In this document: piece after piece, positions 1 to 64,000 of the stretch
Numbering within the stretch: position 1 is the stretch's first letter
How the letters are laid out: every line of letters starts with the position of its first letter
DNA from: an uncultured Sedimentitalea sp.
GTDB taxonomy: Bacteria > Pseudomonadota > Alphaproteobacteria > Rhodobacterales > Rhodobacteraceae
Reading direction: 5' to 3'
DNA length: 64,000 nucleotides
NCBI GenBank assembly: GCA_947504115.1
Contig: CANNGH010000005.1
Span: forward strand, 1 to 64,000
The notes under the pieces: model-generated
The model's database searches: none
What the model saw: only the letters and a program-made list of their open reading frames with translations
What the model was told of the DNA's origin: nothing
Position numbers and translations under genes: made by a program

Positions 1-76
1 CTTCTCTTCATCGTCTGTCTCCTCAGTTGGAGAACAGGCTAACCTCAAATCGAGGACTTTTCAGGGGAGCAGGTCA
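1..76 (-). mobile_element. IS3-family insertion sequence, terminal fragment cut by window edge
   Basis: Read on the minus strand, the DNA starts at 76 with TGACCTGCTCCCCTG, a typical IS3-family terminal repeat. About 65 nt later there is a GAGGAGA ribosome site and an ATG at 11-9 beginning Met-Lys. This is the layout of the orfA end of an IS3 element. The complete IS at 4426-5793 has the same layout (TGACCTGCCCCCC, then an AAGGAG site, then orfA), so the two are related but not identical. The rest of the element lies outside the window. Confidence 0.75.
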
Positions 77-139
77 AGTGGCTTGGAGCCAGCTTCGCCC
101 CACCGCGCGTAGCTCCGGTGCGCACAGGCAATGGCTGTT

Positions 140-805
140 TCAGAGCCCTGCGTTGGAACCCTGCTGAAACGCCTTGTTATGGGGGAACTGGCCTTCGGCG
201 ATATATGCCTCCTCTACGGTGGTCGATTTGCGGTTCAATATTTCATTGCGATGAGGATGCCGCCCAAACGCGGCGATGACTCTGCGAACGTCGCGGGCTT
301 GGGTGACCAGAGATGAATAGATCGGTTGCAAATGTGTTGGCGCAGCGGCGGCGATGTCTTGGCGCAGGTTGATCAACTGGTCGAGGCGCTGCAAATGGTC
401 TGGACCTTCGCAATGGCCCAATGGCAGGCCATAGACAATCTGGAACCATGGCGTCTCAAGTGAGGCATAATGACCGCTCAAAAGGCCCTCGGTTACCAGT
501 GATACGGCATGTGGATCCTGCGCATATGCGCGCGGGTCATCGCGCCAGACGGAGCGGGAGAACTGATCAAGCACGATGATCAGCGCCAGCCGTCCATGCG
601 GGTCCTGCGCCCAATGGTCAAGATCGCCTTGCGCCGCCGTTTCGGTCAACTCTGAAAACCGGGCTCTGATCTCGTCATCCGCACCACCCTGCATGCGCCA
701 GTGCCAATGCGCACGGTGTTCCTGTGCCTCGACACTCAGAGAGCGCCCCTCGGGGAACCAGAAGTCGAGAACATCGTCCCATTCCTGACGATCCTGGATA
801 GCCAT
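140..805 (-). CDS. DUF924 family protein
   Basis: The 221-residue product belongs to the DUF924 family, whose biochemical role is not established. Seen directly: the N-terminal DVLDFWFPEG block and the central LDQFSRSVWRD block, which corresponds to the family's 'DQFxRnxfR' signature. The rest is mostly helical. I chose the start at 805 because GAGAGGTGG precedes that ATG; a longer reading frame upstream to 904 has no ribosome site and no homology. The gene lies downstream of the metal ATPase on the same strand but is separated from it by a strong hairpin. It sits between two IS3-family elements, so it may be part of a mobile segment. Confidence 0.8.
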   Translation of the reverse strand: MAIQDRQEWDDVLDFWFPEGRSLSVEAQEHRAHWHWRMQGGADDEIRARFSELTETAAQGDLDHWAQDPHGRLALIIVLDQFSRSVWRDDPRAYAQDPHAVSLVTEGLLSGHYASLETPWFQIVYGLPLGHCEGPDHLQRLDQLINLRQDIAAAAPTHLQPIYSSLVTQARDVRRVIAAFGRHPHRNEILNRKSTTVEEAYIAEGQFPHNKAFQQGSNAGL

Positions 806-863
806 TTCACCACCTCTCAATCTGAAATACTGAAGAGAGCAATCGCCCTTGTCGAACCTATGA

Positions 864-888
864 TACCCGCGCCAACAAGGCGCGGGTA
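864..888 (-). terminator. hairpin between metal ATPase and DUF924 gene
   Basis: A perfect 10-bp stem, TACCCGCGCC/GGCGCGGGTA, with an AACAA loop lies just downstream of the ATPase stop on the minus strand. No clean T tract follows, so Rho-independent termination is likely but not certain. Confidence 0.5.
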
Positions 889-910
889 AGCTGTTTGTCT
901 GCAAACGCGC

Positions 911-2830
911 CTACGCCGCAGCGCGTTCGCCAGTCTGCGCAGCCGCTCTGGCTTTGGTGGCCTTCGGCACACGCAACAGGCGCATGGCGTTGAGGATCAC
1001 GATCAGCACCGAAAGCTGGTGAACCAGCATACCGCCCGCCATATGGATGGTGCCGGTATAGACCCCGAACAGCAACCCGACGACCGTCAGAACCGCAATC
1101 ACGAGGTTCTGGCGCATGTTGGCCAGCGTGGCGCGCGCGATTTCCATCGCCTCGGCGATCTTGCCCAGATCGTCGGTCATCAGCGCGATATCAGCCGTCT
1201 CGATGGCGATGTCGCTGCCCGAGGCACCCATGGCGATGCTGATATCGGCCGCCGCCAGCGCCGGCGCGTCGTTGATGCCGTCGCCGACCATCGCCACGTG
1301 CAGGCCCTCGGCGCGCATCGTGCGGATGCGGTCCAGCTTGTCATCGGGCATCATCGCGGCATGCACCTCGTCGACGCCGACCGCGCTGGCAATCGCCTCG
1401 GCAGCCGGGCGTTGATCGCCGGTCAGCATGACCACGCGGTGCACGCCCAGGGCATGCAACCGCTCGATCATCGGCTTGGCACTGGCGCGCGGCATGTCGG
1501 CCAGGCCCAGCAGACCCACGACCGCGCTATTGCGCGCCACGATCACCACGGTGTGGCCCAGCCCGTGCAGGCGCGCGATGCCGTCTTTCGCCTCGGTGTT
1601 GAAGTCGATCTTGAGATGATCGAACAGGCGGTGGCTGCCGACAGCGATCTGATGGCCGTCATGGCGCGCGATCAGGCCCATACCGGCGATCTCCTCCAGC
1701 GACTCGGCGGTGGGCAGAGGGCCCTGCTTGCGCGCCGCTTCGATGATCGGGCGACCCAGCGGGTGGGTCGAGCCGGTCTCGGCAATACCGGCCCAGAGCA
1801 GGACATCGGCCTCGCTTTGGCCCGCCAGCGCCACGACCTCGGCCAGGCGCGGCTGGCCTTCGGTCAGCGTGCCGGTCTTGTCCAGCGCCAGCGCGGTGAT
1901 GCGCCCGGCGTTTTCCAGATGTTCGCCGCCCTTGATCAGGATGCCGGACCGCGCCGCGCGTCCGATCCCCGCGACCACCGATACCGGCGTCGAGATCACC
2001 AGCGCGCCGGGGCAACTGACCACCAGCAGCGTCAGCGCCAGTTCGACGTTGCGTGTGACAATGTAGCTCACGATCGCCAACACGAACACGCCCGGCGTAT
2101 ACCAGCGCCCGAAATTCTCGATCATCCGCTGGGCCGGGGCCTTGGCCTCTTGCGCCTCTTCGACGCGGGTGATGATACGGGCCAGCGTGGTGTCGGCGCC
2201 CACACCGGTCGCGCGCAGATGCAGCAGCCCGTTTTCCGCCAGGGTTCCGGCGAATACCTTTGATCCGGGGGCTTTTTCCGCCGGGATCGGCTCGCCGGTG
2301 ATCGATGCCTCGTTGACGGCGGCACTGCCGTCAATCACCTCGCCATCGACCGGAAGGCGCTCTCCGGCCTTGACCAGAACGGTTTCGCCCAAGGCCACCT
2401 CATGCGCGGCCACTTCGATTGTCTGGCCATCCCGCAGCACTGTCGCGGTGACGGGGGCGGCGTCGATCAGCGCCTTGAGTGCGCCGCGCGTGCGGCTCAT
2501 GGTGCGCGTTTCCAGCCACGCGCCCAACATGAACAGGAAGGTGACGGCGGCGGATTCCCAGTGGTTGTTGATGAACAATGCGCCAATCGCCGCAACGATC
2601 ACAAGCAATTCGATGCTCAGCTGACGCAGGCGCAGCGAGGCCCACGCCCGCAGCGCGATGTCATAGCCCGCCAGAACGGCGGCAATGGTCATCAGCGGGG
2701 CCCAGGGGGCCGCCATGCCGAAGCCATACCACGCAACCAGGGCCACGGTGATGAGCACGCCGCTGGCGATGGTCAGCCATTTGCGGCGACTGACGGGGTG
2801 TCTCAGAATGTCGATGATCCGGGAAAACAT
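911..2830 (-). CDS. P1B-type heavy-metal-translocating ATPase lacking N-terminal metal-binding domain
   Basis: A 639-residue inner-membrane pump that should export a transition or heavy metal using ATP. Visible landmarks are early transmembrane helices, the actuator loop (ITGEP), the phosphorylation site DKTGTLTEG near residue 317, the HP motif (THPLGRP) and the hinge GDGINDAPAL near residue 517. The transmembrane metal site near residue 273 reads SCPGALV rather than the usual CPC or SPC. The last helices carry VHQLSVLIVILNAMRLL, where ZntA-type pumps have a conserved Asp. The metal is therefore uncertain. No HMA domain is fused; a separate HMA protein is encoded just upstream in the same operon. 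A good ribosome site (AAGGAGAGAG) precedes the start. Confidence 0.9.
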   Translation of the reverse strand: MFSRIIDILRHPVSRRKWLTIASGVLITVALVAWYGFGMAAPWAPLMTIAAVLAGYDIALRAWASLRLRQLSIELLVIVAAIGALFINNHWESAAVTFLFMLGAWLETRTMSRTRGALKALIDAAPVTATVLRDGQTIEVAAHEVALGETVLVKAGERLPVDGEVIDGSAAVNEASITGEPIPAEKAPGSKVFAGTLAENGLLHLRATGVGADTTLARIITRVEEAQEAKAPAQRMIENFGRWYTPGVFVLAIVSYIVTRNVELALTLLVVSCPGALVISTPVSVVAGIGRAARSGILIKGGEHLENAGRITALALDKTGTLTEGQPRLAEVVALAGQSEADVLLWAGIAETGSTHPLGRPIIEAARKQGPLPTAESLEEIAGMGLIARHDGHQIAVGSHRLFDHLKIDFNTEAKDGIARLHGLGHTVVIVARNSAVVGLLGLADMPRASAKPMIERLHALGVHRVVMLTGDQRPAAEAIASAVGVDEVHAAMMPDDKLDRIRTMRAEGLHVAMVGDGINDAPALAAADISIAMGASGSDIAIETADIALMTDDLGKIAEAMEIARATLANMRQNLVIAVLTVVGLLFGVYTGTIHMAGGMLVHQLSVLIVILNAMRLLRVPKATKARAAAQTGERAAA

Positions 2831-2856
2831 TAGCTCTCTCTCCTTTCAGGGCAGAA

Positions 2857-2882
2857 CCCCACCGCCTTGAGGGGCGGTGGGG
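2857..2882 (-). other. intercistronic hairpin in metal-ATPase operon
   Basis: CCCCACCGCC and GGCGGTGGGG form a 10-bp perfect stem around a short loop between the HMA gene and the ATPase gene. It is not followed by a T run, so it may limit read-through or act as an mRNA processing or stability element that sets the ratio of the two products. Confidence 0.55.
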
Positions 2883-2898
2883 CAAAGGCGATGCGAGG

Positions 2899-3129
2899 TC
2901 AGAATGCCGACGGTTTGGCCGTATAGCCGGACTTGGCGATGGAATTCACCAGCGCGGCCACATCCGTGCGCGCCGGGTCATGCGCGACCTCGATCCGTCC
3001 GCTGGCGAACTTGACCTCGGCCTTTTCCACACCGGGCAGCGCCAGCAGCGCATTCTCGATTTTCGGCACGCAAGAGGGACAGGAAAGCTCGTCGCTGCGC
3101 AGGATGGTGCGGGTACTGGTATTGGTCAT
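2899..3129 (-). CDS. heavy-metal-associated (HMA) domain protein
   Basis: A 76-residue soluble protein with the ferredoxin-like HMA fold of metallochaperones. The metal loop reads LSCPSCV (CxxC) near residues 17-21, followed by the family pattern of a helix (IENALLALPGVEKAEV) and a strand with EVAHDP. The usual Met before the first Cys is replaced by Leu-Ser. It is the first gene of the operon with the P1B ATPase. That pump lacks its own N-terminal HMA domain, so this protein probably delivers or senses metal for it. The ribosome site is AAGGAT. Confidence 0.88.
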   Translation of the reverse strand: MTNTSTRTILRSDELSCPSCVPKIENALLALPGVEKAEVKFASGRIEVAHDPARTDVAALVNSIAKSGYTAKPSAF

Positions 3130-3225
3130 AAGATTATCCTTTCAGGGTGTCAGTATTGCTTCTGACCTCAATATGGCTACACACTCGGCGCACAGGGAGT
3201 GGCGAAAGCGGCAAGGAGACCTTGC
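3130..3225. promoter_or_regulatory. divergent promoter region between HMA-ATPase operon and LysR gene
   Basis: This 96-bp divergent spacer is the only place for both promoters. It contains an interrupted dyad GTCAG-N8-CTGAC at 3149-3166 that could be the LysR-type regulator's binding site. No clear -35/-10 pair was assigned. Confidence 0.35.
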
Positions 3226-4119
3226 ATGAATGCACAGCTTGCGAATTGGGACGATCTGCGGGTGTTTCTGGCCGTGGCGCGCGCGGGAAGCCTCTCGGGG
3301 GCGGCGCGCAGCCTTGGCGTCAACCATTCAACGGTGTTCCGCCGGATCGCCGGACTTGAGGAAACGCTGGGGGTTCGGTTGTTCGAGCGCCTGCCCAACG
3401 GCTATGCGCTGACCCCAGCGGGCGAGGAAACCCTTGGCATCGTCGAATGCATCGAAGACGACGTCGCCACGCTCAACCGCACGGTCACCGGCCAGGATCT
3501 GCGCCTGAGCGGGTCGGTGCGGATCACGGCGGTCGACATGCTCGCCTTCTGGCTGCTGCCGGACCATTTGGCGCGGTTTCGCGAGGCCTATCCGCACATC
3601 GAAATCAGCCTGGCGGTCGGCAACGAGGCGCTGGACCTGTCGCGGCGCGAGACCGATATCGCGCTGCGCATCTCCGATGCCCCGCCCGAGACGCTGGTCG
3701 GACGGCGGGTCGGGCGTCTGGATTTCGCGGTCTACGGCGCACCGGATTACTGCGCGTCCCACCCCGATACCGAGCTTGCCCAACATACCTGGATCGGCCT
3801 CGACGGTGGCCACGCGCCGCTGACGCGGCAGTTCGAGAATTTCCTGCCGGGGGTGCGGCCAGCCATCCGCTCGAATTCGGTCGCCTGCACGGTGCGGTTG
3901 GCCAAGGCGGGCCTCGGCCTTGCCGCATTGCCCTGCGCAATCGCCGAACAGAAGCCCGACCTTGTCCGCGTCGCCGAACTGCCCGAAAGCTTTGGCCTCG
4001 ATCTGTGGCTGCTGACCCACGAAGACCTGCGCCACACCGCCCGCATTCGCGCTGTCCTGGATTTCATGTCGCCCTCGCTGGCCGAAAGCCTGAAGGGACG
4101 CAGGGTTTCCGACACCTGA
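3226..4119 (+). CDS. LysR-family transcriptional regulator
   Basis: A 297-residue LysR-type regulator. The N-terminal winged helix-turn-helix is clear (FLAVARAGSLSGAARSLG, then HSTVFRRIAGLEETLG and the wing LFERLPNGY). A substrate-binding, periplasmic-protein-like domain follows from about residue 90. The start at 3226 is preceded by AAGGAGA; an upstream in-frame ATG at 3199 has no ribosome site. It is transcribed away from the HMA/metal-ATPase operon across a 96-bp spacer, the usual arrangement for a LysR activator and its target, so it may control metal export. Metal pumps are more often controlled by MerR or ArsR proteins, so this link is inference. The effector is unknown. Confidence 0.88.
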   Translation: MNAQLANWDDLRVFLAVARAGSLSGAARSLGVNHSTVFRRIAGLEETLGVRLFERLPNGYALTPAGEETLGIVECIEDDVATLNRTVTGQDLRLSGSVRITAVDMLAFWLLPDHLARFREAYPHIEISLAVGNEALDLSRRETDIALRISDAPPETLVGRRVGRLDFAVYGAPDYCASHPDTELAQHTWIGLDGGHAPLTRQFENFLPGVRPAIRSNSVACTVRLAKAGLGLAALPCAIAEQKPDLVRVAELPESFGLDLWLLTHEDLRHTARIRAVLDFMSPSLAESLKGRRVSDT

Positions 4120-4425
4120 CCACGGCCGGGTCGCGCGTTTTCACCGCGATCCCCCGATAGACAACCCCGAAGCCACCGCAGATGTGTCCAAGGTGCTCGG
4201 GCTGGCAATGTCCCGCTGTCAGACCGGCCGGCGGCGGGCGAATCCAGCCAGAGCGCTGCGACACGCAAAGGGCAAGCCGCAGCCCAAAAAGGGTAAAAGC
4301 CCTGACGATCGACATTGTGTCGATTGCCACGAAAAATTGCCTCGTAGATTGCGTGGTTGTTAACTTATAGAACGTTCTCACGAACAGGCGCGCTGATGTC
4401 TCTAATGCTTCTGATACAAGAGCGG
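4120..4425. other. gene-free spacer, no feature recognised
   Basis: 306 bp between the LysR gene and the IS3 element. I find no plausible coding frame, tRNA or strong terminator. The segment becomes A+T richer toward the IS (around 4310-4420). The LysR terminator is not obvious. Confidence 0.5.
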
Positions 4426-4467
4426 TGACCTGCCCCCCGCTGGTCCCTCATTCATAGCGAGAGTCTG
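4426..4467. repeat. IS3 left inverted repeat (orfB end)
   Basis: Begins TGACCTGCCCCCCGC and ends GAGAGTCTG. It matches the reverse complement of the other terminus over the first 15 bp and again in a GTCCCTCA/ATCCCTCA block and an AGAGTCTG block. Confidence 0.85.
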
Positions 4468-4995
4468 CAGGTTGGATTTGGGTATTCCGGTTCCCGGTCT
4501 GGTGCAAGCGCGGCGGGCGCGGAGCTCTCAAATTGCTCAAGCGCCCGGCGCGCTTGCTGCGGTGTCTGGTTGCCGAGCGACGAGTGTGGCCTGACGGTGT
4601 TGTAGTCGTAACGCCATAGGGCCAGCTTGCGCCGTGCATCGTCCAGGGTGTCGAATATTTCCTCGTTCAAGATCTCGTCGCGCAGGCTCCCGTTGAAGCT
4701 CTCGATGAAGGCGTTCGCTGGGGCTTGCCGGGATCGATGCGGTGCCAGGGCACCTCGATCTCGTTGGCCCATTTCAGGATAGCCCGACTGGTGAACTCTG
4801 TCCCATTGTCACTGACAATGCAGCCGGGCTTGCCGTAGACCCGGATCAGGGCGCTGAATTCCCGGGCCACTCGTGCGCCCGACAGGCTGGTGTCCGCAAC
4901 GAGGCACAGGCATTCCCGCGTGCAGTCGTCAATCACTGCCAGGATCCGGAACGTCCGCGAGACGCCGAAGCTGTCAGACACGAAGTCCAGGGACC

Positions 4996-5037
4996 CGTCG
5001 CCCGCCAGTCGTTTGCAACGCAAACGATGAGAGGGGG
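4996..5037 (-). repeat. ~40-nt palindromic insert, copy 2, inside transposase
   Basis: The plus strand reads CGCCCGCCAGTC, then GTTTGCAACGCAAAC, then GATGAGAGGGGG. It occupies the place where IS3 integrases of this group have about seven residues before SLDFVSD, and it lengthens the DNA by about 40 nt, shifting the frame. It resembles copy 1 at 5304-5342 in the opposite orientation. The centre is a GTTTGC/GCAAAC palindrome. Confidence 0.6.
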
Positions 5038-5303
5038 CGCGCGCCCCGATGCGCGGCAACCGGCAGCGGTGTCCTGGTGCCGCGCGCCCGTTTCCGGCCG
5101 CGGCGCCGTTGTACCGACAACCCTTCCTCGCGGTAGATACGATACAGCTTCTTGTGGTTAATGATCATACCCTTGCGCTCCAACAGGACGCCGATCCGGC
5201 GATAGCCGAACCGACGCCGCTTGCCGGCGATCTCCTGCATCTCCTTGCGGACCTCAGCACTGTCCGGCGGGCGGTCTCGCCGGACAGACTTGGGATCGAC
5301 ACC

Positions 5304-5342
5304 CCCTCTCATGGTTTGCAAGCAAATCACTGCCGGGCAGTG
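5304..5342 (+). repeat. 39-nt palindromic insert, copy 1, inside transposase
   Basis: The plus strand reads CCCTCTCATG, then GTTTGCAAGCAAAT, then CACTGCCGGGCAGTG. In the transposase frame it adds 13 residues (beginning HCPAVICL) between ACRLV and GVDPK, which are contiguous in related transposases. It holds two palindromes, CACTGCC-C-GGCAGTG and TTTGC-TT-GCAAA, and shares the CCCTCTCAT/GTTTGC core with copy 2. Confidence 0.6.
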
Positions 5343-5462
5343 GACCAGCCTGCAGGCCCGGCGCTGCGAGATGTCGTGATCCCGCATCGCCCGGAGCGCC
5401 GCGTCTCGCCGTCTGGTCGTTCGCCATTGTGCTCGAACCAATGGCGCATCAATGGCTCACCG

Positions 5463-5726
5463 TCAGTTCTTACCCAGCAGGTCCTTCAACACGACATTGT
5501 CCAACATGGTATCGGCCAACAGGCGCTTGAGCTTGGCGTTCTCGTCCTCGAGCGCCTTCAGCCTGGCCGCCTCGGACACTTCCATGCCGCCATACCTGGA
5601 CTTGAGCTTGTAAAACGTCGCCGGGCTCAGCCCATGCCTGCGGCACATCTCGGCCGTCGGCATGCCCGCCTCTTGCTCCTTGATCATCCCGATGATTTGC
5701 GCCTCGGTGAAACGGCTCTTTCGCAT
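5463..5726 (-). CDS. IS3-family transposase orfA
   Basis: An 87-residue first reading frame of an IS3 element. The N-terminal helix-turn-helix (RFTEAQIIGMIKEQEAG, then EMCRRHGLSPATFYKLKSRY) binds the element ends. A leucine-zipper-like helix follows (LKALEDENAKLKRLLADTML). Length and sequence fit the family, and GAAGGAG precedes the ATG at 5726. In intact IS3 elements it is joined to orfB by a -1 frameshift. Here orfB is broken, so this product can only act, if at all, as a DNA-binding inhibitor. Confidence 0.92.
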   Translation of the reverse strand: MRKSRFTEAQIIGMIKEQEAGMPTAEMCRRHGLSPATFYKLKSRYGGMEVSEAARLKALEDENAKLKRLLADTMLDNVVLKDLLGKN

Positions 5727-5750
5727 TCGTCTGCTCCTTCAACGTTGGCG

Positions 5751-5793
5751 CAGACTCTACATCATGGTGAGGGATTGCGCGGGGGGCAGGTCA
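5751..5793. repeat. IS3 right inverted repeat (orfA end)
   Basis: On the minus strand it starts TGACCTGCCCCCCGC and continues to AGAGTCTG, pairing with the terminus at 4426-4467. Confidence 0.85.
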
Positions 5794-6029
5794 AAGGCTC
5801 TACATCCGCATACAAGAAAGTCGATCCGATTGTTCCGGCACGATGTGATCACCAATTTCTCGAAGAATATGAGACCGTTGGTCGTTTGAGCCATCGTTTG
5901 GCAACCAAACCACCATACATCGTCAAGCAACTGAAGCAGAAAGGCCTTAAGCCGCTGGTGACCGAACGCAATATGAGTGTGATCTACCGCAAGCGTGATC
6001 TGCCTGAAAAATTTCTCCAAGTTCCATAA
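5794..6029 (+). pseudogene. 3' remnant of an unidentified gene, possibly a TniQ-like transposition protein
   Basis: An open frame runs from inside the IS end through about 78 codons to a TAA at 6027, with lower G+C and different codon use from the neighbours. The visible protein contains a helix-turn-helix-like stretch (GRLSHRLATKPPYIVKQL) and ends in RKRDLPEKFLQ. The shape recalls the C-terminal domain of TniQ/TnsD-type transposition proteins, but that match is from memory and weak. The N-terminal part is missing because the IS abuts it. A convincing terminator follows, supporting a former real gene. Confidence 0.45.
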
Positions 6030-6043
6030 AAGAACAATAAGAG

Positions 6044-6067
6044 AACCGGCTTGGCCGGTTTTCTTTC
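6044..6067 (+). terminator. Rho-independent terminator after remnant gene
   Basis: AACCGGC-TTG-GCCGGTT is followed at once by TTCTTT, a compact stem-loop with a T-rich tail 15 bp after the remnant's stop. Confidence 0.8.
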
Positions 6068-6242
6068 GTCCCGTAAGTGACCAAGGTTAATGAATCAAAT
6101 TGCTATGATGGTGACTCCAGCGGAAATTCGGCCCATACTTTTCAATGGGTTGGAATGCCGTCGTGATCAACAATAGCGACTCGTCACACACTCCGCTCGG
6201 TTTCCCTTGCTATGCACAGCGTAATCGTCGGCGCTGCAAATG

Positions 6243-6279
6243 AAAACGCGCCGACCGGTCCCGGCCGGCGGCGCGTTTG
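6243..6279 (-). terminator. terminator after small ORF downstream of sdhB
   Basis: AAAACGCGCCG and CGGCGCGTTT arms around a C+G-rich loop form a long stem about 20 bp beyond the stop of the 51-residue gene. On the minus strand a run of T closes it (CGCGTTTTCA). It probably ends the sdh transcript. Confidence 0.7.
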
Positions 6280-6296
6280 CGTGGTTTTGATATGTC

Positions 6297-6452
6297 TCAG
6301 GCTGCGCGCGGCAGGTTCGGCCGATTGGCCGGCTTGGGTGCGGAACCATCGCGCACGAGGGCCGCAGTCGGTGTGAAATAGGCCAGCGATTCCGTAAGGA
6401 CACGCAAGGCATATTCGGCGTTCGTTTCGTTGGGTTTGATCTCGGATGACAT
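6297..6452 (-). CDS. small conserved-looking protein of unknown function (51 aa)
   Basis: A 51-residue soluble polypeptide starting MSSEIKPNETNAEYALRVL and ending in a Pro/Arg/Asn-rich tail. The ribosome site AGGAAAAGG precedes the ATG at 6452 and a strong terminator follows the stop, so expression is believable. It lies 164 bp downstream of sdhB on the same strand and may be the last gene of the sdh transcript. I do not recognise a characterised family. Confidence 0.6.
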   Translation of the reverse strand: MSSEIKPNETNAEYALRVLTESLAYFTPTAALVRDGSAPKPANRPNLPRAA

Positions 6453-6616
6453 GGGGTCTGCCTTTTCCTGCTTCTGTTGTCTCACTCCCACGACACATAG
6501 ATGGGCCTGAATGCCGTCAGGCACATCCCCCAAGGACGAAAACCCGGGATGCGGTGGTTGCAAGGGAAGCCACGTCAACCTCCGCGCCGATACCTGCGGT
6601 GTTCCCGGCGATCGCC

Positions 6617-7396
6617 CTAAACCATCCGATCGACCATCATCCGCTTGATCTCGGCGATCGCCTTGGCGGGGTTCAGACCCTTGGGGCAGGTCTTGGCGCA
6701 GTTCATGATGGTGTGGCAGCGATACAGCTTGAAGGGATCCTCCAGATCGTCCAGCCGCTCGCCGGTCGCCTCGTCGCGGCTGTCGATGATCCAGCGATAG
6801 GCATGCAACAGCGCCGCCGGGCCAAGATACCGATCCGAGTTCCACCAATAGGAGGGACACGCAGCCGAGCACGAGGCGCACATCACGCATTCATAAAGAC
6901 CGTCCAGTTTCTTGCGATCCTCGATGGATTGCTTCCATTCCTTCGCCGGCGCGTTGGTCTTGGTTTCCAGCCAGGGCATGATGCTGGCGTGCTGGGCATA
7001 AAAATGCGTGAGGTCGGGGATCAGGTCCTTGACCACCGGCATGTGCGGCAGCGGATAGATCCGCACGTCGCCCTTGACCTCGTCCATGCCGTAGATGCAG
7101 GCCAGCGTGTTGATGCCGTCGATATTCATGGCACAGGATCCGCAAATCCCCTCGCGGCACGAGCGGCGGAAGGTCAGGGTGGGATCGATTTCGTTCTTGA
7201 TCTTGATCAGCGCATCCAGAATCATCGGCCCGCAATCGTCCATATCGACGAAATAGGTGTCCACACGCGGGTTTTCCCGGTCATCCGGGTTCCAGCGATA
7301 GATGCTGAACTTGCGCAGATTGGTTGCGCCGTCCGGTTTGGGCCAGGTTTTGCCCGTCTTCATCTTGGAATTCTTGGGCAAGGTCAGTTGGACCAT
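6617..7396 (-). CDS. sdhB: succinate dehydrogenase iron-sulfur subunit
   Basis: The 259-residue electron-transfer subunit of respiratory complex II. It carries three Fe-S clusters between the flavin subunit and the ubiquinone site. The [2Fe-2S] ligands lie in [13 protein letters not shown] (near residues 78-90). The [4Fe-4S] and [3Fe-4S] ligands lie in [17 protein letters not shown] and [17 protein letters not shown]. The length is normal for the family. AGGAGG precedes the start. It is the last structural gene of sdhCDAB, 63 bp after sdhA, and acts on the inner face of the cytoplasmic membrane. Confidence 0.98.
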
Positions 7397-7459
7397 GGTG
7401 TTGCCTCCTGAGAGCAGTGGAAGGTGGGCGCGGCCACATCGGATGGCGACCCGTCCATC

Positions 7460-9265
7460 CTAGAACGTCCGCGCCCGCGGTGCGATCTTGTCCAGATCGA
7501 TGCCACCTTCGGCTTCGGTCGTCAGCGGTTCGGTTATGACCGGACGATGGGACAGTTCGACCGCGTTGCCATGGACGCGCGCGATGGTGTGCACGCGCCA
7601 GTTCTCGTCGTCGCGCTCGGCATAATCCTCGCGCGCATGGGCGCCGCGGCTTTCGTGGCGTGCTTCGGCGCCGTGGATCGTGGCCAGCGCATTGGGCATG
7701 AGGTTGGTCAGCTCCAGCGTTTCCATCAGGTCGCTGTTCCAGATCAGGCTGCGATCAGTGACGTGCATATCGTCCAGCTTGTCGGCGATGACGGTCATGC
7801 GCTTGACACCGTCGGCCAACGTCTCGGCGGTGCGGAACACCGCCGCGTCGGCCTGCATGGTGCGCTGCATCTCAAGCCGCAGGTCCGCCGTGGGCGTGCC
7901 GCCATTGGCGTTGCGCAGCCGGTCGAAACGGTCGAACGCGGCATCCACCGACGCCTGGTTCAACTCGGGATTGGCGGCCTCGGGGTCCACCACCTTGCCG
8001 GCCCGTATCGCGGCGGCACGGCCGAACACCACAAGGTCGATCAGCGAGTTCGATCCAAGCCGGTTGGCCCCATGCACCGAGGCGCAGCCCGCCTCGCCCA
8101 CGGCCATTAGGCCGGGAACCACGGCGTTGGGGTCTTCGGGCGTCGGATTCAGCGCCTCGCCCCAGTGGTTGGTGGGGATGCCGCCCATGTTGTAATGCAC
8201 GGTGGGCAGAACCGGGATCGGCTCCTTGGTGACGTCCACGCCCGCGAAGATGCGCGCGCTTTCCGAAATACCCGGCAGGCGTTCGTGCAGCGCCTCGGGC
8301 GGCAGGTGGCTGAGGTTCAGGTGGATGTGGTCGCCCTGACGGCCCACACCGCGCCCTTCGCGGATCTCCATGGTCATCGAGCGGCTGACGTAATCGCGCG
8401 GAGCCAGATCCTTGTATTGCGGCGCATAGCGTTCCATGAACCGCTCGCCCTCGGAATTGGTCAGATACCCGCCCTCGCCGCGCGCGCCCTCGGTGATCAG
8501 GCAGCCGGCGCCGTAAATGCCGGTCGGGTGGAATTGCACGAACTCCATGTCCTGAAGCGGCAGCCCCGCGCGCACGACCATGCCGCCGCCATCGCCGGTG
8601 CAGGTATGGGCCGAGGTGCAGGAGAAATAGGCACGCCCATAGCCGCCCGTCGCCAGCACCACCATCTTGGCGTTGAACACATGCATGGTGCCGTCGTCCA
8701 GTTTCCAGCAGACGACGCCCTGGCAATGTCCGTCCTCGGACATGATCAGGTCGATGGCGAAATATTCGACGTAGAATTCGGCCTTCTGCTTCAGGCTCTG
8801 CCCGTAAAGCGTGTGCAGGATCGCATGGCCGGTGCGGTCGGCGGCGGCACAGGTGCGCTGCACCGGGGGGCCTTCGCCGAATTCGGTCGTGTGGCCGCCG
8901 AAGGGACGTTGATAGATCTTGCCCTCTTCGGTGCGGGAAAACGGCACGCCGTAATGTTCCAGCTCGTAAACCGCCTTGGGCGCCTCGCGGGCGAGGTATT
9001 CCATCGCGTCGGTATCGCCCAGCCAGTCGCTGCCCTTGACGGTGTCATACATATGCCACTGCCAGTTGTCGGGGCCCATGTTGGACAGCGACGCGGCGAT
9101 GCCGCCCTGCGCCGCGACGGTGTGGCTGCGTGTCGGGAACACCTTGGTCACGCAGGCGGTGCGCAGGCCCTGTTCGGCCATGCCCAGCGTCGCGCGCAGA
9201 CCCGCGCCACCGGCACCCACCACGACGACATCATATTCGTGGGTTTCGTATTCGTAAGCTGCCAT
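7460..9265 (-). CDS. sdhA: succinate dehydrogenase flavoprotein subunit
   Basis: The 601-residue catalytic subunit that oxidises succinate to fumarate in the TCA cycle, with covalently bound FAD. The Rossmann dinucleotide motif is at [16 protein letters not shown] (residues 14-29). The flavin-linking His is in [14 protein letters not shown], and the active-site loop includes [23 protein letters not shown]. Near the C terminus the conserved R-(E)[10 protein letters not shown] block is present. Length is typical of alphaproteobacterial SdhA. GAGGAT precedes the ATG, 12 bp after sdhD. Confidence 0.98.
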
Positions 9266-9277
9266 TGGTTCAGATCC

Positions 9278-9649
9278 TCAAAGTGCTATTTTCACCAGGG
9301 CAAAAAGCCCTGTCGCCATAACCGCATAGCTGAATGCGGCGATCGACATGATAAGCACCTTGCGGGTGATGCCTTTCGAGTAATCCTCGACCATCGTCTG
9401 CGCGCCCTTGCGGAAATGCAGCATTCCAACCACCAGCACCAACCCCGTCAGGACCGCGGGAAGCGGATGGCTGAAGGTTTCCAGAACCTCTTCGTGGCTT
9501 TTGCCCAGGGAACTGCCGAAGACATAAAGAAAAGCCGGCACAATCAGCGCCAGCCCGAAGGCGCTGATCTGCATCTGCCAGTGGTGCTCGGTCCCGGAAC
9601 CGGCGGCCCCACGCCCTTCGGCCCGCTTGCGATCGGTCAGAAAACGCAT
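9278..9649 (-). CDS. sdhD: succinate dehydrogenase membrane anchor subunit D
   Basis: A 123-residue hydrophobic anchor with three predicted membrane helices (around ISAFGLALIVPAFLYVFG, LTGLVLVVGMLHF and KVLIMSIAAFSYAVMATGLF). The His in VVGMLHFRKG is placed as the haem b or quinone-site ligand of SdhD. With SdhC it holds SdhAB on the membrane and forms the quinone site. It starts 11 bp after sdhC ends and is followed by sdhA. Confidence 0.93.
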   Translation of the reverse strand: MRFLTDRKRAEGRGAAGSGTEHHWQMQISAFGLALIVPAFLYVFGSSLGKSHEEVLETFSHPLPAVLTGLVLVVGMLHFRKGAQTMVEDYSKGITRKVLIMSIAAFSYAVMATGLFALVKIAL

Positions 9650-9660
9650 GGCTCGCTCCT

Positions 9661-10050
9661 TCAGATGATGATGATTGTGAGGATGGTCAGAACGACCGAT
9701 CCGATGATGACCGCCCAGCCCAGTTTCTCGGCCGTCGGAATGTCCAGCCCGCGCCCCGTATCCCAGTAAAGGTGCCGCAATCCGGCCAGATAATGATACC
9801 AGATGCCCCAAAGCGACAGGATCAGCACGATGTTGCCGATAATGCTTGTCAGAATTCCGTCGGCCCGCGCGAACGCATCGGGCGAGGTCGCCGCCGCCAG
9901 AAGCCACCAGACGAACAGGACCGCAGAGATCGCCAGGGCATTACCGGTGATCCGCGTCAGGATCGACGTGATCGAAGTCAACTGCAAACGATAATACGGC
10001 CCCAGCATGAACGGCGAGAGCGGGCGCTCGTTCTTTTTCACTTCGGACAT
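9661..10050 (-). CDS. sdhC: succinate dehydrogenase cytochrome b556 subunit C
   Basis: A 129-residue haem-b anchor and the first gene of the operon. The N-terminal RPLSPFMLGPYYRLQLTSITSI block is the SdhC signature preceding helix 1, with the Ser/Arg region that forms the quinone site. The conserved His residues lie in WYHYLAGLRHLYWD. Three membrane helices are visible and the last ends at the C terminus. AAGGAG precedes the start. The promoter region upstream contains a tandem palindromic operator (10169-10198). Confidence 0.95.
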   Translation of the reverse strand: MSEVKKNERPLSPFMLGPYYRLQLTSITSILTRITGNALAISAVLFVWWLLAAATSPDAFARADGILTSIIGNIVLILSLWGIWYHYLAGLRHLYWDTGRGLDIPTAEKLGWAVIIGSVVLTILTIIII

Positions 10051-10327
10051 GGAAGCTCCTTTCCGGTAGGGTTCCCTACGTGTTTAGCGTTTTTTACGCG
10101 ACTGTCACGGGGGATCGGTAAAGTTCGGGCGCGATTAATTGGCGCAACATGCGCGCTTTGCGCGAAATGTGATCACGCAATCTGGGACTGTGATCACGAA
10201 ACGACTCCTCGGGGAAGACTTGCCTTGAATCTGTTGCCGGCTTACGTAACGTTTCGAAAATCGACGATTTCCCAATTTCGGGACAGGTGTTCGGGACCGC
10301 CCGGATATGTGAGTTCGGGAGGACAAC
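10051..10327. promoter_or_regulatory. divergent sdhC / PACE promoter region
   Basis: A 277-bp divergent spacer. Near sdhC there is a GTAGGG-TT-CCCTAC palindrome (10066-10079). The most striking feature is the paired operator at 10169-10198. The middle is A+T richer than the flanks. Confidence 0.6.
10169..10198. promoter_or_regulatory. tandem TGTGATCACG operator upstream of sdhC
   Basis: Two identical 10-mers, TGTGATCACG at 10169-10178 and 10189-10198, each contain the 8-bp palindrome GTGATCAC. Their start-to-start spacing is 20 bp, two helical turns. The pair lies about 120-150 bp upstream of sdhC. A near-identical pair sits upstream of sucC (16276-16306). This looks like the site of a dimeric regulator bound cooperatively; its identity is unknown. 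Confidence 0.55.
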
Positions 10328-10777
10328 ATGCGCACCACGGGCGATCGCATCCGTCATGCCATCAGTTTCGAGATCATTGGACTCATCTTGTTCACGCTTG
10401 CCGGCACGTGGCTTTTCAACACGCCGATCGCCGATATGGGCGTTATTGCGATTGTCGGCGCGACCGTCGCGATGCTGTGGAACTATCTTTACAATCTGCT
10501 TTTCGATCATGCATTGCTGCGGATCAGGGGGCAACTCAACAAGACGGTGGCCATGCGGGTGTTTCACTCCCTCCTGTTCGAGGCGGGATTGATGATCATA
10601 ATGCTGCCCTTCATCGCCTGGTATCTTCGCATCTCGTGGATGGACGCCTTCATCATGGATTTCGGATACGCCCTGTTCTTCATGGTTTACGCGTTCGTGT
10701 TCAACTGGGCCTATGACATCGTGTTCCCGATACCCGGACTGCGCGCCAAGGATCAGAGCGGCATCAAGGCCCAGTAA
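10328..10777 (+). CDS. PACE-family efflux transporter (bacterial transmembrane pair domains)
   Basis: A 149-residue membrane protein with four predicted helices arranged as two bacterial-transmembrane-pair repeats. Each repeat starts with an R-x-x-H-A/F-x-x-F-E pattern: RIRHAISFEIIGL near residue 7 and MRVFHSLLFEAGL near residue 77. It contains the conserved NYLYNLLFDH and NWAYDIVFP motifs. PACE proteins such as AceI export biocides or polyamines by proton exchange; the substrate here is unknown. GGGAGG precedes the start. The 3' end overlaps the convergent mch gene by about 25 bp. Confidence 0.85.
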   Translation: MRTTGDRIRHAISFEIIGLILFTLAGTWLFNTPIADMGVIAIVGATVAMLWNYLYNLLFDHALLRIRGQLNKTVAMRVFHSLLFEAGLMIIMLPFIAWYLRISWMDAFIMDFGYALFFMVYAFVFNWAYDIVFPIPGLRAKDQSGIKAQ

Positions 10778-11787
10778 TCCAGATCCAGCAGCACGTCGGG
10801 CAGGTATTTGCCATCGTCCCCGCGCAGCGCGAACGGGTCGCCGCCCTTGGTCGCCACCAGCCGCAGACGGATCGCACCGACACCCGGCGCGGCGGTCTCG
10901 GCCTTGTCCAGCACCTCGGACCAGGCGCGCACCGTGTCGCCGGCGAAACAGGGATTGGCATGCGCCCCGCCGTTCAGCGCCACGACCATCTGCGCGTTCG
11001 CCAGCCCGTTGAAGGACAGCGCCCGCGCCATCGAGATCACATGCCCGCCATAGATCAGCCGCTTGCCGTCGTCGCGGTTGGTCGCGTCGAAATGCACCTT
11101 GGCGGTGTTCTGCCACAGGCGGGTGGCCAGCATGTGCTCGGCCTCTTCGATGGTGACGCCATCGACATGGTCGATCCGCTCGCCCACCTGGTAATCGCTC
11201 CAGCGATGCGGCTCGCCCGCCAACGCGAAATCGTAGGAGGTGAAATCCAGCCCGTCGGGGATCACCAGCCGGTCGGCCGGAACCGTATCGAACAGATCGG
11301 GCAGCACGGTTTCAGGCGCGGGAAGATCCTGATCGTGCTTGCGCACCATGACCCAGCGGACATATTCCAGCACCGCCTCGTCGCGCTGGTTCAGGCCGGT
11401 GGTGCGCACCCAGACGACGCCGGATTTCCCGTTGGAATTCTGCTTGATCCCGATCACCTCGGAAACCGAGCGCAGCGTGTCGCCGGGCCAGACCGGGCGC
11501 AGCCAGCGCCCCTCGGCATAGCCCAGATTGGCCAGCGCGTTCAGCGATATGTCGGGCACCGTCTTGCCGAAGACCACATGAAACGCCGCCCAATCATCCA
11601 GCGGACTGGCCGGCAAACCGCAAGCCTGCGCGAAGGCATCCGACGAGACCAGCGCATGGCGGGCCGGATAAAGCGCGTGATAAAGCGCTCGCTCGCCCCC
11701 GGAGACGGTGCGCGGAACCGCGTGGGTGATCACATCGCCCACCGCGTAATCCTCGAAAAAGCGGCCCGGATTGGTCTTTGCCATCAT
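10753..11787 (-). CDS. mch: mesaconyl-C1-CoA hydratase (beta-methylmalyl-CoA dehydratase), MaoC family
   Basis: A 344-residue double-hotdog MaoC-type hydratase that interconverts mesaconyl-C1-CoA and erythro-beta-methylmalyl-CoA in the ethylmalonyl-CoA pathway of acetate assimilation. The N-terminus (MAKTNPGRFFEDY, then VPRTVSGGERALYHALYPARHAL) closely resembles the Rhodobacter enzyme as I know it. The second half carries IYGGHVISMARALSFNGL, the usual hydratase region. ATG at 11787 overlaps the TGA of the DUF1737 gene (ATGA), indicating translational coupling. An adjacent ATG at 11784 is equally possible. Its operon partners nnrU and mcl2 fit the pathway assignment. Confidence 0.93.
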   Translation of the reverse strand: MMAKTNPGRFFEDYAVGDVITHAVPRTVSGGERALYHALYPARHALVSSDAFAQACGLPASPLDDWAAFHVVFGKTVPDISLNALANLGYAEGRWLRPVWPGDTLRSVSEVIGIKQNSNGKSGVVWVRTTGLNQRDEAVLEYVRWVMVRKHDQDLPAPETVLPDLFDTVPADRLVIPDGLDFTSYDFALAGEPHRWSDYQVGERIDHVDGVTIEEAEHMLATRLWQNTAKVHFDATNRDDGKRLIYGGHVISMARALSFNGLANAQMVVALNGGAHANPCFAGDTVRAWSEVLDKAETAAPGVGAIRLRLVATKGGDPFALRGDDGKYLPDVLLDLDYWALMPL

Positions 11788-11987
11788 TGCTGCCCCAGCT
11801 TCATGTCCGGGGTGTAATCCCCCGGCGCTTCCTTGGTCACGGCCTGTCCGCAGCGCATCACGCCGTTCGCGGCGTCATAGGCATATGTCGGATGGCCATA
11901 GAGGCTCCAGCCCTTGCCGAGCGCCTCGCTCACCTTGTGGCAAAAGGCGGAATCATCTTCGCCTGTCAGGAATCGGTAAAGTTTCAT
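11784..11987 (-). CDS. DUF1737 domain-containing small protein
   Basis: A 67-residue cytoplasmic protein of the DUF1737 family. The N-terminal MKLYRFLTGEDDSAFCHKVSEAL and the W-x-L-Y-G-x-P motif (GWSLYGHPTYAYD) are the family signature. Its function is unknown. It sits between nnrU and mch, four bases into mch, in a compact operon. This neighbourhood in ethylmalonyl-CoA-pathway bacteria suggests an accessory role, but nothing in the sequence shows one. Confidence 0.85.
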   Translation of the reverse strand: MKLYRFLTGEDDSAFCHKVSEALGKGWSLYGHPTYAYDAANGVMRCGQAVTKEAPGDYTPDMKLGQQ

Positions 11988-11990
11988 CGG

Positions 11991-12536
11991 TTATCCAAAC
12001 GGGTAGTAGCCCAGCAATGTGTGCAGCCATGCGATCACGCCATAAACCACGAGCGTGGCGACGATTGCGATGATCTCCTTGCGCATCGGGGCGGGTGCGG
12101 GCCGGGACCAGGATTGCGAGCGGTTGATGACGATCACCTCGGCCACGGCCCAAGCCAGAAGCCCGCCGAACAGCACCAGCGATGGCACATCGCCATTCAC
12201 CAGAAGATGCGCGATGGCCCAGGTCTTGACGGCGGTCAGCTGCGGATGCCGGATCGTGCGCGCCAGCCGGGTCTGCATGCCGCTGACGGCGAACAGATAG
12301 ACGGCGAACAGCATCAGCAGATCGGCGATGCCCACGGTTGCCGGGTGACGGCCCCAGAACGTCGTCCCCACCTCGGCGCTGCGATAGCCGATCACCATCA
12401 GCACGATACCGGCCAGCGCCAGCACGGCGACCAGTCCCTTGCCCGCATCGCCCATGGCCGCACGCTGCGCGGGCAAGGCGCGTTTGAAGAAATGCGCGCC
12501 AGCCCACAGCAACAGGCCGAGGATCAGCAGGATCAT
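11991..12536 (-). CDS. NnrU family membrane protein
   Basis: A 181-residue inner-membrane protein with five or six helices and the NnrU signature: GAHFFKR near the N terminus, GYRSAEV in the middle, and the RHPQLTAVKTWAIAHLLVNGD block characteristic of NnrU/isoprenylcysteine-methyltransferase-like membrane proteins. NnrU was named for nitric-oxide-reductase neighbourhoods, but no denitrification gene is present here. The ATG at 12536 overlaps the mcl2 stop (ATGA), so it is translated with the malyl-CoA thioesterase. Its biochemical activity is unknown. Confidence 0.88.
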   Translation of the reverse strand: MILLILGLLLWAGAHFFKRALPAQRAAMGDAGKGLVAVLALAGIVLMVIGYRSAEVGTTFWGRHPATVGIADLLMLFAVYLFAVSGMQTRLARTIRHPQLTAVKTWAIAHLLVNGDVPSLVLFGGLLAWAVAEVIVINRSQSWSRPAPAPMRKEIIAIVATLVVYGVIAWLHTLLGYYPFG

Positions 12537-13399
12537 GTCACGCTCTCCGTCTTGCGGGCCTCGATCGCCTCGGCTTTCTCCAGCGTCACACGGGCGGTCG
12601 CGACGTGCAGGTTCTCGACGATCCGGCCATCGACGACGGCAACGCCCCGCCCCTGCTTGCTGGCCTCCTCGAAGGCGGCGATCTGCCGGCGGGCCAGATC
12701 GATTTCGCCCGACGTCGGCGCAAAGATCCGGTTGGCCACCTCGACCTGCGCGGGGTGGATCAGCGTCTTGCCGTCAAAGCCCATGTCCCGGCCCTGCGCG
12801 CATTCCGTGGCCAGCCCGTCAGTGTCCCGGTAGGAATTATAAACCCCATCGACGATAATGCGCCCCTCGGCCTTGGCCGCCAGCATGCAAAGGTCCAGCG
12901 ACGTCAGCAACGGCCCGCGGTCGGGGCGGAAACGGGCGTTCAATTCGCTGGTCAGGTCGTTCGTGCCCATCACCAATCCGTCGACTTTCGAATGCGCGGC
13001 GATGGCCGGTGCGTTCAGCATCCCGCGCGGCGTTTCCATCATGGCCCAGATCGGCAGGTCACCCGTTATTTCGGCCAGCATGTCCACCTTGTCGGGGCTG
13101 TCCACCTTGGGCAAAAGCACGGCGTCGGTCGCCATGTCCCGCGCCGCCTCGGCATCGGCGCGGCCCCATTCGGTGTCCAGCCCGTTGATCCGCACGATGC
13201 GCATGCGCGGCCCGAATCCGCCCTGCGCCAGCGCGTCTTTCAACGTATGGCGCGCGGCCGGCTTCACCTCGGGCGCGACCGCATCCTCGAGATCGAAGAT
13301 GATTGCATCGACGGGCAACGTCCGCGCCTTTTCCAATGCGCGTTCGTTCGACGCGGGAAGATAGAGAACCGAGCGGTAAAGTCGGGCGCGATGGACCAT
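12533..13399 (-). CDS. mcl2: (3S)-malyl-CoA thioesterase (CitE-like)
   Basis: A 288-residue CitE/HpcH-type TIM-barrel protein. It matches Mcl2, the thioesterase that hydrolyses (3S)-malyl-CoA to malate and CoA, better than the 318-residue lyase Mcl1. Visible signatures are RSVLYLPASNERALEKA, FDLEDAVAPEVK (Mg-binding acidic residues), IWAMMETPRGMLN, GLVMGTNDLTSEL and FDGKTLIHPAQ. The start at 13399 has an AGGAGGG ribosome site; the frame is open for 41 codons upstream but without such a site. It is the first gene of the mcl2-nnrU-DUF1737-mch operon. Its product malate feeds the adjacent mdh. Confidence 0.9.
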   Translation of the reverse strand: MVHRARLYRSVLYLPASNERALEKARTLPVDAIIFDLEDAVAPEVKPAARHTLKDALAQGGFGPRMRIVRINGLDTEWGRADAEAARDMATDAVLLPKVDSPDKVDMLAEITGDLPIWAMMETPRGMLNAPAIAAHSKVDGLVMGTNDLTSELNARFRPDRGPLLTSLDLCMLAAKAEGRIIVDGVYNSYRDTDGLATECAQGRDMGFDGKTLIHPAQVEVANRIFAPTSGEIDLARRQIAAFEEASKQGRGVAVVDGRIVENLHVATARVTLEKAEAIEARKTESVT

Positions 13400-14751
<1,352 letters not shown>

Positions 14752-14774
14752 CAACGGCAACAGAACCGGAAGGC

Positions 14775-14808
14775 AAAAAGGCACGCCATGCAAGGCGTGC
14801 CTTTGTTC
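14775..14808 (+). terminator. Rho-independent terminator after mdh
   Basis: AAAAAGGCACGCC-ATGCA-AGGCGTGCCTTTGTT forms a 9-bp stem flanked by A and T runs, 24 bp after the mdh stop. It may also serve the convergent coiled-coil gene. Confidence 0.85.
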
Positions 14809-14836
14809 ATGTGCGGCTGTTATTCCGGCGACCGGA

Positions 14837-16132
14837 TCACTGCTGCTGCGTTTCGTTGGCGGACGCATTGCCGGAGTTCGCCGGTTGACCATCATCGCGT
14901 TTCGGCGATTTCGCGTTTTCCTTTTCGTCACCCTCTGATTGCTCGGACTGCTGAGCGCTGTCCTGATCGTTCGCAGCACCGTTGTCTTCGGCCTCTTCGC
15001 CTTCACTCGTCGCTGGCTGCTGGCTATCGCCCCGCTGCGCATTCGCGGCTCCGGTCTCGGCCGTCTCGCTCGCAGGCTCTGCGCTCGGCTTGTCGTCGCC
15101 CGTATCGCCTTTTGCGTCGGCCTTTCCTTCTGCCTCGCTCTTCACGGATGGCAGATTGCTGCGCTGCTGCTGCTGCGACGATTCACCCTGCGTCTGCGTG
15201 GTGGCCTTCGCGCCCTTGGGCGCGGCCGTCTCTCCGTCCTGACCTTGGCTGGCCTTCGCGCCCAACGGTGCCGCAGTCTGTTGTTGCGCCTCGCCGATCC
15301 GCTCTTCGATCTCGGCCAGTTTCGCGCTGCGATCCCTCAGGTCGCCGCTCAGCGAGGTCACGATCTTCTGCACCTCGTCGCGCTGCTTTTCCACCGCGCG
15401 CAGATCCGACATCACCGCATTCTGCCGCTCGGACAACTCTGCCACACTTTGTTCCAGCGATGCCTTGCGCTGTTCCAGATCCGCCGTCGTCTTCTCGGCC
15501 TGCGTCACCCGTTCGCTCAGTTTGGATTCCCGCTCGGTCATGCCTTGAAGGCGCTCTTCCGCTTCGGCGGTCTCTTCGGACAGGCGTGCGGCGTCCTGCG
15601 TCAGCGACGCGAGAGTCTGGCGCAACTCGGCTTCGCGGGTGCGGGCCTCTTCCAGCCGGGCGCCGACTTCGGTCAATTCGTCGGTCTGCTGGGCGATCTG
15701 GTCCGTCAATTCGGTGCTGCGGCTCTCGAACTGACCGATTTCCTCGCGCAATGGCTCGGCCTGGGCATTCAGGCTGTCGATCTTTTGCTGCGTCGCGGTG
15801 GCTTCCTCGCTCAACGCGTCGCGGCGGCTTTCAAGTTCCTCGACCTCGCCTGTCAGCGTTCCGACTTCCTGCTGCACGGTTTCGCGTTGCGTCGTCAGCT
15901 CGTCGATCTCAGGCTGTAATTCCGCTTTGCGTGCCTCCATCTGCTCAACGTCGCCCGCGACGGAGCGTTGCTCGTCAAGATCCTGCTGCACGACCTCTAT
16001 GCGGCGCTCCAGACTGCTTTCCAGACGGCTTCGGGAGATCCCGAAATATGCGGCCAGCAGCCACCCGATCACTGCAATGATGATCACAAAAACCAGCAGG
16101 CCGCTGGTCGATTTACGTGTTGATTCGGCCAT
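14837..16132 (-). CDS. membrane-anchored coiled-coil protein of unknown function
   Basis: A 431-residue protein. It has an N-terminal membrane helix (GLLVFVIIIAVIGWLLAAYF, about residues 11-30), a long Glu/Gln/Arg-rich coiled coil (roughly residues 35-285, with many heptads and 'TQRETVQQEVGTL' style runs), then a disordered Ala/Gln/Glu/Ser-rich tail ending in QQQ. The start at 16132 has GAAGGGGATGG. Most of the protein would face the periplasm or cytoplasm as a rod; the side cannot be read from sequence. It is transcribed away from sucC and shares that promoter region with its TGTGATCAC pair. I know no characterised homologue. Confidence 0.8.
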   Translation of the reverse strand: MAESTRKSTSGLLVFVIIIAVIGWLLAAYFGISRSRLESSLERRIEVVQQDLDEQRSVAGDVEQMEARKAELQPEIDELTTQRETVQQEVGTLTGEVEELESRRDALSEEATATQQKIDSLNAQAEPLREEIGQFESRSTELTDQIAQQTDELTEVGARLEEARTREAELRQTLASLTQDAARLSEETAEAEERLQGMTERESKLSERVTQAEKTTADLEQRKASLEQSVAELSERQNAVMSDLRAVEKQRDEVQKIVTSLSGDLRDRSAKLAEIEERIGEAQQQTAAPLGAKASQGQDGETAAPKGAKATTQTQGESSQQQQRSNLPSVKSEAEGKADAKGDTGDDKPSAEPASETAETGAANAQRGDSQQPATSEGEEAEDNGAANDQDSAQQSEQSEGDEKENAKSPKRDDGQPANSGNASANETQQQ

Positions 16133-16275
16133 TCCATCCCCTTCAGCTTCCGGCGCAGTTTGCCAAGCACCTTGAGGCTTGAAACGCGGCTGACCCCGTT
16201 CGGTTCCCCGACAGATCGATTTTTCGCCCAAGCCAACGCGCTCCGAACCCCATGAATGGGGTTCCCTTGCGGATT

Positions 16276-16306
16276 TGCGATCACACGATTTTCGCCTGTG
16301 ATCACA
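16276..16306. promoter_or_regulatory. tandem TGYGATCACA operator upstream of sucC
   Basis: TGCGATCACA at 16276-16285 and TGTGATCACA at 16297-16306 are spaced 21 bp start to start. They lie about 110-140 bp before the sucC ATG, almost the same geometry as the pair upstream of sdhC. The sites also lie 144 bp upstream of the divergent coiled-coil gene. Confidence 0.55.
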
Positions 16307-16414
16307 AATGTCGCTTTTCCACCGTAAATCGCCGTCGCGACAGACTTTGCTGTTAACTTGCGCCCGACACCCGCCTATACCCCAGACGATCACAGCTGGA
16401 CGGACGGTTCCAAG

Positions 16415-17614
16415 ATGAACATCCACGAATACCAGGCCAAGGCGCTTCTGCGCAGTTTCGGAGCCCCGGTGCCCGACGGGCGGGTCGTGTTGCGGGCCGA
16501 AGACGCGAAAAGCGCGGCGGGCGAACTGGATGGACCGTTATGGGTGGTGAAGGCCCAGATCCATGCCGGCGGACGCGGCAAGGGCAAGTTCAAGGAGACG
16601 GATGCCGGCGTGAAAGGCGGCGTGCGGTTGGCGAACTCGGTCGAAGAGGCCGCCGCCGAAGCCCGCAAGATGCTGGGCCGCACCCTTGTCACCGATCAGA
16701 CCGGTCCTGAGGGCAAGCGGGTCAACCGCGTCTATATCGAGGACGGCAGCGGCGTCGCGACCGAACTTTACCTGGCGCTGCTGGTGGATCGCAGGACAAG
16801 CCGCACCTCGTTCGTCTGCTCGACCGAGGGCGGCATGGATATCGAGCAAGTCGCCGCCAGCACCCCCGATAAAATCCTGTCCGTGGGCGTCGATCCGGTG
16901 ACCGGCTATCAGGCCTTCCACGGCCGCCGCATCGCGTTTGCGCTGGGGCTGGAGGGCAAGCAGGTCAAGCAATGTGTCGCGCTGATGCGGTTGCTGTATC
17001 GGGCGGTTCTGGAAAAGGACATGGAGATGCTCGAGATCAACCCGCTGATCGTGACCGACGCGGGCGATCTCAGGGTGCTGGACGCCAAGATCGGCTTTGA
17101 CGACAACGCGCTTTACCGCCACGGCGACATCGCGGATCTGCGTGACGAAACCGAAGAGGACCCCAAGGAACTGGAAGCCGGCAGATACGATCTGAATTAT
17201 ATCGCGCTGGACGGCGAGATCGGCTGCATGGTCAATGGCGCCGGACTGGCCATGGCGACCATGGACATCATCAAGCTCTATGGTGCGGAACCGGCGAACT
17301 TTCTGGATGTCGGCGGCGGCGCCACCACGGAAAAGGTCGCGGCGGCATTCAAGATCATCACCTCGGACCCCAACGTCAAAGGCATCCTCGTCAACATCTT
17401 CGGCGGCATCATGCGCTGCGACGTGATCGCCGAAGGCGTGGTGCAGGCGGTCAAGGAGGTCGGGCTGAAGGTGCCGCTGGTCGTGCGTCTTGAAGGGACC
17501 AACGGCGAGAGGGGCCGGGACATCATCAACGATTCGGGTCTTGACGTCATCGCCGCCGCCGATCTCAAGGACGGCGCGCAGAAGATCGTGCAGGCGGTCC
17601 GGGGGTTGACGTAG
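16415..17614 (+). CDS. sucC: succinyl-CoA synthetase beta subunit (ADP-forming)
   Basis: The 399-residue ATP-grasp subunit that, with SucD, converts succinyl-CoA to succinate with formation of ATP. The N-terminal [16 protein letters not shown], the nucleotide-grasp region [18 protein letters not shown], the Mg/substrate region EINPLIVT, and the C-terminal loop [16 protein letters not shown] and [13 protein letters not shown] are all present. The ATG at 16415 begins the conserved N terminus. The stop codon is embedded in a 14-bp inverted repeat that separates it from sucD. Confidence 0.97.
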
Positions 17615-17668
17615 GGCGGGGTTCACCCCGCCTTTGCGAAACGACATTGCGGGCTGAACCCCGCCCTA
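17612..17668. repeat. inverted-repeat element between sucC and sucD
   Basis: TAGGGCGGGGTTCA at 17612-17625 (including the sucC stop) and its exact reverse complement TGAACCCCGCCCTA at 17655-17668 enclose a second small GC-rich stem. It resembles the REP-like 'GGGCGGGGTTCACCCCGCC' units common in this family of bacteria and would fold into a strong intercistronic hairpin. Confidence 0.7.
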
Positions 17669-17685
17669 TAACGGAGATGTGCCGC

Positions 17686-18567
17686 ATGGCGATCCTCATC
17701 GGCGAGAACACCAGGGTCATCTGTCAGGGTCTGACCGGCAGCCAGGGCACGTTCCACACTGATCAGGCCATGGCCTATGGCACAAAAATGGTCGGCGGCG
17801 TCACCCCCGGCAAGGGTGGGCAGACGCATCTGGACCTGCCCGTGTTCGACACGGTCCATGACGCCCGGGCCGCGACCGGCGCCGATGCGACGGTGATCTA
17901 TGTGCCGCCCCCCTTTGCCGCCGACAGCATCCTCGAGGCGATCGACGCCGGAATGGAATTGATCGTCTGCATCACCGAAGGCATCCCGGTTCTGGACATG
18001 ATGAAGGTCAAGGCTGCGTTGCAGACGGGCAAGTCGCGGCTGATCGGTCCGAACTGCCCCGGTGTGATGAGCCCCGGCGCCTGCAAGATCGGCATCATGC
18101 CGGGTTCGATCTTCGCGCGCGGCTCGGTCGGGCTCGTGTCCCGGTCGGGCACGCTGACCTACGAGGCGGTGAAACAGACCAGCGATGTCGGTCTGGGCCA
18201 GTCCACCGCCGTGGGCATCGGCGGCGACCCGATCAAGGGGACCGAGTTCATCGACGTGCTGGAGATGTTCCTGGCCGACGACCAGACCGAAAGCATCATC
18301 ATGATCGGCGAGATCGGCGGCTCGGCCGAAGAGGACGCAGCGCAGTTCCTGGCGGACGAGCGCAAGAACGGCCGCTGGAAGCCGACAGCCGGTTTCATCG
18401 CCGGACGCACCGCGCCGCCGGGACGGCGCATGGGCCATGCCGGCGCCATCGTCGCCGGCGGCACGGGCGGCGCCGAGGACAAGATCGAGGCGATGCAATC
18501 CGCCGGAATCGTGGTCGCCGACAGCCCCGCGACGCTGGGCGAGGCCGTGCTGAAGGCAATCGGCTGA
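17686..18567 (+). CDS. sucD: succinyl-CoA synthetase alpha subunit
   Basis: The 293-residue CoA-binding and phosphohistidine subunit of succinyl-CoA synthetase. Landmarks are [21 protein letters not shown] (CoA Rossmann region), [37 protein letters not shown] and the phosphorylated His in [20 protein letters not shown] lies upstream of the ATG at 17686; an in-frame ATG at 17677 would add only MCR. It follows sucC across a hairpin-bearing 71-bp spacer and is probably cotranscribed with it. Confidence 0.97.
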
Positions 18568-18756
18568 TGTCTGACATGCCGCCACCCCCGCCATGGGTGA
18601 CCCGCGCCTGCCCGCGTCACGAGGTGAGATGAATATGCCGCTTTGCCAAAACGTTCCGGCCTTTGCCGCAACGACATTCGTTGCCCGAACGGCACCTTTG
18701 GCCTACGCTTCTTTACGCCCCTTCATATCCGGTTTCAACTCTTTCAAGGTATCGAC

Positions 18757-21717
18757 ATGACCGATCAGTCCTCCACCGACCAGTTTCATGCCTCGTCTTT
18801 CATGCAAGGGCACAATGCCGAATATCTGGAACAGCTCTACGCCCAGTATGCCGGCGATCCCGCGGCGGTCGATGCCGCCTGGGCCGAGTTTTTCCGCGAA
18901 CTGGGCGATTCCGATCAGGACGTCAAACGCGAGGCCGCCGGCCCCTCGTGGGCGCGCAGCGACTGGCCGCCGGTGCCCCATGACGATCTGACCGCCGCGC
19001 TGACCGGCGAGTGGCCCGCAGAAGAGGCCAGCGCCGCCGCGGCCAAGATCACCGGCAAGGCCGATGCCGCCAAGGTTGAACTGTCCGAAGAAAACGTCAA
19101 ACGCGCTGTTCTGGACAGCGTCCGTGCGCTGATGCTGATCCGTGCCTATCGCATCCGTGGCCACCTGATCGCCGATCTTGACCCGCTGAACATGCGCGAT
19201 GAATCCTATCGCCCCGAACTCGATCCGGCGACCTATGGCTTCACCGATGCCGACATGGACCGGCCGATCTTCATCGACAACGTCCTGGGCCTTCAGATCG
19301 CGCCGCTGCGCCAGATCATCGAAATCGTCAAGCGCACCTATTGCGGCACCTTCGCGTTGCAGTTCATGCACATTTCCAACCCGCAGCAATCCGCCTGGCT
19401 GAAGGAGCGGATCGAGGGGTTCGGCAAGGAAATCCAGTTTACCCGTGAAGGACGCAAGGCGATCCTCAACAAGATGGTCGAGGCCGAAGGGTTCGAAAAA
19501 TTCCTGCATGTCAAATACATGGGCACCAAACGCTTTGGGCTGGACGGCGGCGAAAGCCTGATCCCCGCGATGGAGCAGATCATCAAGCGCGGTGGCGCCC
19601 TCGGGGTCAAGGATGTGGTGATCGGCATGCCGCATCGGGGCCGCCTGTCGGTTCTGGCCAACGTGATGGGCAAACCCTATCGCGCCATCTTCAACGAATT
19701 CCAGGGCGGCAGTTTCAAGCCCGAGGATGTGGACGGTTCGGGCGACGTGAAATATCACCTCGGCGCGTCGTCCGACCGCGAATTCGACGGCAACGTCGTA
19801 CACCTGTCTCTGACCGCCAATCCCAGCCACCTGGAGGCGGTGAACCCCGTCGTTCTGGGCAAGGCGCGGGCGAAACAGGACCATGACAACGACACGGACC
19901 GTACCGGCGTCCTGCCGGTCCTGCTGCATGGCGATGCGGCCTTTGCCGGTCAGGGCGTCGTGGCGGAATGTTTCCAGTTGTCGGGCATCCGCGGCCATCG
20001 CACGGGCGGCACCATGCATATCGTGGTGAACAATCAGATCGGGTTCACCACCGCGCCGCATTTCAGCCGCACCTCGCCCTATCCGACCGATATCGCCATG
20101 ATGGTCGGGGCGCCGATCTTCCACGTCAACGGCGACGACCCCGAAGCCGTGGTTCATGCCGCCAAGGTCGCCACCGAGTTCCGGCAGAAGTTCCACAAGG
20201 ACGTGGTGCTCGATATCTTCTGCTACCGCCGCTTCGGCCACAACGAAGGCGACGAGCCGATGTTCACCAACCCCTTGATGTACAAGAACATCAAGACCCA
20301 CAAGACGACGCTCAGCCTCTATACCGAACGTCTTGTCGCGGACGGCTTGATCCCCGAGGGCGAGATCGAGGACATGAAGGCGTCGTTTCAGGCCCATCTG
20401 AACGAGGAATTCGAGGCCGGCAAGAACTACAAGCCCAACAAGGCCGACTGGCTGGACGGGCGCTGGTCGCATCTGGACCGGCGGGCGACCGACGATTACC
20501 AGCGCGGCGAAACCGCGATCAAACCCGAAACCCTTGAGGAAGTCGGCCGCGCCCTGACACGCACGCCGGACGGTTTTCCGCTGCACCGCACCGTCTCGCG
20601 GCTGCTGGACGCCAAGAAGGAGATGTTCGAAACCGGCAAGGGTTTTGATTGGGCAACGGCCGAAGCGCTGGCCTTCGGCAGCCTCGTGACCGAGGGATAT
20701 ACGGTGCGGCTGGCCGGACAGGACAGCACGCGCGGCACCTTCAGCCAACGCCATTCCGCGCTGATCAACCAGGAGACCGAGGAGCGGTATTATCCGCTGA
20801 ACCACATCCGCGAGGGCCAGGCGCATTACGAGGTCATCGACTCGATGCTGTCGGAATACGCGGTTCTGGGTTTCGAATACGGCTATTCGCTGGCCGAACC
20901 CAATGCGCTGGTGGCCTGGGAGGCACAGTTCGGCGATTTCGCCAATGGTGCCCAGATCATGTTCGACCAGTTCATTTCGGCCGGTGAAAGCAAATGGCTG
21001 CGCATGTCCGGCCTCGTCTGCCTGCTGCCGCATGGCTATGAGGGGCAAGGCCCGGAGCATTCCAGCGCCCGGCTGGAGCGGTTCCTGCAGATGTGCGGTC
21101 AGGACAACTGGATCGTCGCCAACTGCACGACCCCGGCCAACTACTTCCACATCCTGCGCCGCCAGCTGCACCGCGATTTCCGCAAGCCACTGATGCTGAT
21201 GACGCCGAAATCGCTGCTGCGTCACAAGCTGGCCGTCAGCAGCGCCGAGAATTTCACCACCGGTTCGTCGTTCCACCGCGTGCTCTGGGACGACGCCGAG
21301 CGCGAGGGGTCGGAAATGCAACTGGCCCCGGATGACAGCATCCGCCGGGTCGTGATGTGCTCGGGCAAGGTCTATTACGACCTGCTGGAAGAACGCGACG
21401 AGCGTGGCCTGGATGACATCTATCTGCTGCGCGTCGAACAATTCTATCCGTTCCCGGCGCTCAGCCTGGTCAAGGAGTTGGAACGCTTCAAGCAGGCCGA
21501 AATCATCTGGTGCCAGGAAGAGCCCAAGAACCAGGGCGCCTGGACCTTTATAGAGCCCAATATCGAATGGGTTCTGAACCGGATCGACGCGCAGCACAAA
21601 CGCCCGCGCTATGTCGGCCGGCCAACATCTGCCTCGCCCGCGACTGGCCTCGCCAGCCAGCACAAGAAACAACAAGACGCGCTCGTGAACGAGGCGCTGA
21701 CCATCGAAGGAAACTGA
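18757..21717 (+). CDS. sucA: 2-oxoglutarate dehydrogenase E1 component
   Basis: The 986-residue thiamine-diphosphate decarboxylase that starts the 2-oxoglutarate dehydrogenase reaction. The N-terminal E2-binding segment ([18 protein letters not shown]) is followed by [20 protein letters not shown], the ThDP motif beginning [15 protein letters not shown] and ending in NNQIGFTT, and the C-terminal transketolase-like domain ([39 protein letters not shown]). The start at 18757 gives the conserved N terminus. The TGA is separated from the sucB ATG by one base, so translation is coupled. Confidence 0.97.
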
Positions 21718-21718
21718 C

Positions 21719-23275
<1,557 letters not shown>

Positions 23276-23285
23276 GTCGTTTCCG

Positions 23286-23687
23286 ATGGAAAATGCCGAA
23301 AAAGGCCAGTTGGTTATGGCGCGCATTCTCGAAAAGACCATGGACGTGGGTATCCAGGAATGGATGCTCACCTTCGATGATTTGAACCTAGAGGAAGACT
23401 TCGCTAACTTTTTTTATCCATGCCTTGAATGGCTAGAAAGCGAAGGATTGATCAGAGTGAGATCCTACCATCGAACGATGGGCGGTCGAGCGCAGGGCAG
23501 CGTACAAAATGTTCACATCACCGCTTTTGGCCAAAGCGTGTTGCGGCAAGAAGTAAATATCACCGGTGAAAATGAAATGCTCTCAGAAACAGTCAAGAAC
23601 GTCAGTAAGGAACCGGGGTATTATTCGAAGTTTGGTGACTTCTTGGGGAGCCTGCTCGGCGGGTTCACCAAATCCATAGGATCGTGA
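23286..23687 (+). CDS. hypothetical protein, low-G+C insertion in sucAB-lpd operon
   Basis: A 133-residue protein that I cannot assign. The DNA is visibly poorer in G+C than sucB and lpd, with codons rare in the neighbours (ata, tta-like, aga). The middle looks like a winged-helix region (FFYPCLEWLESEGLIRVRSY, then VHITAFGQSVLRQE) and the tail reads KFGDFLGSLLGGFTKSIGS. No clear ribosome site precedes the ATG at 23286, and a second ATG at 23316 could be the start. Ten bases after sucB and one base before the MAPEG gene, it would be expressed with the operon. Recent acquisition is likely. Confidence 0.65.
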   Translation: MENAEKGQLVMARILEKTMDVGIQEWMLTFDDLNLEEDFANFFYPCLEWLESEGLIRVRSYHRTMGGRAQGSVQNVHITAFGQSVLRQEVNITGENEMLSETVKNVSKEPGYYSKFGDFLGSLLGGFTKSIGS

Positions 23688-23688
23688 A

Positions 23689-24084
23689 ATGACCCCCGAA
23701 CTCACCGTCCTCACCCTCGCCGCTCTGCTTCAGGTGGTGCAATTCGCGCTCTTCGCCGCCCCCGCGAACCGCGAACTCGGTCCCGCCTACACCATGTCCT
23801 CGCGCGATGCGCCGCCCGCGCGGGGTCTGTCGGATCGCACCGGGCGGCTGCAACGCGCCCTGAACAACCATTTCGAAGGGCTGATCCTGTTCACCATCGC
23901 CTGCGTGGTCGTCACCCTGTCGGGCCAGTCCACCGGCTTCACCGCCGCCTGCGCCTGGATCTACCTCGCGGCGCGCGTCCTGTTCATCCCGGCCTATGCC
24001 ATGGGCCTCAACCCCGCGCGTTCGATCATATGGGGCATCGGCTTTCTGGCGACCGTTCTCATGCTGATCGCGGCGCTCGTCTGA
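23689..24084 (+). CDS. MAPEG family membrane protein
   Basis: A 131-residue protein with four predicted helices. Its MAPEG-type signature includes the loop R-x-x-R-A-x-x-N-x-x-E (GRLQRALNNHFEGLILF, about residues 55-70) that binds glutathione in eukaryotic relatives, and the C-terminal ARVLFIPAYAMGLNPARS. Bacterial members are small integral membrane proteins of mostly unknown substrate. It overlaps nothing but begins one base after the preceding unknown gene, inside the sucAB-lpd cluster. A repeat element follows. Confidence 0.85.
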   Translation: MTPELTVLTLAALLQVVQFALFAAPANRELGPAYTMSSRDAPPARGLSDRTGRLQRALNNHFEGLILFTIACVVVTLSGQSTGFTAACAWIYLAARVLFIPAYAMGLNPARSIIWGIGFLATVLMLIAALV

Positions 24085-24085
24085 T

Positions 24086-24148
24086 CTTCTTCTGGCGGAA
24101 AAATATCCCGGGGGAGTCGCGCATCGCGCGACGGGGGCTGGCCCCCGA
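24086..24148 (+). repeat. dispersed intergenic repeat, copy 1
   Basis: Starts TTCTTCTGG, then AAAAATATCCCGGGGG, and ends in the hairpin CGGGGGCTGGCCCCCG. It is related to copies at 42358, 47348 and 51353 and lies directly after the MAPEG stop. Confidence 0.75.
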
Positions 24149-24176
24149 CCCGGTCCAAACAAAGGGATAACGCATA

Positions 24177-25565
24177 ATGGCCAATTACGACGTCATCATC
24201 ATCGGTTCCGGCCCCGGCGGCTATGTCTGCGCCATCCGCTGCGCGCAACTTGGTCTGAAGACCGCCTGTGTCGAAGGGCGCGAGACGCTCGGGGGCACCT
24301 GCCTCAATGTCGGCTGCATCCCGTCCAAGGCGCTGCTGCATTCCAGCCACATGCTGCACGAGGCCGAGCATAATTTCGCGGCCATGGGCCTCAAAGGCAA
24401 AAGCCCCTCGGTCGACTGGAAACAGATGCTCTCCTACAAGGACGACACCATCGCCACCAACACCAAGGGCATCGAATTCCTGTTCAAGAAGAACAAGATC
24501 GACTGGCTCAAGGGCTGGGGCAGCATCCCCGCACCCGGCAAGGTCAAGGTCGGCGACGAGGTGCACGAGGCCAAGCATATCGTGATCGCATCCGGGTCGG
24601 AAACCTCCTCCCTGCCCGGAGTCGAGGTCGATGAGAAGGTCGTCGTCACCTCGACCGGCGCACTGGAACTGGGCAAGCTGCCGAAAAAGATGGTAGTGAT
24701 CGGCGCGGGTGTGATCGGGCTGGAACTGGGCAGCGTCTATTCCCGCCTCGGAGCCGAAGTGACGGTGATCGAATATCTCGACGCGATCACACCGGGCATG
24801 GACGGCGAGGTGCAGAAAACCTTCCAGCGCATCCTCAAGAAACAGGGGCTGACCTTCGTCATGGGCGCGGCGGTGCAGAAGACCGACGCCACCAAGACCA
24901 AGGCCAAGGTCACCTATACGCTGCGCAAGGACGACAGCGAACACCAGATCGAGGCCGATACCGTTCTGGTCGCCACCGGGCGCAAACCGTTTGTCGACGG
25001 ACTCGGGCTGGATGCACTGGGGGTCAAGCTGACGGATCGCGGGCAGGTCGCGGTGGACGACCAATGGCAGACGAATATCAAAGGCATCCACGCCATCGGC
25101 GACTGCATCACCGGGCCGATGCTGGCCCACAAGGCCGAGGACGAAGGCATGGCCGTCGCCGAAGTCCTTGCCGGCAAGCATGGTCACGTGAATTACGGCG
25201 TCATTCCCTCGGTCATCTACACCCACCCCGAGGTCGCTTCGGTCGGGCAGACCGAGCAACAGCTGAAGGATTCGGGCCGCGCCTATAAAACCGGCAAATT
25301 CTCGTTCATGGGCAACGGGCGGGCCAAGGCCAATTTCGCCGCCGACGGATTCGTCAAGATATTGGCCGACAAGGAAACCGACCGTATCCTGGGCGCGCAT
25401 ATCATCGGCCCCAGCGCCGGTGAGCTGATCCACGAAATCTGCGTCGCGATGGAGTTCGGCGCGAGCGCCCAGGATCTGGCGCTGACCTGCCACGCCCACC
25501 CGACCTATTCCGAAGCGGTGCGCGAGGCCGCGCTGGCCTGCGGCGACGGTCCGATCCACGCCTGA
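24177..25565 (+). CDS. lpd: dihydrolipoyl dehydrogenase (E3)
   Basis: The 462-residue flavoprotein that reoxidises dihydrolipoyl groups of the 2-oxoglutarate dehydrogenase E2 with NAD. The FAD motif is [15 protein letters not shown] (residues 7-21) and the redox disulfide is in [18 protein letters not shown]. The NAD motif is [19 protein letters not shown], and the dimer-interface catalytic His-Glu pair lies in [20 protein letters not shown] precedes the ATG. Its position at the end of the sucA-sucB cluster indicates the E3 of that complex. Confidence 0.97.
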
Positions 25566-25594
25566 GCCCTCCGCCGCCCCTGCGCGGCGGTGCC

Positions 25595-26338
25595 TTAGCG
25601 TCGCGTTTCGATGCTGCGCTGACCCTCTTTCATCAGCGCGTCGCTGCGGCTTTCGATCGCCTGTTCCAGTTCGGCCATGAACTCGGCGCGCGCATGGCCG
25701 GGCGGGATCGGCTTCAGAAACTCGACCACGGCCAGCCCCGGCTTGCGCATGATCCCCTTGCGCGGCCAGAACAACCCCACATTGGTCGCCACCGGAATGC
25801 AGGGCTGGCCAAGCTCACCATAAAGAACGCCGCTGCCAGATTTATAGGGCTTGTGCACCCCCGGCGGCACCCGCGTGCCTTGCGGGTAGATGACCAGTTG
25901 GCCGGGGTCGAGAAATTCCCGCGCCACGTCCTCGACCATGCGCGCGATCGCCACGCCGCGCTTGCCGCGATCGACGGGAACACACCCCAGCCGCTTGGCG
26001 TAAAGGCCGATGATCGGCGTCCGCAACAGCTCTTTCTTCATGATGAATTTCGGGCGCGGCAAGGCGTGAAAGATCATCAGGATATCGAGGAACGACTGGT
26101 GCTTGGCGGCGACCATCACTTCGCCCTCGGGAACCTGTCCGCGCACCTCGGTGCGCAGACCCAGCATCCAGCGCGCGGAGAAGAAAACCCAGCGGCAATA
26201 GGTGTTGCACGCCGCGAAAGCGCCTTCGCGTGAGACCAGCGCCCAGGGCGCAAAGACGATGCCCAGCACGAACATCACGAAATAGATCTGCACGGTGAAC
26301 AGAAGCGACACCAGCCAGCGCAAGCCCTGCCGCAACAT
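25595..26338 (-). CDS. plsC: 1-acyl-sn-glycerol-3-phosphate acyltransferase
   Basis: A 247-residue membrane acyltransferase of phospholipid synthesis that acylates lysophosphatidate to phosphatidate. It has an N-terminal hydrophobic helix (WLVSLLFTVQIYFVMFVLG), then the acyltransferase motif KHQSFLDILMIF, where the family shows H-X4-D, and the second motif VIYPQGTR. The ATG at 26338 shares one base with the ftsX stop (TGATG), so plsC is coupled to ftsEX; a TTG one codon upstream is less likely. The 3' end is convergent with lpd, 29 bp away. Confidence 0.93.
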   Translation of the reverse strand: MLRQGLRWLVSLLFTVQIYFVMFVLGIVFAPWALVSREGAFAACNTYCRWVFFSARWMLGLRTEVRGQVPEGEVMVAAKHQSFLDILMIFHALPRPKFIMKKELLRTPIIGLYAKRLGCVPVDRGKRGVAIARMVEDVAREFLDPGQLVIYPQGTRVPPGVHKPYKSGSGVLYGELGQPCIPVATNVGLFWPRKGIMRKPGLAVVEFLKPIPPGHARAEFMAELEQAIESRSDALMKEGQRSIETRR

Positions 26339-27237
26339 CAACTCAGGTCTCCCAGACGACGGCGCGCAGCCGTCAACGTCGCCAGAAACGCCACCCCCGC
26401 CGCCGCGAGCGGAATCAGCAAGGGCAGCAGCCAGCCCGCACCGCGAAAGCCGAGCCCGGTCAGGAAACCGCCCTCGTCCGACGCTGCCGGCAGCAGCGCC
26501 ACCCCGATCATGCCCAGCGCCATGCCCACGCCCGCGCCGATCAGCGCGCGCAGGGTAAAGCGGCGCACGAAGGCTTGCGCGATATAGCGGTCCCTGGCGC
26601 CGACAAGGCGCAGCACCTCGATCACCTGCGCATTGGCCGCCAGCGCCGCGTTGGCTGCCAGAGTGATCATGGCTGCCGTGGCCCCGCCGATCAGCAGCAT
26701 CGAGATCCAGCCCAGACGGCGCAGCGACCGCGCCGCATCGACCAACGGTCGCCGCCAGCGGGCGTGATCGTCAAGCACCGCGCCCGGCACTTCGGCGGAC
26801 AGGCGCAGGCGCAATCCGGCAAGGTCATAGGGGGGATCGTCCGCGATCACCTCGATCAGTTGCGGCACCGGCAGCGTATCCAGCGGCAATTCGGTTCCGA
26901 ACCAGGGCGCGAGCAGCGCCGCCTGTTCCTGCTCTCTGAGCGCGCGGGCACTCGCCACGCCCTCGGTCTGGTTCAGAACGGCCAGCGCCGCTTCGGTCTG
27001 GGCGGCGCGTTGATCGGGAGGCGCGTTGATGCGCAAAGTTGCCGCACGCGCCAGTTCCTCGGACCAGCGATCCGCCAACCGGCCGGACGCCAGCGACAAC
27101 GCCAGCGCGAACACCGCCAGAAACGCCATCGCCGCAGCGGCGAACAGCGTCAGGCGCGCGGTGATGCCGGTGGGCGGCACCATCCGGTCGGCCTGCGCAT
27201 CGCCCAGAACGAACGCGCGGATCGTGCGCCGGCTCAC
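26338..27237 (-). CDS. ftsX: cell division protein FtsX
   Basis: The 299-residue inner-membrane partner of FtsE; the pair transmits a signal across the membrane to peptidoglycan hydrolases at division. Four helices are visible: one near residues 25-50, then three in the C-terminal half (ISMLLIGGATAAMITLAANAA, LRALIGAGVGMALGMIGVALL and GAGWLLPLLIPLAAAGVAFL). A periplasmic loop lies between the first and second. It starts with GTG overlapping the ftsE stop (GTGA), giving tight coupling. The order ftsE-ftsX-plsC is consistent with a single transcript. Confidence 0.93.
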   Translation of the reverse strand: MSRRTIRAFVLGDAQADRMVPPTGITARLTLFAAAAMAFLAVFALALSLASGRLADRWSEELARAATLRINAPPDQRAAQTEAALAVLNQTEGVASARALREQEQAALLAPWFGTELPLDTLPVPQLIEVIADDPPYDLAGLRLRLSAEVPGAVLDDHARWRRPLVDAARSLRRLGWISMLLIGGATAAMITLAANAALAANAQVIEVLRLVGARDRYIAQAFVRRFTLRALIGAGVGMALGMIGVALLPAASDEGGFLTGLGFRGAGWLLPLLIPLAAAGVAFLATLTAARRRLGDLS

Positions 27238-27911
27238 AGGTCGGCCCCCGCCAGTTGCAGTTGACGGTTGGCGATCCGCAGCACCCGCGCCTGAACCTGG
27301 CTTTTGGCGGCGCGGATCAGCGCAAGGTCATGGCTGGCGATCAGCACTGTCTTGCCCATGCGGTTCAGTTCTATCAGCAATTGCAGCAGGCGCTGTGACA
27401 TCTCCCAATCGACGTTGCCGGTGGGCTCATCCGCCAGCACCATGTCGGGCGACAGGATCACCGCACGGGCCAGCGCGGCCCGCTGGCGTTCCCCGCCCGA
27501 CAGTTCCGGTGGCAGCGCCCCGGCGCGCTGCGACAGGCCGACCCAATTCATCAATTCGTCCAGGTTTTCGCGCTCCTGCGCCATGTCGTGCCCGGAAACG
27601 ATCAGCGGCAAGGCGACGTTGTCGGTCAGCGACAGATGGTCGAGAAACCGGCAGTCCTGATGCACCACGCCAATGCGGCGGCGCAGCAGCGCCATCGCGT
27701 CCCGATCCAGGCCGGCCATGTCGGCGTCGAACGCCCGCACCTGACCGCTGGTCGGTCGCAGCGCGCCATAGCACAGCTTCATCAACGTGGTCTTGCCCGC
27801 GCCCGAAGGGCCCGTCAGGAAATGGAACGATCCCGGCGACAGGCACACCGACACGTCGCTGAGCAATTCGCCACCGCCATAGCTGTAACCGACATTTTCA
27901 AGCTCGATCAC
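27234..27911 (-). CDS. ftsE: cell division ATP-binding protein FtsE
   Basis: The 225-residue ABC ATPase of the FtsEX divisome complex. Walker A is TGPSGAGKTTLMKL (near residue 38), the Q-loop HQDCRFL follows, the signature is ELSGGERQRAALARA, and Walker B is MVLADEPTGNVDW. The switch His appears in VLIASHDLAL. The initiation codon is GTG, with AGGGGG upstream. It is the first gene of the ftsE-ftsX-plsC run and is divergent from the zinc-ribbon gene at 28079. Confidence 0.96.
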   Translation of the reverse strand: MIELENVGYSYGGGELLSDVSVCLSPGSFHFLTGPSGAGKTTLMKLCYGALRPTSGQVRAFDADMAGLDRDAMALLRRRIGVVHQDCRFLDHLSLTDNVALPLIVSGHDMAQERENLDELMNWVGLSQRAGALPPELSGGERQRAALARAVILSPDMVLADEPTGNVDWEMSQRLLQLLIELNRMGKTVLIASHDLALIRAAKSQVQARVLRIANRQLQLAGADL

Positions 27912-28078
27912 GCGCGCCCCCTGTCACATTGCGCCTTCTTGCCCCAGCGCCGGGACAGTTTCAATGCCCCGACGCCACAGCTGCGATCGCGCGTTCATTG
28001 TTTCTTTGCGCTTTGTGCGTAAATGCATAAGGTGACGAAAAAACAAGGCCCGCGAGCGGACGGGAACGGATAACGTAG

Positions 28079-28765
28079 ATGCGACTGACATGCCCGAATT
28101 GCGACGCGCAATACGAAGTCCCCGACGGGGCGATCCCGCCCGAGGGGCGCGATGTGCAATGTTCAAATTGCAGCAATACATGGTATCAGCATCACCCCGA
28201 TCATCCCGAGGCCGCCACCGATGTCGAATCGGACGATGACGGGGCAGGTCCGGAGGCGCCGATCGCCCCCGCTCGCCGTCGTCTCGACCCCGAAGTCGCC
28301 GACATTCTCCGTCAGGAGGCCGAGCACGAAACCCGCCTGCGCGCGTCAGAGGCTGAAACCGGGTTGGAAAGCCAGCCGGATCTCGGCCTCGACAATGGCC
28401 CCGATGTCGCGGCCCCACCGCAAGGCCGCGAACAGCCCCCATCCGACGCCGGCAAAAAGAAATCGGAACCCCAGCACAATCTCCTGCCCGATCTGGAAGA
28501 GATCAGTTCGACCCTGCGCGTTTCCGAACAGAAGAATCCCGGCAGTGATGCGGCTGATTCACCCACCCCGAAACGCAGCGGCTTCCTCCTTGGATTCGGG
28601 GTGATCGTGCTGCTGGCGGCGGGTCTTTTGCTGATCTACACCAATGCCGAAAAGATCGCGCAGACGGTGCCTCGAACCCAACCGGCGCTGGCCGCCTATT
28701 CCGACACAGTCGATACGGCGCGGATCTGGCTGGAATCCGTTGTCACCGACATCACGTCGCAATAA
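28079..28765 (+). CDS. MJ0042-type zinc-ribbon membrane protein
   Basis: A 228-residue protein. The N-terminal zinc ribbon has two CxxC pairs, LTCPNCDAQYEVPDGAI and VQCSNCSNTWYQ, matching the MJ0042 zinc-finger family. An acidic, Pro/Glu-rich disordered stretch follows (about residues 45-155). A single membrane helix (SGFLLGFGVIVLLAAGLLLIY) and a short C-terminal segment of about 35 residues complete it. Such proteins often appear beside ftsEX in this group; the function is unknown. It is divergent from ftsE and convergent with the TIGR02302 gene. Confidence 0.85.
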   Translation: MRLTCPNCDAQYEVPDGAIPPEGRDVQCSNCSNTWYQHHPDHPEAATDVESDDDGAGPEAPIAPARRRLDPEVADILRQEAEHETRLRASEAETGLESQPDLGLDNGPDVAAPPQGREQPPSDAGKKKSEPQHNLLPDLEEISSTLRVSEQKNPGSDAADSPTPKRSGFLLGFGVIVLLAAGLLLIYTNAEKIAQTVPRTQPALAAYSDTVDTARIWLESVVTDITSQ

Positions 28766-28787
28766 ACCCGACATCCCGCCGCAACCG

Positions 28788-31262
28788 TCAGAAACGCTCC
28801 AACAGGCGTTGCAGGTAATCGCGCTCGGTTTTCGACCTCTCGCCCTCGCCCGAGCGGCGGCGGATCTCGTCCAGCAACTCGCGGGCACGGCGATAGACGT
28901 CTTCGCCCTGCAGCAATCCCTGATCGGTGCCCACCGACCCGCTCTCGCCGGTGTCCCGCCCCAGCGGGTCGCGGCTTTCGGCGCGCCGGTCGCCGGGTTC
29001 GGTTTCGCCCTCGCCGGGCCGGGCCTGCCGATTCTGCGCCAATGCCTCGCCAAGATCGCGCATGCCTTCGCGCAACGCTTCCATCGCTTCGGATTGGCGA
29101 TCGATCGCGCCGGCATAATTGTCGCGGCGCAGCGCCTCCTCGGCCTCGTCCATCGCGCGGCCCGCGCGGTCCAGCGCCTCGCGCGCCGCGTCCCGTTCGG
29201 CGCCGTCCTGTCCGGGCAGGCGGTCCTGCTGGCGGTTCAATTCGTCGCGCAACGCCTGCTGGCGGTCGGCAAGGCTTTGCTCGCCCTGCCCTTGCTGGCC
29301 ATGCTCTTGTCCGGGTCGCCCATCGGGGCCGAACTGATCCTGAAGATCCCGGAACGCCTGATCCGACAGGCCTTGCTGTTCGCGCAAGGTCTCGGCCAAT
29401 CCTTCCATCGCCTGCTGGCCCTCGGATTGGCCGCCCTGCCCTTGGGTGACGCGCATGTTTTCCATCATCTGCTGCAATTCCTGCAACGCCTGCTGCGCCT
29501 CGGCCATGCGGCCCTGTTCCATCAGCTCCTGGATCCGGTCCATCATGCGCTGCAGATCGCTTTCGTCCATCTGGATGGTGCTCTCGGCGCTCTGCTGCTC
29601 GTCGCCCTCCTGCGGCGGCTGCTGGGCCAGTTGGCGCAGATAATCCTGCGTGGCGTCGCGCAATTCCTGCATCAGTTCGGCGATCTCCTGATCCGAGGCG
29701 CCGTCCTTCATCGCCTCGCTCAGCCGTTCCTGTGCGCGGCGCAGCCGTTCCAGCGCGTCGCTCAGATCGCCCTCTTCCAGCAGCACGGCCAGATCCCACA
29801 GCGCCTCGGCGATCTCGTCGCGATGCGCCTCGCTCAGCGCGTGACGGGTGAAGGTTTCCAGCCGCCGCAGGATCACCCGCAGCCGCAGATAGGCGGTTTG
29901 CGATCGGAAGATGTCGTCGGGCCGGTGCGACACCGCGCGCAGGATCTGAGCGACGCGCGGAGCATTCGCGCGCGACCACAGCAGATCGCGGCGCTGTTCG
30001 ATCACCGCCGCCGCCATCGGATCGAAGAACCGCCGCGCCGGCAGCGGCGTGGCATAAGGCGCGGCCGAGGTGACGTGACCGGCGGCATCCGTGGCCGACA
30101 GCGTGATCGTGACCGGCAGGTTGGCCCATGGGTGGCGCGAGAAATCCTCGATCAGGGTTTCGCTGAATTCCGCGCGGTCGCCGGTGATCGGCATCGGCAG
30201 GGGCACGGTGATCGGCTCGCGCGGTTCGGGGTCGGCTTCCAGCCCATAGCGGCGGTCGATGGCGTCCAGATCCAGCGCGATCACCGCTTGCCCGCCGGTC
30301 ACGCCGTAATCGTCGCTGGCCCTGAAGGGCAATGTCATCTCGCCGGTCGCCTCGGCGCTCGCGGGGCCGGTCACGGCGATTTCGGGCGGAGAATCCTCGA
30401 TCACGTCCACCGACCATTTGCGCCCGCCGGGGCCGTCGATGCGCAGTTCGCCGCTTTGCGCGACGGTGAAGTCCTGCTGCGGATCGGCGGCCGACGGGAT
30501 CGCCGCGCCGGCGCCGGTGCGCCCCGACACGGTTTCGGCCAGCGTCAGCGCGCCAACCTCGCCGTAAAAGCGCAGCACGATACGGCTGTTTTCGGGAATG
30601 CGCAGGTCGCGACCGGTCATATCGTTGAGATAAAGCGTCGGTTGTCCGGTATGGCCGGGCGGTTCGATCCAGCCTTCCCAAGTGGGACCGCTGGCCAGAT
30701 CGCCGCCGCCCCCCGGGGCCATTCCGGCCACCGTGCCCACGCGCCAGACCGATCCGAAGAGCAGTGCCACCAACAGCGCCAGCAGCGCGACATAGCGCAG
30801 GGCGTAGGGATCACGCGCCGCCAGCCGCAGATCGGGGCGCGCGGGCCGGGCCGCCGCCGCGCGCTGCGCCATGCGCGCCTGGTGCGCGCGCCACAACGCA
30901 ACCGACTCCGCATCGCCCGCCCCGATCGCCTGTTCATCCAGAACCGCCGCGATGGGACGGCCCGGCAGGGTCTCGTCGAGCCGCACCAGCGCATCCGCAC
31001 GGGTCGGCCACCGGAAGCGCCGTATGCCGACGCCAAAGGTCACGACCAACGCCAATGCGCCCAGAACGGTGCCGCCCCAGACCAGTTCGATGGGCAGATG
31101 ATCCTGCGCGCCCAGCATCAGCGCGGCCAGCGCCGCCATCGTCACCGTCATCAGCGGCCAGAAGGCACGCAGCGCCTGTTCGGCCAGCAATCCCGCACGC
31201 GTCAACGCCAGCGGCAGCGCCAGCTTGCGCAGAACCGGGTGGGAGCGGGTGGGGTCGGCCAT
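28788..31262 (-). CDS. TIGR02302 family membrane protein (DUF4175-like)
   Basis: An 824-residue protein of the TIGR02302 family, found in alphaproteobacteria, function unknown. Three membrane helices are visible at the N terminus: LMTVTMAALAALML, VLGALALVVTFGVG and VALLALLVALLFGSV. A large extracytoplasmic beta-rich region follows (about residues 170-420), then a helical C-terminal half rich in Gln, Glu and Arg with coiled-coil runs (DEQQSAESTIQMDE, EQGRMAEAQQALQEL, RDELNRQQDRLPGQ). Length and the three-part layout fit the family. It is followed by lysA on the same strand upstream and lies convergent to the zinc-ribbon gene. Confidence 0.88.
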   Translation of the reverse strand: MADPTRSHPVLRKLALPLALTRAGLLAEQALRAFWPLMTVTMAALAALMLGAQDHLPIELVWGGTVLGALALVVTFGVGIRRFRWPTRADALVRLDETLPGRPIAAVLDEQAIGAGDAESVALWRAHQARMAQRAAAARPARPDLRLAARDPYALRYVALLALLVALLFGSVWRVGTVAGMAPGGGGDLASGPTWEGWIEPPGHTGQPTLYLNDMTGRDLRIPENSRIVLRFYGEVGALTLAETVSGRTGAGAAIPSAADPQQDFTVAQSGELRIDGPGGRKWSVDVIEDSPPEIAVTGPASAEATGEMTLPFRASDDYGVTGGQAVIALDLDAIDRRYGLEADPEPREPITVPLPMPITGDRAEFSETLIEDFSRHPWANLPVTITLSATDAAGHVTSAAPYATPLPARRFFDPMAAAVIEQRRDLLWSRANAPRVAQILRAVSHRPDDIFRSQTAYLRLRVILRRLETFTRHALSEAHRDEIAEALWDLAVLLEEGDLSDALERLRRAQERLSEAMKDGASDQEIAELMQELRDATQDYLRQLAQQPPQEGDEQQSAESTIQMDESDLQRMMDRIQELMEQGRMAEAQQALQELQQMMENMRVTQGQGGQSEGQQAMEGLAETLREQQGLSDQAFRDLQDQFGPDGRPGQEHGQQGQGEQSLADRQQALRDELNRQQDRLPGQDGAERDAAREALDRAGRAMDEAEEALRRDNYAGAIDRQSEAMEALREGMRDLGEALAQNRQARPGEGETEPGDRRAESRDPLGRDTGESGSVGTDQGLLQGEDVYRRARELLDEIRRRSGEGERSKTERDYLQRLLERF

Positions 31263-31297
31263 CGGGACTCTCCGTCAGGCCGGAACGCGCGATTGCG

Positions 31298-32563
31298 TTA
31301 CAGCCATTCCGGGATGGTATCGCGTTTCATCATTTCGTCAAAGGTCGGGCGTCGGCGGATTACCGCGAATTGATCGCCCTTCACCAGAACCTCGGGGATC
31401 AACGGGCGGGCATTGTATTCGCTGGCCATCACCGCGCCATAGGCCCCGGCGCTGCGGAAGGCGATCAGATCGCCCGCGCGGAGCGGCGGCAGATCGCGCT
31501 GGCGGGCGAACGTGTCGCCGGTCTCGCAAACCGGGCCGACCACGTCATAGGGTTGCTGCGGCGTTCCGGGCGCGGGTTCGACCACAGGCACGATATCGTG
31601 CCAGGCGTCGTACATCGCCGGTCGGATCAGATCGTTCATCGCGCCGTCCACGATAAGGAAATCGCGCCCCTCGCCGGATTTGAGGTAAATCACCTTGCTG
31701 ACCATGATGCCCGCATTGCCGGCGATCAGCCGCCCCGGCTCGATCTGGATTTCGCAGTCCAGGTGCCCCAGCACGCGCTTGACCATCTCGCCGTATTCCA
31801 CCGGCAAAGGCGGCGCGGTGTTGGAGCGTTCATAGGGAATACCCAGCCCGCCCCCCAGATCCAGCCGCCTTATGTCGTGACCCTCGGCGCGCAGGGTCTC
31901 GGTCAGGGCGGCCAGCTTGGTATAGGCCTGCTCGAACGGGTCGAGATCGGTCAGTTGGCTGCCGATATGCATGTCGATGCCAACGACCTCCAATCCCGGC
32001 AGCCGCGCCGCATGGGCGTAGACCGCCGAAGCCCGCGAGATCGGGATGCCGAACTTGTTTTCCGACTTGCCGGTGGAGATCTTGGCGTGGGTCCTGGCAT
32101 CGACATCCGGGTTGACGCGCACGGTGATCGGCGCGATCACGCCCAGTTCCAGCGCGACGGTGTTCAGGGCCTCCATCTCGGGCTCGGATTCGACGTTGAA
32201 CTGGCGGATCCCGCCCGACAGCGCCACGCGCATTTCCTCTTCGGTCTTGCCGACGCCGGAAAACACGATGCGCTCGCCCGGTACACCGGCAGCGCGGGCG
32301 CGCAGGTATTCACCCTGGCTGACGACGTCCATGCCCGCCCCGGCATCGGCCAGCGTTTTCAGGATCGCCAGATTTCCCGCCGCCTTCATGGCATAGCAAA
32401 CAAGATGGTCGGTGCCCTTCAGCGCCTCGTCGAACAGCCGGTAATGGCGCAGTAGCGTGGCGGTGGAGTAGAGATAGAACGGCGTGCCGACACTGGCCGC
32501 GATTTCCGCGACCGGTACATCCTCGGCGTAAAGCGCGCCGTTGCGATAGAGAAAATGATCCAT
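31298..32563 (-). CDS. lysA: diaminopimelate decarboxylase
   Basis: The 421-residue PLP enzyme that makes L-lysine from meso-diaminopimelate. The PLP-binding Lys lies in CYAMKAAGNLAILKTL (near residue 58), followed by the barrel motifs DVVSQGEYLRARAAG, VRVNPDVDARTHAKISTG, GIDMHIGSQL and LGGGLGIPYE. Substrate residues come in EPGRLIAGNAG and GPVCETGDTFA. Length is standard. It is encoded with the DUF2834 and lipoprotein genes on the minus strand, downstream of argH. Confidence 0.97.
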   Translation of the reverse strand: MDHFLYRNGALYAEDVPVAEIAASVGTPFYLYSTATLLRHYRLFDEALKGTDHLVCYAMKAAGNLAILKTLADAGAGMDVVSQGEYLRARAAGVPGERIVFSGVGKTEEEMRVALSGGIRQFNVESEPEMEALNTVALELGVIAPITVRVNPDVDARTHAKISTGKSENKFGIPISRASAVYAHAARLPGLEVVGIDMHIGSQLTDLDPFEQAYTKLAALTETLRAEGHDIRRLDLGGGLGIPYERSNTAPPLPVEYGEMVKRVLGHLDCEIQIEPGRLIAGNAGIMVSKVIYLKSGEGRDFLIVDGAMNDLIRPAMYDAWHDIVPVVEPAPGTPQQPYDVVGPVCETGDTFARQRDLPPLRAGDLIAFRSAGAYGAVMASEYNARPLIPEVLVKGDQFAVIRRRPTFDEMMKRDTIPEWL

Positions 32564-32609
32564 GAACGGGGGTTAGGAGAAACCGCGCGCCGGATCAAAC
32601 GGATTCCGC

Positions 32610-32927
32610 TCAACCGAGGGGGCGCGTACGCAGGAACAGGTAAAGCGGCAGGCCGCAACCGACCCCGATCCCGAAGGTCGCGGGAATGGCGATCAGCGCG
32701 ATCCAGTTCCGCCGCACCGCGATCTCGGCCAGAATCCACACGGTCAACGCGATGGCGGCGATGGTCAGATCCCAGACCAGCCCACTACTCGCAGCGTTGA
32801 CATGCCAAGCGGCAACCAACCCGCCAAGGTCGAACCCGTTTTCGCCGAACCAGCGGACAAACCAGAACATCGGATGCAGCGCACCCCAGACGGCAAGCGC
32901 CAGATAGATCATCCGCAGGACCGACAT
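32610..32927 (-). CDS. DUF2834 domain-containing membrane protein
   Basis: A 105-residue protein with three membrane helices, of the DUF2834 family: MIYLALAVWGALHPMFWFVRWF, then a W-H-V-N-A-A-S region, WDLTIAAIALTVWILAE, and IALIAIPATFGIGVGCGLPLYLFLR. Its function is unknown; family members occur as small integral membrane proteins. The start codon overlaps the stop of the upstream lipoprotein gene by one base (TGATG). lysA follows after 46 bp. Confidence 0.85.
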   Translation of the reverse strand: MSVLRMIYLALAVWGALHPMFWFVRWFGENGFDLGGLVAAWHVNAASSGLVWDLTIAAIALTVWILAEIAVRRNWIALIAIPATFGIGVGCGLPLYLFLRTRPLG

Positions 32928-33106
32928 CAGATCCCCAGATAGAGCGATATCGGCCCCTGATGCAGCCCGACATTGCCGCGCGTATGCACGGACCCGCCGG
33001 ACGAGACGCCGACACCGGCGCTGACCGTCGGCTGCACCGGTTCGCCGTCGACGCCGCAGGCCGCCAGCACCAGCGCGGCGATCAGGAACCCGATCAGTGG
33101 TTTCAT
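32927..33106 (-). CDS. small lipoprotein (59 aa)
   Basis: A 59-residue predicted lipoprotein. It has a positively charged start (MKPLIGFLIAALVLAACGVD) and a lipobox LAAC with the acylated Cys at residue 17. The mature part is only 43 residues and rich in Gly and Val (GVGVSSGGS). It overlaps the DUF2834 gene by one base and lies 55 bp downstream of argH, so it is probably cotranscribed with both. Its function is unknown. Confidence 0.75.
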   Translation of the reverse strand: MKPLIGFLIAALVLAACGVDGEPVQPTVSAGVGVSSGGSVHTRGNVGLHQGPISLYLGI

Positions 33107-33161
33107 CTTGCGTCCTCCCTGCCCCGATCCTAGTGCGAAACGCCGCGCCTGTCAGCGCAGA

Positions 33162-34553
33162 TCAACGCAACCGGTCCTGCCACGCGGCGATTTGCGCGCG
33201 CACCTGTGCGGGCGCCGTGCCGCCATAGGACGTGCGCGAATTGACCGAGTTGTCCACGCCGAGCACGTCGAATACGTCCGCCGTGATCGCATCGTGGACC
33301 GATTGCATGTCGGCAAGCGTCAGATCGGGCAGATCGCAGCCCTTTCGCTCGGCCAATGCCACCAGCGTGCCGGTGACGTGGTGGGCGTCGCGAAAGGGCA
33401 GGTTCAGCACCCGCACCAGCCAGTCGGCCAGATCGGTGGCGGTGGAAAATCCGCTTCCGGCGGCGGCGGCCAGCGACGTGCGGTTGGCACTCATATCGCG
33501 CACCATGCCCTCCATCGCGGCCAGCGCCAGCATCAGCGAATCGGCGGCGTCGAAGACCTGTTCCTTGTCTTCCTGCATGTCCTTGGAATAGGCCAGCGGC
33601 AGCCCCTTCATCACCATCATCAGCGCGGTATTGGCGCCGAAGATCCGCCCCACCTTGGCGCGAATCAACTCGGCGGCGTCTGGGTTCTTTTTTTGCGGCA
33701 TGATGCTGGAGCCGGTCGAGAACCGGTCGGACAGGGTGACGAACCGGAATTGCGCGCTGGACCAGATCACCAGTTCTTCGGCAAAGCGGCTCAGATGCAT
33801 GGCGCAGATGCTGGCCGCGCCCAGGAATTCCAGCGCGAAATCGCGGTCGCTGACCGCATCCAGACTGTTGGCGGCAGGACGATCAAAGCCCAGCGCCGAC
33901 GCGGTCATCTCACGATCGATGGGAAAGGACGTGCCCGCAAGCGCGGCGGCCCCCAACGGGCATTCGTTCATCCGCGCCCGCGCGTCGCGCACCCGGCCCA
34001 GATCGCGGCCGAACATCTCGACATAGGCCATCATGTGATGGCCCCACGTCACCGGCTGCGCGGTTTGCAGATGGGTGAACCCCGGCATCACCCAATCGGC
34101 CCCGGCCTCGGCCTGCCCCAGCAGCGCGCGGATCAAGGCCAGCAGCCCGGTTTCGGCGGCGTCAAGCTGGTCGCGCACCCATAGTTTGAAATCGGTCGCC
34201 ACCTGATCGTTGCGCGACCGCCCCGTGTGCAGACGCCCTGCCGGTTCGCCGATGATCTCCTTCAGCCGCGCCTCGACATTCATGTGGATGTCCTCAAGCG
34301 CGGTCGAGAACCGGAACGTCCCGCTTTCGATTTCCGACAAAACCGTGAGCAGCCCTTCCCTGATCGCTTCGGCATCGCTATCACTGATGACGCCTGTCGC
34401 GGCCAGCATCGCCGCGTGGGCCCTTGAGCCTGCGATGTCCTGTGCCGCCATCCGCTGATCGTATCCGATCGAGGCATTGATCGCCTCCATGATCGCGTCC
34501 GGCCCTGCGGCGAAACGGCCGCCCCACATCTGGTTCGAGGTCTTGTCTGCCAT
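33162..34553 (-). CDS. argH: argininosuccinate lyase
   Basis: The 463-residue fumarase/aspartase-superfamily enzyme that splits argininosuccinate into arginine and fumarate. The family signatures are [58 protein letters not shown] and the catalytic flexible loop [13 protein letters not shown] chose the ATG at 34553; a GTG three codons upstream is possible. It is divergent from the TlpA-like gene, whose start is only 22 bp away. Confidence 0.97.
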
Positions 34554-34574
34554 GTTCTGCACCCGGAGAATGAT

Positions 34575-35141
34575 ATGCGCCTGTTACGTTCCCTGACCCT
34601 TTATATGGCCCTTGCGGTCGGTGCAAATGCCGCCCTTGCCGATAAAGCCGCGCTTGAGGCGCTGCGCGAGGGCGACATGAAAAAGCTGAACATTCACAGC
34701 GCGCCCCAGCCGGTTTCCGACACGCCTTTTGAGTTGGCCGATGGTGCGGGCACGGCAACGCTGGCGGACTGGCGGGGCAAATGGGTGGTGCTGAACTTCT
34801 GGGCGACATGGTGTGCGCCCTGCCGCAAGGAGATGCCGCATCTTTCGGCGCTGCAGGCCGAATTCGGCGGGAACGAGTTCGAGGTGCTGACGCTGGCCAG
34901 CGGACCGAACTCACCGACCGGTATCAAGAAATTCCTGGATGAGATCGGCGTGGACAACCTGCCCCGGCATCAGGATCCCAGGCAGGCGCTGTCGCGCGAC
35001 ATGGGCGTTCTGGGCCTGCCGATCACGGTCATCCTGAACCCCGAAGGGCAGGAGATCGCCCGGCTGACCGGGGATGCAGACTGGAATTCGAAAAGCGCGC
35101 AGGCCATCATCGCGCACCTGATCGGTGACGGCGTCAAGTGA
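34575..35141 (+). CDS. TlpA-like periplasmic thiol-disulfide oxidoreductase
   Basis: A 188-residue thioredoxin-fold protein with an N-terminal signal sequence ([20 protein letters not shown]). The active site is [13 protein letters not shown], with the CxxC near residue 78, followed by the cis-Pro loop [15 protein letters not shown]. Such exported TlpA/ResA-type proteins reduce disulfides, for example during cytochrome c or copper-site assembly. A c-type dihaem peroxidase gene is convergent just 17 bp downstream, which fits but does not prove such a role. GGAGA precedes the ATG. Confidence 0.9.
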
Positions 35142-35158
35142 CGCCATCACCATGACAT

Positions 35159-36202
35159 TTACTGCATGACCTCACCCGACGGACGCGGTGTCGTGGCGGT
35201 TTCGACCGGCAGGACCGGCAAGATCACCGGAGGAAGCGTGCCGGTGAGGGATTTGAGAAACGCGGTAATCGCCTCGACCTCGTCAACGGCCAATTCCGCA
35301 CCAAGCTGCGAACTGGCCATGATCTCGACGGCGGTATTCAGATCCCACACAACGCCGGAATGGAAGTAAGGCGCGGTCAGTTCGATATTGCGCAGCGGCG
35401 AGGCGCGGAACACGTATTCATCATCCACAGTTTCGGTGACGACAAAGCGACCCTTGTCGCCCTCGGGCAGGATATCGGCACCCGGCTTCTCGATCAGCCC
35501 GAACGGATAATAATCCTGCCCGCCCAGATTGATGCCGGCGTGGCAACTGACACAGCCTGCCTCCATGAACACCTGCAAGCCCCTTTTCTGCTCGTCGCTC
35601 AGCGCGCCATCGTCACCATTCAACCACGCATCGAACGGGGCCGGAGTGATCAGCGTGGCCTCATATGCCTCGATCGCCTTGGCGAAATTATCGAACGTCA
35701 CCGGGTCATCCTCATCCGGAAAGGAGGTTTCGAACCACTCGACATATTGCGGCATCGAATTCAGCGTCGCCACCACATTTTCACCCGTATTCGCCATCTC
35801 GACGCCCGCCTCGATCGGGCCCTTGGCCTGTTCGGCAAGATCGGCGGCGCGTCCGTCCCAGAATTGCGCCTTGTTGAAAACCGAGTTCAGCACGGTGGGC
35901 GAGTTGCGCGGCCCCTTTTGCCACCCATGTCCGATCGACGTGGGCATGTTATCGTCTCCGCCCATGGCCAGATTATGGCACGAATGGCACGAGAAAACGC
36001 CCGAAGCGGACATGCGCGGATCAAAGAACAGCGCCTTTCCCAGTTCGATCTTTTCCGGTGTGATGACATTGTCGCTGACCGACGGCACCGTCGACGGCAG
36101 CGCCTGAAACATGTCCAGCGCGTCTTCGCGCAGTTCGTCGGCCTGCGCTGCGCCGGTCAGGCAAAGCGCGGCGGTCGTCAAAAGCAATCGTTTTCCTGTC
36201 AC
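35159..36202 (-). CDS. dihaem cytochrome c peroxidase family protein
   Basis: A periplasmic protein of about 347 residues with two haem c sites, SCHSCH (near residue 73) and CVSCHAG (near residue 219), and a CCP/MauG-type sequence throughout (KALFFDPRMSASGVFSCHSC, NSPTVLNSVFNKAQFWDGRA, RNIELTAPYFHSG). Such proteins reduce peroxide with electrons from small donors, or modify proteins in the MauG case. I choose the GTG at 36202 because it places a signal sequence (KRLLLTTAALCLTGAAQA) at the N terminus. The longer reading frame to 36370 adds 56 unrelated residues. Confidence 0.9.
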   Translation of the reverse strand: MTGKRLLLTTAALCLTGAAQADELREDALDMFQALPSTVPSVSDNVITPEKIELGKALFFDPRMSASGVFSCHSCHNLAMGGDDNMPTSIGHGWQKGPRNSPTVLNSVFNKAQFWDGRAADLAEQAKGPIEAGVEMANTGENVVATLNSMPQYVEWFETSFPDEDDPVTFDNFAKAIEAYEATLITPAPFDAWLNGDDGALSDEQKRGLQVFMEAGCVSCHAGINLGGQDYYPFGLIEKPGADILPEGDKGRFVVTETVDDEYVFRASPLRNIELTAPYFHSGVVWDLNTAVEIMASSQLGAELAVDEVEAITAFLKSLTGTLPPVILPVLPVETATTPRPSGEVMQ

Positions 36203-36576
36203 ATCCAACTCACTTTTTATCCTCGGGGTCTCTGACCCACATTTAGCGCGCTTCCGGATCAAGCTTATACCGAAACCCGCAGATGAGCCATGCGCAAGGC
36301 AAAGCGGCGCTCCAATAGAGGTCAGTGCTGCCTCCTGTGGACCAAGGTGATTCTGCCGTTCTGTGCCCATGACGGCGAATCGTCATCCGTGAACGATCGG
36401 CGACGCGGAACCAGGAAAGGCCGGTCGGCGTTGTGCCAAAAGCCAGCTTTCGTTCGGCAGTTTTTTGCCGGTCGGGCAGTCCGTTTCGAATTTGATTGAT
36501 CGAGCGGCGGCAAACGCAGATATCCCTTGGAAATAATGGCAGGAACAATACTCCGCAACGTCGGAATGAGGGCATC
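36203..36576. other. spacer upstream of peroxidase gene, no gene recognised
   Basis: 374 bp between the peroxidase start and the DUF3955-like gene. A half site TTGATCCGG appears near 36257 on the minus strand, but no full Fnr box. No tRNA or coding frame with a ribosome site was found. Confidence 0.4.
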
Positions 36577-36804
36577 ATGTATCTGAAACTGTTCACCTTT
36601 GTCGTCGTCACGATGATGGGTATGGGCTGTGCGTCCGCCTATGCGTCGATCAGCACGACAGTCGATGCGCAAGGCTATCTGCGCGATCCGTTCTATCTGA
36701 TCCCGCTGGGTTACCTGTTTCTGTGTGCCGGCCTCGGTGGCATCGTCATCACGCTGCTGCGCGGCGCGGTGTCGCGGCTGGTTCAGCCCCACCACCCCTC
36801 CTGA
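36577..36804 (+). CDS. DUF3955-like small membrane protein
   Basis: A 75-residue protein with two membrane helices (LFTFVVVTMMGMGCASAYAS and GYLFLCAGLGGIVITLL). The connecting motif VDAQGYLRDPFYLIPLGYLF matches the DUF3955 pattern as I recall it (V-D-x-x-G-x-L-x-x-P-F-x-L-I-P-x-G-Y). GAGGG precedes the ATG at 36577. It stands alone between the peroxidase and phaA genes. Function unknown. Confidence 0.65.
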   Translation: MYLKLFTFVVVTMMGMGCASAYASISTTVDAQGYLRDPFYLIPLGYLFLCAGLGGIVITLLRGAVSRLVQPHHPS

Positions 36805-37013
36805 TCCCACCTCTTTGGACGCTGACACGATCACGGGCGGTCGCAATCCTGGCCCGCCCGCGACCCGTCGTGGCCCTTGCGACCTCTAAGCGCAGATCAA
36901 GCAGTCGCTGTTGCTGACCTTGCGGCAATCCAGTATGTCGGGACGACAAGATTCGGAAAGTCCGGAAAGTAGAACACGCAACTTTCCTATCCAAGCCGGC
37001 AAAGGAACCATTC

Positions 37014-38189
37014 ATGACGAACGTAGTTATCGCATCCGCGGCCCGCACCGGGGTCGGCAGTTTTACCGGCAGTTTCGCCAACACGCCCGCGCATGATCTG
37101 GGCGCCGCTGTGCTGGAAGCCGTTGTGGCGCGCGCCGGCATCGACAAATCCGAAGTCAGCGAAACCATCCTCGGCCAGGTTCTGACCGCCGCACAGGGGC
37201 AGAACCCGGCGCGCCAGGCCCATATAAACGCCGGTCTGCCGCAGGAAAGCGCCGCCTGGATCGTCAACCAGGTCTGCGGTTCGGGCCTGCGCTCGGTCGC
37301 GCTGGGGGCGCAGCACATTCAGTTGGGCGATGCCGAAATCGTCGCCGCAGGCGGGCAGGAAAACATGTCGATGTCGCCCCATGCCGCAAATCTGCGCCAG
37401 GGCCACAAGATGGGCGACATGAAATATATCGACACCATGATCCGCGACGGGCTGTGGGATGCCTTCAACGGCTATCACATGGGCAACACCGCCGAGAACG
37501 TGGCCGAAAAATGGCAGATCAGCCGCGACCAGCAGGACGAATTCGCCGTCGCCAGCCAGAACAAGGCCGAAGCCGCGCAGAAAGACGGCAAGTTCCAGGA
37601 CGAGATCATCCCCTTCACCATCAAGACCCGCAAGGGCGAGACCGTGATGGATTCGGACGAATACATCCGCCACGGCGCCACCATCGAGGCGATGCAGAAA
37701 CTGCGCCCCGCCTTCACCAAGGACGGCTCGGTGACCGCGGCCAATGCCTCCGGGCTGAACGACGGCGCCGCCGGTGTCCTTTTGATGAGCGCGGACAATG
37801 CCGAAAAGCGCGGCATCGAACCGCTGGCGCGCATCGTGTCCTATGCCACCGTCGGGCTTGACCCCGCGATCATGGGCGTCGGCCCCATCGGCGCCAGCCG
37901 CAAGGCGCTGGAAAAGGCCGGCTGGAAACCCGAGGATCTGGACCTTGTCGAGGCGAACGAGGCCTTCGCCGCGCAGGCCTGTGCCGTCAACAAGGACATG
38001 GGCTGGGATCCGTCGATCGTGAACGTGAACGGCGGCGCCATCGCCATCGGCCATCCGATCGGCGCGTCGGGCGCGCGCATCCTGAACACGCTGGTGTTCG
38101 AGATGAAGCGCCGCAACGCCAAGCGCGGCCTGGCGACATTGTGCATCGGCGGCGGCATGGGCGTCGCCCTGTGCGTCGAGCGCCCCTGA
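37014..38189 (+). CDS. phaA: acetyl-CoA C-acetyltransferase (beta-ketothiolase)
   Basis: The 391-residue thiolase that condenses two acetyl-CoA to acetoacetyl-CoA, the first step of both polyhydroxybutyrate synthesis and the ethylmalonyl-CoA pathway. The nucleophile Cys is in [14 protein letters not shown] (near residue 88). The catalytic His is in [16 protein letters not shown], and the second Cys is in [24 protein letters not shown] precedes the ATG. It is followed by a terminator and then phaB. Confidence 0.96.
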
Positions 38190-38207
38190 CCCGCTGACAA
38201 CAAAGGA

Positions 38208-38234
38208 AAAAGGCGCCATCGAGCGCCTTTTTTC
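38208..38234 (+). terminator. Rho-independent terminator after phaA
   Basis: AGGCGC-CATCGA-GCGCCT is followed by TTTTTT, a short stem-loop with a strong T tract about 20 bp after the phaA stop. Read-through into phaB would have to be partial. Confidence 0.85.
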
Positions 38235-38348
38235 TTGTCCATCGAGAGGCCGTGTTTATCGGCATGATTTCGCCGCGCAACAATGTTGCGCATGCCGAAA
38301 AGCCTCGATAACATCATTTCCAACGCTCACATCACACTGGAGAAAAAA

Positions 38349-39071
38349 ATGGCAAGAATTGCACTCGTCACCGGCGGCACCCGCGGCATCGGTGCCGCGA
38401 TTTCCAAGGCGCTGAAGGAGGAGGGCTATACCGTCGCCGCCACCTATGCCGGCAACGATGAGGCCGCCAGCAAGTTCACCGAAGAAACCGGCATCAAGAC
38501 CTACAAGTGGAACGCCGCCAGCTATGATGAAAGCAAGGCGGGCATCGAAAAGGTCGAATCCGAGCTCGGCCCGATCGAAGTGGTGGTGGCGAATGCCGGC
38601 ATCACCCGTGACGCGCCATTCCACAAGATGACCCCCGAGCAGTGGAACGAGGTGATCGACACCAACCTGACCGGCGTTTTCAACACCGTTCATCCGATCT
38701 GGCCCGGCATGCGCGAGCGCAAGTTCGGCCGCGTCATCGTGATCAGTTCGATCAACGGTCAAAAGGGCCAGTTCGCGCAGGTGAACTATGCCGCGACCAA
38801 GGCGGGCGATCTGGGGATCGTGAAATCGCTTGCGCAAGAGGGTGCGCGCGCCGGCATCACCGCCAACGCGATCTGTCCGGGCTATATCGCCACCGAGATG
38901 GTCATGGCGGTGCCGGAAAAGGTCCGCGAAAGCATCATCGGGCAGATCCCCGCAGGCCGCCTGGGCGAGCCCGAGGAAATCGCGCGCTGCGTTGTGTTCC
39001 TGGCATCGGACGATGCCGGCTTCATCAACGGCTCGACGATTTCGGCAAATGGTGCGCAGTTCTTCGTCTGA
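38349..39071 (+). CDS. phaB: acetoacetyl-CoA reductase
   Basis: A 240-residue short-chain dehydrogenase that reduces acetoacetyl-CoA to (R)-3-hydroxybutyryl-CoA with NADPH. The cofactor loop is TGGTRGIGAAISKAL (residues 9-23), and NAGITRD marks the core. The catalytic Ser-Tyr-Lys set is in ISSINGQKGQFAQVNYAATKAG, and the C terminus has the NGSTISANGAQFFV closure. A terminator-separated phaA lies just upstream. Another hairpin terminator follows at 39111. Confidence 0.96.
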   Translation: MARIALVTGGTRGIGAAISKALKEEGYTVAATYAGNDEAASKFTEETGIKTYKWNAASYDESKAGIEKVESELGPIEVVVANAGITRDAPFHKMTPEQWNEVIDTNLTGVFNTVHPIWPGMRERKFGRVIVISSINGQKGQFAQVNYAATKAGDLGIVKSLAQEGARAGITANAICPGYIATEMVMAVPEKVRESIIGQIPAGRLGEPEEIARCVVFLASDDAGFINGSTISANGAQFFV

Positions 39072-39110
39072 CCGTCATAGGACGATCTTCATGAACGACT
39101 GATACCGCTG

Positions 39111-39142
39111 AAAAGGCCGGTCCCGCACGGGGTCGGCCTTTT
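39111..39142 (+). terminator. Rho-independent terminator after phaB
   Basis: AAAAGGCCG and TCGGCCTTTT arms around a CGCACGG loop lie 40 bp after the phaB stop. The stem is long and flanked by A and T. Confidence 0.8.
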
Positions 39143-39161
39143 ACCTGCGCAAGGGGCATGC

Positions 39162-40028
39162 ATGGAAAAACAACGCGCCACTGCCGTCGGATTCGGCGCG
39201 GTGCTGCTTTGGTCGCTATTGGCGCTTTTCACGGTCGGATCGTCCCCGACACCGCCGCTTTTGCTGAACGCGATCTGCTTTGCCATCGGCGGCACGCTGG
39301 GCCTGATCTGGGTTGCGGCCAACGGCACCTTGGCGCAATTGCGACAGGTATCCTGGCGGGTTTACCTATTCGGCACATTGGGCCTGTTTGGCTATCACGC
39401 GCTGTATTTTTCCGCGCTGCGCATGGCACCCGCTGCCGAGGCGGGGCTGATCGCCTATCTCTGGCCATTGCTGATCGTCCTGTTTTCCGGCGCATTGCCC
39501 GGCGAGACCCTGCGCGCGGCGCATCTTTTCGGAGCTGTCCTTGGCTTTACAGGCGCGGCGCTGATCCTGTCGGGCGCGGGCGGGATCGGTTTTCAGACAC
39601 GATATCTGCCGGGCTATGGACTCGCCCTGCTTTGCGCGCTGACATGGTCGGGTTATTCCGTGATCTCGCGCCGCATCAGGCACACGCCCACCAGTTCCGT
39701 GGCGATATTCTGTCTGGCCAGCGCGGTTTTGTCGCTGCTGTTGCATCTCGCATTTGAACAGACCGTCTGGCCGACCGAGGCGGCGGGCTGGCTGGCGATA
39801 CTGGGGCTGGGCCTCGGTCCCGTCGGACTGGCGTTCTACATCTGGGATATCGGCGTAAAGCACGGCGATATACAGCTTCTGGGCATCGCCTCATACGCAG
39901 CGCCGCTGCTGTCAACGATGATTCTGGTGCTTTTCGGTGTTGCCAGCGCATCGTGGACGCTGGCAATCGCCGCAATTCTGATCACGCTCGGCGCGTTGAT
40001 CGCCGCGCGTGCAAGCCATCGCCCCTAG
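39162..40028 (+). CDS. EamA/DMT-family transporter, YddG-like
   Basis: A 288-residue membrane protein with ten predicted helices as two EamA repeats. The segment GLGPVGLAFYIWDIGVKHGDI and the following ASYAAPLLSTMILV are typical of the YddG-type exporters of aromatic amino acids. The substrate here is not known. Start at 39162 with AGGGG upstream. The 3' end overlaps the convergent DUF465 gene by four bases. Confidence 0.85.
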   Translation: MEKQRATAVGFGAVLLWSLLALFTVGSSPTPPLLLNAICFAIGGTLGLIWVAANGTLAQLRQVSWRVYLFGTLGLFGYHALYFSALRMAPAAEAGLIAYLWPLLIVLFSGALPGETLRAAHLFGAVLGFTGAALILSGAGGIGFQTRYLPGYGLALLCALTWSGYSVISRRIRHTPTSSVAIFCLASAVLSLLLHLAFEQTVWPTEAAGWLAILGLGLGPVGLAFYIWDIGVKHGDIQLLGIASYAAPLLSTMILVLFGVASASWTLAIAAILITLGALIAARASHRP

Positions 40029-40189
40029 GACGAAAGTCGCTCGATTTCTTCCTTCAGTTTCAGCTTCTGCTTCTTCATTTCCGCCACTTGCAGCCCGTCC
40101 ACACCGGGCGACCGCTGGGCTTGTTCGACTTCATCACTCAGGGTCTGGTGCTTCCTTTTCAGTTCCGTCAGGTGCGAGCTCAGGCTCAT
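40025..40189 (-). CDS. DUF465 (YdcH-like) small helical protein
   Basis: A 54-residue protein of the DUF465 family: MSLSSHLTELKRKHQTLSDEV, then EMKKQKLKLKEEIERL, a two-helix coiled-coil pattern with an ordered K-x-K-L-x-L-K-E motif. Function unknown. The start at 40189 follows GGAGGATTGCC. Upstream in-frame TTG codons are not needed. It is convergent with the EamA transporter. Confidence 0.85.
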   Translation of the reverse strand: MSLSSHLTELKRKHQTLSDEVEQAQRSPGVDGLQVAEMKKQKLKLKEEIERLSS

Positions 40190-40314
40190 GGCAATCCTCC
40201 TTCTGAACAAGTTGCACGAATAGTTGAGCATATTCGTTTGGGTCTGTCACGCGAGTTGAGCCGTTTTTGATTAACAGGCGGTTAATCCGGCAGGGTTGCG
40301 CCGAAATGCCGCGA

Positions 40315-41088
40315 TCAGGCGGGCCAGTCCAGCGCGGCGGCCGAACGCAGGACCGACTCGATCGCGGGCACATAGTCGGGGCCATCCTGCAGATGCGCCG
40401 ATCCCTTGTGCATGATCAGCGGCGCATGCAGATGAAACGGCGCGCGTCCGTCCTTGCGCGCGCGCAGCACGATCAGATGGGGCGCGCGATCCGCACGCGC
40501 GGCCAATGGCAAAACCTCGACCGACCCCAACCGCCCCGCACAGCCAGCCAGCAATTCCGGCAGACGTTCCGCGCGCTGGATTGCATAAAAGCGCCCCTTG
40601 GCGGCCAAGCGCCGCGCCGCCGTGACAACCCATTCCGACAGCGCCAGCCCGCCACCCAGTGCGGTTGCGCGGCCCGTGTCCCGCGCGCGGCTATGGGCAC
40701 CCGACCGGAAATAGGGCGGATTGGCGATCACGTGATCGAATTGCATCTGCCGCAGCGGTGCCGGCAGATCGACGAGATCGGCACGATGAACCTCTGCCGC
40801 GATGCCGTTGACCGAGGCGTTTCTGCGGGCGAGATCGGCATAGTCCGGCTGCAACTCGACACCCGCGAGGCGCACACCCGGAACCCGCGCGCCAAGGCAC
40901 AGCATCGCCGCCCCCGCACCGCAACCCAGATCCAGCACCGACTGTCCGCTGCGCGCCGGAACGCTGGCCGCCAGCAAGACCGGATCGACCCCGGCGCGAT
41001 ACCCTTTCACCGGCTGCAACAGGCGCAAGCGTCCGCCCAGAAACGCGTCCTCGCTCAGCTCGTCACTGGCAAACCCCGACGCGCTCAT
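40315..41088 (-). CDS. trmN6: tRNA1(Val) (adenine-37-N6)-methyltransferase-like
   Basis: A 257-residue SAM-dependent methyltransferase. The SAM loop is VLDLGCGAGAAMLCLG (near residue 51), and the target-base motif is FDHVIANPPYFRSG (NPPY near residue 122). The N-terminal GGRLRLLQPVKGYRAGVDPVLLA is typical of the TrmN6/YfiC group that methylates adenine 37 of a valine tRNA. The ATG at 41088 overlaps the DUF2007 stop (ATGA). Assignment beyond 'adenine-specific small-domain methyltransferase' is by overall resemblance. Confidence 0.85.
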   Translation of the reverse strand: MSASGFASDELSEDAFLGGRLRLLQPVKGYRAGVDPVLLAASVPARSGQSVLDLGCGAGAAMLCLGARVPGVRLAGVELQPDYADLARRNASVNGIAAEVHRADLVDLPAPLRQMQFDHVIANPPYFRSGAHSRARDTGRATALGGGLALSEWVVTAARRLAAKGRFYAIQRAERLPELLAGCAGRLGSVEVLPLAARADRAPHLIVLRARKDGRAPFHLHAPLIMHKGSAHLQDGPDYVPAIESVLRSAAALDWPA

Positions 41089-41300
41089 CCGTCGGCCAGG
41101 ATGTCGTTGTCGCGCATGACCCGCATCGCACGGTCGTAATCCGCGCCGCGCACCATCATGCGGCGCGGAAAGATCCCGATACCGCCCTCAAGAACACTCA
41201 TGTTTACGTCCATTTCAAAGCAGTCTATATCCTCGCCCTGAAGAAGAGCGGATGCGAATGCCATGACAGTCGGATCAGTGCTGCGCAGAAGTTCCTTCAT
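41085..41300 (-). CDS. DUF2007 domain-containing protein
   Basis: A 71-residue protein of the DUF2007 family (putative signal-transducing protein). The core runs MKELLRSTDPTVMAFASALLQ, then GIDCFEMDVNMSV-like residues, and ends MRVMRDNDILADG. Function unknown. It is coupled to trmN6 by a four-base overlap and is divergent from ispB, 53 bp away. Confidence 0.85.
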   Translation of the reverse strand: MKELLRSTDPTVMAFASALLQGEDIDCFEMDVNMSVLEGGIGIFPRRMMVRGADYDRAMRVMRDNDILADG

Positions 41301-41353
41301 GAATCAGGATGTAAAGGCAAGGCAGCAGGGATGTCGAGCCGGGAAACAAACAC

Positions 41354-42355
41354 ATGATGGACAGCGCAATCGCCGCGAAACCCCATGAACGGCTGGCCGA
41401 GGTCCTGGCGGACGACATGGCCGCGGTCAACGCGCTGATCCGTGAGCGCATGGAATCGCGCCACGCGCCGCGCATCCCCGAGGTCACCGCCCATCTGGTC
41501 GAGGCCGGCGGCAAGCGCCTGCGCCCGATGCTGACGCTGGCGGCGGCGCGGCTGTGCGGCTATGGCGGGCCGTGGCATGTCCACCTTGCCGCAACGGTCG
41601 AATTCATCCACACCGCGACGCTGCTGCATGACGATGTGGTGGACGAAAGCGCCCAGCGGCGCGGACGGCCCACTGCGAACCTGCTCTGGGACAACAAGTC
41701 CAGCGTTCTGGTCGGCGATTACCTGTTCGCGCGCAGCTTTCAGTTGATGGTCGAGCCGGGCAACCTGCGGGTGCTCGACATCCTGTCCAACGCCTCGGCC
41801 ACGATTGCCGAGGGCGAGGTCCTGCAACTCAGCGCGGCGCAGAACCTGGCCACCGACGAAAAGGTCTATCTTCAGGTGGTGCGCGGCAAGACGGCGGCGC
41901 TGTTCTCGGCGGCGACCGAATCCGGTGCGGTGATCGCCGATGCGCCCGAGGATCACGTGCGCGCGCTGTTCGCCTATGGCGACGCGCTTGGCATCGCCTT
42001 CCAGATCGCCGACGATCTGCTGGATTATCAGGGCGACAGCGACGCCACCGGCAAGAATATCGGCGACGATTTCCGCGAACGCAAGCTGACCCTGCCGGTC
42101 ATCAAGGCGGTCGCGCAGGCCGACGACGATGAACGCGCCTTCTGGAAACGCACGATCGAACTGGGTCGACAGGAGGCGGGCGATCTGGACCACGCCCTTG
42201 AACTGATGGACAAATACGACACGCTGTCCACCACACGGAACGACGCCGACAGATGGGCCGACAAGGCGAAATCGGCGCTTGCCACCCTGCCCGATCACCC
42301 GATCCGCACGGTGCTGCACGACCTCGCGGATTACGTCGTCGCGCGCCTGGCTTGA
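41354..42355 (+). CDS. ispB: polyprenyl diphosphate synthase (octaprenyl/decaprenyl)
   Basis: A 333-residue trans-prenyltransferase that makes the long isoprenoid chain of ubiquinone from isopentenyl diphosphate. The first aspartate-rich motif is LLHDDVVDESAQRRG, and the second is FQIADDLLDYQGD. The substrate basic motif is GGKRLRPMLTLAAARLCG. The chain length, probably C50 in this group, cannot be read with certainty. The 3' end is convergent with the sulfotransferase gene across a repeat. Confidence 0.95.
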   Translation: MMDSAIAAKPHERLAEVLADDMAAVNALIRERMESRHAPRIPEVTAHLVEAGGKRLRPMLTLAAARLCGYGGPWHVHLAATVEFIHTATLLHDDVVDESAQRRGRPTANLLWDNKSSVLVGDYLFARSFQLMVEPGNLRVLDILSNASATIAEGEVLQLSAAQNLATDEKVYLQVVRGKTAALFSAATESGAVIADAPEDHVRALFAYGDALGIAFQIADDLLDYQGDSDATGKNIGDDFRERKLTLPVIKAVAQADDDERAFWKRTIELGRQEAGDLDHALELMDKYDTLSTTRNDADRWADKAKSALATLPDHPIRTVLHDLADYVVARLA

Positions 42356-42357
42356 CG

Positions 42358-42399
42358 CCGGGGGAGTCTTCCGGCCGAAAGATATCCCCGCCGGAGGCT
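42358..42399 (+). repeat. dispersed intergenic repeat, copy 2
   Basis: CCGGGGGAGTCTTCCGGCCG, then AAAGATATCCCCGCCGG. It shares the CTTC-CGGCCGAAAxATATCCCCG core of the other copies and lies between the convergent ispB and sulfotransferase genes. Confidence 0.6.
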
Positions 42400-42412
42400 T
42401 GCGCAGGTGCCG

Positions 42413-43231
42413 TCAGCCACCCAGCTTGGCATGCACCTCGTCAAGGTCGATCTCGCCCACCGGCATCTTGTTTGACGGGTTTTCTAAATCATATCGGAAC
42501 AGGTCGAAATCCTGTTTGAAGATTTCATAGACCAGATGCATCGACAGATCGTCGAAGTAATCCTCGACCGGATGCGCGCGCTTGGGGCCGTGGCCTTCGC
42601 TTTCGTTGAAGCGCGGTATGCTGGTCAGATCCACCGGATGCGGCGTTTGGATGGCATTCAGAACCTCCGTCATGCCGTCGTCGAAGGCTTCGGTCCAGAT
42701 GATCCGGTCATAGGTGCCGCCATTGACGATAAAGGTGCCGACATGCCCGGACATCGCCGACCAGTGGATATCGGGGTCCATTGGACGACGCCAGCGGATG
42801 GTGTCGCGCGCGAAAAGCAGGAACCGGCGAAACGATTTGATCTGGTCGAAAGGGTCCTGACCGTCATCGCCGCCGACCTCGATGCCGTATTTGTAGATCA
42901 GCATCGGCACCAGCTTGCCGCGATAGCGTTTGCCATTGCGCTGGATGCCGCAGATCTTGTCGAAAAACGACGACAGGATGCGCGTGTAGGGATTGCGCAC
43001 ACAGGTGAACGCAAAACTGTCGTGCCCTTGCACGTTACGTGTGATCGGGGTCTGGCTGCGCTCGAACGCCCATTTATGCAATCCGGTTTCGGCATCGTGT
43101 ATGTCGCCGTCAAAGAATTCGCCGTGATCGGAATAATACAGGATCTGTCCGATCGTCGAGCAGGCGCATTTCGGCACGACCCGATACACCACGCTTTCGC
43201 TCTCGGTCATCCATGTGCCGGGAAACCCCAT
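42413..43231 (-). CDS. sulfotransferase family 2 domain protein
   Basis: A 272-residue PAPS-dependent sulfotransferase-like protein of the carbohydrate sulfotransferase family. The 5'-phosphosulfate site motif is VVPKCACSTIGQILY (near residue 20), and the second motif is FTCVRNPYTRILSSFFDK (the R-N-P-Y-x-R-x-x-S pattern). The C-terminal half (YFDDLSMHLVYEIFKQDFDLFRY) is family-like. The start at 43231 has AAGGAGG. It is divergent from the glycosyltransferase at 43369, suggesting that the two modify the same glycan. The substrate is unknown. Confidence 0.82.
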   Translation of the reverse strand: MGFPGTWMTESESVVYRVVPKCACSTIGQILYYSDHGEFFDGDIHDAETGLHKWAFERSQTPITRNVQGHDSFAFTCVRNPYTRILSSFFDKICGIQRNGKRYRGKLVPMLIYKYGIEVGGDDGQDPFDQIKSFRRFLLFARDTIRWRRPMDPDIHWSAMSGHVGTFIVNGGTYDRIIWTEAFDDGMTEVLNAIQTPHPVDLTSIPRFNESEGHGPKRAHPVEDYFDDLSMHLVYEIFKQDFDLFRYDLENPSNKMPVGEIDLDEVHAKLGG

Positions 43232-43368
43232 CTGCTCGCCTCCTTGCGCGGTGCCTCCGCTCGTGCACACCGATTGTTTGCCACAAAAAGCAGACAATGC
43301 CGGTTTATTCAATCGGCCTTCCTCTCTATCAAGCCGATAAAGCATTGTTAAACGGCGCGACATTTCCA

Positions 43369-44946
43369 ATGGCCAGAATTGCGTATATCCTGCTCTGCCA
43401 CAAGAACCCCGAGGCGATCGTGCAGCAGGCCAGGCAACTGACGGCTGCCGGCGATTACATGGCGATCCACTTCGATGCGGGCGCCCGTCGCGCCGATTAT
43501 CGCCGGATCCGCGCCGCGCTGGCGGACAATGCGAATATCACATTCGCGCGCCGGCGGATCAAATGCGGCTGGGGGGAATGGTCGCTGGTGCAGGCCTCGC
43601 TCAACGCGATAGAGGCGGCGATCCGGACCTTTCCGCGTGCCACGCACTTTTACATGCTGTCGGGCGACTGCATGGCAATCAAGACGGCGGAATATGCCCA
43701 TGCCTTTCTGGACGAAAACGATGCCGATTTCATCGAAAGCCATGATTTCTTCGAAAGCGACTGGATCAAGACCGGCCTCAAGACAGAGCGCCTGATTTAC
43801 CGGCACGTGCTGAACGAACGCCGGCACAAGCGCCTGTTCTACGCATCCATCGCGCTGCAGAAGAAGCTGGGCCTGCAACGTCGGATTCCGCACGACATCC
43901 AGGTGCAGATCGGCAGCCAATGGTGGTGTCTGCGCCGGACGACGGTGGAGCAGATCCTGGAGATGATCCGCGAACGTCCCGATATCATGCGGTTTTTCCG
44001 CACCACCTGGATCCCGGACGAGACGTTCTTTCAGACATTGGTGCGCCATCTGGTGCCCCAGACCGAGATCCGCTGCCGCACGCTGACCTTCCTGATGTTC
44101 TCCGATTACGGCATGCCCGTCACCTTCTACAACGATCACTACGACCTGCTGCTGGGACAGGATTTCCTGTTCGCCCGCAAGATCAGCCCCGAGGCGCAGG
44201 ACCTCAAGACACGGCTGGGCCGTCTCTATGCCGCGACAGGCGTGCAATTCCCGATCTCGAACGAAGGCGTCAGCCTGTTCCGGTTTCTGACCGGGCGCGG
44301 CCGGATCGGGCGGCGTTTCGCCACCCGGTTCTGGGAGACCGAAAGTTCGCTGGGGCGCGAGCGCGAATTGATGATCGTCACCTGCAAGAAATGGCACGTC
44401 GCCAAACGCCTGCTGCAGCGCATCCGTCAGGAGACGAACTTGCCCGCCATCGAATACCTGTTCGATGAAGACGATACGCCCCTGCCCGATCTGGGCGGCA
44501 TCCAGAGCACGCTTGAAAAGCGCACCCGCCACCGACGCGCCCTGATGCGGATGCTGTTCGAGTATTACGACACCGACCGCCTGATCGTCTGCATGGATCC
44601 CGGCAATCTGGACCTGATGCACGACTTCTCTTCGGACCGGTCCGTGACCCGCCTGCTCGAAATCGAATGCCGCTTCACCGATGAAGACGTGATCGGACAT
44701 GCCCGCCGGATCGGGCTGGCAGGCGAACAGACGGGTGCGGAAACGCTGAACCGCCTGCTGCCCACCGTGCGGATGGACATGATGCACGAAAGCGACCGCA
44801 TCCGCGACGCGGATTTCGCGCATCACCGACGCCTCCGCGAAAGCGCCTCCCCCGAGGAAAACGCCGCGGAACTGGCTGATTTCCTGACGATCCCTCATGA
44901 CAAGGCGCTCGAAATCGCAAAAGCCCACCAACTCTTTGCCGACTGA
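43369..44946 (+). CDS. GT14-like N-acetylglucosaminyltransferase domain / DUF5928 protein
   Basis: A 525-residue protein. The N-terminal half (ARIAYILLCHKNPEAI, then WSLVQASLNAIEAAI, ATHFYMLSGDCMAIK, GSQWWCLRRTTVEQIL and TTWIPDETFFQTL) is the core-2/I-branching glycosyltransferase fold of family GT14. The C-terminal half (about residues 280-525) matches what I know as DUF5928, of unknown role, seen in Rhodobacterales. No signal or membrane segment is obvious. The start at 43369 begins the conserved strand. It is divergent from the sulfotransferase with 137 bp between, pointing to surface-glycan modification. Confidence 0.82.
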   Translation: MARIAYILLCHKNPEAIVQQARQLTAAGDYMAIHFDAGARRADYRRIRAALADNANITFARRRIKCGWGEWSLVQASLNAIEAAIRTFPRATHFYMLSGDCMAIKTAEYAHAFLDENDADFIESHDFFESDWIKTGLKTERLIYRHVLNERRHKRLFYASIALQKKLGLQRRIPHDIQVQIGSQWWCLRRTTVEQILEMIRERPDIMRFFRTTWIPDETFFQTLVRHLVPQTEIRCRTLTFLMFSDYGMPVTFYNDHYDLLLGQDFLFARKISPEAQDLKTRLGRLYAATGVQFPISNEGVSLFRFLTGRGRIGRRFATRFWETESSLGRERELMIVTCKKWHVAKRLLQRIRQETNLPAIEYLFDEDDTPLPDLGGIQSTLEKRTRHRRALMRMLFEYYDTDRLIVCMDPGNLDLMHDFSSDRSVTRLLEIECRFTDEDVIGHARRIGLAGEQTGAETLNRLLPTVRMDMMHESDRIRDADFAHHRRLRESASPEENAAELADFLTIPHDKALEIAKAHQLFAD

Positions 44947-44995
44947 TCCGATCAGCCGCCGCACCCGCCCCCGTCTTGCCCGATATGCGCAAACT

Positions 44996-45784
44996 TTACC
45001 GCGTCAGCCGCGCCACCAGTTCGCTGTCGGGATCGGCCAGCGCGTCGATGACGTCGAAATGATGACGTCCCCGCACCACGACGTTCTCCACGCCCCACGC
45101 CTCGGCCAGCCCGCGCGCCTGATCCAGAAAGGCCGGTCGCTCATCACCGCCGACCCAGATACTGGCCGCAACGTCCGGCACCGGCTGAAAGACCGGACTT
45201 TCGGCGCGCGCCTCTGGTCCCGTAAGGCGCAAATCCTCGTTCATCGTTGTCTGCAGCAACGGGCGCAAATCCCCCAGCGGCGAGATCGGCGCCACGTGAT
45301 GCAACCGCGCAACCAGCGCATCCGCCAGCATCCCCGGCGCCAGCATCCGTGCCACCAGATGTCCGCCCGCGGAATGGCCGCTCAGACTCACCGGCCCCTC
45401 GACCTCCTGCGCCGCCGCCGTAACCGCGCGGGCGATCTGCGCGGTTATATGGGAAATCCGCACGACCGGACACAGATCATAGGATGGCATCACCACCGCC
45501 CAGCCTTTTTCATGCGCGCCTTGCGCCAGATGCGACCAATAGCTGCGATCGAACGCGCGCCAGTATCCGCCATGAACGAACACCAAAAGGCCCAGCGGCG
45601 GCCCGTCCGGCAGGAACAGGTCGAACACCTCGCGCGCGCCCTCGCCATAGGGCAGCGCAATCCGCGCCCGGCCGGCCCGTGATTCCCGCGCGATCCAGTT
45701 TCGCGCCGCCGCCTGCCAGCGCGCGGGAAACGCCTCGGACCCGGCGATATGGCCGCCATTGTCATACGCATCGTCCAGTTCCAT
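44996..45784 (-). CDS. alpha/beta hydrolase (COG0657-like esterase / kynurenine-formamidase-like)
   Basis: A 262-residue alpha/beta hydrolase. The oxyanion motif is FVHGGYWRAFDRSYW and the nucleophile elbow is LSGHSAGGHLVA (Ser near residue 133). The acid/His part comes at the end (RGRHHFDVIDAL). HGGYW plus GHSAGGH is seen in bacterial arylformamidases and carboxylesterases, so the substrate is open. AAGGAGAGG precedes the ATG at 45784. It is divergent from gabD. Confidence 0.82.
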   Translation of the reverse strand: MELDDAYDNGGHIAGSEAFPARWQAAARNWIARESRAGRARIALPYGEGAREVFDLFLPDGPPLGLLVFVHGGYWRAFDRSYWSHLAQGAHEKGWAVVMPSYDLCPVVRISHITAQIARAVTAAAQEVEGPVSLSGHSAGGHLVARMLAPGMLADALVARLHHVAPISPLGDLRPLLQTTMNEDLRLTGPEARAESPVFQPVPDVAASIWVGGDERPAFLDQARGLAEAWGVENVVVRGRHHFDVIDALADPDSELVARLTR

Positions 45785-45858
45785 CCGCCTCTCCTTGCTT
45801 GACCCGGCAAAACCCTGCATCATTTTCAGGACTGACCTGCTCATCAAAGGGGAAACCC

Positions 45859-47334
45859 ATGGCCGACGCAACGACCGACCTGAAATCGCTTCTGCGCGAT
45901 CCGGACCTTCTGGCCACCCGCGCCTATATCGACGGCCAATGGGTCGAGGGCGACAACGGCACATTCGATGTCACCAATCCCGCGCGCGGCGACGTGATCG
46001 CGCAGGTCGCCGACCTTAGCCGCGCGCAGGTTGCCAATGCCATCGCCCAGGCCGAGACCGCGCAAAAGGAATGGGCGCGCTGGACCGGCAAGGAGCGCGC
46101 CGCGGTGCTGCGAAAATGGTTCGACCTGATGATGCAGCACCAGGACGATCTTGCCATCATCCTGACCGCCGAGCAGGGCAAACCCCTGTCCGAGGCCAAG
46201 GGCGAAATCGGCTATGGCGCGTCGTTCATCGAATTCTTCGGCGAAGAAGCCAAGCGTATCTACGGCGAAACCATCCCCGGCCATCAGCGCGACAAGCGGA
46301 TCACGGTCATCAAACAGCCCGTGGGCGTGGCCGCGTCGATCACGCCGTGGAATTTTCCCAACGCCATGATCACCCGCAAGGCCGCGCCGGCGCTGGCCGC
46401 CGGCTGCGCCTTCGTCGCGCGACCCGCGCGCGAAACCCCGCTTTCGGCGCTCGTGATGGGGGTGCTGGCGGATCGTGCCGGCATTCCGGCGGGGGTTTTC
46501 AATGTCGTGACCTCGTCTTCGTCCAGCGAGATCGGCAAGGAGTTCTGCGAAAACCCGATGGTGCGCAAATTGACCTTTACCGGCAGCACCGATGTCGGGC
46601 GCATCCTGCTGAAACAGGCCGCCGACCAGGTGATGAAATGCTCGATGGAACTGGGCGGGAACGCGCCCTTCATCGTGTTCGACGACGCCGATCTGGACGA
46701 AGCCGTCGAAGGCGCGATCCTGTGCAAGTTCCGCAACAACGGCCAGACCTGCGTCTGCGCCAATCGCATCTATGTGCAGGACGGAATCTATGACGCCTTC
46801 GCCGAAAAGCTGAAGGCGCGGGTCGCGCAGATGAAGGTCGGCGATGGCCTGCAACAGGACACCGACCTCGGCCCGCTGATCAATAACGACGCGGTGGCCA
46901 AGGTGCGCGAACACATTGCCGACGCGAAATCCAAGGGGGGCGAGGTCATTCTGGGCGGCGAGGCCCACGAAATGTCCGGCAACTTCTTCTCCCCCACCAT
47001 CATCACCGGCGCCACCCGCGAGATGGAGTTCGCCACCGAGGAAACCTTTGGCCCGCTCGCCCCGCTGTTCCGCTTCAAGGACGAGGACGAGGTGATCGAT
47101 CTTGCCAACGACACGATCTTCGGCCTGGCGTCCTATTTCTACGCCAAGGATCTCAGCCGCGTCTACAAAGTGGCCGAGGCACTGGAATATGGCATCGTCG
47201 GCGTCAATACCGGTATCATAAGCACCGAGGTCGCCCCGTTCGGCGGCGTCAAGCAATCCGGCCTCGGCCGCGAAGGCAGCCATCACGGGATCGATGAATT
47301 TCTCGAAATGAAATATATCTGCATGGCGGTCTGA
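45859..47334 (+). CDS. gabD: succinate-semialdehyde dehydrogenase
   Basis: A 491-residue NAD(P)-dependent aldehyde dehydrogenase that oxidises succinic semialdehyde to succinate, completing GABA breakdown into the TCA cycle. Visible are the N-x-x-x-P region PWNFPNAMITRKAAPALAAGC, the cofactor segment FTGSTDVGRILL, the catalytic Glu in MELGGNAPFIVFDDADL, the catalytic Cys in NNGQTCVCANRIYVQ, and the terminal FGGVKQSGLGREGSHHGI. The usual Lys of KPAxxTP is Arg here (ARPARETP). The substrate is inferred from similarity. Confidence 0.88.
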   Translation: MADATTDLKSLLRDPDLLATRAYIDGQWVEGDNGTFDVTNPARGDVIAQVADLSRAQVANAIAQAETAQKEWARWTGKERAAVLRKWFDLMMQHQDDLAIILTAEQGKPLSEAKGEIGYGASFIEFFGEEAKRIYGETIPGHQRDKRITVIKQPVGVAASITPWNFPNAMITRKAAPALAAGCAFVARPARETPLSALVMGVLADRAGIPAGVFNVVTSSSSSEIGKEFCENPMVRKLTFTGSTDVGRILLKQAADQVMKCSMELGGNAPFIVFDDADLDEAVEGAILCKFRNNGQTCVCANRIYVQDGIYDAFAEKLKARVAQMKVGDGLQQDTDLGPLINNDAVAKVREHIADAKSKGGEVILGGEAHEMSGNFFSPTIITGATREMEFATEETFGPLAPLFRFKDEDEVIDLANDTIFGLASYFYAKDLSRVYKVAEALEYGIVGVNTGIISTEVAPFGGVKQSGLGREGSHHGIDEFLEMKYICMAV

Positions 47335-47347
47335 GCGCCCGTCCCTG

Positions 47348-47398
47348 CTTCTTTCTGGTCAAAAAATACCCCGGGGGTGCGGGGGCAGCGCCCCCGCG
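47348..47398 (+). repeat. dispersed intergenic repeat, copy 3
   Basis: CTTCTTTCTGGTCAAAAAATACCCCGGGGGTG is followed by the hairpin GCGGGGGCAGCGCCCCCGC. It lies between the convergent gabD and hsp20 genes and is the closest match to copy 4. Confidence 0.75.
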
Positions 47399-47427
47399 AA
47401 AAAGCCCGGAGGCACGCCGGGCTTTCC
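47399..47427. terminator. bidirectional terminator between gabD and hsp20
   Basis: AAAAGCCCGG-AGGCAC-GCCGGGCTTTCC forms a stem with A/T ends, directly after repeat copy 3, and can serve both convergent genes. Confidence 0.75.
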
Positions 47428-47448
47428 TTGCTCGATGCGCCATCGACC

Positions 47449-47907
47449 TTAGTTGACGGCCTTGCCCTCGATCGCCTTGGCATCGCCATTGGCAATCTCG
47501 ATACGGCGCGGTTTCAGCGCCTCGGGCACTTCGCGCTTGAGGTCGATATGCAGCATCCCGTCGATATGGCTGGCACCCGTCACATGAATATGATCGGCCA
47601 GTTGAAACCGGCGCTCGAAGGCGCGGGTTGCGATACCCCGATGCAGATAGCTGCGCTCGCCATCCTCCTCGGCCTTGCGGGCCGAAACGACGAGACTGTT
47701 TTCCTTCACCTCGACGGCCAGGTCGGCTTCCGCGAATCCGGCAACCGCGATCGAGATGCGATAGGCATCATCGGCCGTCTTCTCGATATTGTAGGGCGGA
47801 TAGCTGGGTTGGCTGACCTCGTTGGTCATGACCCTGTCCAGCATGTCGGCGATTTGATCGAAACCGACGGTAGCACGGTGCAACGGTGCAAAATCGAATG
47901 TACGCAT
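47449..47907 (-). CDS. small heat-shock protein, Hsp20 family
   Basis: A 152-residue alpha-crystallin-type chaperone that holds unfolding proteins in the cytoplasm. The N-terminal MRTFDFAPLHRATVGFDQI is the bacterial IbpA-type start. The alpha-crystallin domain runs from YNIEKTADDAYRISIAVAGF to LLHIDL-like residues near 130, with the motif RSYLHRGIATRAFERRFQLAD and a C-terminal basic tail. The start at 47907 has GAGGAT nearby. A good RpoH-type promoter lies about 100 bp upstream. Confidence 0.92.
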   Translation of the reverse strand: MRTFDFAPLHRATVGFDQIADMLDRVMTNEVSQPSYPPYNIEKTADDAYRISIAVAGFAEADLAVEVKENSLVVSARKAEEDGERSYLHRGIATRAFERRFQLADHIHVTGASHIDGMLHIDLKREVPEALKPRRIEIANGDAKAIEGKAVN

Positions 47908-48005
47908 GTTGGTTATCCTCATCTTGAGCGATCCATGATCTTCGCCCTCCGGTGATTGGACGGGCTGTTCACACCGGACCCCGTTCAGGCGATCCGGCAA
48001 AACCG

Positions 48006-48034
48006 AAATGGGAACCGGACCACCCGGTTTCAAG
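48006..48034 (-). promoter_or_regulatory. RpoH (sigma-32)-type heat-shock promoter for hsp20
   Basis: Read on the minus strand: CTTGAAA (48034-48028), 14 bp, then TCCCATTT (48013-48006). The RpoH consensus is CTTGAAA-N(13-15)-CCCCATNT, so only one position differs. Transcription would start near 47999, giving a leader of about 90 nt before the ATG. Confidence 0.75.
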
Positions 48035-48079
48035 CCCAGGATATCCCCGGTAAAACACGTCATGTCGCTGGTTTTCCGG

Positions 48080-48865
48080 CTAGGGTCGCACGAACTTCGC
48101 GCCGATCTCGCGACGCCTGGCGTCCGGACCGGGACCGCCCTCTTCGCTCCGCCGCAGCTCCATCTCCAACCGTTTCAACGGCGCGTCCAGCACCGTGCCC
48201 AGCGCCACCCGCGTGCCGCGCATCAGCGCCTTGGCCGATACCACCGACACGATCCGCGCGCGACCGTCGACAAACGAGAAGATCGGCGCGCCTGACGATC
48301 CGTGATCGACATCGCAGGACATCACCAGAACGCCCCGCTGCTGCGCCATGACGGCGCAAACCTCTTGCAGCGACGGTGCCTCGGCCCGGTCGCTTGCATA
48401 CGAGACCACGCCGACCCGCGCGCCCTTCGCCGGGTCCGGTGCGGTTTCAAACGGGATCACCGTCGTGTTGCGGATCGGATGCTGCAATTCCAGCAGCGCC
48501 ACATCGTTACGCACCCGGTCGGACGCGTCGTCGCCCTCGAACCGGTAATCGGGATGCACCACCGCCCGGCGCACATTGCGATAGGCCGAGGCGCGCCCGT
48601 TGCGCCAGCCCGCCAGGAATTCGATCGTCTCCGGCGCGACGGGTTGTTTCGATCCGGTATCGAACAGGCAATGCGCGGCCGTCAGCACCAGATCGGGCGC
48701 GATCAATGCCCCGGTGCAGAACCCGGCACCCTTGATATCCAGCCGGCCCACCGCTTCCCAGTCGCGGCCGGCATCGGTGGTGTCCAACCGTTCCAGCCGG
48801 CTGTCCTGCGCCAGCGCAATCGACGGCAGCAGCACAACCGCCAGCACTATCACGATGCGACCCAC
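48080..48865 (-). CDS. secreted trypsin-like serine protease
   Basis: A 261-residue exported protease of the chymotrypsin family. A signal sequence (RIVIVLAVVLLPSIALAQ) follows the GTG at 48865, which has GGAGGG upstream. The catalytic triad is visible: His in VLTAAHCLFD, Asp in RNDVALLEL, and Ser in DVDHGSSGAPIF, where the usual GDSGGP reads GSSGAP. Disulfide Cys pairs match the trypsin fold. The substrate is unknown. It stands alone downstream of the glc genes. Confidence 0.88.
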   Translation of the reverse strand: MGRIVIVLAVVLLPSIALAQDSRLERLDTTDAGRDWEAVGRLDIKGAGFCTGALIAPDLVLTAAHCLFDTGSKQPVAPETIEFLAGWRNGRASAYRNVRRAVVHPDYRFEGDDASDRVRNDVALLELQHPIRNTTVIPFETAPDPAKGARVGVVSYASDRAEAPSLQEVCAVMAQQRGVLVMSCDVDHGSSGAPIFSFVDGRARIVSVVSAKALMRGTRVALGTVLDAPLKRLEMELRRSEEGGPGPDARRREIGAKFVRP

Positions 48866-48935
48866 GCCACCCTCCGTGCCATCCGGCCCTGGCAATACAA
48901 GAGCCAAGTGGCGAAATTGAGGCCGTGCGCCAAAT

Positions 48936-50228
48936 TCAACGTGCTGGTGCCAACGCACGCGGTTCCGGCCCACCCTGGGCCCAGTCCAGCAATTCGACCG
49001 TATGCACCACCGGCACCCCGGTTCCCGAGGCGATCTGCATCATGCACCCGATATTCCCGGCGGCAATCACATCCGGCGCGGTCGCTTCTATGGTGCGCAC
49101 CTTGTTCGCCCGCAACTGCGCTGCGATTTCCGGCTGCATCAGGTTGTAGGTACCGGCACTGCCGCAACACAGATGACTGTCCGCGGGTTCGACCACCTCG
49201 AACCCCGCCCGGCGCAGCAGATCCTTGGGCTGCGCCGTGATCTTCTGTCCATGCTGCAGCGAACAAGCCGCGTGATACGCGACCTTCACCTCCTTGGCCG
49301 GCTGCCGGGGCATATCCAGCCGTGCCAGCACCTCGCTGACATCCTGTGCCAGCCCTGCCACGCGCGCGGCATCCTCCGCCAAGGCATCGTTGCGGAACAT
49401 GTGCCCGTAATCCTTGACTGTGGTGCCGCAACCCGAAGTGTTGATCACGATCGCATCCAGCCCTTCACCCGCGATCTCGGCGCTCCAGGCGCGAATATTG
49501 GCTGCGGCGGATGCATGGCTGTCGGCGCCGCGCCCCATGTGATGGGTCAGCGCACCGCAACATCCCGCACCGCGCGCCACCACCACCTCGCAGCCCGCCC
49601 GTGTCAGCAGACGGATCGTGGCATCGTTGATATCCGTGTTCAGCGCCCGCTGCGCGCAACCGGTCATCAGCGCCACCCGCATCCGCCGCTCGCCCTTGGG
49701 CGCGAAGCTCTGCGGCGCATCGTTCGGGCTGAGCATCGGAACCTGCCGGGGAGCCATCGCCAGCATCGCACGCAGCCGCGCATCCGGGATCAGGCGCGCA
49801 AATGGCCGCCCCAGCCGCGCTGACCTCAGCGCCAGCCGGAACCGGCCCGGATAAGGCAGTATCCGCGCCAACATCCAGCGCAACGCCCGCTCGCCGACGG
49901 GGCGGCGATAACGATCCTCGATATAGGCGCGGGCGTGATCCACCAGATGCATGTAATGCACGCCGCTGGGACACGTGGTCATGCAGGCGAGACACGACAG
50001 GCAACGGTCGATATGCAGGACCGTTTTCGCATCCGGCACCCGGTCGTTTTCCAGCATGTCCTTGATCAGGTAAATGCGCCCGCGCGGCCCGTCCAACTCA
50101 TCGCCCAGCAATTGATAGGTCGGGCAGGTGGCGGTGCAGAATCCGCAATGCACACAGGCGCGCAGAATCTCGTTGCTGCGTTTCGTATCCGGATCGCGCA
50201 ACTGTTCCTCGGTGAATTCGGTGCGCAT
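48936..50228 (-). CDS. glcF: glycolate oxidase iron-sulfur subunit
   Basis: The 430-residue [4Fe-4S] protein that passes electrons from the glycolate oxidase flavin subunits to the respiratory chain. Two ferredoxin-type clusters are visible: ACVHCGFCTATCPTYQLLGDE, and the CLSCLACMTTCPSGV set. The C-terminal CCG-type domains (GAGCCGALTHHMG, LCCGSAGTYNLM) are typical. It is the last gene of the glcDEF run, four bases after glcE. Confidence 0.96.
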   Translation of the reverse strand: MRTEFTEEQLRDPDTKRSNEILRACVHCGFCTATCPTYQLLGDELDGPRGRIYLIKDMLENDRVPDAKTVLHIDRCLSCLACMTTCPSGVHYMHLVDHARAYIEDRYRRPVGERALRWMLARILPYPGRFRLALRSARLGRPFARLIPDARLRAMLAMAPRQVPMLSPNDAPQSFAPKGERRMRVALMTGCAQRALNTDINDATIRLLTRAGCEVVVARGAGCCGALTHHMGRGADSHASAAANIRAWSAEIAGEGLDAIVINTSGCGTTVKDYGHMFRNDALAEDAARVAGLAQDVSEVLARLDMPRQPAKEVKVAYHAACSLQHGQKITAQPKDLLRRAGFEVVEPADSHLCCGSAGTYNLMQPEIAAQLRANKVRTIEATAPDVIAAGNIGCMMQIASGTGVPVVHTVELLDWAQGGPEPRALAPAR

Positions 50229-50232
50229 CGCC

Positions 50233-51351
50233 CTACCCCATCAATCCCGGATTGAAGATTCCGCGCGGATCGAACCGCGCCCGCAAACCCGCCTCGATCG
50301 CGGCAAGCGGCGCCGGGCGGGGATGAAACCGCCCCAGCCGCGCCATGGTTTCGGCATCGGCGCGCACAAGGGTCGCATGACCGTCGAACGCTCCCGCCCG
50401 CGCCCGCAGATCATAACCCGGCGCGACCAGCGCCCAGATCCGCGCGCCGCCCCAATCCAGCAGCAGATCACGCGCGCCCAGACGCGCCGCCAGATCGCCC
50501 GCCTGCCCGGCGCGCGTTGACAGACACCACACGTCTCCCGGCGCGTCATGGAACGGTGCGACATCGCGCACATCCTTCCAGATCGCAGCGGACCGCGCAG
50601 CGTCGTCGCACAGCGCGACCTCGCCGAACCGCCCCATCATCTCGCGCAGCCGGCTTGCGCGATACGCGACCGAGTCTCCGAATCCCTCGATACGCAGGGC
50701 CATTGCGCGCTCCCCTGACACATTGCCGAACGCGGCCCCGCTCACCTCATAGGGCGAACCCAGTGCCGCCGCCATCGCCTGCACCGCCTGCGCCATGTTC
50801 AAGCCGTGGATCAACACGCTCGCCTCGGCCTCGGCACGCGGCAACACCTTCAGCGCGACCTGCGACAGCACACCCAGCGTGCCTCGGCTTCCCGCCAGCA
50901 ACCGCACCAGATCGTATCCGGTGACATTCTTCATCACCCGCCCGCCATTGCGGATCACCTGCCCGATGCCATCGACATAGCGCACCCCCAGCAGATGATC
51001 GCGGCACGCCCCCACCTGCACCCGGCGTGGGCCGGAGACATTGGCCGCCACCGCGCCGCCGATGGTCGGCACACCCCCCGCTCCGCTCAGTCCCCGATGA
51101 TCCATCGGCTCAAAGGCCAGCCGCTGCCCCTCGCCGCTCAAAAGCGCCTCGATCTCGGCCAGCGGCGTTCCTGCCCACGTCACCAGCGTCAACGCCCCCG
51201 GTTCATAGACCTCGACGCCGCTCAGCCCGACCACTTCCAGCGCCGCGCCGTCACCGCACAATCCCTGCGTCCCGCCGCCCCGAATCCAGAGCGGCCCGTC
51301 AGCCTCGGCCACCCGCTCGGCCAGTTCCGCCTCTGTCGTTGCACCCATCAT
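50233..51351 (-). CDS. glcE: glycolate oxidase FAD-binding subunit
   Basis: A 372-residue FAD-binding protein of the GlcD/GlcE family, partner of GlcD and GlcF. The FAD-binding PCMH domain shows WIRGGGTQGLCG, PTIGGAVAANVSGPRR and VMKNVTGYDLVRLLAGSRGTLGV. The C-terminal half keeps FNPGLMG. The start lies within repeat copy 4: the only upstream purine-rich stretch is CCAGAAAGAAGC, so initiation may be weak or depend on the repeat. Two ATGs (51351, 51348) are adjacent. Confidence 0.92.
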   Translation of the reverse strand: MMGATTEAELAERVAEADGPLWIRGGGTQGLCGDGAALEVVGLSGVEVYEPGALTLVTWAGTPLAEIEALLSGEGQRLAFEPMDHRGLSGAGGVPTIGGAVAANVSGPRRVQVGACRDHLLGVRYVDGIGQVIRNGGRVMKNVTGYDLVRLLAGSRGTLGVLSQVALKVLPRAEAEASVLIHGLNMAQAVQAMAAALGSPYEVSGAAFGNVSGERAMALRIEGFGDSVAYRASRLREMMGRFGEVALCDDAARSAAIWKDVRDVAPFHDAPGDVWCLSTRAGQAGDLAARLGARDLLLDWGGARIWALVAPGYDLRARAGAFDGHATLVRADAETMARLGRFHPRPAPLAAIEAGLRARFDPRGIFNPGLMG

Positions 51352-51352
51352 G

Positions 51353-51418
51353 CTTCTTTCTGGTTCGAAATACCCCGGGGGTGAATTGGCCGCAGGCCAA
51401 GAGGGGGCAGCGCCCCCT
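51353..51418 (+). repeat. dispersed intergenic repeat, copy 4, between glcD and glcE
   Basis: CTTCTTTCTGGTTCGAAATACCCCGGGGGTG is followed by two palindromes, TTGGCC-GCA-GGCCAA (51386-51400) and AGGGGGCAGCGCCCCCT (51402-51418). It overlaps the first bases of the glcD stop codon and forms the glcE leader on the minus strand. Confidence 0.75.
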
Positions 51419-52865
51419 ATTGCGCCGCCACCGGCACCGCCATCCGATCCGCCGAAAGCGCCAGCGGAAACACCTTGGCCGGGTTCAGCAACCATGCGGG
51501 ATCTAACACATCCTTGACCGCCATCTGCGCCTGCAGGTCCGCGCGGGAAAACTGGTGCAGCATCAGATCGCGCTTTTCCACGCCCACACCATGTTCGCCG
51601 GTCAGGCAGCCGCCCATGTCCACGCACAGCTTGAGGATCTCCGCCCCCAGCGCCTCGCACCATTCCAGATCGCCCGGCTTGTTGGCGTCGAACAGGATCA
51701 GCGGATGCATGTTGCCGTCCCCGGCATGGAACACATTTGCGACATCCAGTCCGAACTCCCGGCTCATCTCGCCGATTCGGCGCAGCATCTCGGACAGGGC
51801 ATTGACCGGGATCGTGCCGTCGAGACACATGTAATCGTTGATCTGCCCCATGGCGCCGAACGCGCTTTTGCGGCCCAGCCAGATGCGCGCGCTTTCCTCG
51901 GCCGAACCGCTTTCGCGCAGTTCGACCGGAGCATGGCGCTGCGCGATATCCGTGATACGGCGCAATTGGTCGTCGATCTCGGCCGCGCTGCCCTCGACCT
52001 CGACGATCAGCAACGCCTCGCAATCGGGATATCCCGCATGGGCGAACGCCTCGGTCGCGCGGATGCAGGGGCGGTCCATGAACTCGATCGCAACCGGCAG
52101 CACCCCGGCGCGAATAATGTCCGACACGCAGGCGCCCGCCACCTCGCTGCTGTCGAACCCGATCAGCACCGGGCGCGCGCCCTCGGGTTTGGGCAGGATG
52201 CGCAGGGTCGCCTCGGTCACGACGCCCAGTTGCCCTTCGCTGCCGCAGATCACGCCCAGCAGATCCAGACCGGCCGCGTCCATATGCGCACCGCCGATCT
52301 CGACCACCTGGCCGTCCATCAGCACCATCGTCACGCCCATCAGGTTGTTCGTGGTCACGCCGTATTTCAGGCAATGCGCCCCGCCGGAATTCATCGCGAT
52401 ATTGCCCGCGATGGCACAGGCCAACTGACTGGACGGGTCCGGCGCATAGAAGAACCCGGCCTTTTCCACCGCGCCGGTGACGCTGAGGTTGGTCCGTCCG
52501 GCCTCGACCCGGATAAAGCGGCTGTCATAGTCGGTTTCCAGCACCGCATTCATCCGCGCCACGCTCAGCACCACGCAATCGGCGGTGGGCAACGCCCCGC
52601 CAGCCAACGATGTTCCGGAGCCGCGCGGCACCACCGGCACCGCCATTTCGTGGCAAATGCGCAGCACGTCCGAAACCTGCTGTGTGCTGGCCGGAAGCAC
52701 CGCCACCATCGGCGGACAGGTATAGGCGGTCAGGGCATCGCATTCATAAACCCGCGTCTCCGCCGGATCGTGAATGACGGCGTCGGCAGGCAACACCTGC
52801 AACAGCCGCTCGACCAATTGCGGCTTCTGCGACAGGACGCGGCGATCGGGGGGTGGCATCTGCAT
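51417..52865 (-). CDS. glcD: glycolate oxidase FAD-linked subunit
   Basis: A 482-residue catalytic flavoprotein that oxidises glycolate to glyoxylate. The FAD/PCMH region is VPVVPRGSGTSLAGGALPTADCVVLS. The central part carries CAIAGNIAMNSGGAHCLKYGVTTNN and GVICGSEGQLGVVTEATL. The C-terminal half has VFHAGDGNMHPLI and GCLTGEHGVGVEKRDLM, all canonical. The start at 52865 has AAGGGAGA. It is the first gene of glcD-glcE-glcF. Confidence 0.96.
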   Translation of the reverse strand: MQMPPPDRRVLSQKPQLVERLLQVLPADAVIHDPAETRVYECDALTAYTCPPMVAVLPASTQQVSDVLRICHEMAVPVVPRGSGTSLAGGALPTADCVVLSVARMNAVLETDYDSRFIRVEAGRTNLSVTGAVEKAGFFYAPDPSSQLACAIAGNIAMNSGGAHCLKYGVTTNNLMGVTMVLMDGQVVEIGGAHMDAAGLDLLGVICGSEGQLGVVTEATLRILPKPEGARPVLIGFDSSEVAGACVSDIIRAGVLPVAIEFMDRPCIRATEAFAHAGYPDCEALLIVEVEGSAAEIDDQLRRITDIAQRHAPVELRESGSAEESARIWLGRKSAFGAMGQINDYMCLDGTIPVNALSEMLRRIGEMSREFGLDVANVFHAGDGNMHPLILFDANKPGDLEWCEALGAEILKLCVDMGGCLTGEHGVGVEKRDLMLHQFSRADLQAQMAVKDVLDPAWLLNPAKVFPLALSADRMAVPVAAQ

Positions 52866-52931
52866 CGGGGTCTCCCTTATCGGGAACGAGCGTATTCCCC
52901 CGCGCACCCTGTGACAAGGCGAGCGGGCGCT

Positions 52932-53405
52932 TCAGTTCCGGTGATAGGGGCCACCGGCCAGGATCGTCGCCGCGCGGTAAAGCTGTTCGGCCAACATCAC
53001 GCGCACCAGCAGATGCGGCCAGACCATCGTGCCGAAGGACAGGCTGAAATCCGCCTCCTCGCGCAAGGCCGGGTCGATCCCATCGGCCCCGCCGATCACC
53101 AGCGCCAGATCCGCACGCCCCTGATCGCGCCAATCGGCCAGATGCCGGGCGAATTGCGGTGAATCAAGACGCTTGCCACGTTCATCCAGAATGCAGGTCA
53201 GCGCGCCCTGCGGCAGCGCCCGGCGCAGCAAGGCGGCCTCGGCAGCCGTGCCGCCGCCATTGCGCGCCTCGGTCTCGACGACCTGCGCCGGCCCCAGCCC
53301 CAAGGCCCGGCCCGTGCGGTCGAACCGCGACAGATAATCCGCGGCCAGCGCCTTTTGCGGCCCGGTGCGCAGGCGACCCACCACACATAGCGTCACGCGC
53401 ATCAT
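52932..53405 (-). CDS. rlmH: 23S rRNA (pseudouridine-1915-N3)-methyltransferase
   Basis: A 157-residue SPOUT methyltransferase that modifies helix 69 of 23S rRNA after 70S assembly. The SAM knot is ALVIGGADGIDPALRE, and the C-terminal motif SLSFGTMVWPHLLVRVMLAEQLYRAATILAGGPYHRN is highly characteristic. Start at 53405 or the adjacent ATG at 53402. It is downstream of rsfS in a two-gene run, a common arrangement. Confidence 0.97.
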   Translation of the reverse strand: MMRVTLCVVGRLRTGPQKALAADYLSRFDRTGRALGLGPAQVVETEARNGGGTAAEAALLRRALPQGALTCILDERGKRLDSPQFARHLADWRDQGRADLALVIGGADGIDPALREEADFSLSFGTMVWPHLLVRVMLAEQLYRAATILAGGPYHRN

Positions 53406-53417
53406 GGCGTGGCGCGA

Positions 53418-53831
53418 TCAGTTGGCCGAGCCGGCAGTCTCGGCGGGCAGCCACATCTTTTCCAGCTGGTAGAATTCGCGCACTTCGGGGCGGAAGATGT
53501 GAACGATCACGTCGCCGGTATCGATCAGCACCCAATCGCCGGTATCCTTGCCCTCGATCCGGGCCAGACGTCCGAAATCCTGCTTCAGCCGCTCGACCAG
53601 CTTGTCGGCCATGGACGTGACCTGCCGCGTCGATCGTCCCGACGCGATCACCATGTAATCGCCGATCGCCGTCTTGCCGCGCAGATCGATCTGCACGACA
53701 TCTTCGGCCTTGTCATCGGCAAGTGAGGAAAGGATATGCGCCAGCAACGTATCGCTGTCCGGCTGGATTTGGGCCGCCATTCGGCCCGAACGCTCATCAG
53801 CGGACAAGGCCGTTTCTGTTTGGGATGTCAG
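53418..53831 (-). CDS. rsfS: ribosome silencing factor RsfS
   Basis: A roughly 137-residue protein that binds uL14 and blocks subunit joining in starved cells. The Iojap core is plain: VVQIDLRGKTAIGDYMVIASGRSTRQV, GKDTGDWVLIDTGDVIVHIFRPEVREFYQLEKMW. The start is uncertain. A strong GGAGG lies eight bases before a CTG (53831) that begins LTSQTETALSADE; no ATG, GTG or TTG follows at that spacing. The next ATG (53780) has no ribosome site, and an upstream TTG (53894) has none either. A CTG start is my choice. Confidence 0.88.
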   Translation of the reverse strand: MTSQTETALSADERSGRMAAQIQPDSDTLLAHILSSLADDKAEDVVQIDLRGKTAIGDYMVIASGRSTRQVTSMADKLVERLKQDFGRLARIEGKDTGDWVLIDTGDVIVHIFRPEVREFYQLEKMWLPAETAGSAN

Positions 53832-54071
53832 GACGATGTCCTCCTTCTCGCGCGCCGTCAGACCCCGGCGCCGGGTATGACCCGAAAATAGCAATTGCGG
53901 CGCCGGATTTCAATTGTCCAGCGCGGGGAGGGTCCCGCGACCGGAAATTTCTGTCGGTATTGGTCAAAATGTGCTAAAATAATTGCGGACCCGATCCCGC
54001 CGCTGCAGGCACGACGCCCGATCGCTTCCAATCCGTTTTTTAATTTTTAAACTTCTTTTCAGGAGCATGTC

Positions 54072-54611
54072 ATGTATGGCGAGCGCTATCTGCGTATTTG
54101 TGCTGTCTTTCTTTCCATCGGCTCGACGAGTGTTGTTCCGGCAACAGCGCAGGACCAACTCATCCAGCTTGGCTGGTGCCGCGACGACGGCCTTGCCGGT
54201 GGCGTCGCAACTGCGACCATATCGCGCGGACGCTGCGATCTGACGGCGGCGCGCAATGCGGCAGCAGCTGCAGCAATCGCCGCAGCACGCAACCAGGCTG
54301 CGCGCGAATGTCCTTCGCCGGTCAACGCGGCCAATGCCCGCACTCGCTGTCGGCAGGGTGGATCGACTTTCGCCCCCGGCGTCACCCTGAACGGCGACGT
54401 TCAACGTACCGCCGGGCGCACCCCCGCCGAGCGTGATGCGATGGAGCTGGCGAAAGTCGGCAATCGGGGCGCGTGTGTGTTCTCGCGCGTGACGGGAGAT
54501 CGCGAGATAACCAATCCGGCAGACCGCAGTTGCGGCTGGTTCATCTTTCGCGGCCCCAGGCGGATCGTTTCGGCCAGCGCGCAATCGTCCTGCGGTGTGA
54601 TCTGCCGCTAA
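54072..54611 (+). CDS. secreted cysteine-rich protein of unknown function
   Basis: A 179-residue predicted secreted protein. The signal sequence ends near GSTSVVPATAQ. The mature part has eight cysteines (WCRDD, GRCDL, RECPSP, RCRQG, GACVFS, RSCGWF, SSCGVICR), enough for four disulfides, and a run of Ala-rich repeats (RNAAAAAAIAAARNQAA). The ribosome site AGGAG (54061) precedes the ATG at 54072. The upstream spacer from 53895 is A+T-rich. I do not recognise the family. The 3' end overlaps the convergent MscS gene by four bases. Confidence 0.7.
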   Translation: MYGERYLRICAVFLSIGSTSVVPATAQDQLIQLGWCRDDGLAGGVATATISRGRCDLTAARNAAAAAAIAAARNQAARECPSPVNAANARTRCRQGGSTFAPGVTLNGDVQRTAGRTPAERDAMELAKVGNRGACVFSRVTGDREITNPADRSCGWFIFRGPRRIVSASAQSSCGVICR

Positions 54612-55939
54612 GCCTCTCGCTCTGGCCCGACATCCAGCGACGAGCCCTCCAGCATAAGCACCTCGCGCTGCGGGAAGGGGATGGTGATGCCGTGCTCCTT
54701 GAATGCGTCCCACAGTGCAAGAAAGACATCGCCGCGAATATTGGTGAGGCCAGCGACCGGATCGCGGATCCAGAAGCGCAGGACGTAATCCACCGAACTG
54801 TCGCCGAAGTTGACGATATGACACACCGCCGGACGCGAACGCAGCACCCGGTTGACGCTGCCCGCCGCCTCGATGGCTAGACGGCGGACCTGATGCGGGT
54901 CATCGCCGTAGGATGTGCCGAAATGGATGTCGAGACGGACAAAATCGTTGGAATGGGACCAGTTGACCACCTGCCCGGTAATCAGATCCTCGTTCGGGAT
55001 CAGGTATTCCTTGCCGTCACGGGTGGTGATGGAAACGTAGCGACCGCCCAGCGCGTTGATCCAGCCAAAGGTCTCACCGATGGTGATGACGTCGCCGGGC
55101 TTGATCGACTTGTCCAGCAGGATGATCACGCCGCTGACAAGATTCGACACCACCTTTTGCAGGCCGAAACCCAGCCCGACGCCGATGGCGCCCGACAGGA
55201 AGGCCAGACCCGTCAGATCCAGTCCGATCACCCTCAGCCCGATCAGAAACGCCGCGCCGTAAAGCGTGATCTGCATGATCTTGACCAGCAGCACGCGCAT
55301 CGTGGGCGAAATATCCTCGTTGTCGCGGATACGTCCCGACACGGCGGCCGAAAACAACCGTACCGTGGTAAAGAGCACCGCCATGACGACGACGGCCTTC
55401 AGAATCGCCAGAAGGCTCAGGTGAAACGCGCCCAGATTGACCGCGATGCCATCCAGAAATTCGCCAGCCTCGTCCGCGATGCCCAGGTAATACAGCGTGA
55501 CATAGATCCATAACCCCCAGGTCACCACCCGGCGCAGGAAGCGGTTGCGCACCAGCCGCGCCGCCAGACCGACCAGCAGCCAGGCTGTCGCGATGGTCGC
55601 CGCAAGCGTCAGGATGAAGCGGCGTGACGGAAACTGCGAGATCTCGGCCATGAGGCCGGTCGCCGTCCAGGCCAGCACGACGAAGAACAAAAGGCCCAGC
55701 CGGCGGTCGATCTGCAGCAGCGCGCGCAACTGCCATTTCTTCCAGCCGTCGCGATTTCGCATCCAGTCGCGAAAGCGCGGCGAAACGATGCGCTTCAGCC
55801 CCCAGGCGGCCAGAATACAGGCGGCCAATATCCCGAATTGATAAAGCCGCGATGGCAGAATCAGGTTGCGCGCGTCCAGAACCGCCTCGGCCCAAAGGGC
55901 CTGCGCGCGTTCGACGATCAGCATGAGTTGCTCTTCCAT
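54608..55939 (-). CDS. MscS-family mechanosensitive channel
   Basis: A 443-residue inner-membrane channel protein of the MscS family. Five or six helices precede the channel domain. The pore helix and beta-domain read LTGLAFLSGAIGVGLGFGLQKVVSNLVSGVIILLDKSIKPGDVI in outline, with the glycine-rich pore and the following beta region (GRYVSITTRDGKEYLIPNEDL). It would release solutes on osmotic down-shock. The start may be the internal ATG at 55924 (preceded by GGAAGAG) rather than 55939. Confidence 0.92.
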   Translation of the reverse strand: MEEQLMLIVERAQALWAEAVLDARNLILPSRLYQFGILAACILAAWGLKRIVSPRFRDWMRNRDGWKKWQLRALLQIDRRLGLLFFVVLAWTATGLMAEISQFPSRRFILTLAATIATAWLLVGLAARLVRNRFLRRVVTWGLWIYVTLYYLGIADEAGEFLDGIAVNLGAFHLSLLAILKAVVVMAVLFTTVRLFSAAVSGRIRDNEDISPTMRVLLVKIMQITLYGAAFLIGLRVIGLDLTGLAFLSGAIGVGLGFGLQKVVSNLVSGVIILLDKSIKPGDVITIGETFGWINALGGRYVSITTRDGKEYLIPNEDLITGQVVNWSHSNDFVRLDIHFGTSYGDDPHQVRRLAIEAAGSVNRVLRSRPAVCHIVNFGDSSVDYVLRFWIRDPVAGLTNIRGDVFLALWDAFKEHGITIPFPQREVLMLEGSSLDVGPEREA

Positions 55940-56169
55940 TCGCCGAAACTAGCGCTGTCAACGGCTTCGCACAATCGCGTTGCCCTTGCAGGAGGCGACG
56001 CTGCGTTATATTGCTTGTGTCATGACCCGCGTTTTCGACATGGATGACCATGCGCGCCTGCCATGGCGCTTTTTCGGTGCGACCCTGACGGTCACGGCCT
56101 GCCTATAACGCGCCGCGCCGCGCTTTCGCGTGCAGTTTTCACATTCCACACCAAGACGGGAGAGGACCG

Positions 56170-57573
56170 ATGTCCCCCAAGACGCTCTATGACAAGATCT
56201 GGGATGCCCATGTCGCGCACGAGGCCGACGACGGCACCACACTGCTTTATATCGACCGCCACCTTGTTCACGAGGTGACCAGCCCGCAGGCCTTCGAGGG
56301 GCTGCGATTGGCCAGCCGCAAGGTGCATGCCCCCGACAAGACCATCGCCGTTCCCGATCACAACGTGCCCACGACCGAGGGCCGCGATGTCTTTATCGAG
56401 AACGAGGAAAGCCGCATCCAGGTCGAGGCGCTGGACACCAACGCGCGCGAATTCGGGCTGCATTACTATCCCGTCACCGACATCCGCCAAGGCATCGTGC
56501 ATATCGTCGGCCCCGAACAGGGCTGGACCCTGCCCGGCATGACCGTGGTTTGCGGTGACAGCCACACCGCGACCCACGGCGCGTTCGGCGCGCTGGCACA
56601 CGGCATCGGCACGTCCGAGGTCGAACATGTGCTGGCCACCCAGACGCTGATCCAGACCAAAAGCAAGAACATGAAGGTCGAGATCACCGGCAAGCTGGCG
56701 CCCGGCGTGACCGCCAAGGACATCACCCTGGCCGTGATCGGCAAGATCGGCACCGCCGGCGGCACCGGTTATGTGATCGAATATTGCGGCGAGGCGATCC
56801 GCGACCTGTCGATGGAAGGGCGCATGACCGTCTGCAACATGGCGATCGAAGGCGGCGCGCGCGCCGGCCTGATCGCGCCGGACGAGACCACCTTCGACTA
56901 CGTCAAGGGCCGCCCGCACGCCCCCAAGGGCGCGCAATGGGAAGCCGCGTTGACGTGGTGGAAAACCCTGAAATCCGACGACGACGCGCATTGGGACAAG
57001 GTCGTGACCCTCAAGGGCGAGGATATCGCGCCGGTCGTCACCTGGGGCACCTCGCCCGAGGACGTGCTGCCGATCACCGCCTCGGTCCCTGCCCCCGAGG
57101 ATTTCACCGGCGGCAAGGTCGATGCGGCGCGGCGCAGTCTGGAATATATGGGGCTGAAGCCGGGCACGCCGCTTAGCGAGGTGGCCATCGACACGGTCTT
57201 CATCGGCTCGTGCACAAACGGGCGGATCGAGGATCTGCGCGCGGCCGCCGCAATCCTCAAGGGGCGCAAGATCAAGGAAGGCATCCGCGCCATGGTCGTG
57301 CCCGGTTCGGGCCTTGTGCGCGCACAGGCCGAGGAGGAGGGCCTTGCCGATATCTTTACGGAGGCCGGTTTCGAATGGCGCCTTGCGGGCTGTTCGATGT
57401 GCCTGGCGATGAACCCCGACCAGTTGGCGCCGGGCGAACGCTGCGCCGCCACGTCCAACCGCAACTTCGAGGGTCGTCAGGGGCGGGGCGGACGCACGCA
57501 CCTGCTCAGCCCCGCCATGGCGGCGGCGGCGGCGGTCACCGGACATCTTACCGACGTGCGCGAATTGATGTAG
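56170..57573 (+). CDS. leuC: 3-isopropylmalate dehydratase large subunit
   Basis: The 467-residue aconitase-family subunit that, with LeuD, isomerises 2- to 3-isopropylmalate in leucine synthesis. The catalytic [16 protein letters not shown], the H-x-x-T-x-D-like [31 protein letters not shown], and the cluster cysteines in [17 protein letters not shown] and [32 protein letters not shown] (split) are all present. GAGAGG precedes the start. leuD is two genes downstream, separated by an hdeD-like gene. Confidence 0.97.
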
Positions 57574-57604
57574 GCTGCGATAAAACCGCGGGAAGGGTAA
57601 TCGG

Positions 57605-58135
57605 ATGAAAGATTGGGTAAAATGGCTGTTGCTGGGCCTCGTGTCGGTGGTGTTCGGCGTATTCGTCCTGGGCAATGCCGCGATGGCCTCGCTGGCGGTG
57701 ACCACGCTGACGGGCGCGCTGTTCGTCCTCAGCGGCGGCTTTCAGATCGCGGGCGGATTCGCCGCCGAAAGCACGGGCAGCAAGGTCTTCAGCATCCTGC
57801 TGGGCGTGTTGATGGTGCTTTTGGGGCTGTCGTTCCTGTTCAACCCGTTCGAGGGCACGATCTCGCTTGCGCTGCTGGTGTTGATCCTGCTGGCGGCCAG
57901 CGGCATCACGCGGATCGTGTTCTCGTGGCGGATGCGCAACACCGCGTTCTTCTGGCCGATGCTGATCTCGGGGGCGCTGTCGGTCCTGCTGGCGGCCTAT
58001 ATCCTGGCCAACTTCGCCACCGTCGGCCCGCAGCTTCTGGGTATCCTGCTGGGGGTGGAGCTGCTGCTGAACGGTGCCGGGCTGATCGTGCTGTCGTTCT
58101 TCATCCGCACCTTAGGGCGGACTTTGCACAAGTGA
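57605..58135 (+). CDS. HdeD/DUF308-family membrane protein
   Basis: A 176-residue membrane protein with about six helices and repeated DUF308 units (LLLGLVSVVFGVFVLGNAA, LLGVLMVLLGLSFLFNPF and LLVLILLAASGITRIVFSWR). HdeD is an acid-resistance membrane protein in enteric bacteria, but its role here is unknown. It starts 31 bp after leuC with AAGGG upstream and separates leuC from leuD, so it would be expressed with them. Confidence 0.85.
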   Translation: MKDWVKWLLLGLVSVVFGVFVLGNAAMASLAVTTLTGALFVLSGGFQIAGGFAAESTGSKVFSILLGVLMVLLGLSFLFNPFEGTISLALLVLILLAASGITRIVFSWRMRNTAFFWPMLISGALSVLLAAYILANFATVGPQLLGILLGVELLLNGAGLIVLSFFIRTLGRTLHK

Positions 58136-58171
58136 CATGACCGGCGCGTCGCGCCGTTGGAGACAGAGAAC

Positions 58172-58777
58172 ATGGAAAAATTCACAACCATCACCGGGGT
58201 CGCGGCCCCGATGCCGATGATCAATGTCGATACCGACATGATCATCCCCAAGCAGTTCCTCAAGACGATCAAGCGGACCGGTCTGGGCGTCAACCTGTTC
58301 GACGAGATGCGCTATGACGACGACGGCAACGAGATCCCCGATTTCGTGCTGAACAAACCGCAATACCGCAACGCCGAAATTCTGATCGCGGGCGAGAATT
58401 TCGGCTGCGGATCGTCGCGCGAACATGCCCCTTGGGCGATCAAGGATTTCGGCATCCGCTGCGTCATCGCGCCCAGCTTTGCCGATATCTTCTACAACAA
58501 CTGCTTCAAGAACGGCATCCTGCCCATCGCCCTGCCACAGGAACAGGTGGACGCGTTGATGAACGACGCCGGAAAGGGCGAAAACGCCCGCATCACCGTC
58601 GATCTGGAGGCGCAGACCGTGACCACCTCGGACGGCGAATCCTTCCCCTTCGAGGTGGACGCGTTCAAGAAGCACTGCCTGCTGGAAGGGCTGGACGACA
58701 TCGCGCTGACCCTGGAAAAGCAGGCGTCGATCCAGAGCTACGAATCCCGCATCGCCGTGGAACGCCCCTGGGTCTGA
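58172..58777 (+). CDS. leuD: 3-isopropylmalate dehydratase small subunit
   Basis: The 201-residue swivel subunit of isopropylmalate isomerase. The signature is [22 protein letters not shown], followed by [38 protein letters not shown] and [19 protein letters not shown]. The start at 58172 (GGAGA upstream) fits the family better than an upstream ATG at 58157. Confidence 0.97.
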
Positions 58778-58799
58778 GGTTCATGCCCCGGCCATTCGC

Positions 58800-59906
58800 A
58801 TGTTTGCATTGCTCCGCGCCGCGGCACTGATCGCGTTGCTGCCGGTTCTGGCCGGCGCGGAGACAATCCGCGTCGCCAGTTTCAACGTCGGTCTGGGACG
58901 CGACGGGCCGGGCCTGATGCTGCGCGATATCGCCGGCGGCAAGGATGCCCAGGTTGCCGCCGTGGTTCAGGTAATCGCACAGACCGCGCCCGATATTCTG
59001 GCGCTGCAAAGCGTGGACTGGGACCATGATGGCGCCGGGCTGAACGCCCTCGCCGCCGCGCTCAAGGACGCCGGAGCGGAGTATCCTCATCGCTTCGCCG
59101 CGCGGCCCAATAGCGGGCTGGCGACCGATCTGGACCTTGACGGCGACGGGCGGCTTGGCGGTCCCGACGATGCGCAGGGCTATGGCGATTTCACCGGCCA
59201 GAAGGGCATGGCGGTGCTGTCGCGTTACCCGATCCGAACCGATGCGATCCGCGATCTGTCGCCCCTGTTGTGGCGCGACCGGCCCGGCGCGCTGCTGCCC
59301 GTCCATCCCGACGGCCGCCCCTTCCCCTCGGCGGCGGCGCAGGCGGTGCAACGGTTGTCCTACACGGCGCATTGGGTGGTTCCCGTCGCCCTGCCCGGCC
59401 CGCGCGATCTGACGCTGCTGACCTTCTACGCCAGCCCGCCGGTGTTCGACGGTCCCGAGAAACGCAATGCGCGGCGCAACCACGACGAGATCGCGCTGTG
59501 GCTGGCGCTGCTGGACGGCGCGCTGGGGGCGGTGCCGGAAAACGTGGTTCTGGCGGGCGGCGCGAACCTCGACCCGTTCGACAGCGACGGGCGACGCGAC
59601 GCGATCCGTCGCCTGCTGGACGATCCGCGCCTGCAGGATCCCGGACCAGCCAGCCCCGGCGCGGCGCTTGCCGGGGATCAGGGACATGTCGGGCCGGATG
59701 CAATGGATACCGTGGATTGGCCCAAGGTCGGGCGACTGCGGGTGGATTACGTCCTGCCCGGCAGCGATTGGCGGGTGGTGGATGCGGGCGTTTTCTGGCC
59801 TGCACCCGGCGAACCCGGCCACGACACCGCGCTTGCCGCCAGCCGTCACCGTCTGGTCTGGGTCGATCTGGCGCCGGATATTGACCGCCCCGCGCCGCCG
59901 CGCTAG
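58800..59906 (+). CDS. secreted endonuclease/exonuclease/phosphatase-family protein
   Basis: A 368-residue exported protein of the EEP superfamily. A signal sequence (LLRAAALIALLPVLAGA) is followed by TIRVASFNVGLGRDG and ILALQSVDWDHD. This places Gln-Ser-Val-Asp where DNase I-type enzymes have a metal-binding Q-E-x-D. The GDFN motif is GGANLDPFDSDG, and the final SRHRLVWVDL keeps a His (SDH in many). A DLDLDGDGRLGGPDD stretch looks calcium-binding. Activity is uncertain. It lies between leuD and leuB. Confidence 0.82.
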   Translation: MFALLRAAALIALLPVLAGAETIRVASFNVGLGRDGPGLMLRDIAGGKDAQVAAVVQVIAQTAPDILALQSVDWDHDGAGLNALAAALKDAGAEYPHRFAARPNSGLATDLDLDGDGRLGGPDDAQGYGDFTGQKGMAVLSRYPIRTDAIRDLSPLLWRDRPGALLPVHPDGRPFPSAAAQAVQRLSYTAHWVVPVALPGPRDLTLLTFYASPPVFDGPEKRNARRNHDEIALWLALLDGALGAVPENVVLAGGANLDPFDSDGRRDAIRRLLDDPRLQDPGPASPGAALAGDQGHVGPDAMDTVDWPKVGRLRVDYVLPGSDWRVVDAGVFWPAPGEPGHDTALAASRHRLVWVDLAPDIDRPAPPR

Positions 59907-59939
59907 GCCAACGCGAACATTCCCCAAGGAGAGCCACGC

Positions 59940-61034
59940 ATGTCCAATCCTTCGCTTCTCATCCTGCCCGGCGACGGCATCGGCCCCGAGGTCATGGCCC
60001 AGGTGCGCCGCGTCATAGACTGGTTCGGCGACAAGCGCGGCCTCGCATTTGATGTGTCCGAGGATCTGGTCGGCGGTGCCGCCTATGACAAGCACGGCAC
60101 ACCGCTGCACGACGACACGATGGCGCGCGCGCAAGAGGTTGACGCGATCCTGCTGGGTGCCGTGGGCGGGCCGAAATACGACGATCTGGATTTCGCCGTG
60201 AAACCCGAACGCGGCCTTCTGCGCCTGCGCAAGGAAATGGACCTTTACGCCAACCTGCGCCCGGCGCAGTGTTTCGACGCACTGGCCGATTTCTCGTCAC
60301 TGAAACGGGAGGTGGTCGCCGGGCTCGACATCATGATCGTGCGCGAACTGACCAGCGGCATCTATTTCGGCGAACCCCGCGGTATCTTCACCGAGGGCAA
60401 CGAACGTGTGGGCATCAACACCCAGCGTTACACCGAGACCGAGATCGACCGCGTCGCGCGCTCCGCTTTCGAACTGGCGCGGCGGCGTGGCAACAAGGTC
60501 TGTTCGATGGAAAAGGCCAACGTGATGGAAAGCGGCATCCTGTGGCGCGAGGTCGTGCAACGCGTGCACGATGCCGATTACGCGGATGTCGAATTGTCGC
60601 ACATGTATGCCGATGCCGGCGCGATGCAGCTTTGCCGCAACCCCAAGCAGTTCGACGTCATCGTGACCGACAACCTGTTCGGCGACCTGCTGTCGGATGC
60701 CGCCGCCATGCTGACAGGCTCTTTGGGGATGTTGCCCTCGGCCAGTCTGGGGGCGCCGATGGCGAATGGTCGGCCAAAGGCGCTGTATGAACCGGTCCAC
60801 GGCTCGGCCCCCGATATCGCCGGCCAGGGCAAGGCGAACCCGATCGCGTGTATCCTCAGCTTTGCAATGGCTCTGCGCTATTCCTTCGATCAGGGCGACG
60901 AGGCCGCCCGGCTGGAAGCCGCCGTCGAAAAGGTGCTGGCCGATGGCCTGCGCACGGCAGACCTGCTGGGAGAGGACGGCGTCACGCCGGTTTCGACCTC
61001 GCAAATGGGCGATGCCATTCTGGACGCCCTTTAA
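59940..61034 (+). CDS. leuB: 3-isopropylmalate dehydrogenase
   Basis: The 364-residue NAD-dependent enzyme that oxidises and decarboxylates 3-isopropylmalate. The N-terminal [14 protein letters not shown] and the [10 protein letters not shown] segment are typical. The substrate arginines are in [14 protein letters not shown], and [31 protein letters not shown] and [18 protein letters not shown] are canonical. It is the last gene of the leuC/leuD/leuB cluster and is followed by a terminator. Confidence 0.97.
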
Positions 61035-61050
61035 GCTGTCATTCGCCCCG

Positions 61051-61079
61051 GAAAACGCCGCCGGTTCGGCGGCGTTTTC
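61051..61079 (+). terminator. Rho-independent terminator after leuB
   Basis: AAAACGCCGCC-GGTTC-GGCGGCGTTTT is a near-perfect stem with A and T flanks, about 20 bp after the leuB stop. Confidence 0.9.
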
Positions 61080-61208
61080 AAGGGGCGGCCCGCGCTCGTG
61101 CCAGCGGATTTCAGGTTGCAAGGCCAGCCAGGAAGGCGGCCGGGATGGAACGGCCGGCCCCGTGACGCGTTGAGCATGATCATCGCTCATCTCGACGGAG
61201 GTTTTTCC

Positions 61209-61757
61209 ATGCACTTTTCGACCCTTTTGCGACCCGGCCTGCCCCTGCTGCTTGCCGCTGCGCCGCTGGCGGCTCAGGAACAGGCGACATTGCCGATCAA
61301 TGCCGCGGCCGACGTGCAGGACAGTGACGGGAACATGATCGGCACGGTCTATCTGACCGATCAGGCGTCGGGACAGGCCTTGGTTCTGGTCTCGCTGAAC
61401 AACCTTCCCGACGGAACGCATGCGGTGCATATCCATGAAACCGGAGATTGCTCTGCCGACGATTTCTCGTCCGCCGGCGGACATGTGGCCGGTGACGCAA
61501 AGCATGGCATCAATTACGCCGACGGGCCGCACCCCGGCGATCTGCCCAATATCGTCGTCATCCCCGGCGCGCCGGTCAACGTGTCATATTTCAACCCGGA
61601 TCTCGATATCGAGGGCGACGTGCTGGACGAAGATGGCGCGGCCTTCGTCGTGCATTCGGGTCCGGACGATTATGTAAGCCAGCCTGCGGGAGATGCCGGT
61701 GACCGGATCGCCTGCGGTGTTTTCGCCCGAACGGTAGCCAACGACGACGCGCAGTAA
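61209..61757 (+). CDS. sodC: periplasmic Cu/Zn superoxide dismutase
   Basis: A 182-residue exported dismutase that destroys superoxide in the periplasm. A signal sequence (LLRPGLPLLLAAAPLAAQ) is followed by the beta-barrel core. The metal ligands appear in HAVHIHETGDC and SAGGHVAGDAKHG, and one of the disulfide Cys residues is in IHETGDCSADD. GGAGG precedes the ATG at 61209. A loop (DGPHPGDLPNIVV) is typical of bacterial SodC. Monocistronic. Confidence 0.9.
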   Translation: MHFSTLLRPGLPLLLAAAPLAAQEQATLPINAAADVQDSDGNMIGTVYLTDQASGQALVLVSLNNLPDGTHAVHIHETGDCSADDFSSAGGHVAGDAKHGINYADGPHPGDLPNIVVIPGAPVNVSYFNPDLDIEGDVLDEDGAAFVVHSGPDDYVSQPAGDAGDRIACGVFARTVANDDAQ

Positions 61758-61850
61758 TCCGCAGGGCGTTGCGTCCAGCAGGACGGGACGATGCCGCGCA
61801 TGTCGGGCTTTCGTCTGGCACCTTCGGACGGGGGCGGTTATCAGGCATCC

Positions 61851-62609
61851 ATGTTGAACGTCATAACACATGGCACTCCCAGCCACGCGCCGCCCCTGAT
61901 TATCGCGCATGGGCTTTTCGGCTCTGCGCGGAACTGGGGGGTGATCGCCAAGCGCCTGTCCGACAGCCGTCAGGTGATTGCCGTCGACATGCGCAACCAT
62001 GGCGACAGTCCGTGGTCGGATACGCATGATTATCCCGCAATGGCCGATGATCTGGCCGAAGTGATCGCCAAATTCGGCGGCAAGGCCGACGTCCTGGGCC
62101 ATTCGATGGGCGGCAAGGCGGCAATGATGCTTGCGCTGGTCCATCCTGACTGCGTGAACCGGCTGATCGTCGCGGACATCGCGCCCGTAACCTACGATCA
62201 TTCCCAGATGCCTTTCATCGAGGCGATGCGCAGCGTCGACCTGGAGGTGGTGGACCGGCGTTCGGACGCCGAGACCCAGCTGGCCGAGGCCGGGGTCGAT
62301 CGCGCATTGCAGAGCTTCTTCACGCAGTCTCTGGATATCCGGCGGAGACGATGGCGACTGAATCTCGACGGCCTGGCCGCCGAGATGTCGCACATCCTGT
62401 CTTTCCCCGATATCGACGCGTATTGGGACGGCCCGACGCTGTTCCTGTCCGGAGAGAAGTCTGATTACGTGCGCGCCGAACACCGATCCGTGATCCGCAA
62501 ATTGTTTCCCCGCGCGCGCTTTGCAAGCCTGCATGGCGCCGGGCACTGGCTGCACGCGGACCAGCCGCGCGCCTTTGAATCGGCGCTGCGCGGTTTTCTC
62601 AGTTTCTGA
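61851..62609 (+). CDS. alpha/beta hydrolase (YbfF-like esterase)
   Basis: A 252-residue soluble alpha/beta hydrolase. The oxyanion region is IIAHGLFGSARNW, the nucleophile elbow is LGHSMGGKAAMM (Ser near residue 95), the acid is near VDLEVVD, and the catalytic His is in LHGAGHWLHAD. It resembles the YbfF group of acyl-CoA thioesterases and esterases. The start at 61851 is favoured; longer starts are possible. The 3' end overlaps the convergent small membrane gene by 11 bp. Confidence 0.86.
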   Translation: MLNVITHGTPSHAPPLIIAHGLFGSARNWGVIAKRLSDSRQVIAVDMRNHGDSPWSDTHDYPAMADDLAEVIAKFGGKADVLGHSMGGKAAMMLALVHPDCVNRLIVADIAPVTYDHSQMPFIEAMRSVDLEVVDRRSDAETQLAEAGVDRALQSFFTQSLDIRRRRWRLNLDGLAAEMSHILSFPDIDAYWDGPTLFLSGEKSDYVRAEHRSVIRKLFPRARFASLHGAGHWLHADQPRAFESALRGFLSF

Positions 62610-62793
62610 CGGACTCCGTGTAAATCTGCCGGGCAACCAGCCACGATACCGGCATGGCCAGCACGGCGCCGATGGCTGCCGCAACCAGGATCGGGTTGAG
62701 CGTTCCGTAACCCGCCACGAGAACAACGATCACGCCGATTCCGGCCAGGGTGGTGCCGATCAGCGAGTAGAGAATCATGGCCAGACGCAGCAT
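62599..62793 (-). CDS. small two-helix membrane protein (64 aa)
   Basis: A 64-residue protein with two membrane helices (LAMILYSLIGTTLAGIGVIVVL and PILVAAAIGAVLAMPVSWLVA) and a short polar tail. AAAGGAGG precedes the start. Similar small proteins in this family have been labelled 'CTP synthetase' in databases; the length rules that out. An Fnr-type box lies 67-80 bp upstream of its start, so it may respond to oxygen. Function unknown. Confidence 0.75.
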   Translation of the reverse strand: MLRLAMILYSLIGTTLAGIGVIVVLVAGYGTLNPILVAAAIGAVLAMPVSWLVARQIYTESVRN

Positions 62794-63132
62794 TTACGTC
62801 CTCCTTTGTCATGCAAAGATCTGTTGCATCTTTCATAATTGTGCGCTTTTCCAAGGTCTTTGACCTGCATCAACGATTGCATGGGCGGAAACGAGCGCAT
62901 CATCGGCTCAAAATCGGCCAAGGTTTGCCTGTTTTCTGACCCATTCAGGTGATCACATCCGTTGTGCAGGCGGTTGGCATTACGCTGACCGACGGCTTCG
63001 AGAGGTTACCCGCGGGATTCGGATTAACCTTTCGTAAAGGGATTATGGATTATCTTTCTCACGACTTCGTTGATAGGCGGAGATGCTGGAAAAAAGGCGG
63101 TGCCGTCTCACCGCAAGCAGGAGATACACAAC
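62794..63132. other. divergent spacer holding an Fnr-like site
   Basis: 339 bp between divergently transcribed small membrane-protein genes. Apart from the Fnr-like box and a lone GGTGATCACATCC site (about 62949), I see no gene or RNA. Confidence 0.45.
62860..62873. promoter_or_regulatory. putative FnrL/Dnr-type box
   Basis: TTGACCTGCATCAA fits the Fnr-family consensus TTGAT-N4-ATCAA with one mismatch in the left half. It lies 67 bp upstream of the small membrane gene (minus strand) and 260 bp from the next plus-strand gene. Confidence 0.5.
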
Positions 63133-63330
63133 GTGGTAGGCTATCTTGTGATCGCGGTGCTTTCAGGCTTCATGTCATGCATAGTGTCCATTTTGATTGG
63201 CGCCGGAATCTGGATGGCACTGGCCGCATATGTCCTCGGGTTGTGGGCCGGGTTTCTCTTCGCCGTTACACGGACGCTGCGCCGCCAGAGCAGCACGGTG
63301 ACCCTGCGCAGCAGCAAGGCCGCAATCTGA
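63133..63330 (+). CDS. small membrane protein with two helices (65 aa)
   Basis: A 65-residue membrane protein starting at GTG 63133 with an AGGAG ribosome site nine bases upstream. Two helices are visible (GYLVIAVLSGFMSCIVSILIG and WMALAAYVLGLWAGFLFAV), then a basic tail (TRTLRRQSSTVTLRSSKAA). No family is recognised. It is followed 86 bp later by the first entericidin-like gene. Confidence 0.6.
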   Translation: MVGYLVIAVLSGFMSCIVSILIGAGIWMALAAYVLGLWAGFLFAVTRTLRRQSSTVTLRSSKAAI

Positions 63331-63416
63331 GCCTGCGCGCATGAATGGCATTTCGGGGGGAACCAGATCACGCGATGCCGCGTTGGCCTGCCGAACATCA
63401 ACAAAGGACACTTATC

Positions 63417-63545
63417 ATGATCCGCGCAACATTGCTTTTCCTCTCGCTATTCGCCCTCGCCGCCTGTGAAACCACCGAAGGTTTCGGACAGGACGTCCAG
63501 AACCTCGGTTCGAATATCGAGCAAGAGGCGCAAGAAGCTTCCTGA
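63417..63545 (+). CDS. entericidin-like lipoprotein 1
   Basis: A 42-residue lipoprotein resembling entericidin EcnA/B. It has the signal IRATLLFLSLFALAACETTEG with lipobox LAAC (acylated Cys at residue 16), followed by a short helix (FGQDVQNLGSNIEQEAQEAS). Entericidins form toxin/antidote pairs in enteric bacteria; here a second copy follows at 63677. A terminator separates the two. Confidence 0.78.
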   Translation: MIRATLLFLSLFALAACETTEGFGQDVQNLGSNIEQEAQEAS

Positions 63546-63562
63546 ACGACAGTCTGATTGCC

Positions 63563-63598
63563 AAAGGGGCGGGGCCGAGGGGTGCCGCCCTTTTTGTC
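63563..63598 (+). terminator. terminator after entericidin-like 1
   Basis: AAAGGGGCGG and CCGCCCTTTTTG arms with a G-rich loop, about 20 bp after the stop. Confidence 0.7.
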
Positions 63599-63676
63599 TT
63601 CCGGCGCCAGCATATTGCCAATATCCGCAAACCATGAATATTGGGATCGAATGATCGGTTCAGGAGATCCCTCGCG

Positions 63677-63811
63677 ATGCGCGTACTTTCCATCATGCTT
63701 GCTCTGCTGGCTCTCACCGCCTGCGAAACCGCCAAGGGCGCGGGCCGGGATCTTCAGAAAGCCGGCGGCGCGATCGGCCATACCGCACGGGATGCACAGA
63801 AATCGCTCTGA
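63677..63811 (+). CDS. entericidin-like lipoprotein 2
   Basis: A 44-residue lipoprotein. The signal MRVLSIMLALLALTACETA has lipobox LTAC with the acylated Cys at residue 16, followed by KGAGRDLQKAGGAIGHTARD. AGGAG precedes the ATG at 63677. It is related in layout to the first copy (ACETxxGxGxDxQ) and together they look like an EcnA/EcnB-type pair. Too short for most gene finders. Confidence 0.75.
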   Translation: MRVLSIMLALLALTACETAKGAGRDLQKAGGAIGHTARDAQKSL

Positions 63812-64000
63812 GATCGTTTCCGGCGGTCCGTTTCAGGCCGGATGTATCATAGTCCGGACAAGACGCCGCCGGCCGGGGCAAGGCATGCGGCCAACCGGGA
63901 CCGAAGCGCTCTCCGGCCCGGAAATCAGCGGCGCAAAACAACCCGGAACAGAGGTCTGGATACTTCGCGCAGAGAGGGTTAAGTCAGCGCCATGACCACA
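63812..64000. other. window end; possible gene start at 63992
   Basis: 189 bp with no recognised gene, except that an ATG at 63992 (ATGACCACA) could start a plus-strand gene cut by the window. No clear ribosome site lies at the right distance. Confidence 0.3.

Follow-up and report, generated by a model that had tools for sequence, protein, structure and literature searches.

AkgR is, according to Imam et al. 2015 (mBio 6:e02461-14), reportedly the product of RSP_0981 of Rhodobacter sphaeroides. The literature available in excerpt describes AkgR as an activator of R. sphaeroides, with the palindrome GTGATCAC identified among its binding sites (PMC6365646), and, by prediction, places sucCD, sdh, and sucAB under the GntR regulator RSP_0981 (PMC4344238). 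The same palindrome is the predicted target of PS417_07240, a GntR protein of Pseudomonas simiae to which AkgR is 32% identical; this regulator differs, however, in its proposed control of deoxyribonate oxidation genes and in having one site, at -47 to -40, with no tandem pair mentioned in the excerpted text (PMC6365646). CceR (RSP_1663), of the LacI family, is also a predicted controller of sdh in R. sphaeroides, in addition to mdh, but the pattern predicted for it in the excerpts is GTT-N6-8-AAC rather than GTGATCAC (PMC4344238).

Within the 64,000-nucleotide stretch of DNA analysed here (the window), pairs of the GTGATCAC palindrome precede both sdhC and sucC. Palindrome (PMC6365646) and predicted target operons (PMC4344238) are those given for the AkgR regulon of R. 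sphaeroides in the accessible parts of these sources, and the regulator left unnamed in the preliminary description is most likely AkgR, already published. Each pair is very probably a tandem AkgR operator, on which two dimers would occupy one face of the DNA and activate sdhCDAB and sucCD-sucAB. Judged from sequence, these are candidate operators of a known regulator, mapped newly here, and neither their tandem spacing nor their apparent helical phase has perhaps been described before; a likely regulator can thereby be named for two central TCA-cycle promoters of this organism. The present system differs from that of R. sphaeroides in belonging to another genus, in having akgR and sdh on different contigs, and in the degeneracy of one of its four sites.

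Paired sites upstream of sdhC and sucC

Both pairs are held in divergent intergenic regions (Table 1), with distances counted from the sdhC start codon at 10050 and the sucC start at 16415. Three of the four sites are exact copies of GTGATCAC, and the two sdhC copies are each enclosed by TGTGATCACG (10168-10177 and 10189-10198); the distal sucC site, GCGATCAC, carries one mismatch. From site start to site start, the register is 21 bp at both promoters. The preliminary description, which reported matched tandem palindromes before the two operons, is thus borne out at 10169-10197 and 16277-16305, including its distances to the gene starts and its count of three full palindromes and a fourth matching at 7 of 8 bases; its spacing was right for sucC, whereas the 20 bp given for sdhC should read 21 bp.

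Table 1. Features of the two target operons, their promoters, and akgR (window coordinates unless another sequence is named)
Feature	Position	Strand	Basis and remarks
sdhC-sdhD-sdhA-sdhB operon	6617..10050	-	gene names from recognisable sequence; orthologues in relatives
sdhB	6617-7396	-	recognisable sequence
sdhA	7460-9265	-	recognisable sequence
sdhC	9661-10050	-	recognisable sequence
putative -10 of sdhC, TAAACA	10081..10086	-	consensus inference; 16 bp from -35
putative -35 of sdhC, GTGACA	10103..10108	-	consensus inference; +68 from proximal site start
proximal AkgR-type site of sdhC, GTGATCAC	10169..10176	-	sequence; relatives' promoters; start -126
distal AkgR-type site of sdhC, GTGATCAC	10190..10197	-	21 bp from proximal; start -147
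distal AkgR-type site of sucC, GCGATCAC (mismatched at one base)	16277..16284	+	start -138
proximal AkgR-type site of sucC, GTGATCAC	16298..16305	+	21 bp from distal; start -117
putative -35 of sucC, TTAACT	16353..16358	+	consensus inference; +55 from proximal site start
putative -10 of sucC, TATACC	16376..16381	+	consensus inference; 17 bp from -35
sucC-sucD-sucA-sucB gene run	16415..23275	+	recognisable sequence; single operon presumed
akgR (g19)	G000:C2:464284-464928, outside window	-	orthology to the GntR gene of G046

Sites for Crp and Fnr have the form TGTGA-N6-TCACA or TTGAT-N4-ATCAA. On inspection, the half sites in the window abut, with no spacer between them, and the earlier statement that neither consensus applies therefore stands. 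The AkgR palindrome, by comparison, is present in both target promoters, and the positions of the pairs before sdhC and sucC match the sdh, sucCD, and sucAB targets. For sucAB this depends on sucC-sucD-sucA-sucB being a single operon read from the sucC promoter, which is presumed here, since no exact site lies in the 400 bp before sucA in any of the 21 relatives examined.

Conservation and rarity of the pair

The comparison set comprised the present genome and 99 relatives, representing 100 genera of the family; the best pair was sought at spacings of 10-60 bp, ties being resolved towards 21 bp. Of the upstream regions examined, 74 of 81 for sdhC and 81 of 88 for sucC contain a pair (own genome included in both), and spacing across the 155 pair-bearing regions is 21 bp in 139, 20 bp in 15, and 19 bp in one, never half a turn. 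Conservation among these regions covers the entire octamer as well as the outer flanks, which are mirrored across the pair. A near-identical arrangement is therefore kept in most of the sampled family; absence from orthologous promoters, which would have spoken against the preliminary description, was not what was found, and its proposal of one dimeric regulator common to both operons is supported by the same counts. The pattern GTT-N6-8-AAC predicted for CceR gives no fixed partner site: just 14 of the 155 regions have it close to the pair, at scattered positions. In a class sample of 192 genomes, only three of the 189 from outside the family had exact pairs; in two genomes from a different family, an exact pair is present with no AkgR orthologue at the cut-off. 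Among the papers listed by a literature text search with the longer motif letters, none was evidently about the motif.

A genome-wide scan, suggested in the preliminary description, places the paired pattern only before sdhC and sucC: in all 3,563,531 bases, GATCACR-N8..16-TGYGATCA matches at these two pairs alone. Exact TGTGATCACR occurs at seven places in the genome, three of them in the sdhC and sucC promoters; the other four are unlike the promoter pairs: two fall within frames resembling acs and hutI (names assigned by eye), one where a GntR gene ends, and one within a small reading frame. Single copies of GTGATCAC are not rare (six exact copies in the 64-kb window), but the pair is. As a chance control, all 256 palindromic octamers were examined in 786 kb, consisting of the loci of 40 relatives and the window: GTGATCAC forms 56 exact pairs at 19-22 bp, and none of the other 255 forms more than one. 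The reversed pair pattern gave no matches; it contains CTAG, which is rare in such genomes, and was for this reason left uncounted as a control. It is scarcely credible that the pairs have no dedicated regulator and reflect DNA structure, methylation (clusters of GATC), or chance repetition instead. A GATC does lie within each site; conservation, however, extends to both octamer and outer flanks, the best pair falls at 19-21 bp in 155/155 pair-bearing regions although 10-60 bp was allowed, no other palindromic octamer pairs likewise in the 786 kb, and the sucC pairs disappear along with AkgR.

AkgR and other candidate regulators

Genome G046, presumably R. sphaeroides 2.4.1, carries both the sdhC and sucC pairs at 21 bp and has a GntR gene immediately past sdhB. 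The orthologue of this gene in the present genome is akgR (g19), at 78% identity, the next paralogue (C3:240452) being 43% identical to the organism's own AkgR. AkgR belongs to the FCD (FadR-like) subfamily of the GntR family, with PF00392 (GntR) at 41.7 bits against a cut-off of 27 and PF07729 (FCD) at 61.8 against 24.3; among NCBIfam models the highest match is to PRK11414 (GntR family transcriptional regulator), at 79.5 bits, far below the cut-off of 225 for that model. The typical FCD domain has a metal-binding Asp and three His. Two His are invariant among 21 AkgR sequences and the apparent third is Asp in 21/21 (R.DVT), as judged by eye and without a structure. The closest solved sequence relative is McbR of E. 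coli (structure 4p9f, E 1.5e-19), whose regulon differs from that of AkgR.

With one exception, regulator and sucC operator are present or absent together. The sucC pair occurs in 80/80 AkgR-bearing genomes examined and in one of eight lacking AkgR (Fisher p 1.3e-9, relatedness ignored); conversely, all seven genomes without the sucC pair are without AkgR, and 80 of the 81 with the pair have it. The exception, G018, has the pair with no akgR found in an assembly that is 91% complete and in 210 contigs. On a FastTree tree, from which G018 was left out for this count, the distribution of AkgR needs at least seven changes, five of them forced by supported branches, and the sucC pair changes with AkgR in 4/4 supported independent contrasts, a number that cannot reach 0.05. 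The association is weaker for sdhC: four of seven pairless genomes have AkgR (G011, G061, G083, and G094), G011 keeping one site, and independent contrasts agree in 2/3 only. No AkgR orthologue (E<=1e-45) was found outside the family among the 189 other members of the class sample. The AkgR circuit, described in one species, thus occurs in most of the 100 genera represented and vanishes together with its sucC operator, and the tandem pair offers a searchable DNA signature predicting AkgR.

Another GntR regulator widespread in the family, g14 (C1:374530-375180), was plausible as the binder on the first 40 relatives: strong orthologues (>=65% identity) occur in 36, and g14 is weak or missing in G004, G013, G016, and G025, which are the four among these 40 whose sdhC or sucC upstream regions, on examination, had no pair. 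This candidate looked right at first because the pairless genomes are mostly distant relatives. G053 and G083, however, separated g14 from AkgR, each having the sucC pair and AkgR and no g14 at E<=1e-30; the sucC contrasts also agree less with g14 (mean 2.8 of 4, versus 4/4 for AkgR), and it is g19, not g14, that is orthologous to the regulator predicted in R. sphaeroides. Binding by g14 is accordingly considered very unlikely, and AkgR is retained as the regulator. A search with g14 detected no GntR gene in the sdh-suc stretches of the first 40 relatives.

Two further genomes were considered. G056 has AkgR and no g14, and its pair-like match could be assigned neither to sdhC nor to sucC. In L223, from another family, a GntR gene beside the pair was tried as AkgR-like and rejected; its measured identity, 31% with AkgR and 29% with g14, shows no more than the presence of some GntR protein there.

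Possible action of AkgR at the promoters

Two AkgR dimers would occupy the two GTGATCAC palindromes, whose centres, at 21 bp or two helical turns apart, would set the dimers on the same DNA face; the 19-21-bp register and mirrored outer flanks suggest that binding is cooperative. From upstream of the putative -35, AkgR would activate sdhCDAB and sucCD-sucAB, presumably through contact with RNA polymerase, and succinyl-CoA synthetase, 2-oxoglutarate dehydrogenase, and succinate dehydrogenase would thereby be tied to one signal, probably an effector of AkgR. The inner edge of the upstream pair lies ~47 bp from the putative -35 at sucC and ~60 bp at sdhC. Of the 63 sdhC promoters scored, counting the present one, 55 have the putative -35 at +65 to +68, measured from the start of the proximal site, and TT is found at +55/56 in 56 of 81 pair-bearing sucC promoters; a simple sigma-70 score picked out no single sucC position common to all genomes.

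At akgR's own promoter, a single site is present in 34 of 42 loci examined, preceded at 18 bp by TTGAC in 26 of the 34 (nearest match); the promoter is without the site in the present genome, G046, and six other loci. FCD regulators often repress, and in relatives the single site covers the place where the -10 of akgR would be expected, consistent with repression at that promoter. That AkgR also binds the sdhC and sucC pairs as a repressor, or is a dual regulator in this organism, is nevertheless improbable: both pairs stand clear of the promoter, at a good distance upstream from the putative -35, and AkgR is named an activator in the literature available in part (PMC6365646). Activation of the two operons by AkgR would instead be accompanied, in most relatives, by repression of akgR itself through the single site, which the present genome lacks.

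A tentative possibility is that the whole constitutes a phase-locked switch, combining dimers on one face, an upstream activating position whose distance to the promoter changes by whole turns only, and, in most of the family, negative feedback via the akgR site. Seven sdhC -35 elements are displaced from the usual place, by -23, -12, -10, -9, +9, +12, and +21 bp. The helical-phase pattern, first noticed post hoc in a first set of genomes and then extended by 20, gives Rayleigh p values for the seven of 0.027, 0.018, and 0.13 at 10.5, 11.0, and 10.0 bp per turn, respectively. Promoters with no -35 match (9) or two matches (2) were excluded, as was G028, because of a run of N in its upstream region; with G028, n is 8 and p ~0.036. 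Such displaced promoters offer natural spacing variants for how an FCD-type GntR protein activates transcription, and the 20 extra genomes added one with a single match, in G097 at +12.

Tandem sites at the sdhC and sucC promoters

The palindromic octamer GTGATCAC is paired upstream of two TCA-cycle operons, with a register of 21 bp at both sdhC and sucC. Given the positions and strands of the two gene starts, the sites begin at −126/−147 from sdhC and −117/−138 from sucC, bearing out the coordinates of all four sites in the preliminary description. A genome scan for the paired motif, as proposed there, finds the pair pattern at these two promoters only; exact TGTGATCACR occurs at seven places in the genome, three of them in these promoters, and the other four do not look like promoter operators.

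Features of the window around the paired sites
Feature	Position	Strand	Remark
Transposase-like reading frames	4667-5441		IS3-type look, by eye
sdhC start	10050	minus	
Own copy of the GCGCCAAAAAACCGCG-type block, GCGCCAATTAATCGCG	10130-10151	minus	
sdhC pair, TGTGATCACG twice	10168-10177 and 10189-10198	read on plus	
PACE-family efflux transporter	10328-10777		divergent from sdhC; NCBIfam PACE_transport
Coiled-coil protein	starts 16132	minus	divergent from sucC
sucC pair, TGCGATCACA then TGTGATCACA	16276-16285 and 16297-16306	plus	
sucC start	16415	plus	

The PACE transporter gene and sdhC share the intergenic region that holds the sdhC pair. A search of the loci of the first 40 relatives at E 1e-3 matched neither the transporter nor the coiled-coil protein, and the pairs are therefore assigned to sdhC and sucC.

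Conservation was assessed in 99 relatives, one per genus of the family, anchored on the malate dehydrogenase gene situated between the sdh and suc operons. The surrounding region was obtained from 98; the 99th (G056) gave no Mdh match above threshold, and its stretch yielded no sdhC or sucC start. Upstream regions were scored where the start had at least 200 bases before it, a pair being two copies of GTGATCAC that together contain no more than one mismatch, within up to 450 bases. Own genome included, pairs are present in 74/81 sdhC promoters (65 at 21 bp, 8 at 20, 1 at 19) and 81/88 sucC promoters (74 at 21 bp, 7 at 20), so the orthologous promoters do share the arrangement, a check the preliminary description had called for. 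In 786 kb (40 relatives' loci plus the window), GTGATCAC forms 56 exact pairs at 19–22 bp, whereas the other 255 palindromic octamers each form one at most. The outer-flank consensus, taken over the 139 pairs spaced 21 bp, is ttTGTGATCACac...tGTGATCACAaa; these flanks are mirror images, which makes the element as a whole an inverted repeat. The 400 bp upstream of sucA hold no exact site in any of 21 relatives, consistent with transcription of sucAB from the sucC promoter.

Among the 69 genomes with both pairs, two (G008 and G050) have 20-bp spacing at both promoters and six more have it at sdhC but not sucC. A third exact GTGATCAC stands 77–78 bp upstream of the start of the proximal site, the pair member nearer the start codon, in the sdhC promoters of G027, G033, G038, and G067, a nearly identical position in all four; 12 further genomes carry one elsewhere in the 450 bp.

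AkgR as the predicted binder

AkgR, a GntR/FCD regulator, was reportedly equated with RSP_0981 by Imam and colleagues in 2015. Relative G046, which we take to be R. sphaeroides 2.4.1, has a GntR gene directly beyond sdhB. Its gene order agrees with table positions in PMC4344238, where the GntR regulator RSP_0981 is predicted to control sucCD, sdh, and sucAB. The own orthologue of this gene is a GntR/FCD protein (C2:464284-464928) of 78% identity, to which the nearest other own paralogue is 43% identical; the genome holds seven GntR-domain genes, six with FCD domains, and additionally one FCD fragment. PMC6365646 names the palindrome among binding sites of AkgR, an activator in R. sphaeroides. 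Judged from sequence comparison, the pairs are very probably operators for a regulator already in the literature, mapped here in a new genus. The transposase-like frames lie past sdhB, in the direction in which akgR adjoins sdhB in G046. FCD domains usually carry a third metal-binding histidine; all 21 AkgR sequences compared have aspartate (R.DVT) at what looks like its place, which might represent an altered metal site.

AkgR was sought in 100 genomes (62% identity or more) and not found in G004, G013, G016, G025, G043, G049, G054, G076, G092, G093, and G018. All seven genomes whose sucC upstream region lacks the pair also lack AkgR, and AkgR accompanies the sucC pair in 80/81, the exception being G018 (2.3 Mb, 91% complete, 210 contigs). 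The sdhC pair is missing from seven genomes, three without AkgR and four with it (G011, G061, G083, and G094); G011 retains one site. Fisher p values, not corrected for relatedness, are 1.3e-9 for sucC and 4e-4 for sdhC. In a FastTree phylogeny built from four proteins, with G018 excluded from the change count, AkgR presence requires at least seven changes, five forced by supported branches. The sucC pair tracks AkgR in 4/4 supported independent contrasts and the sdhC pair in 2/3, with no change in the third, numbers too small for a sign test to reach 0.05.

Another GntR/FCD regulator, g14 (C1:374530-375180 of the own genome), matches the pairs as well as AkgR does in the first 40 genomes; as binder it was rejected, because G053 and G083 combine the sucC pair with AkgR but gave no g14 at E<=1e-30. 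It is nearly as common in the family as AkgR.

AkgR is also tied to the motif by its own promoter. An exact GTGATCAC stands just ahead of the akgR start in 34/42 loci (locus L216, too short for scoring, is outside the 42); the own genome and G046 are among the eight without it. For 26 of these 34 loci the closest TTGAC precedes the site by 18 bp, so that the site covers the expected −10 region. On sequence grounds, this site links the motif to AkgR independently of sdh and suc, and it suggests autorepression.

In a class sample of 192 genomes, AkgR (E <= 1e-45) occurs in three, all of the own family. Exact pairs at 20–22 bp occur in six: the same three, two of one other family, and one with the pair inside a reading frame. 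At L223:992-1020, a locus of the other family, an exact 21-bp GTGATCAC pair lies between a TonB-receptor-like frame (by eye) and a GntR gene; this gene shares 31% identity with AkgR and 29% with g14, and the pair is therefore no evidence for AkgR there.

Promoter geometry and proposed mechanism

Of the 74 pair-bearing sdhC promoters, 63 have exactly one −35-like match ([GT]TGAC[AT]), nine none, and two two; in 55 of the 63 it lies at +65 to +68, counted from the start of the proximal site. Displaced matches, G028 being omitted for a run of N, stand at 44, 55, 57, 58, 76, 79, and 88. These positions deviate from the median by −23 to +21 bp, all of them 2 bp or less away from a multiple of the 10.5-bp turn (Rayleigh test, p = 0.027 at 10.5 bp per turn, 0.018 at 11.0, and 0.13 at 10.0, in a small, post hoc test). 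At +55, the putative sucC −35 lies roughly one turn nearer the proximal site than does that of sdhC.

The upstream position and phasing of the sites suit an activator that would contact RNA polymerase, the role given to AkgR in our model; the literature calls AkgR an activator. Binding at the pairs would presumably be cooperative. The fixed tandem geometry, whole-turn displacements, and widespread akgR site may be unpublished: none is evident among the literature matches listed, which do not cover the primary AkgR paper.

In many sdhC promoters (21 relatives), a block GCGCCAAAAAACCGCG or similar stands some 31 bp downstream of where the proximal site starts, and is possibly the site of a second regulator. 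In G097 this block is displaced by 12 bp along with the −35.
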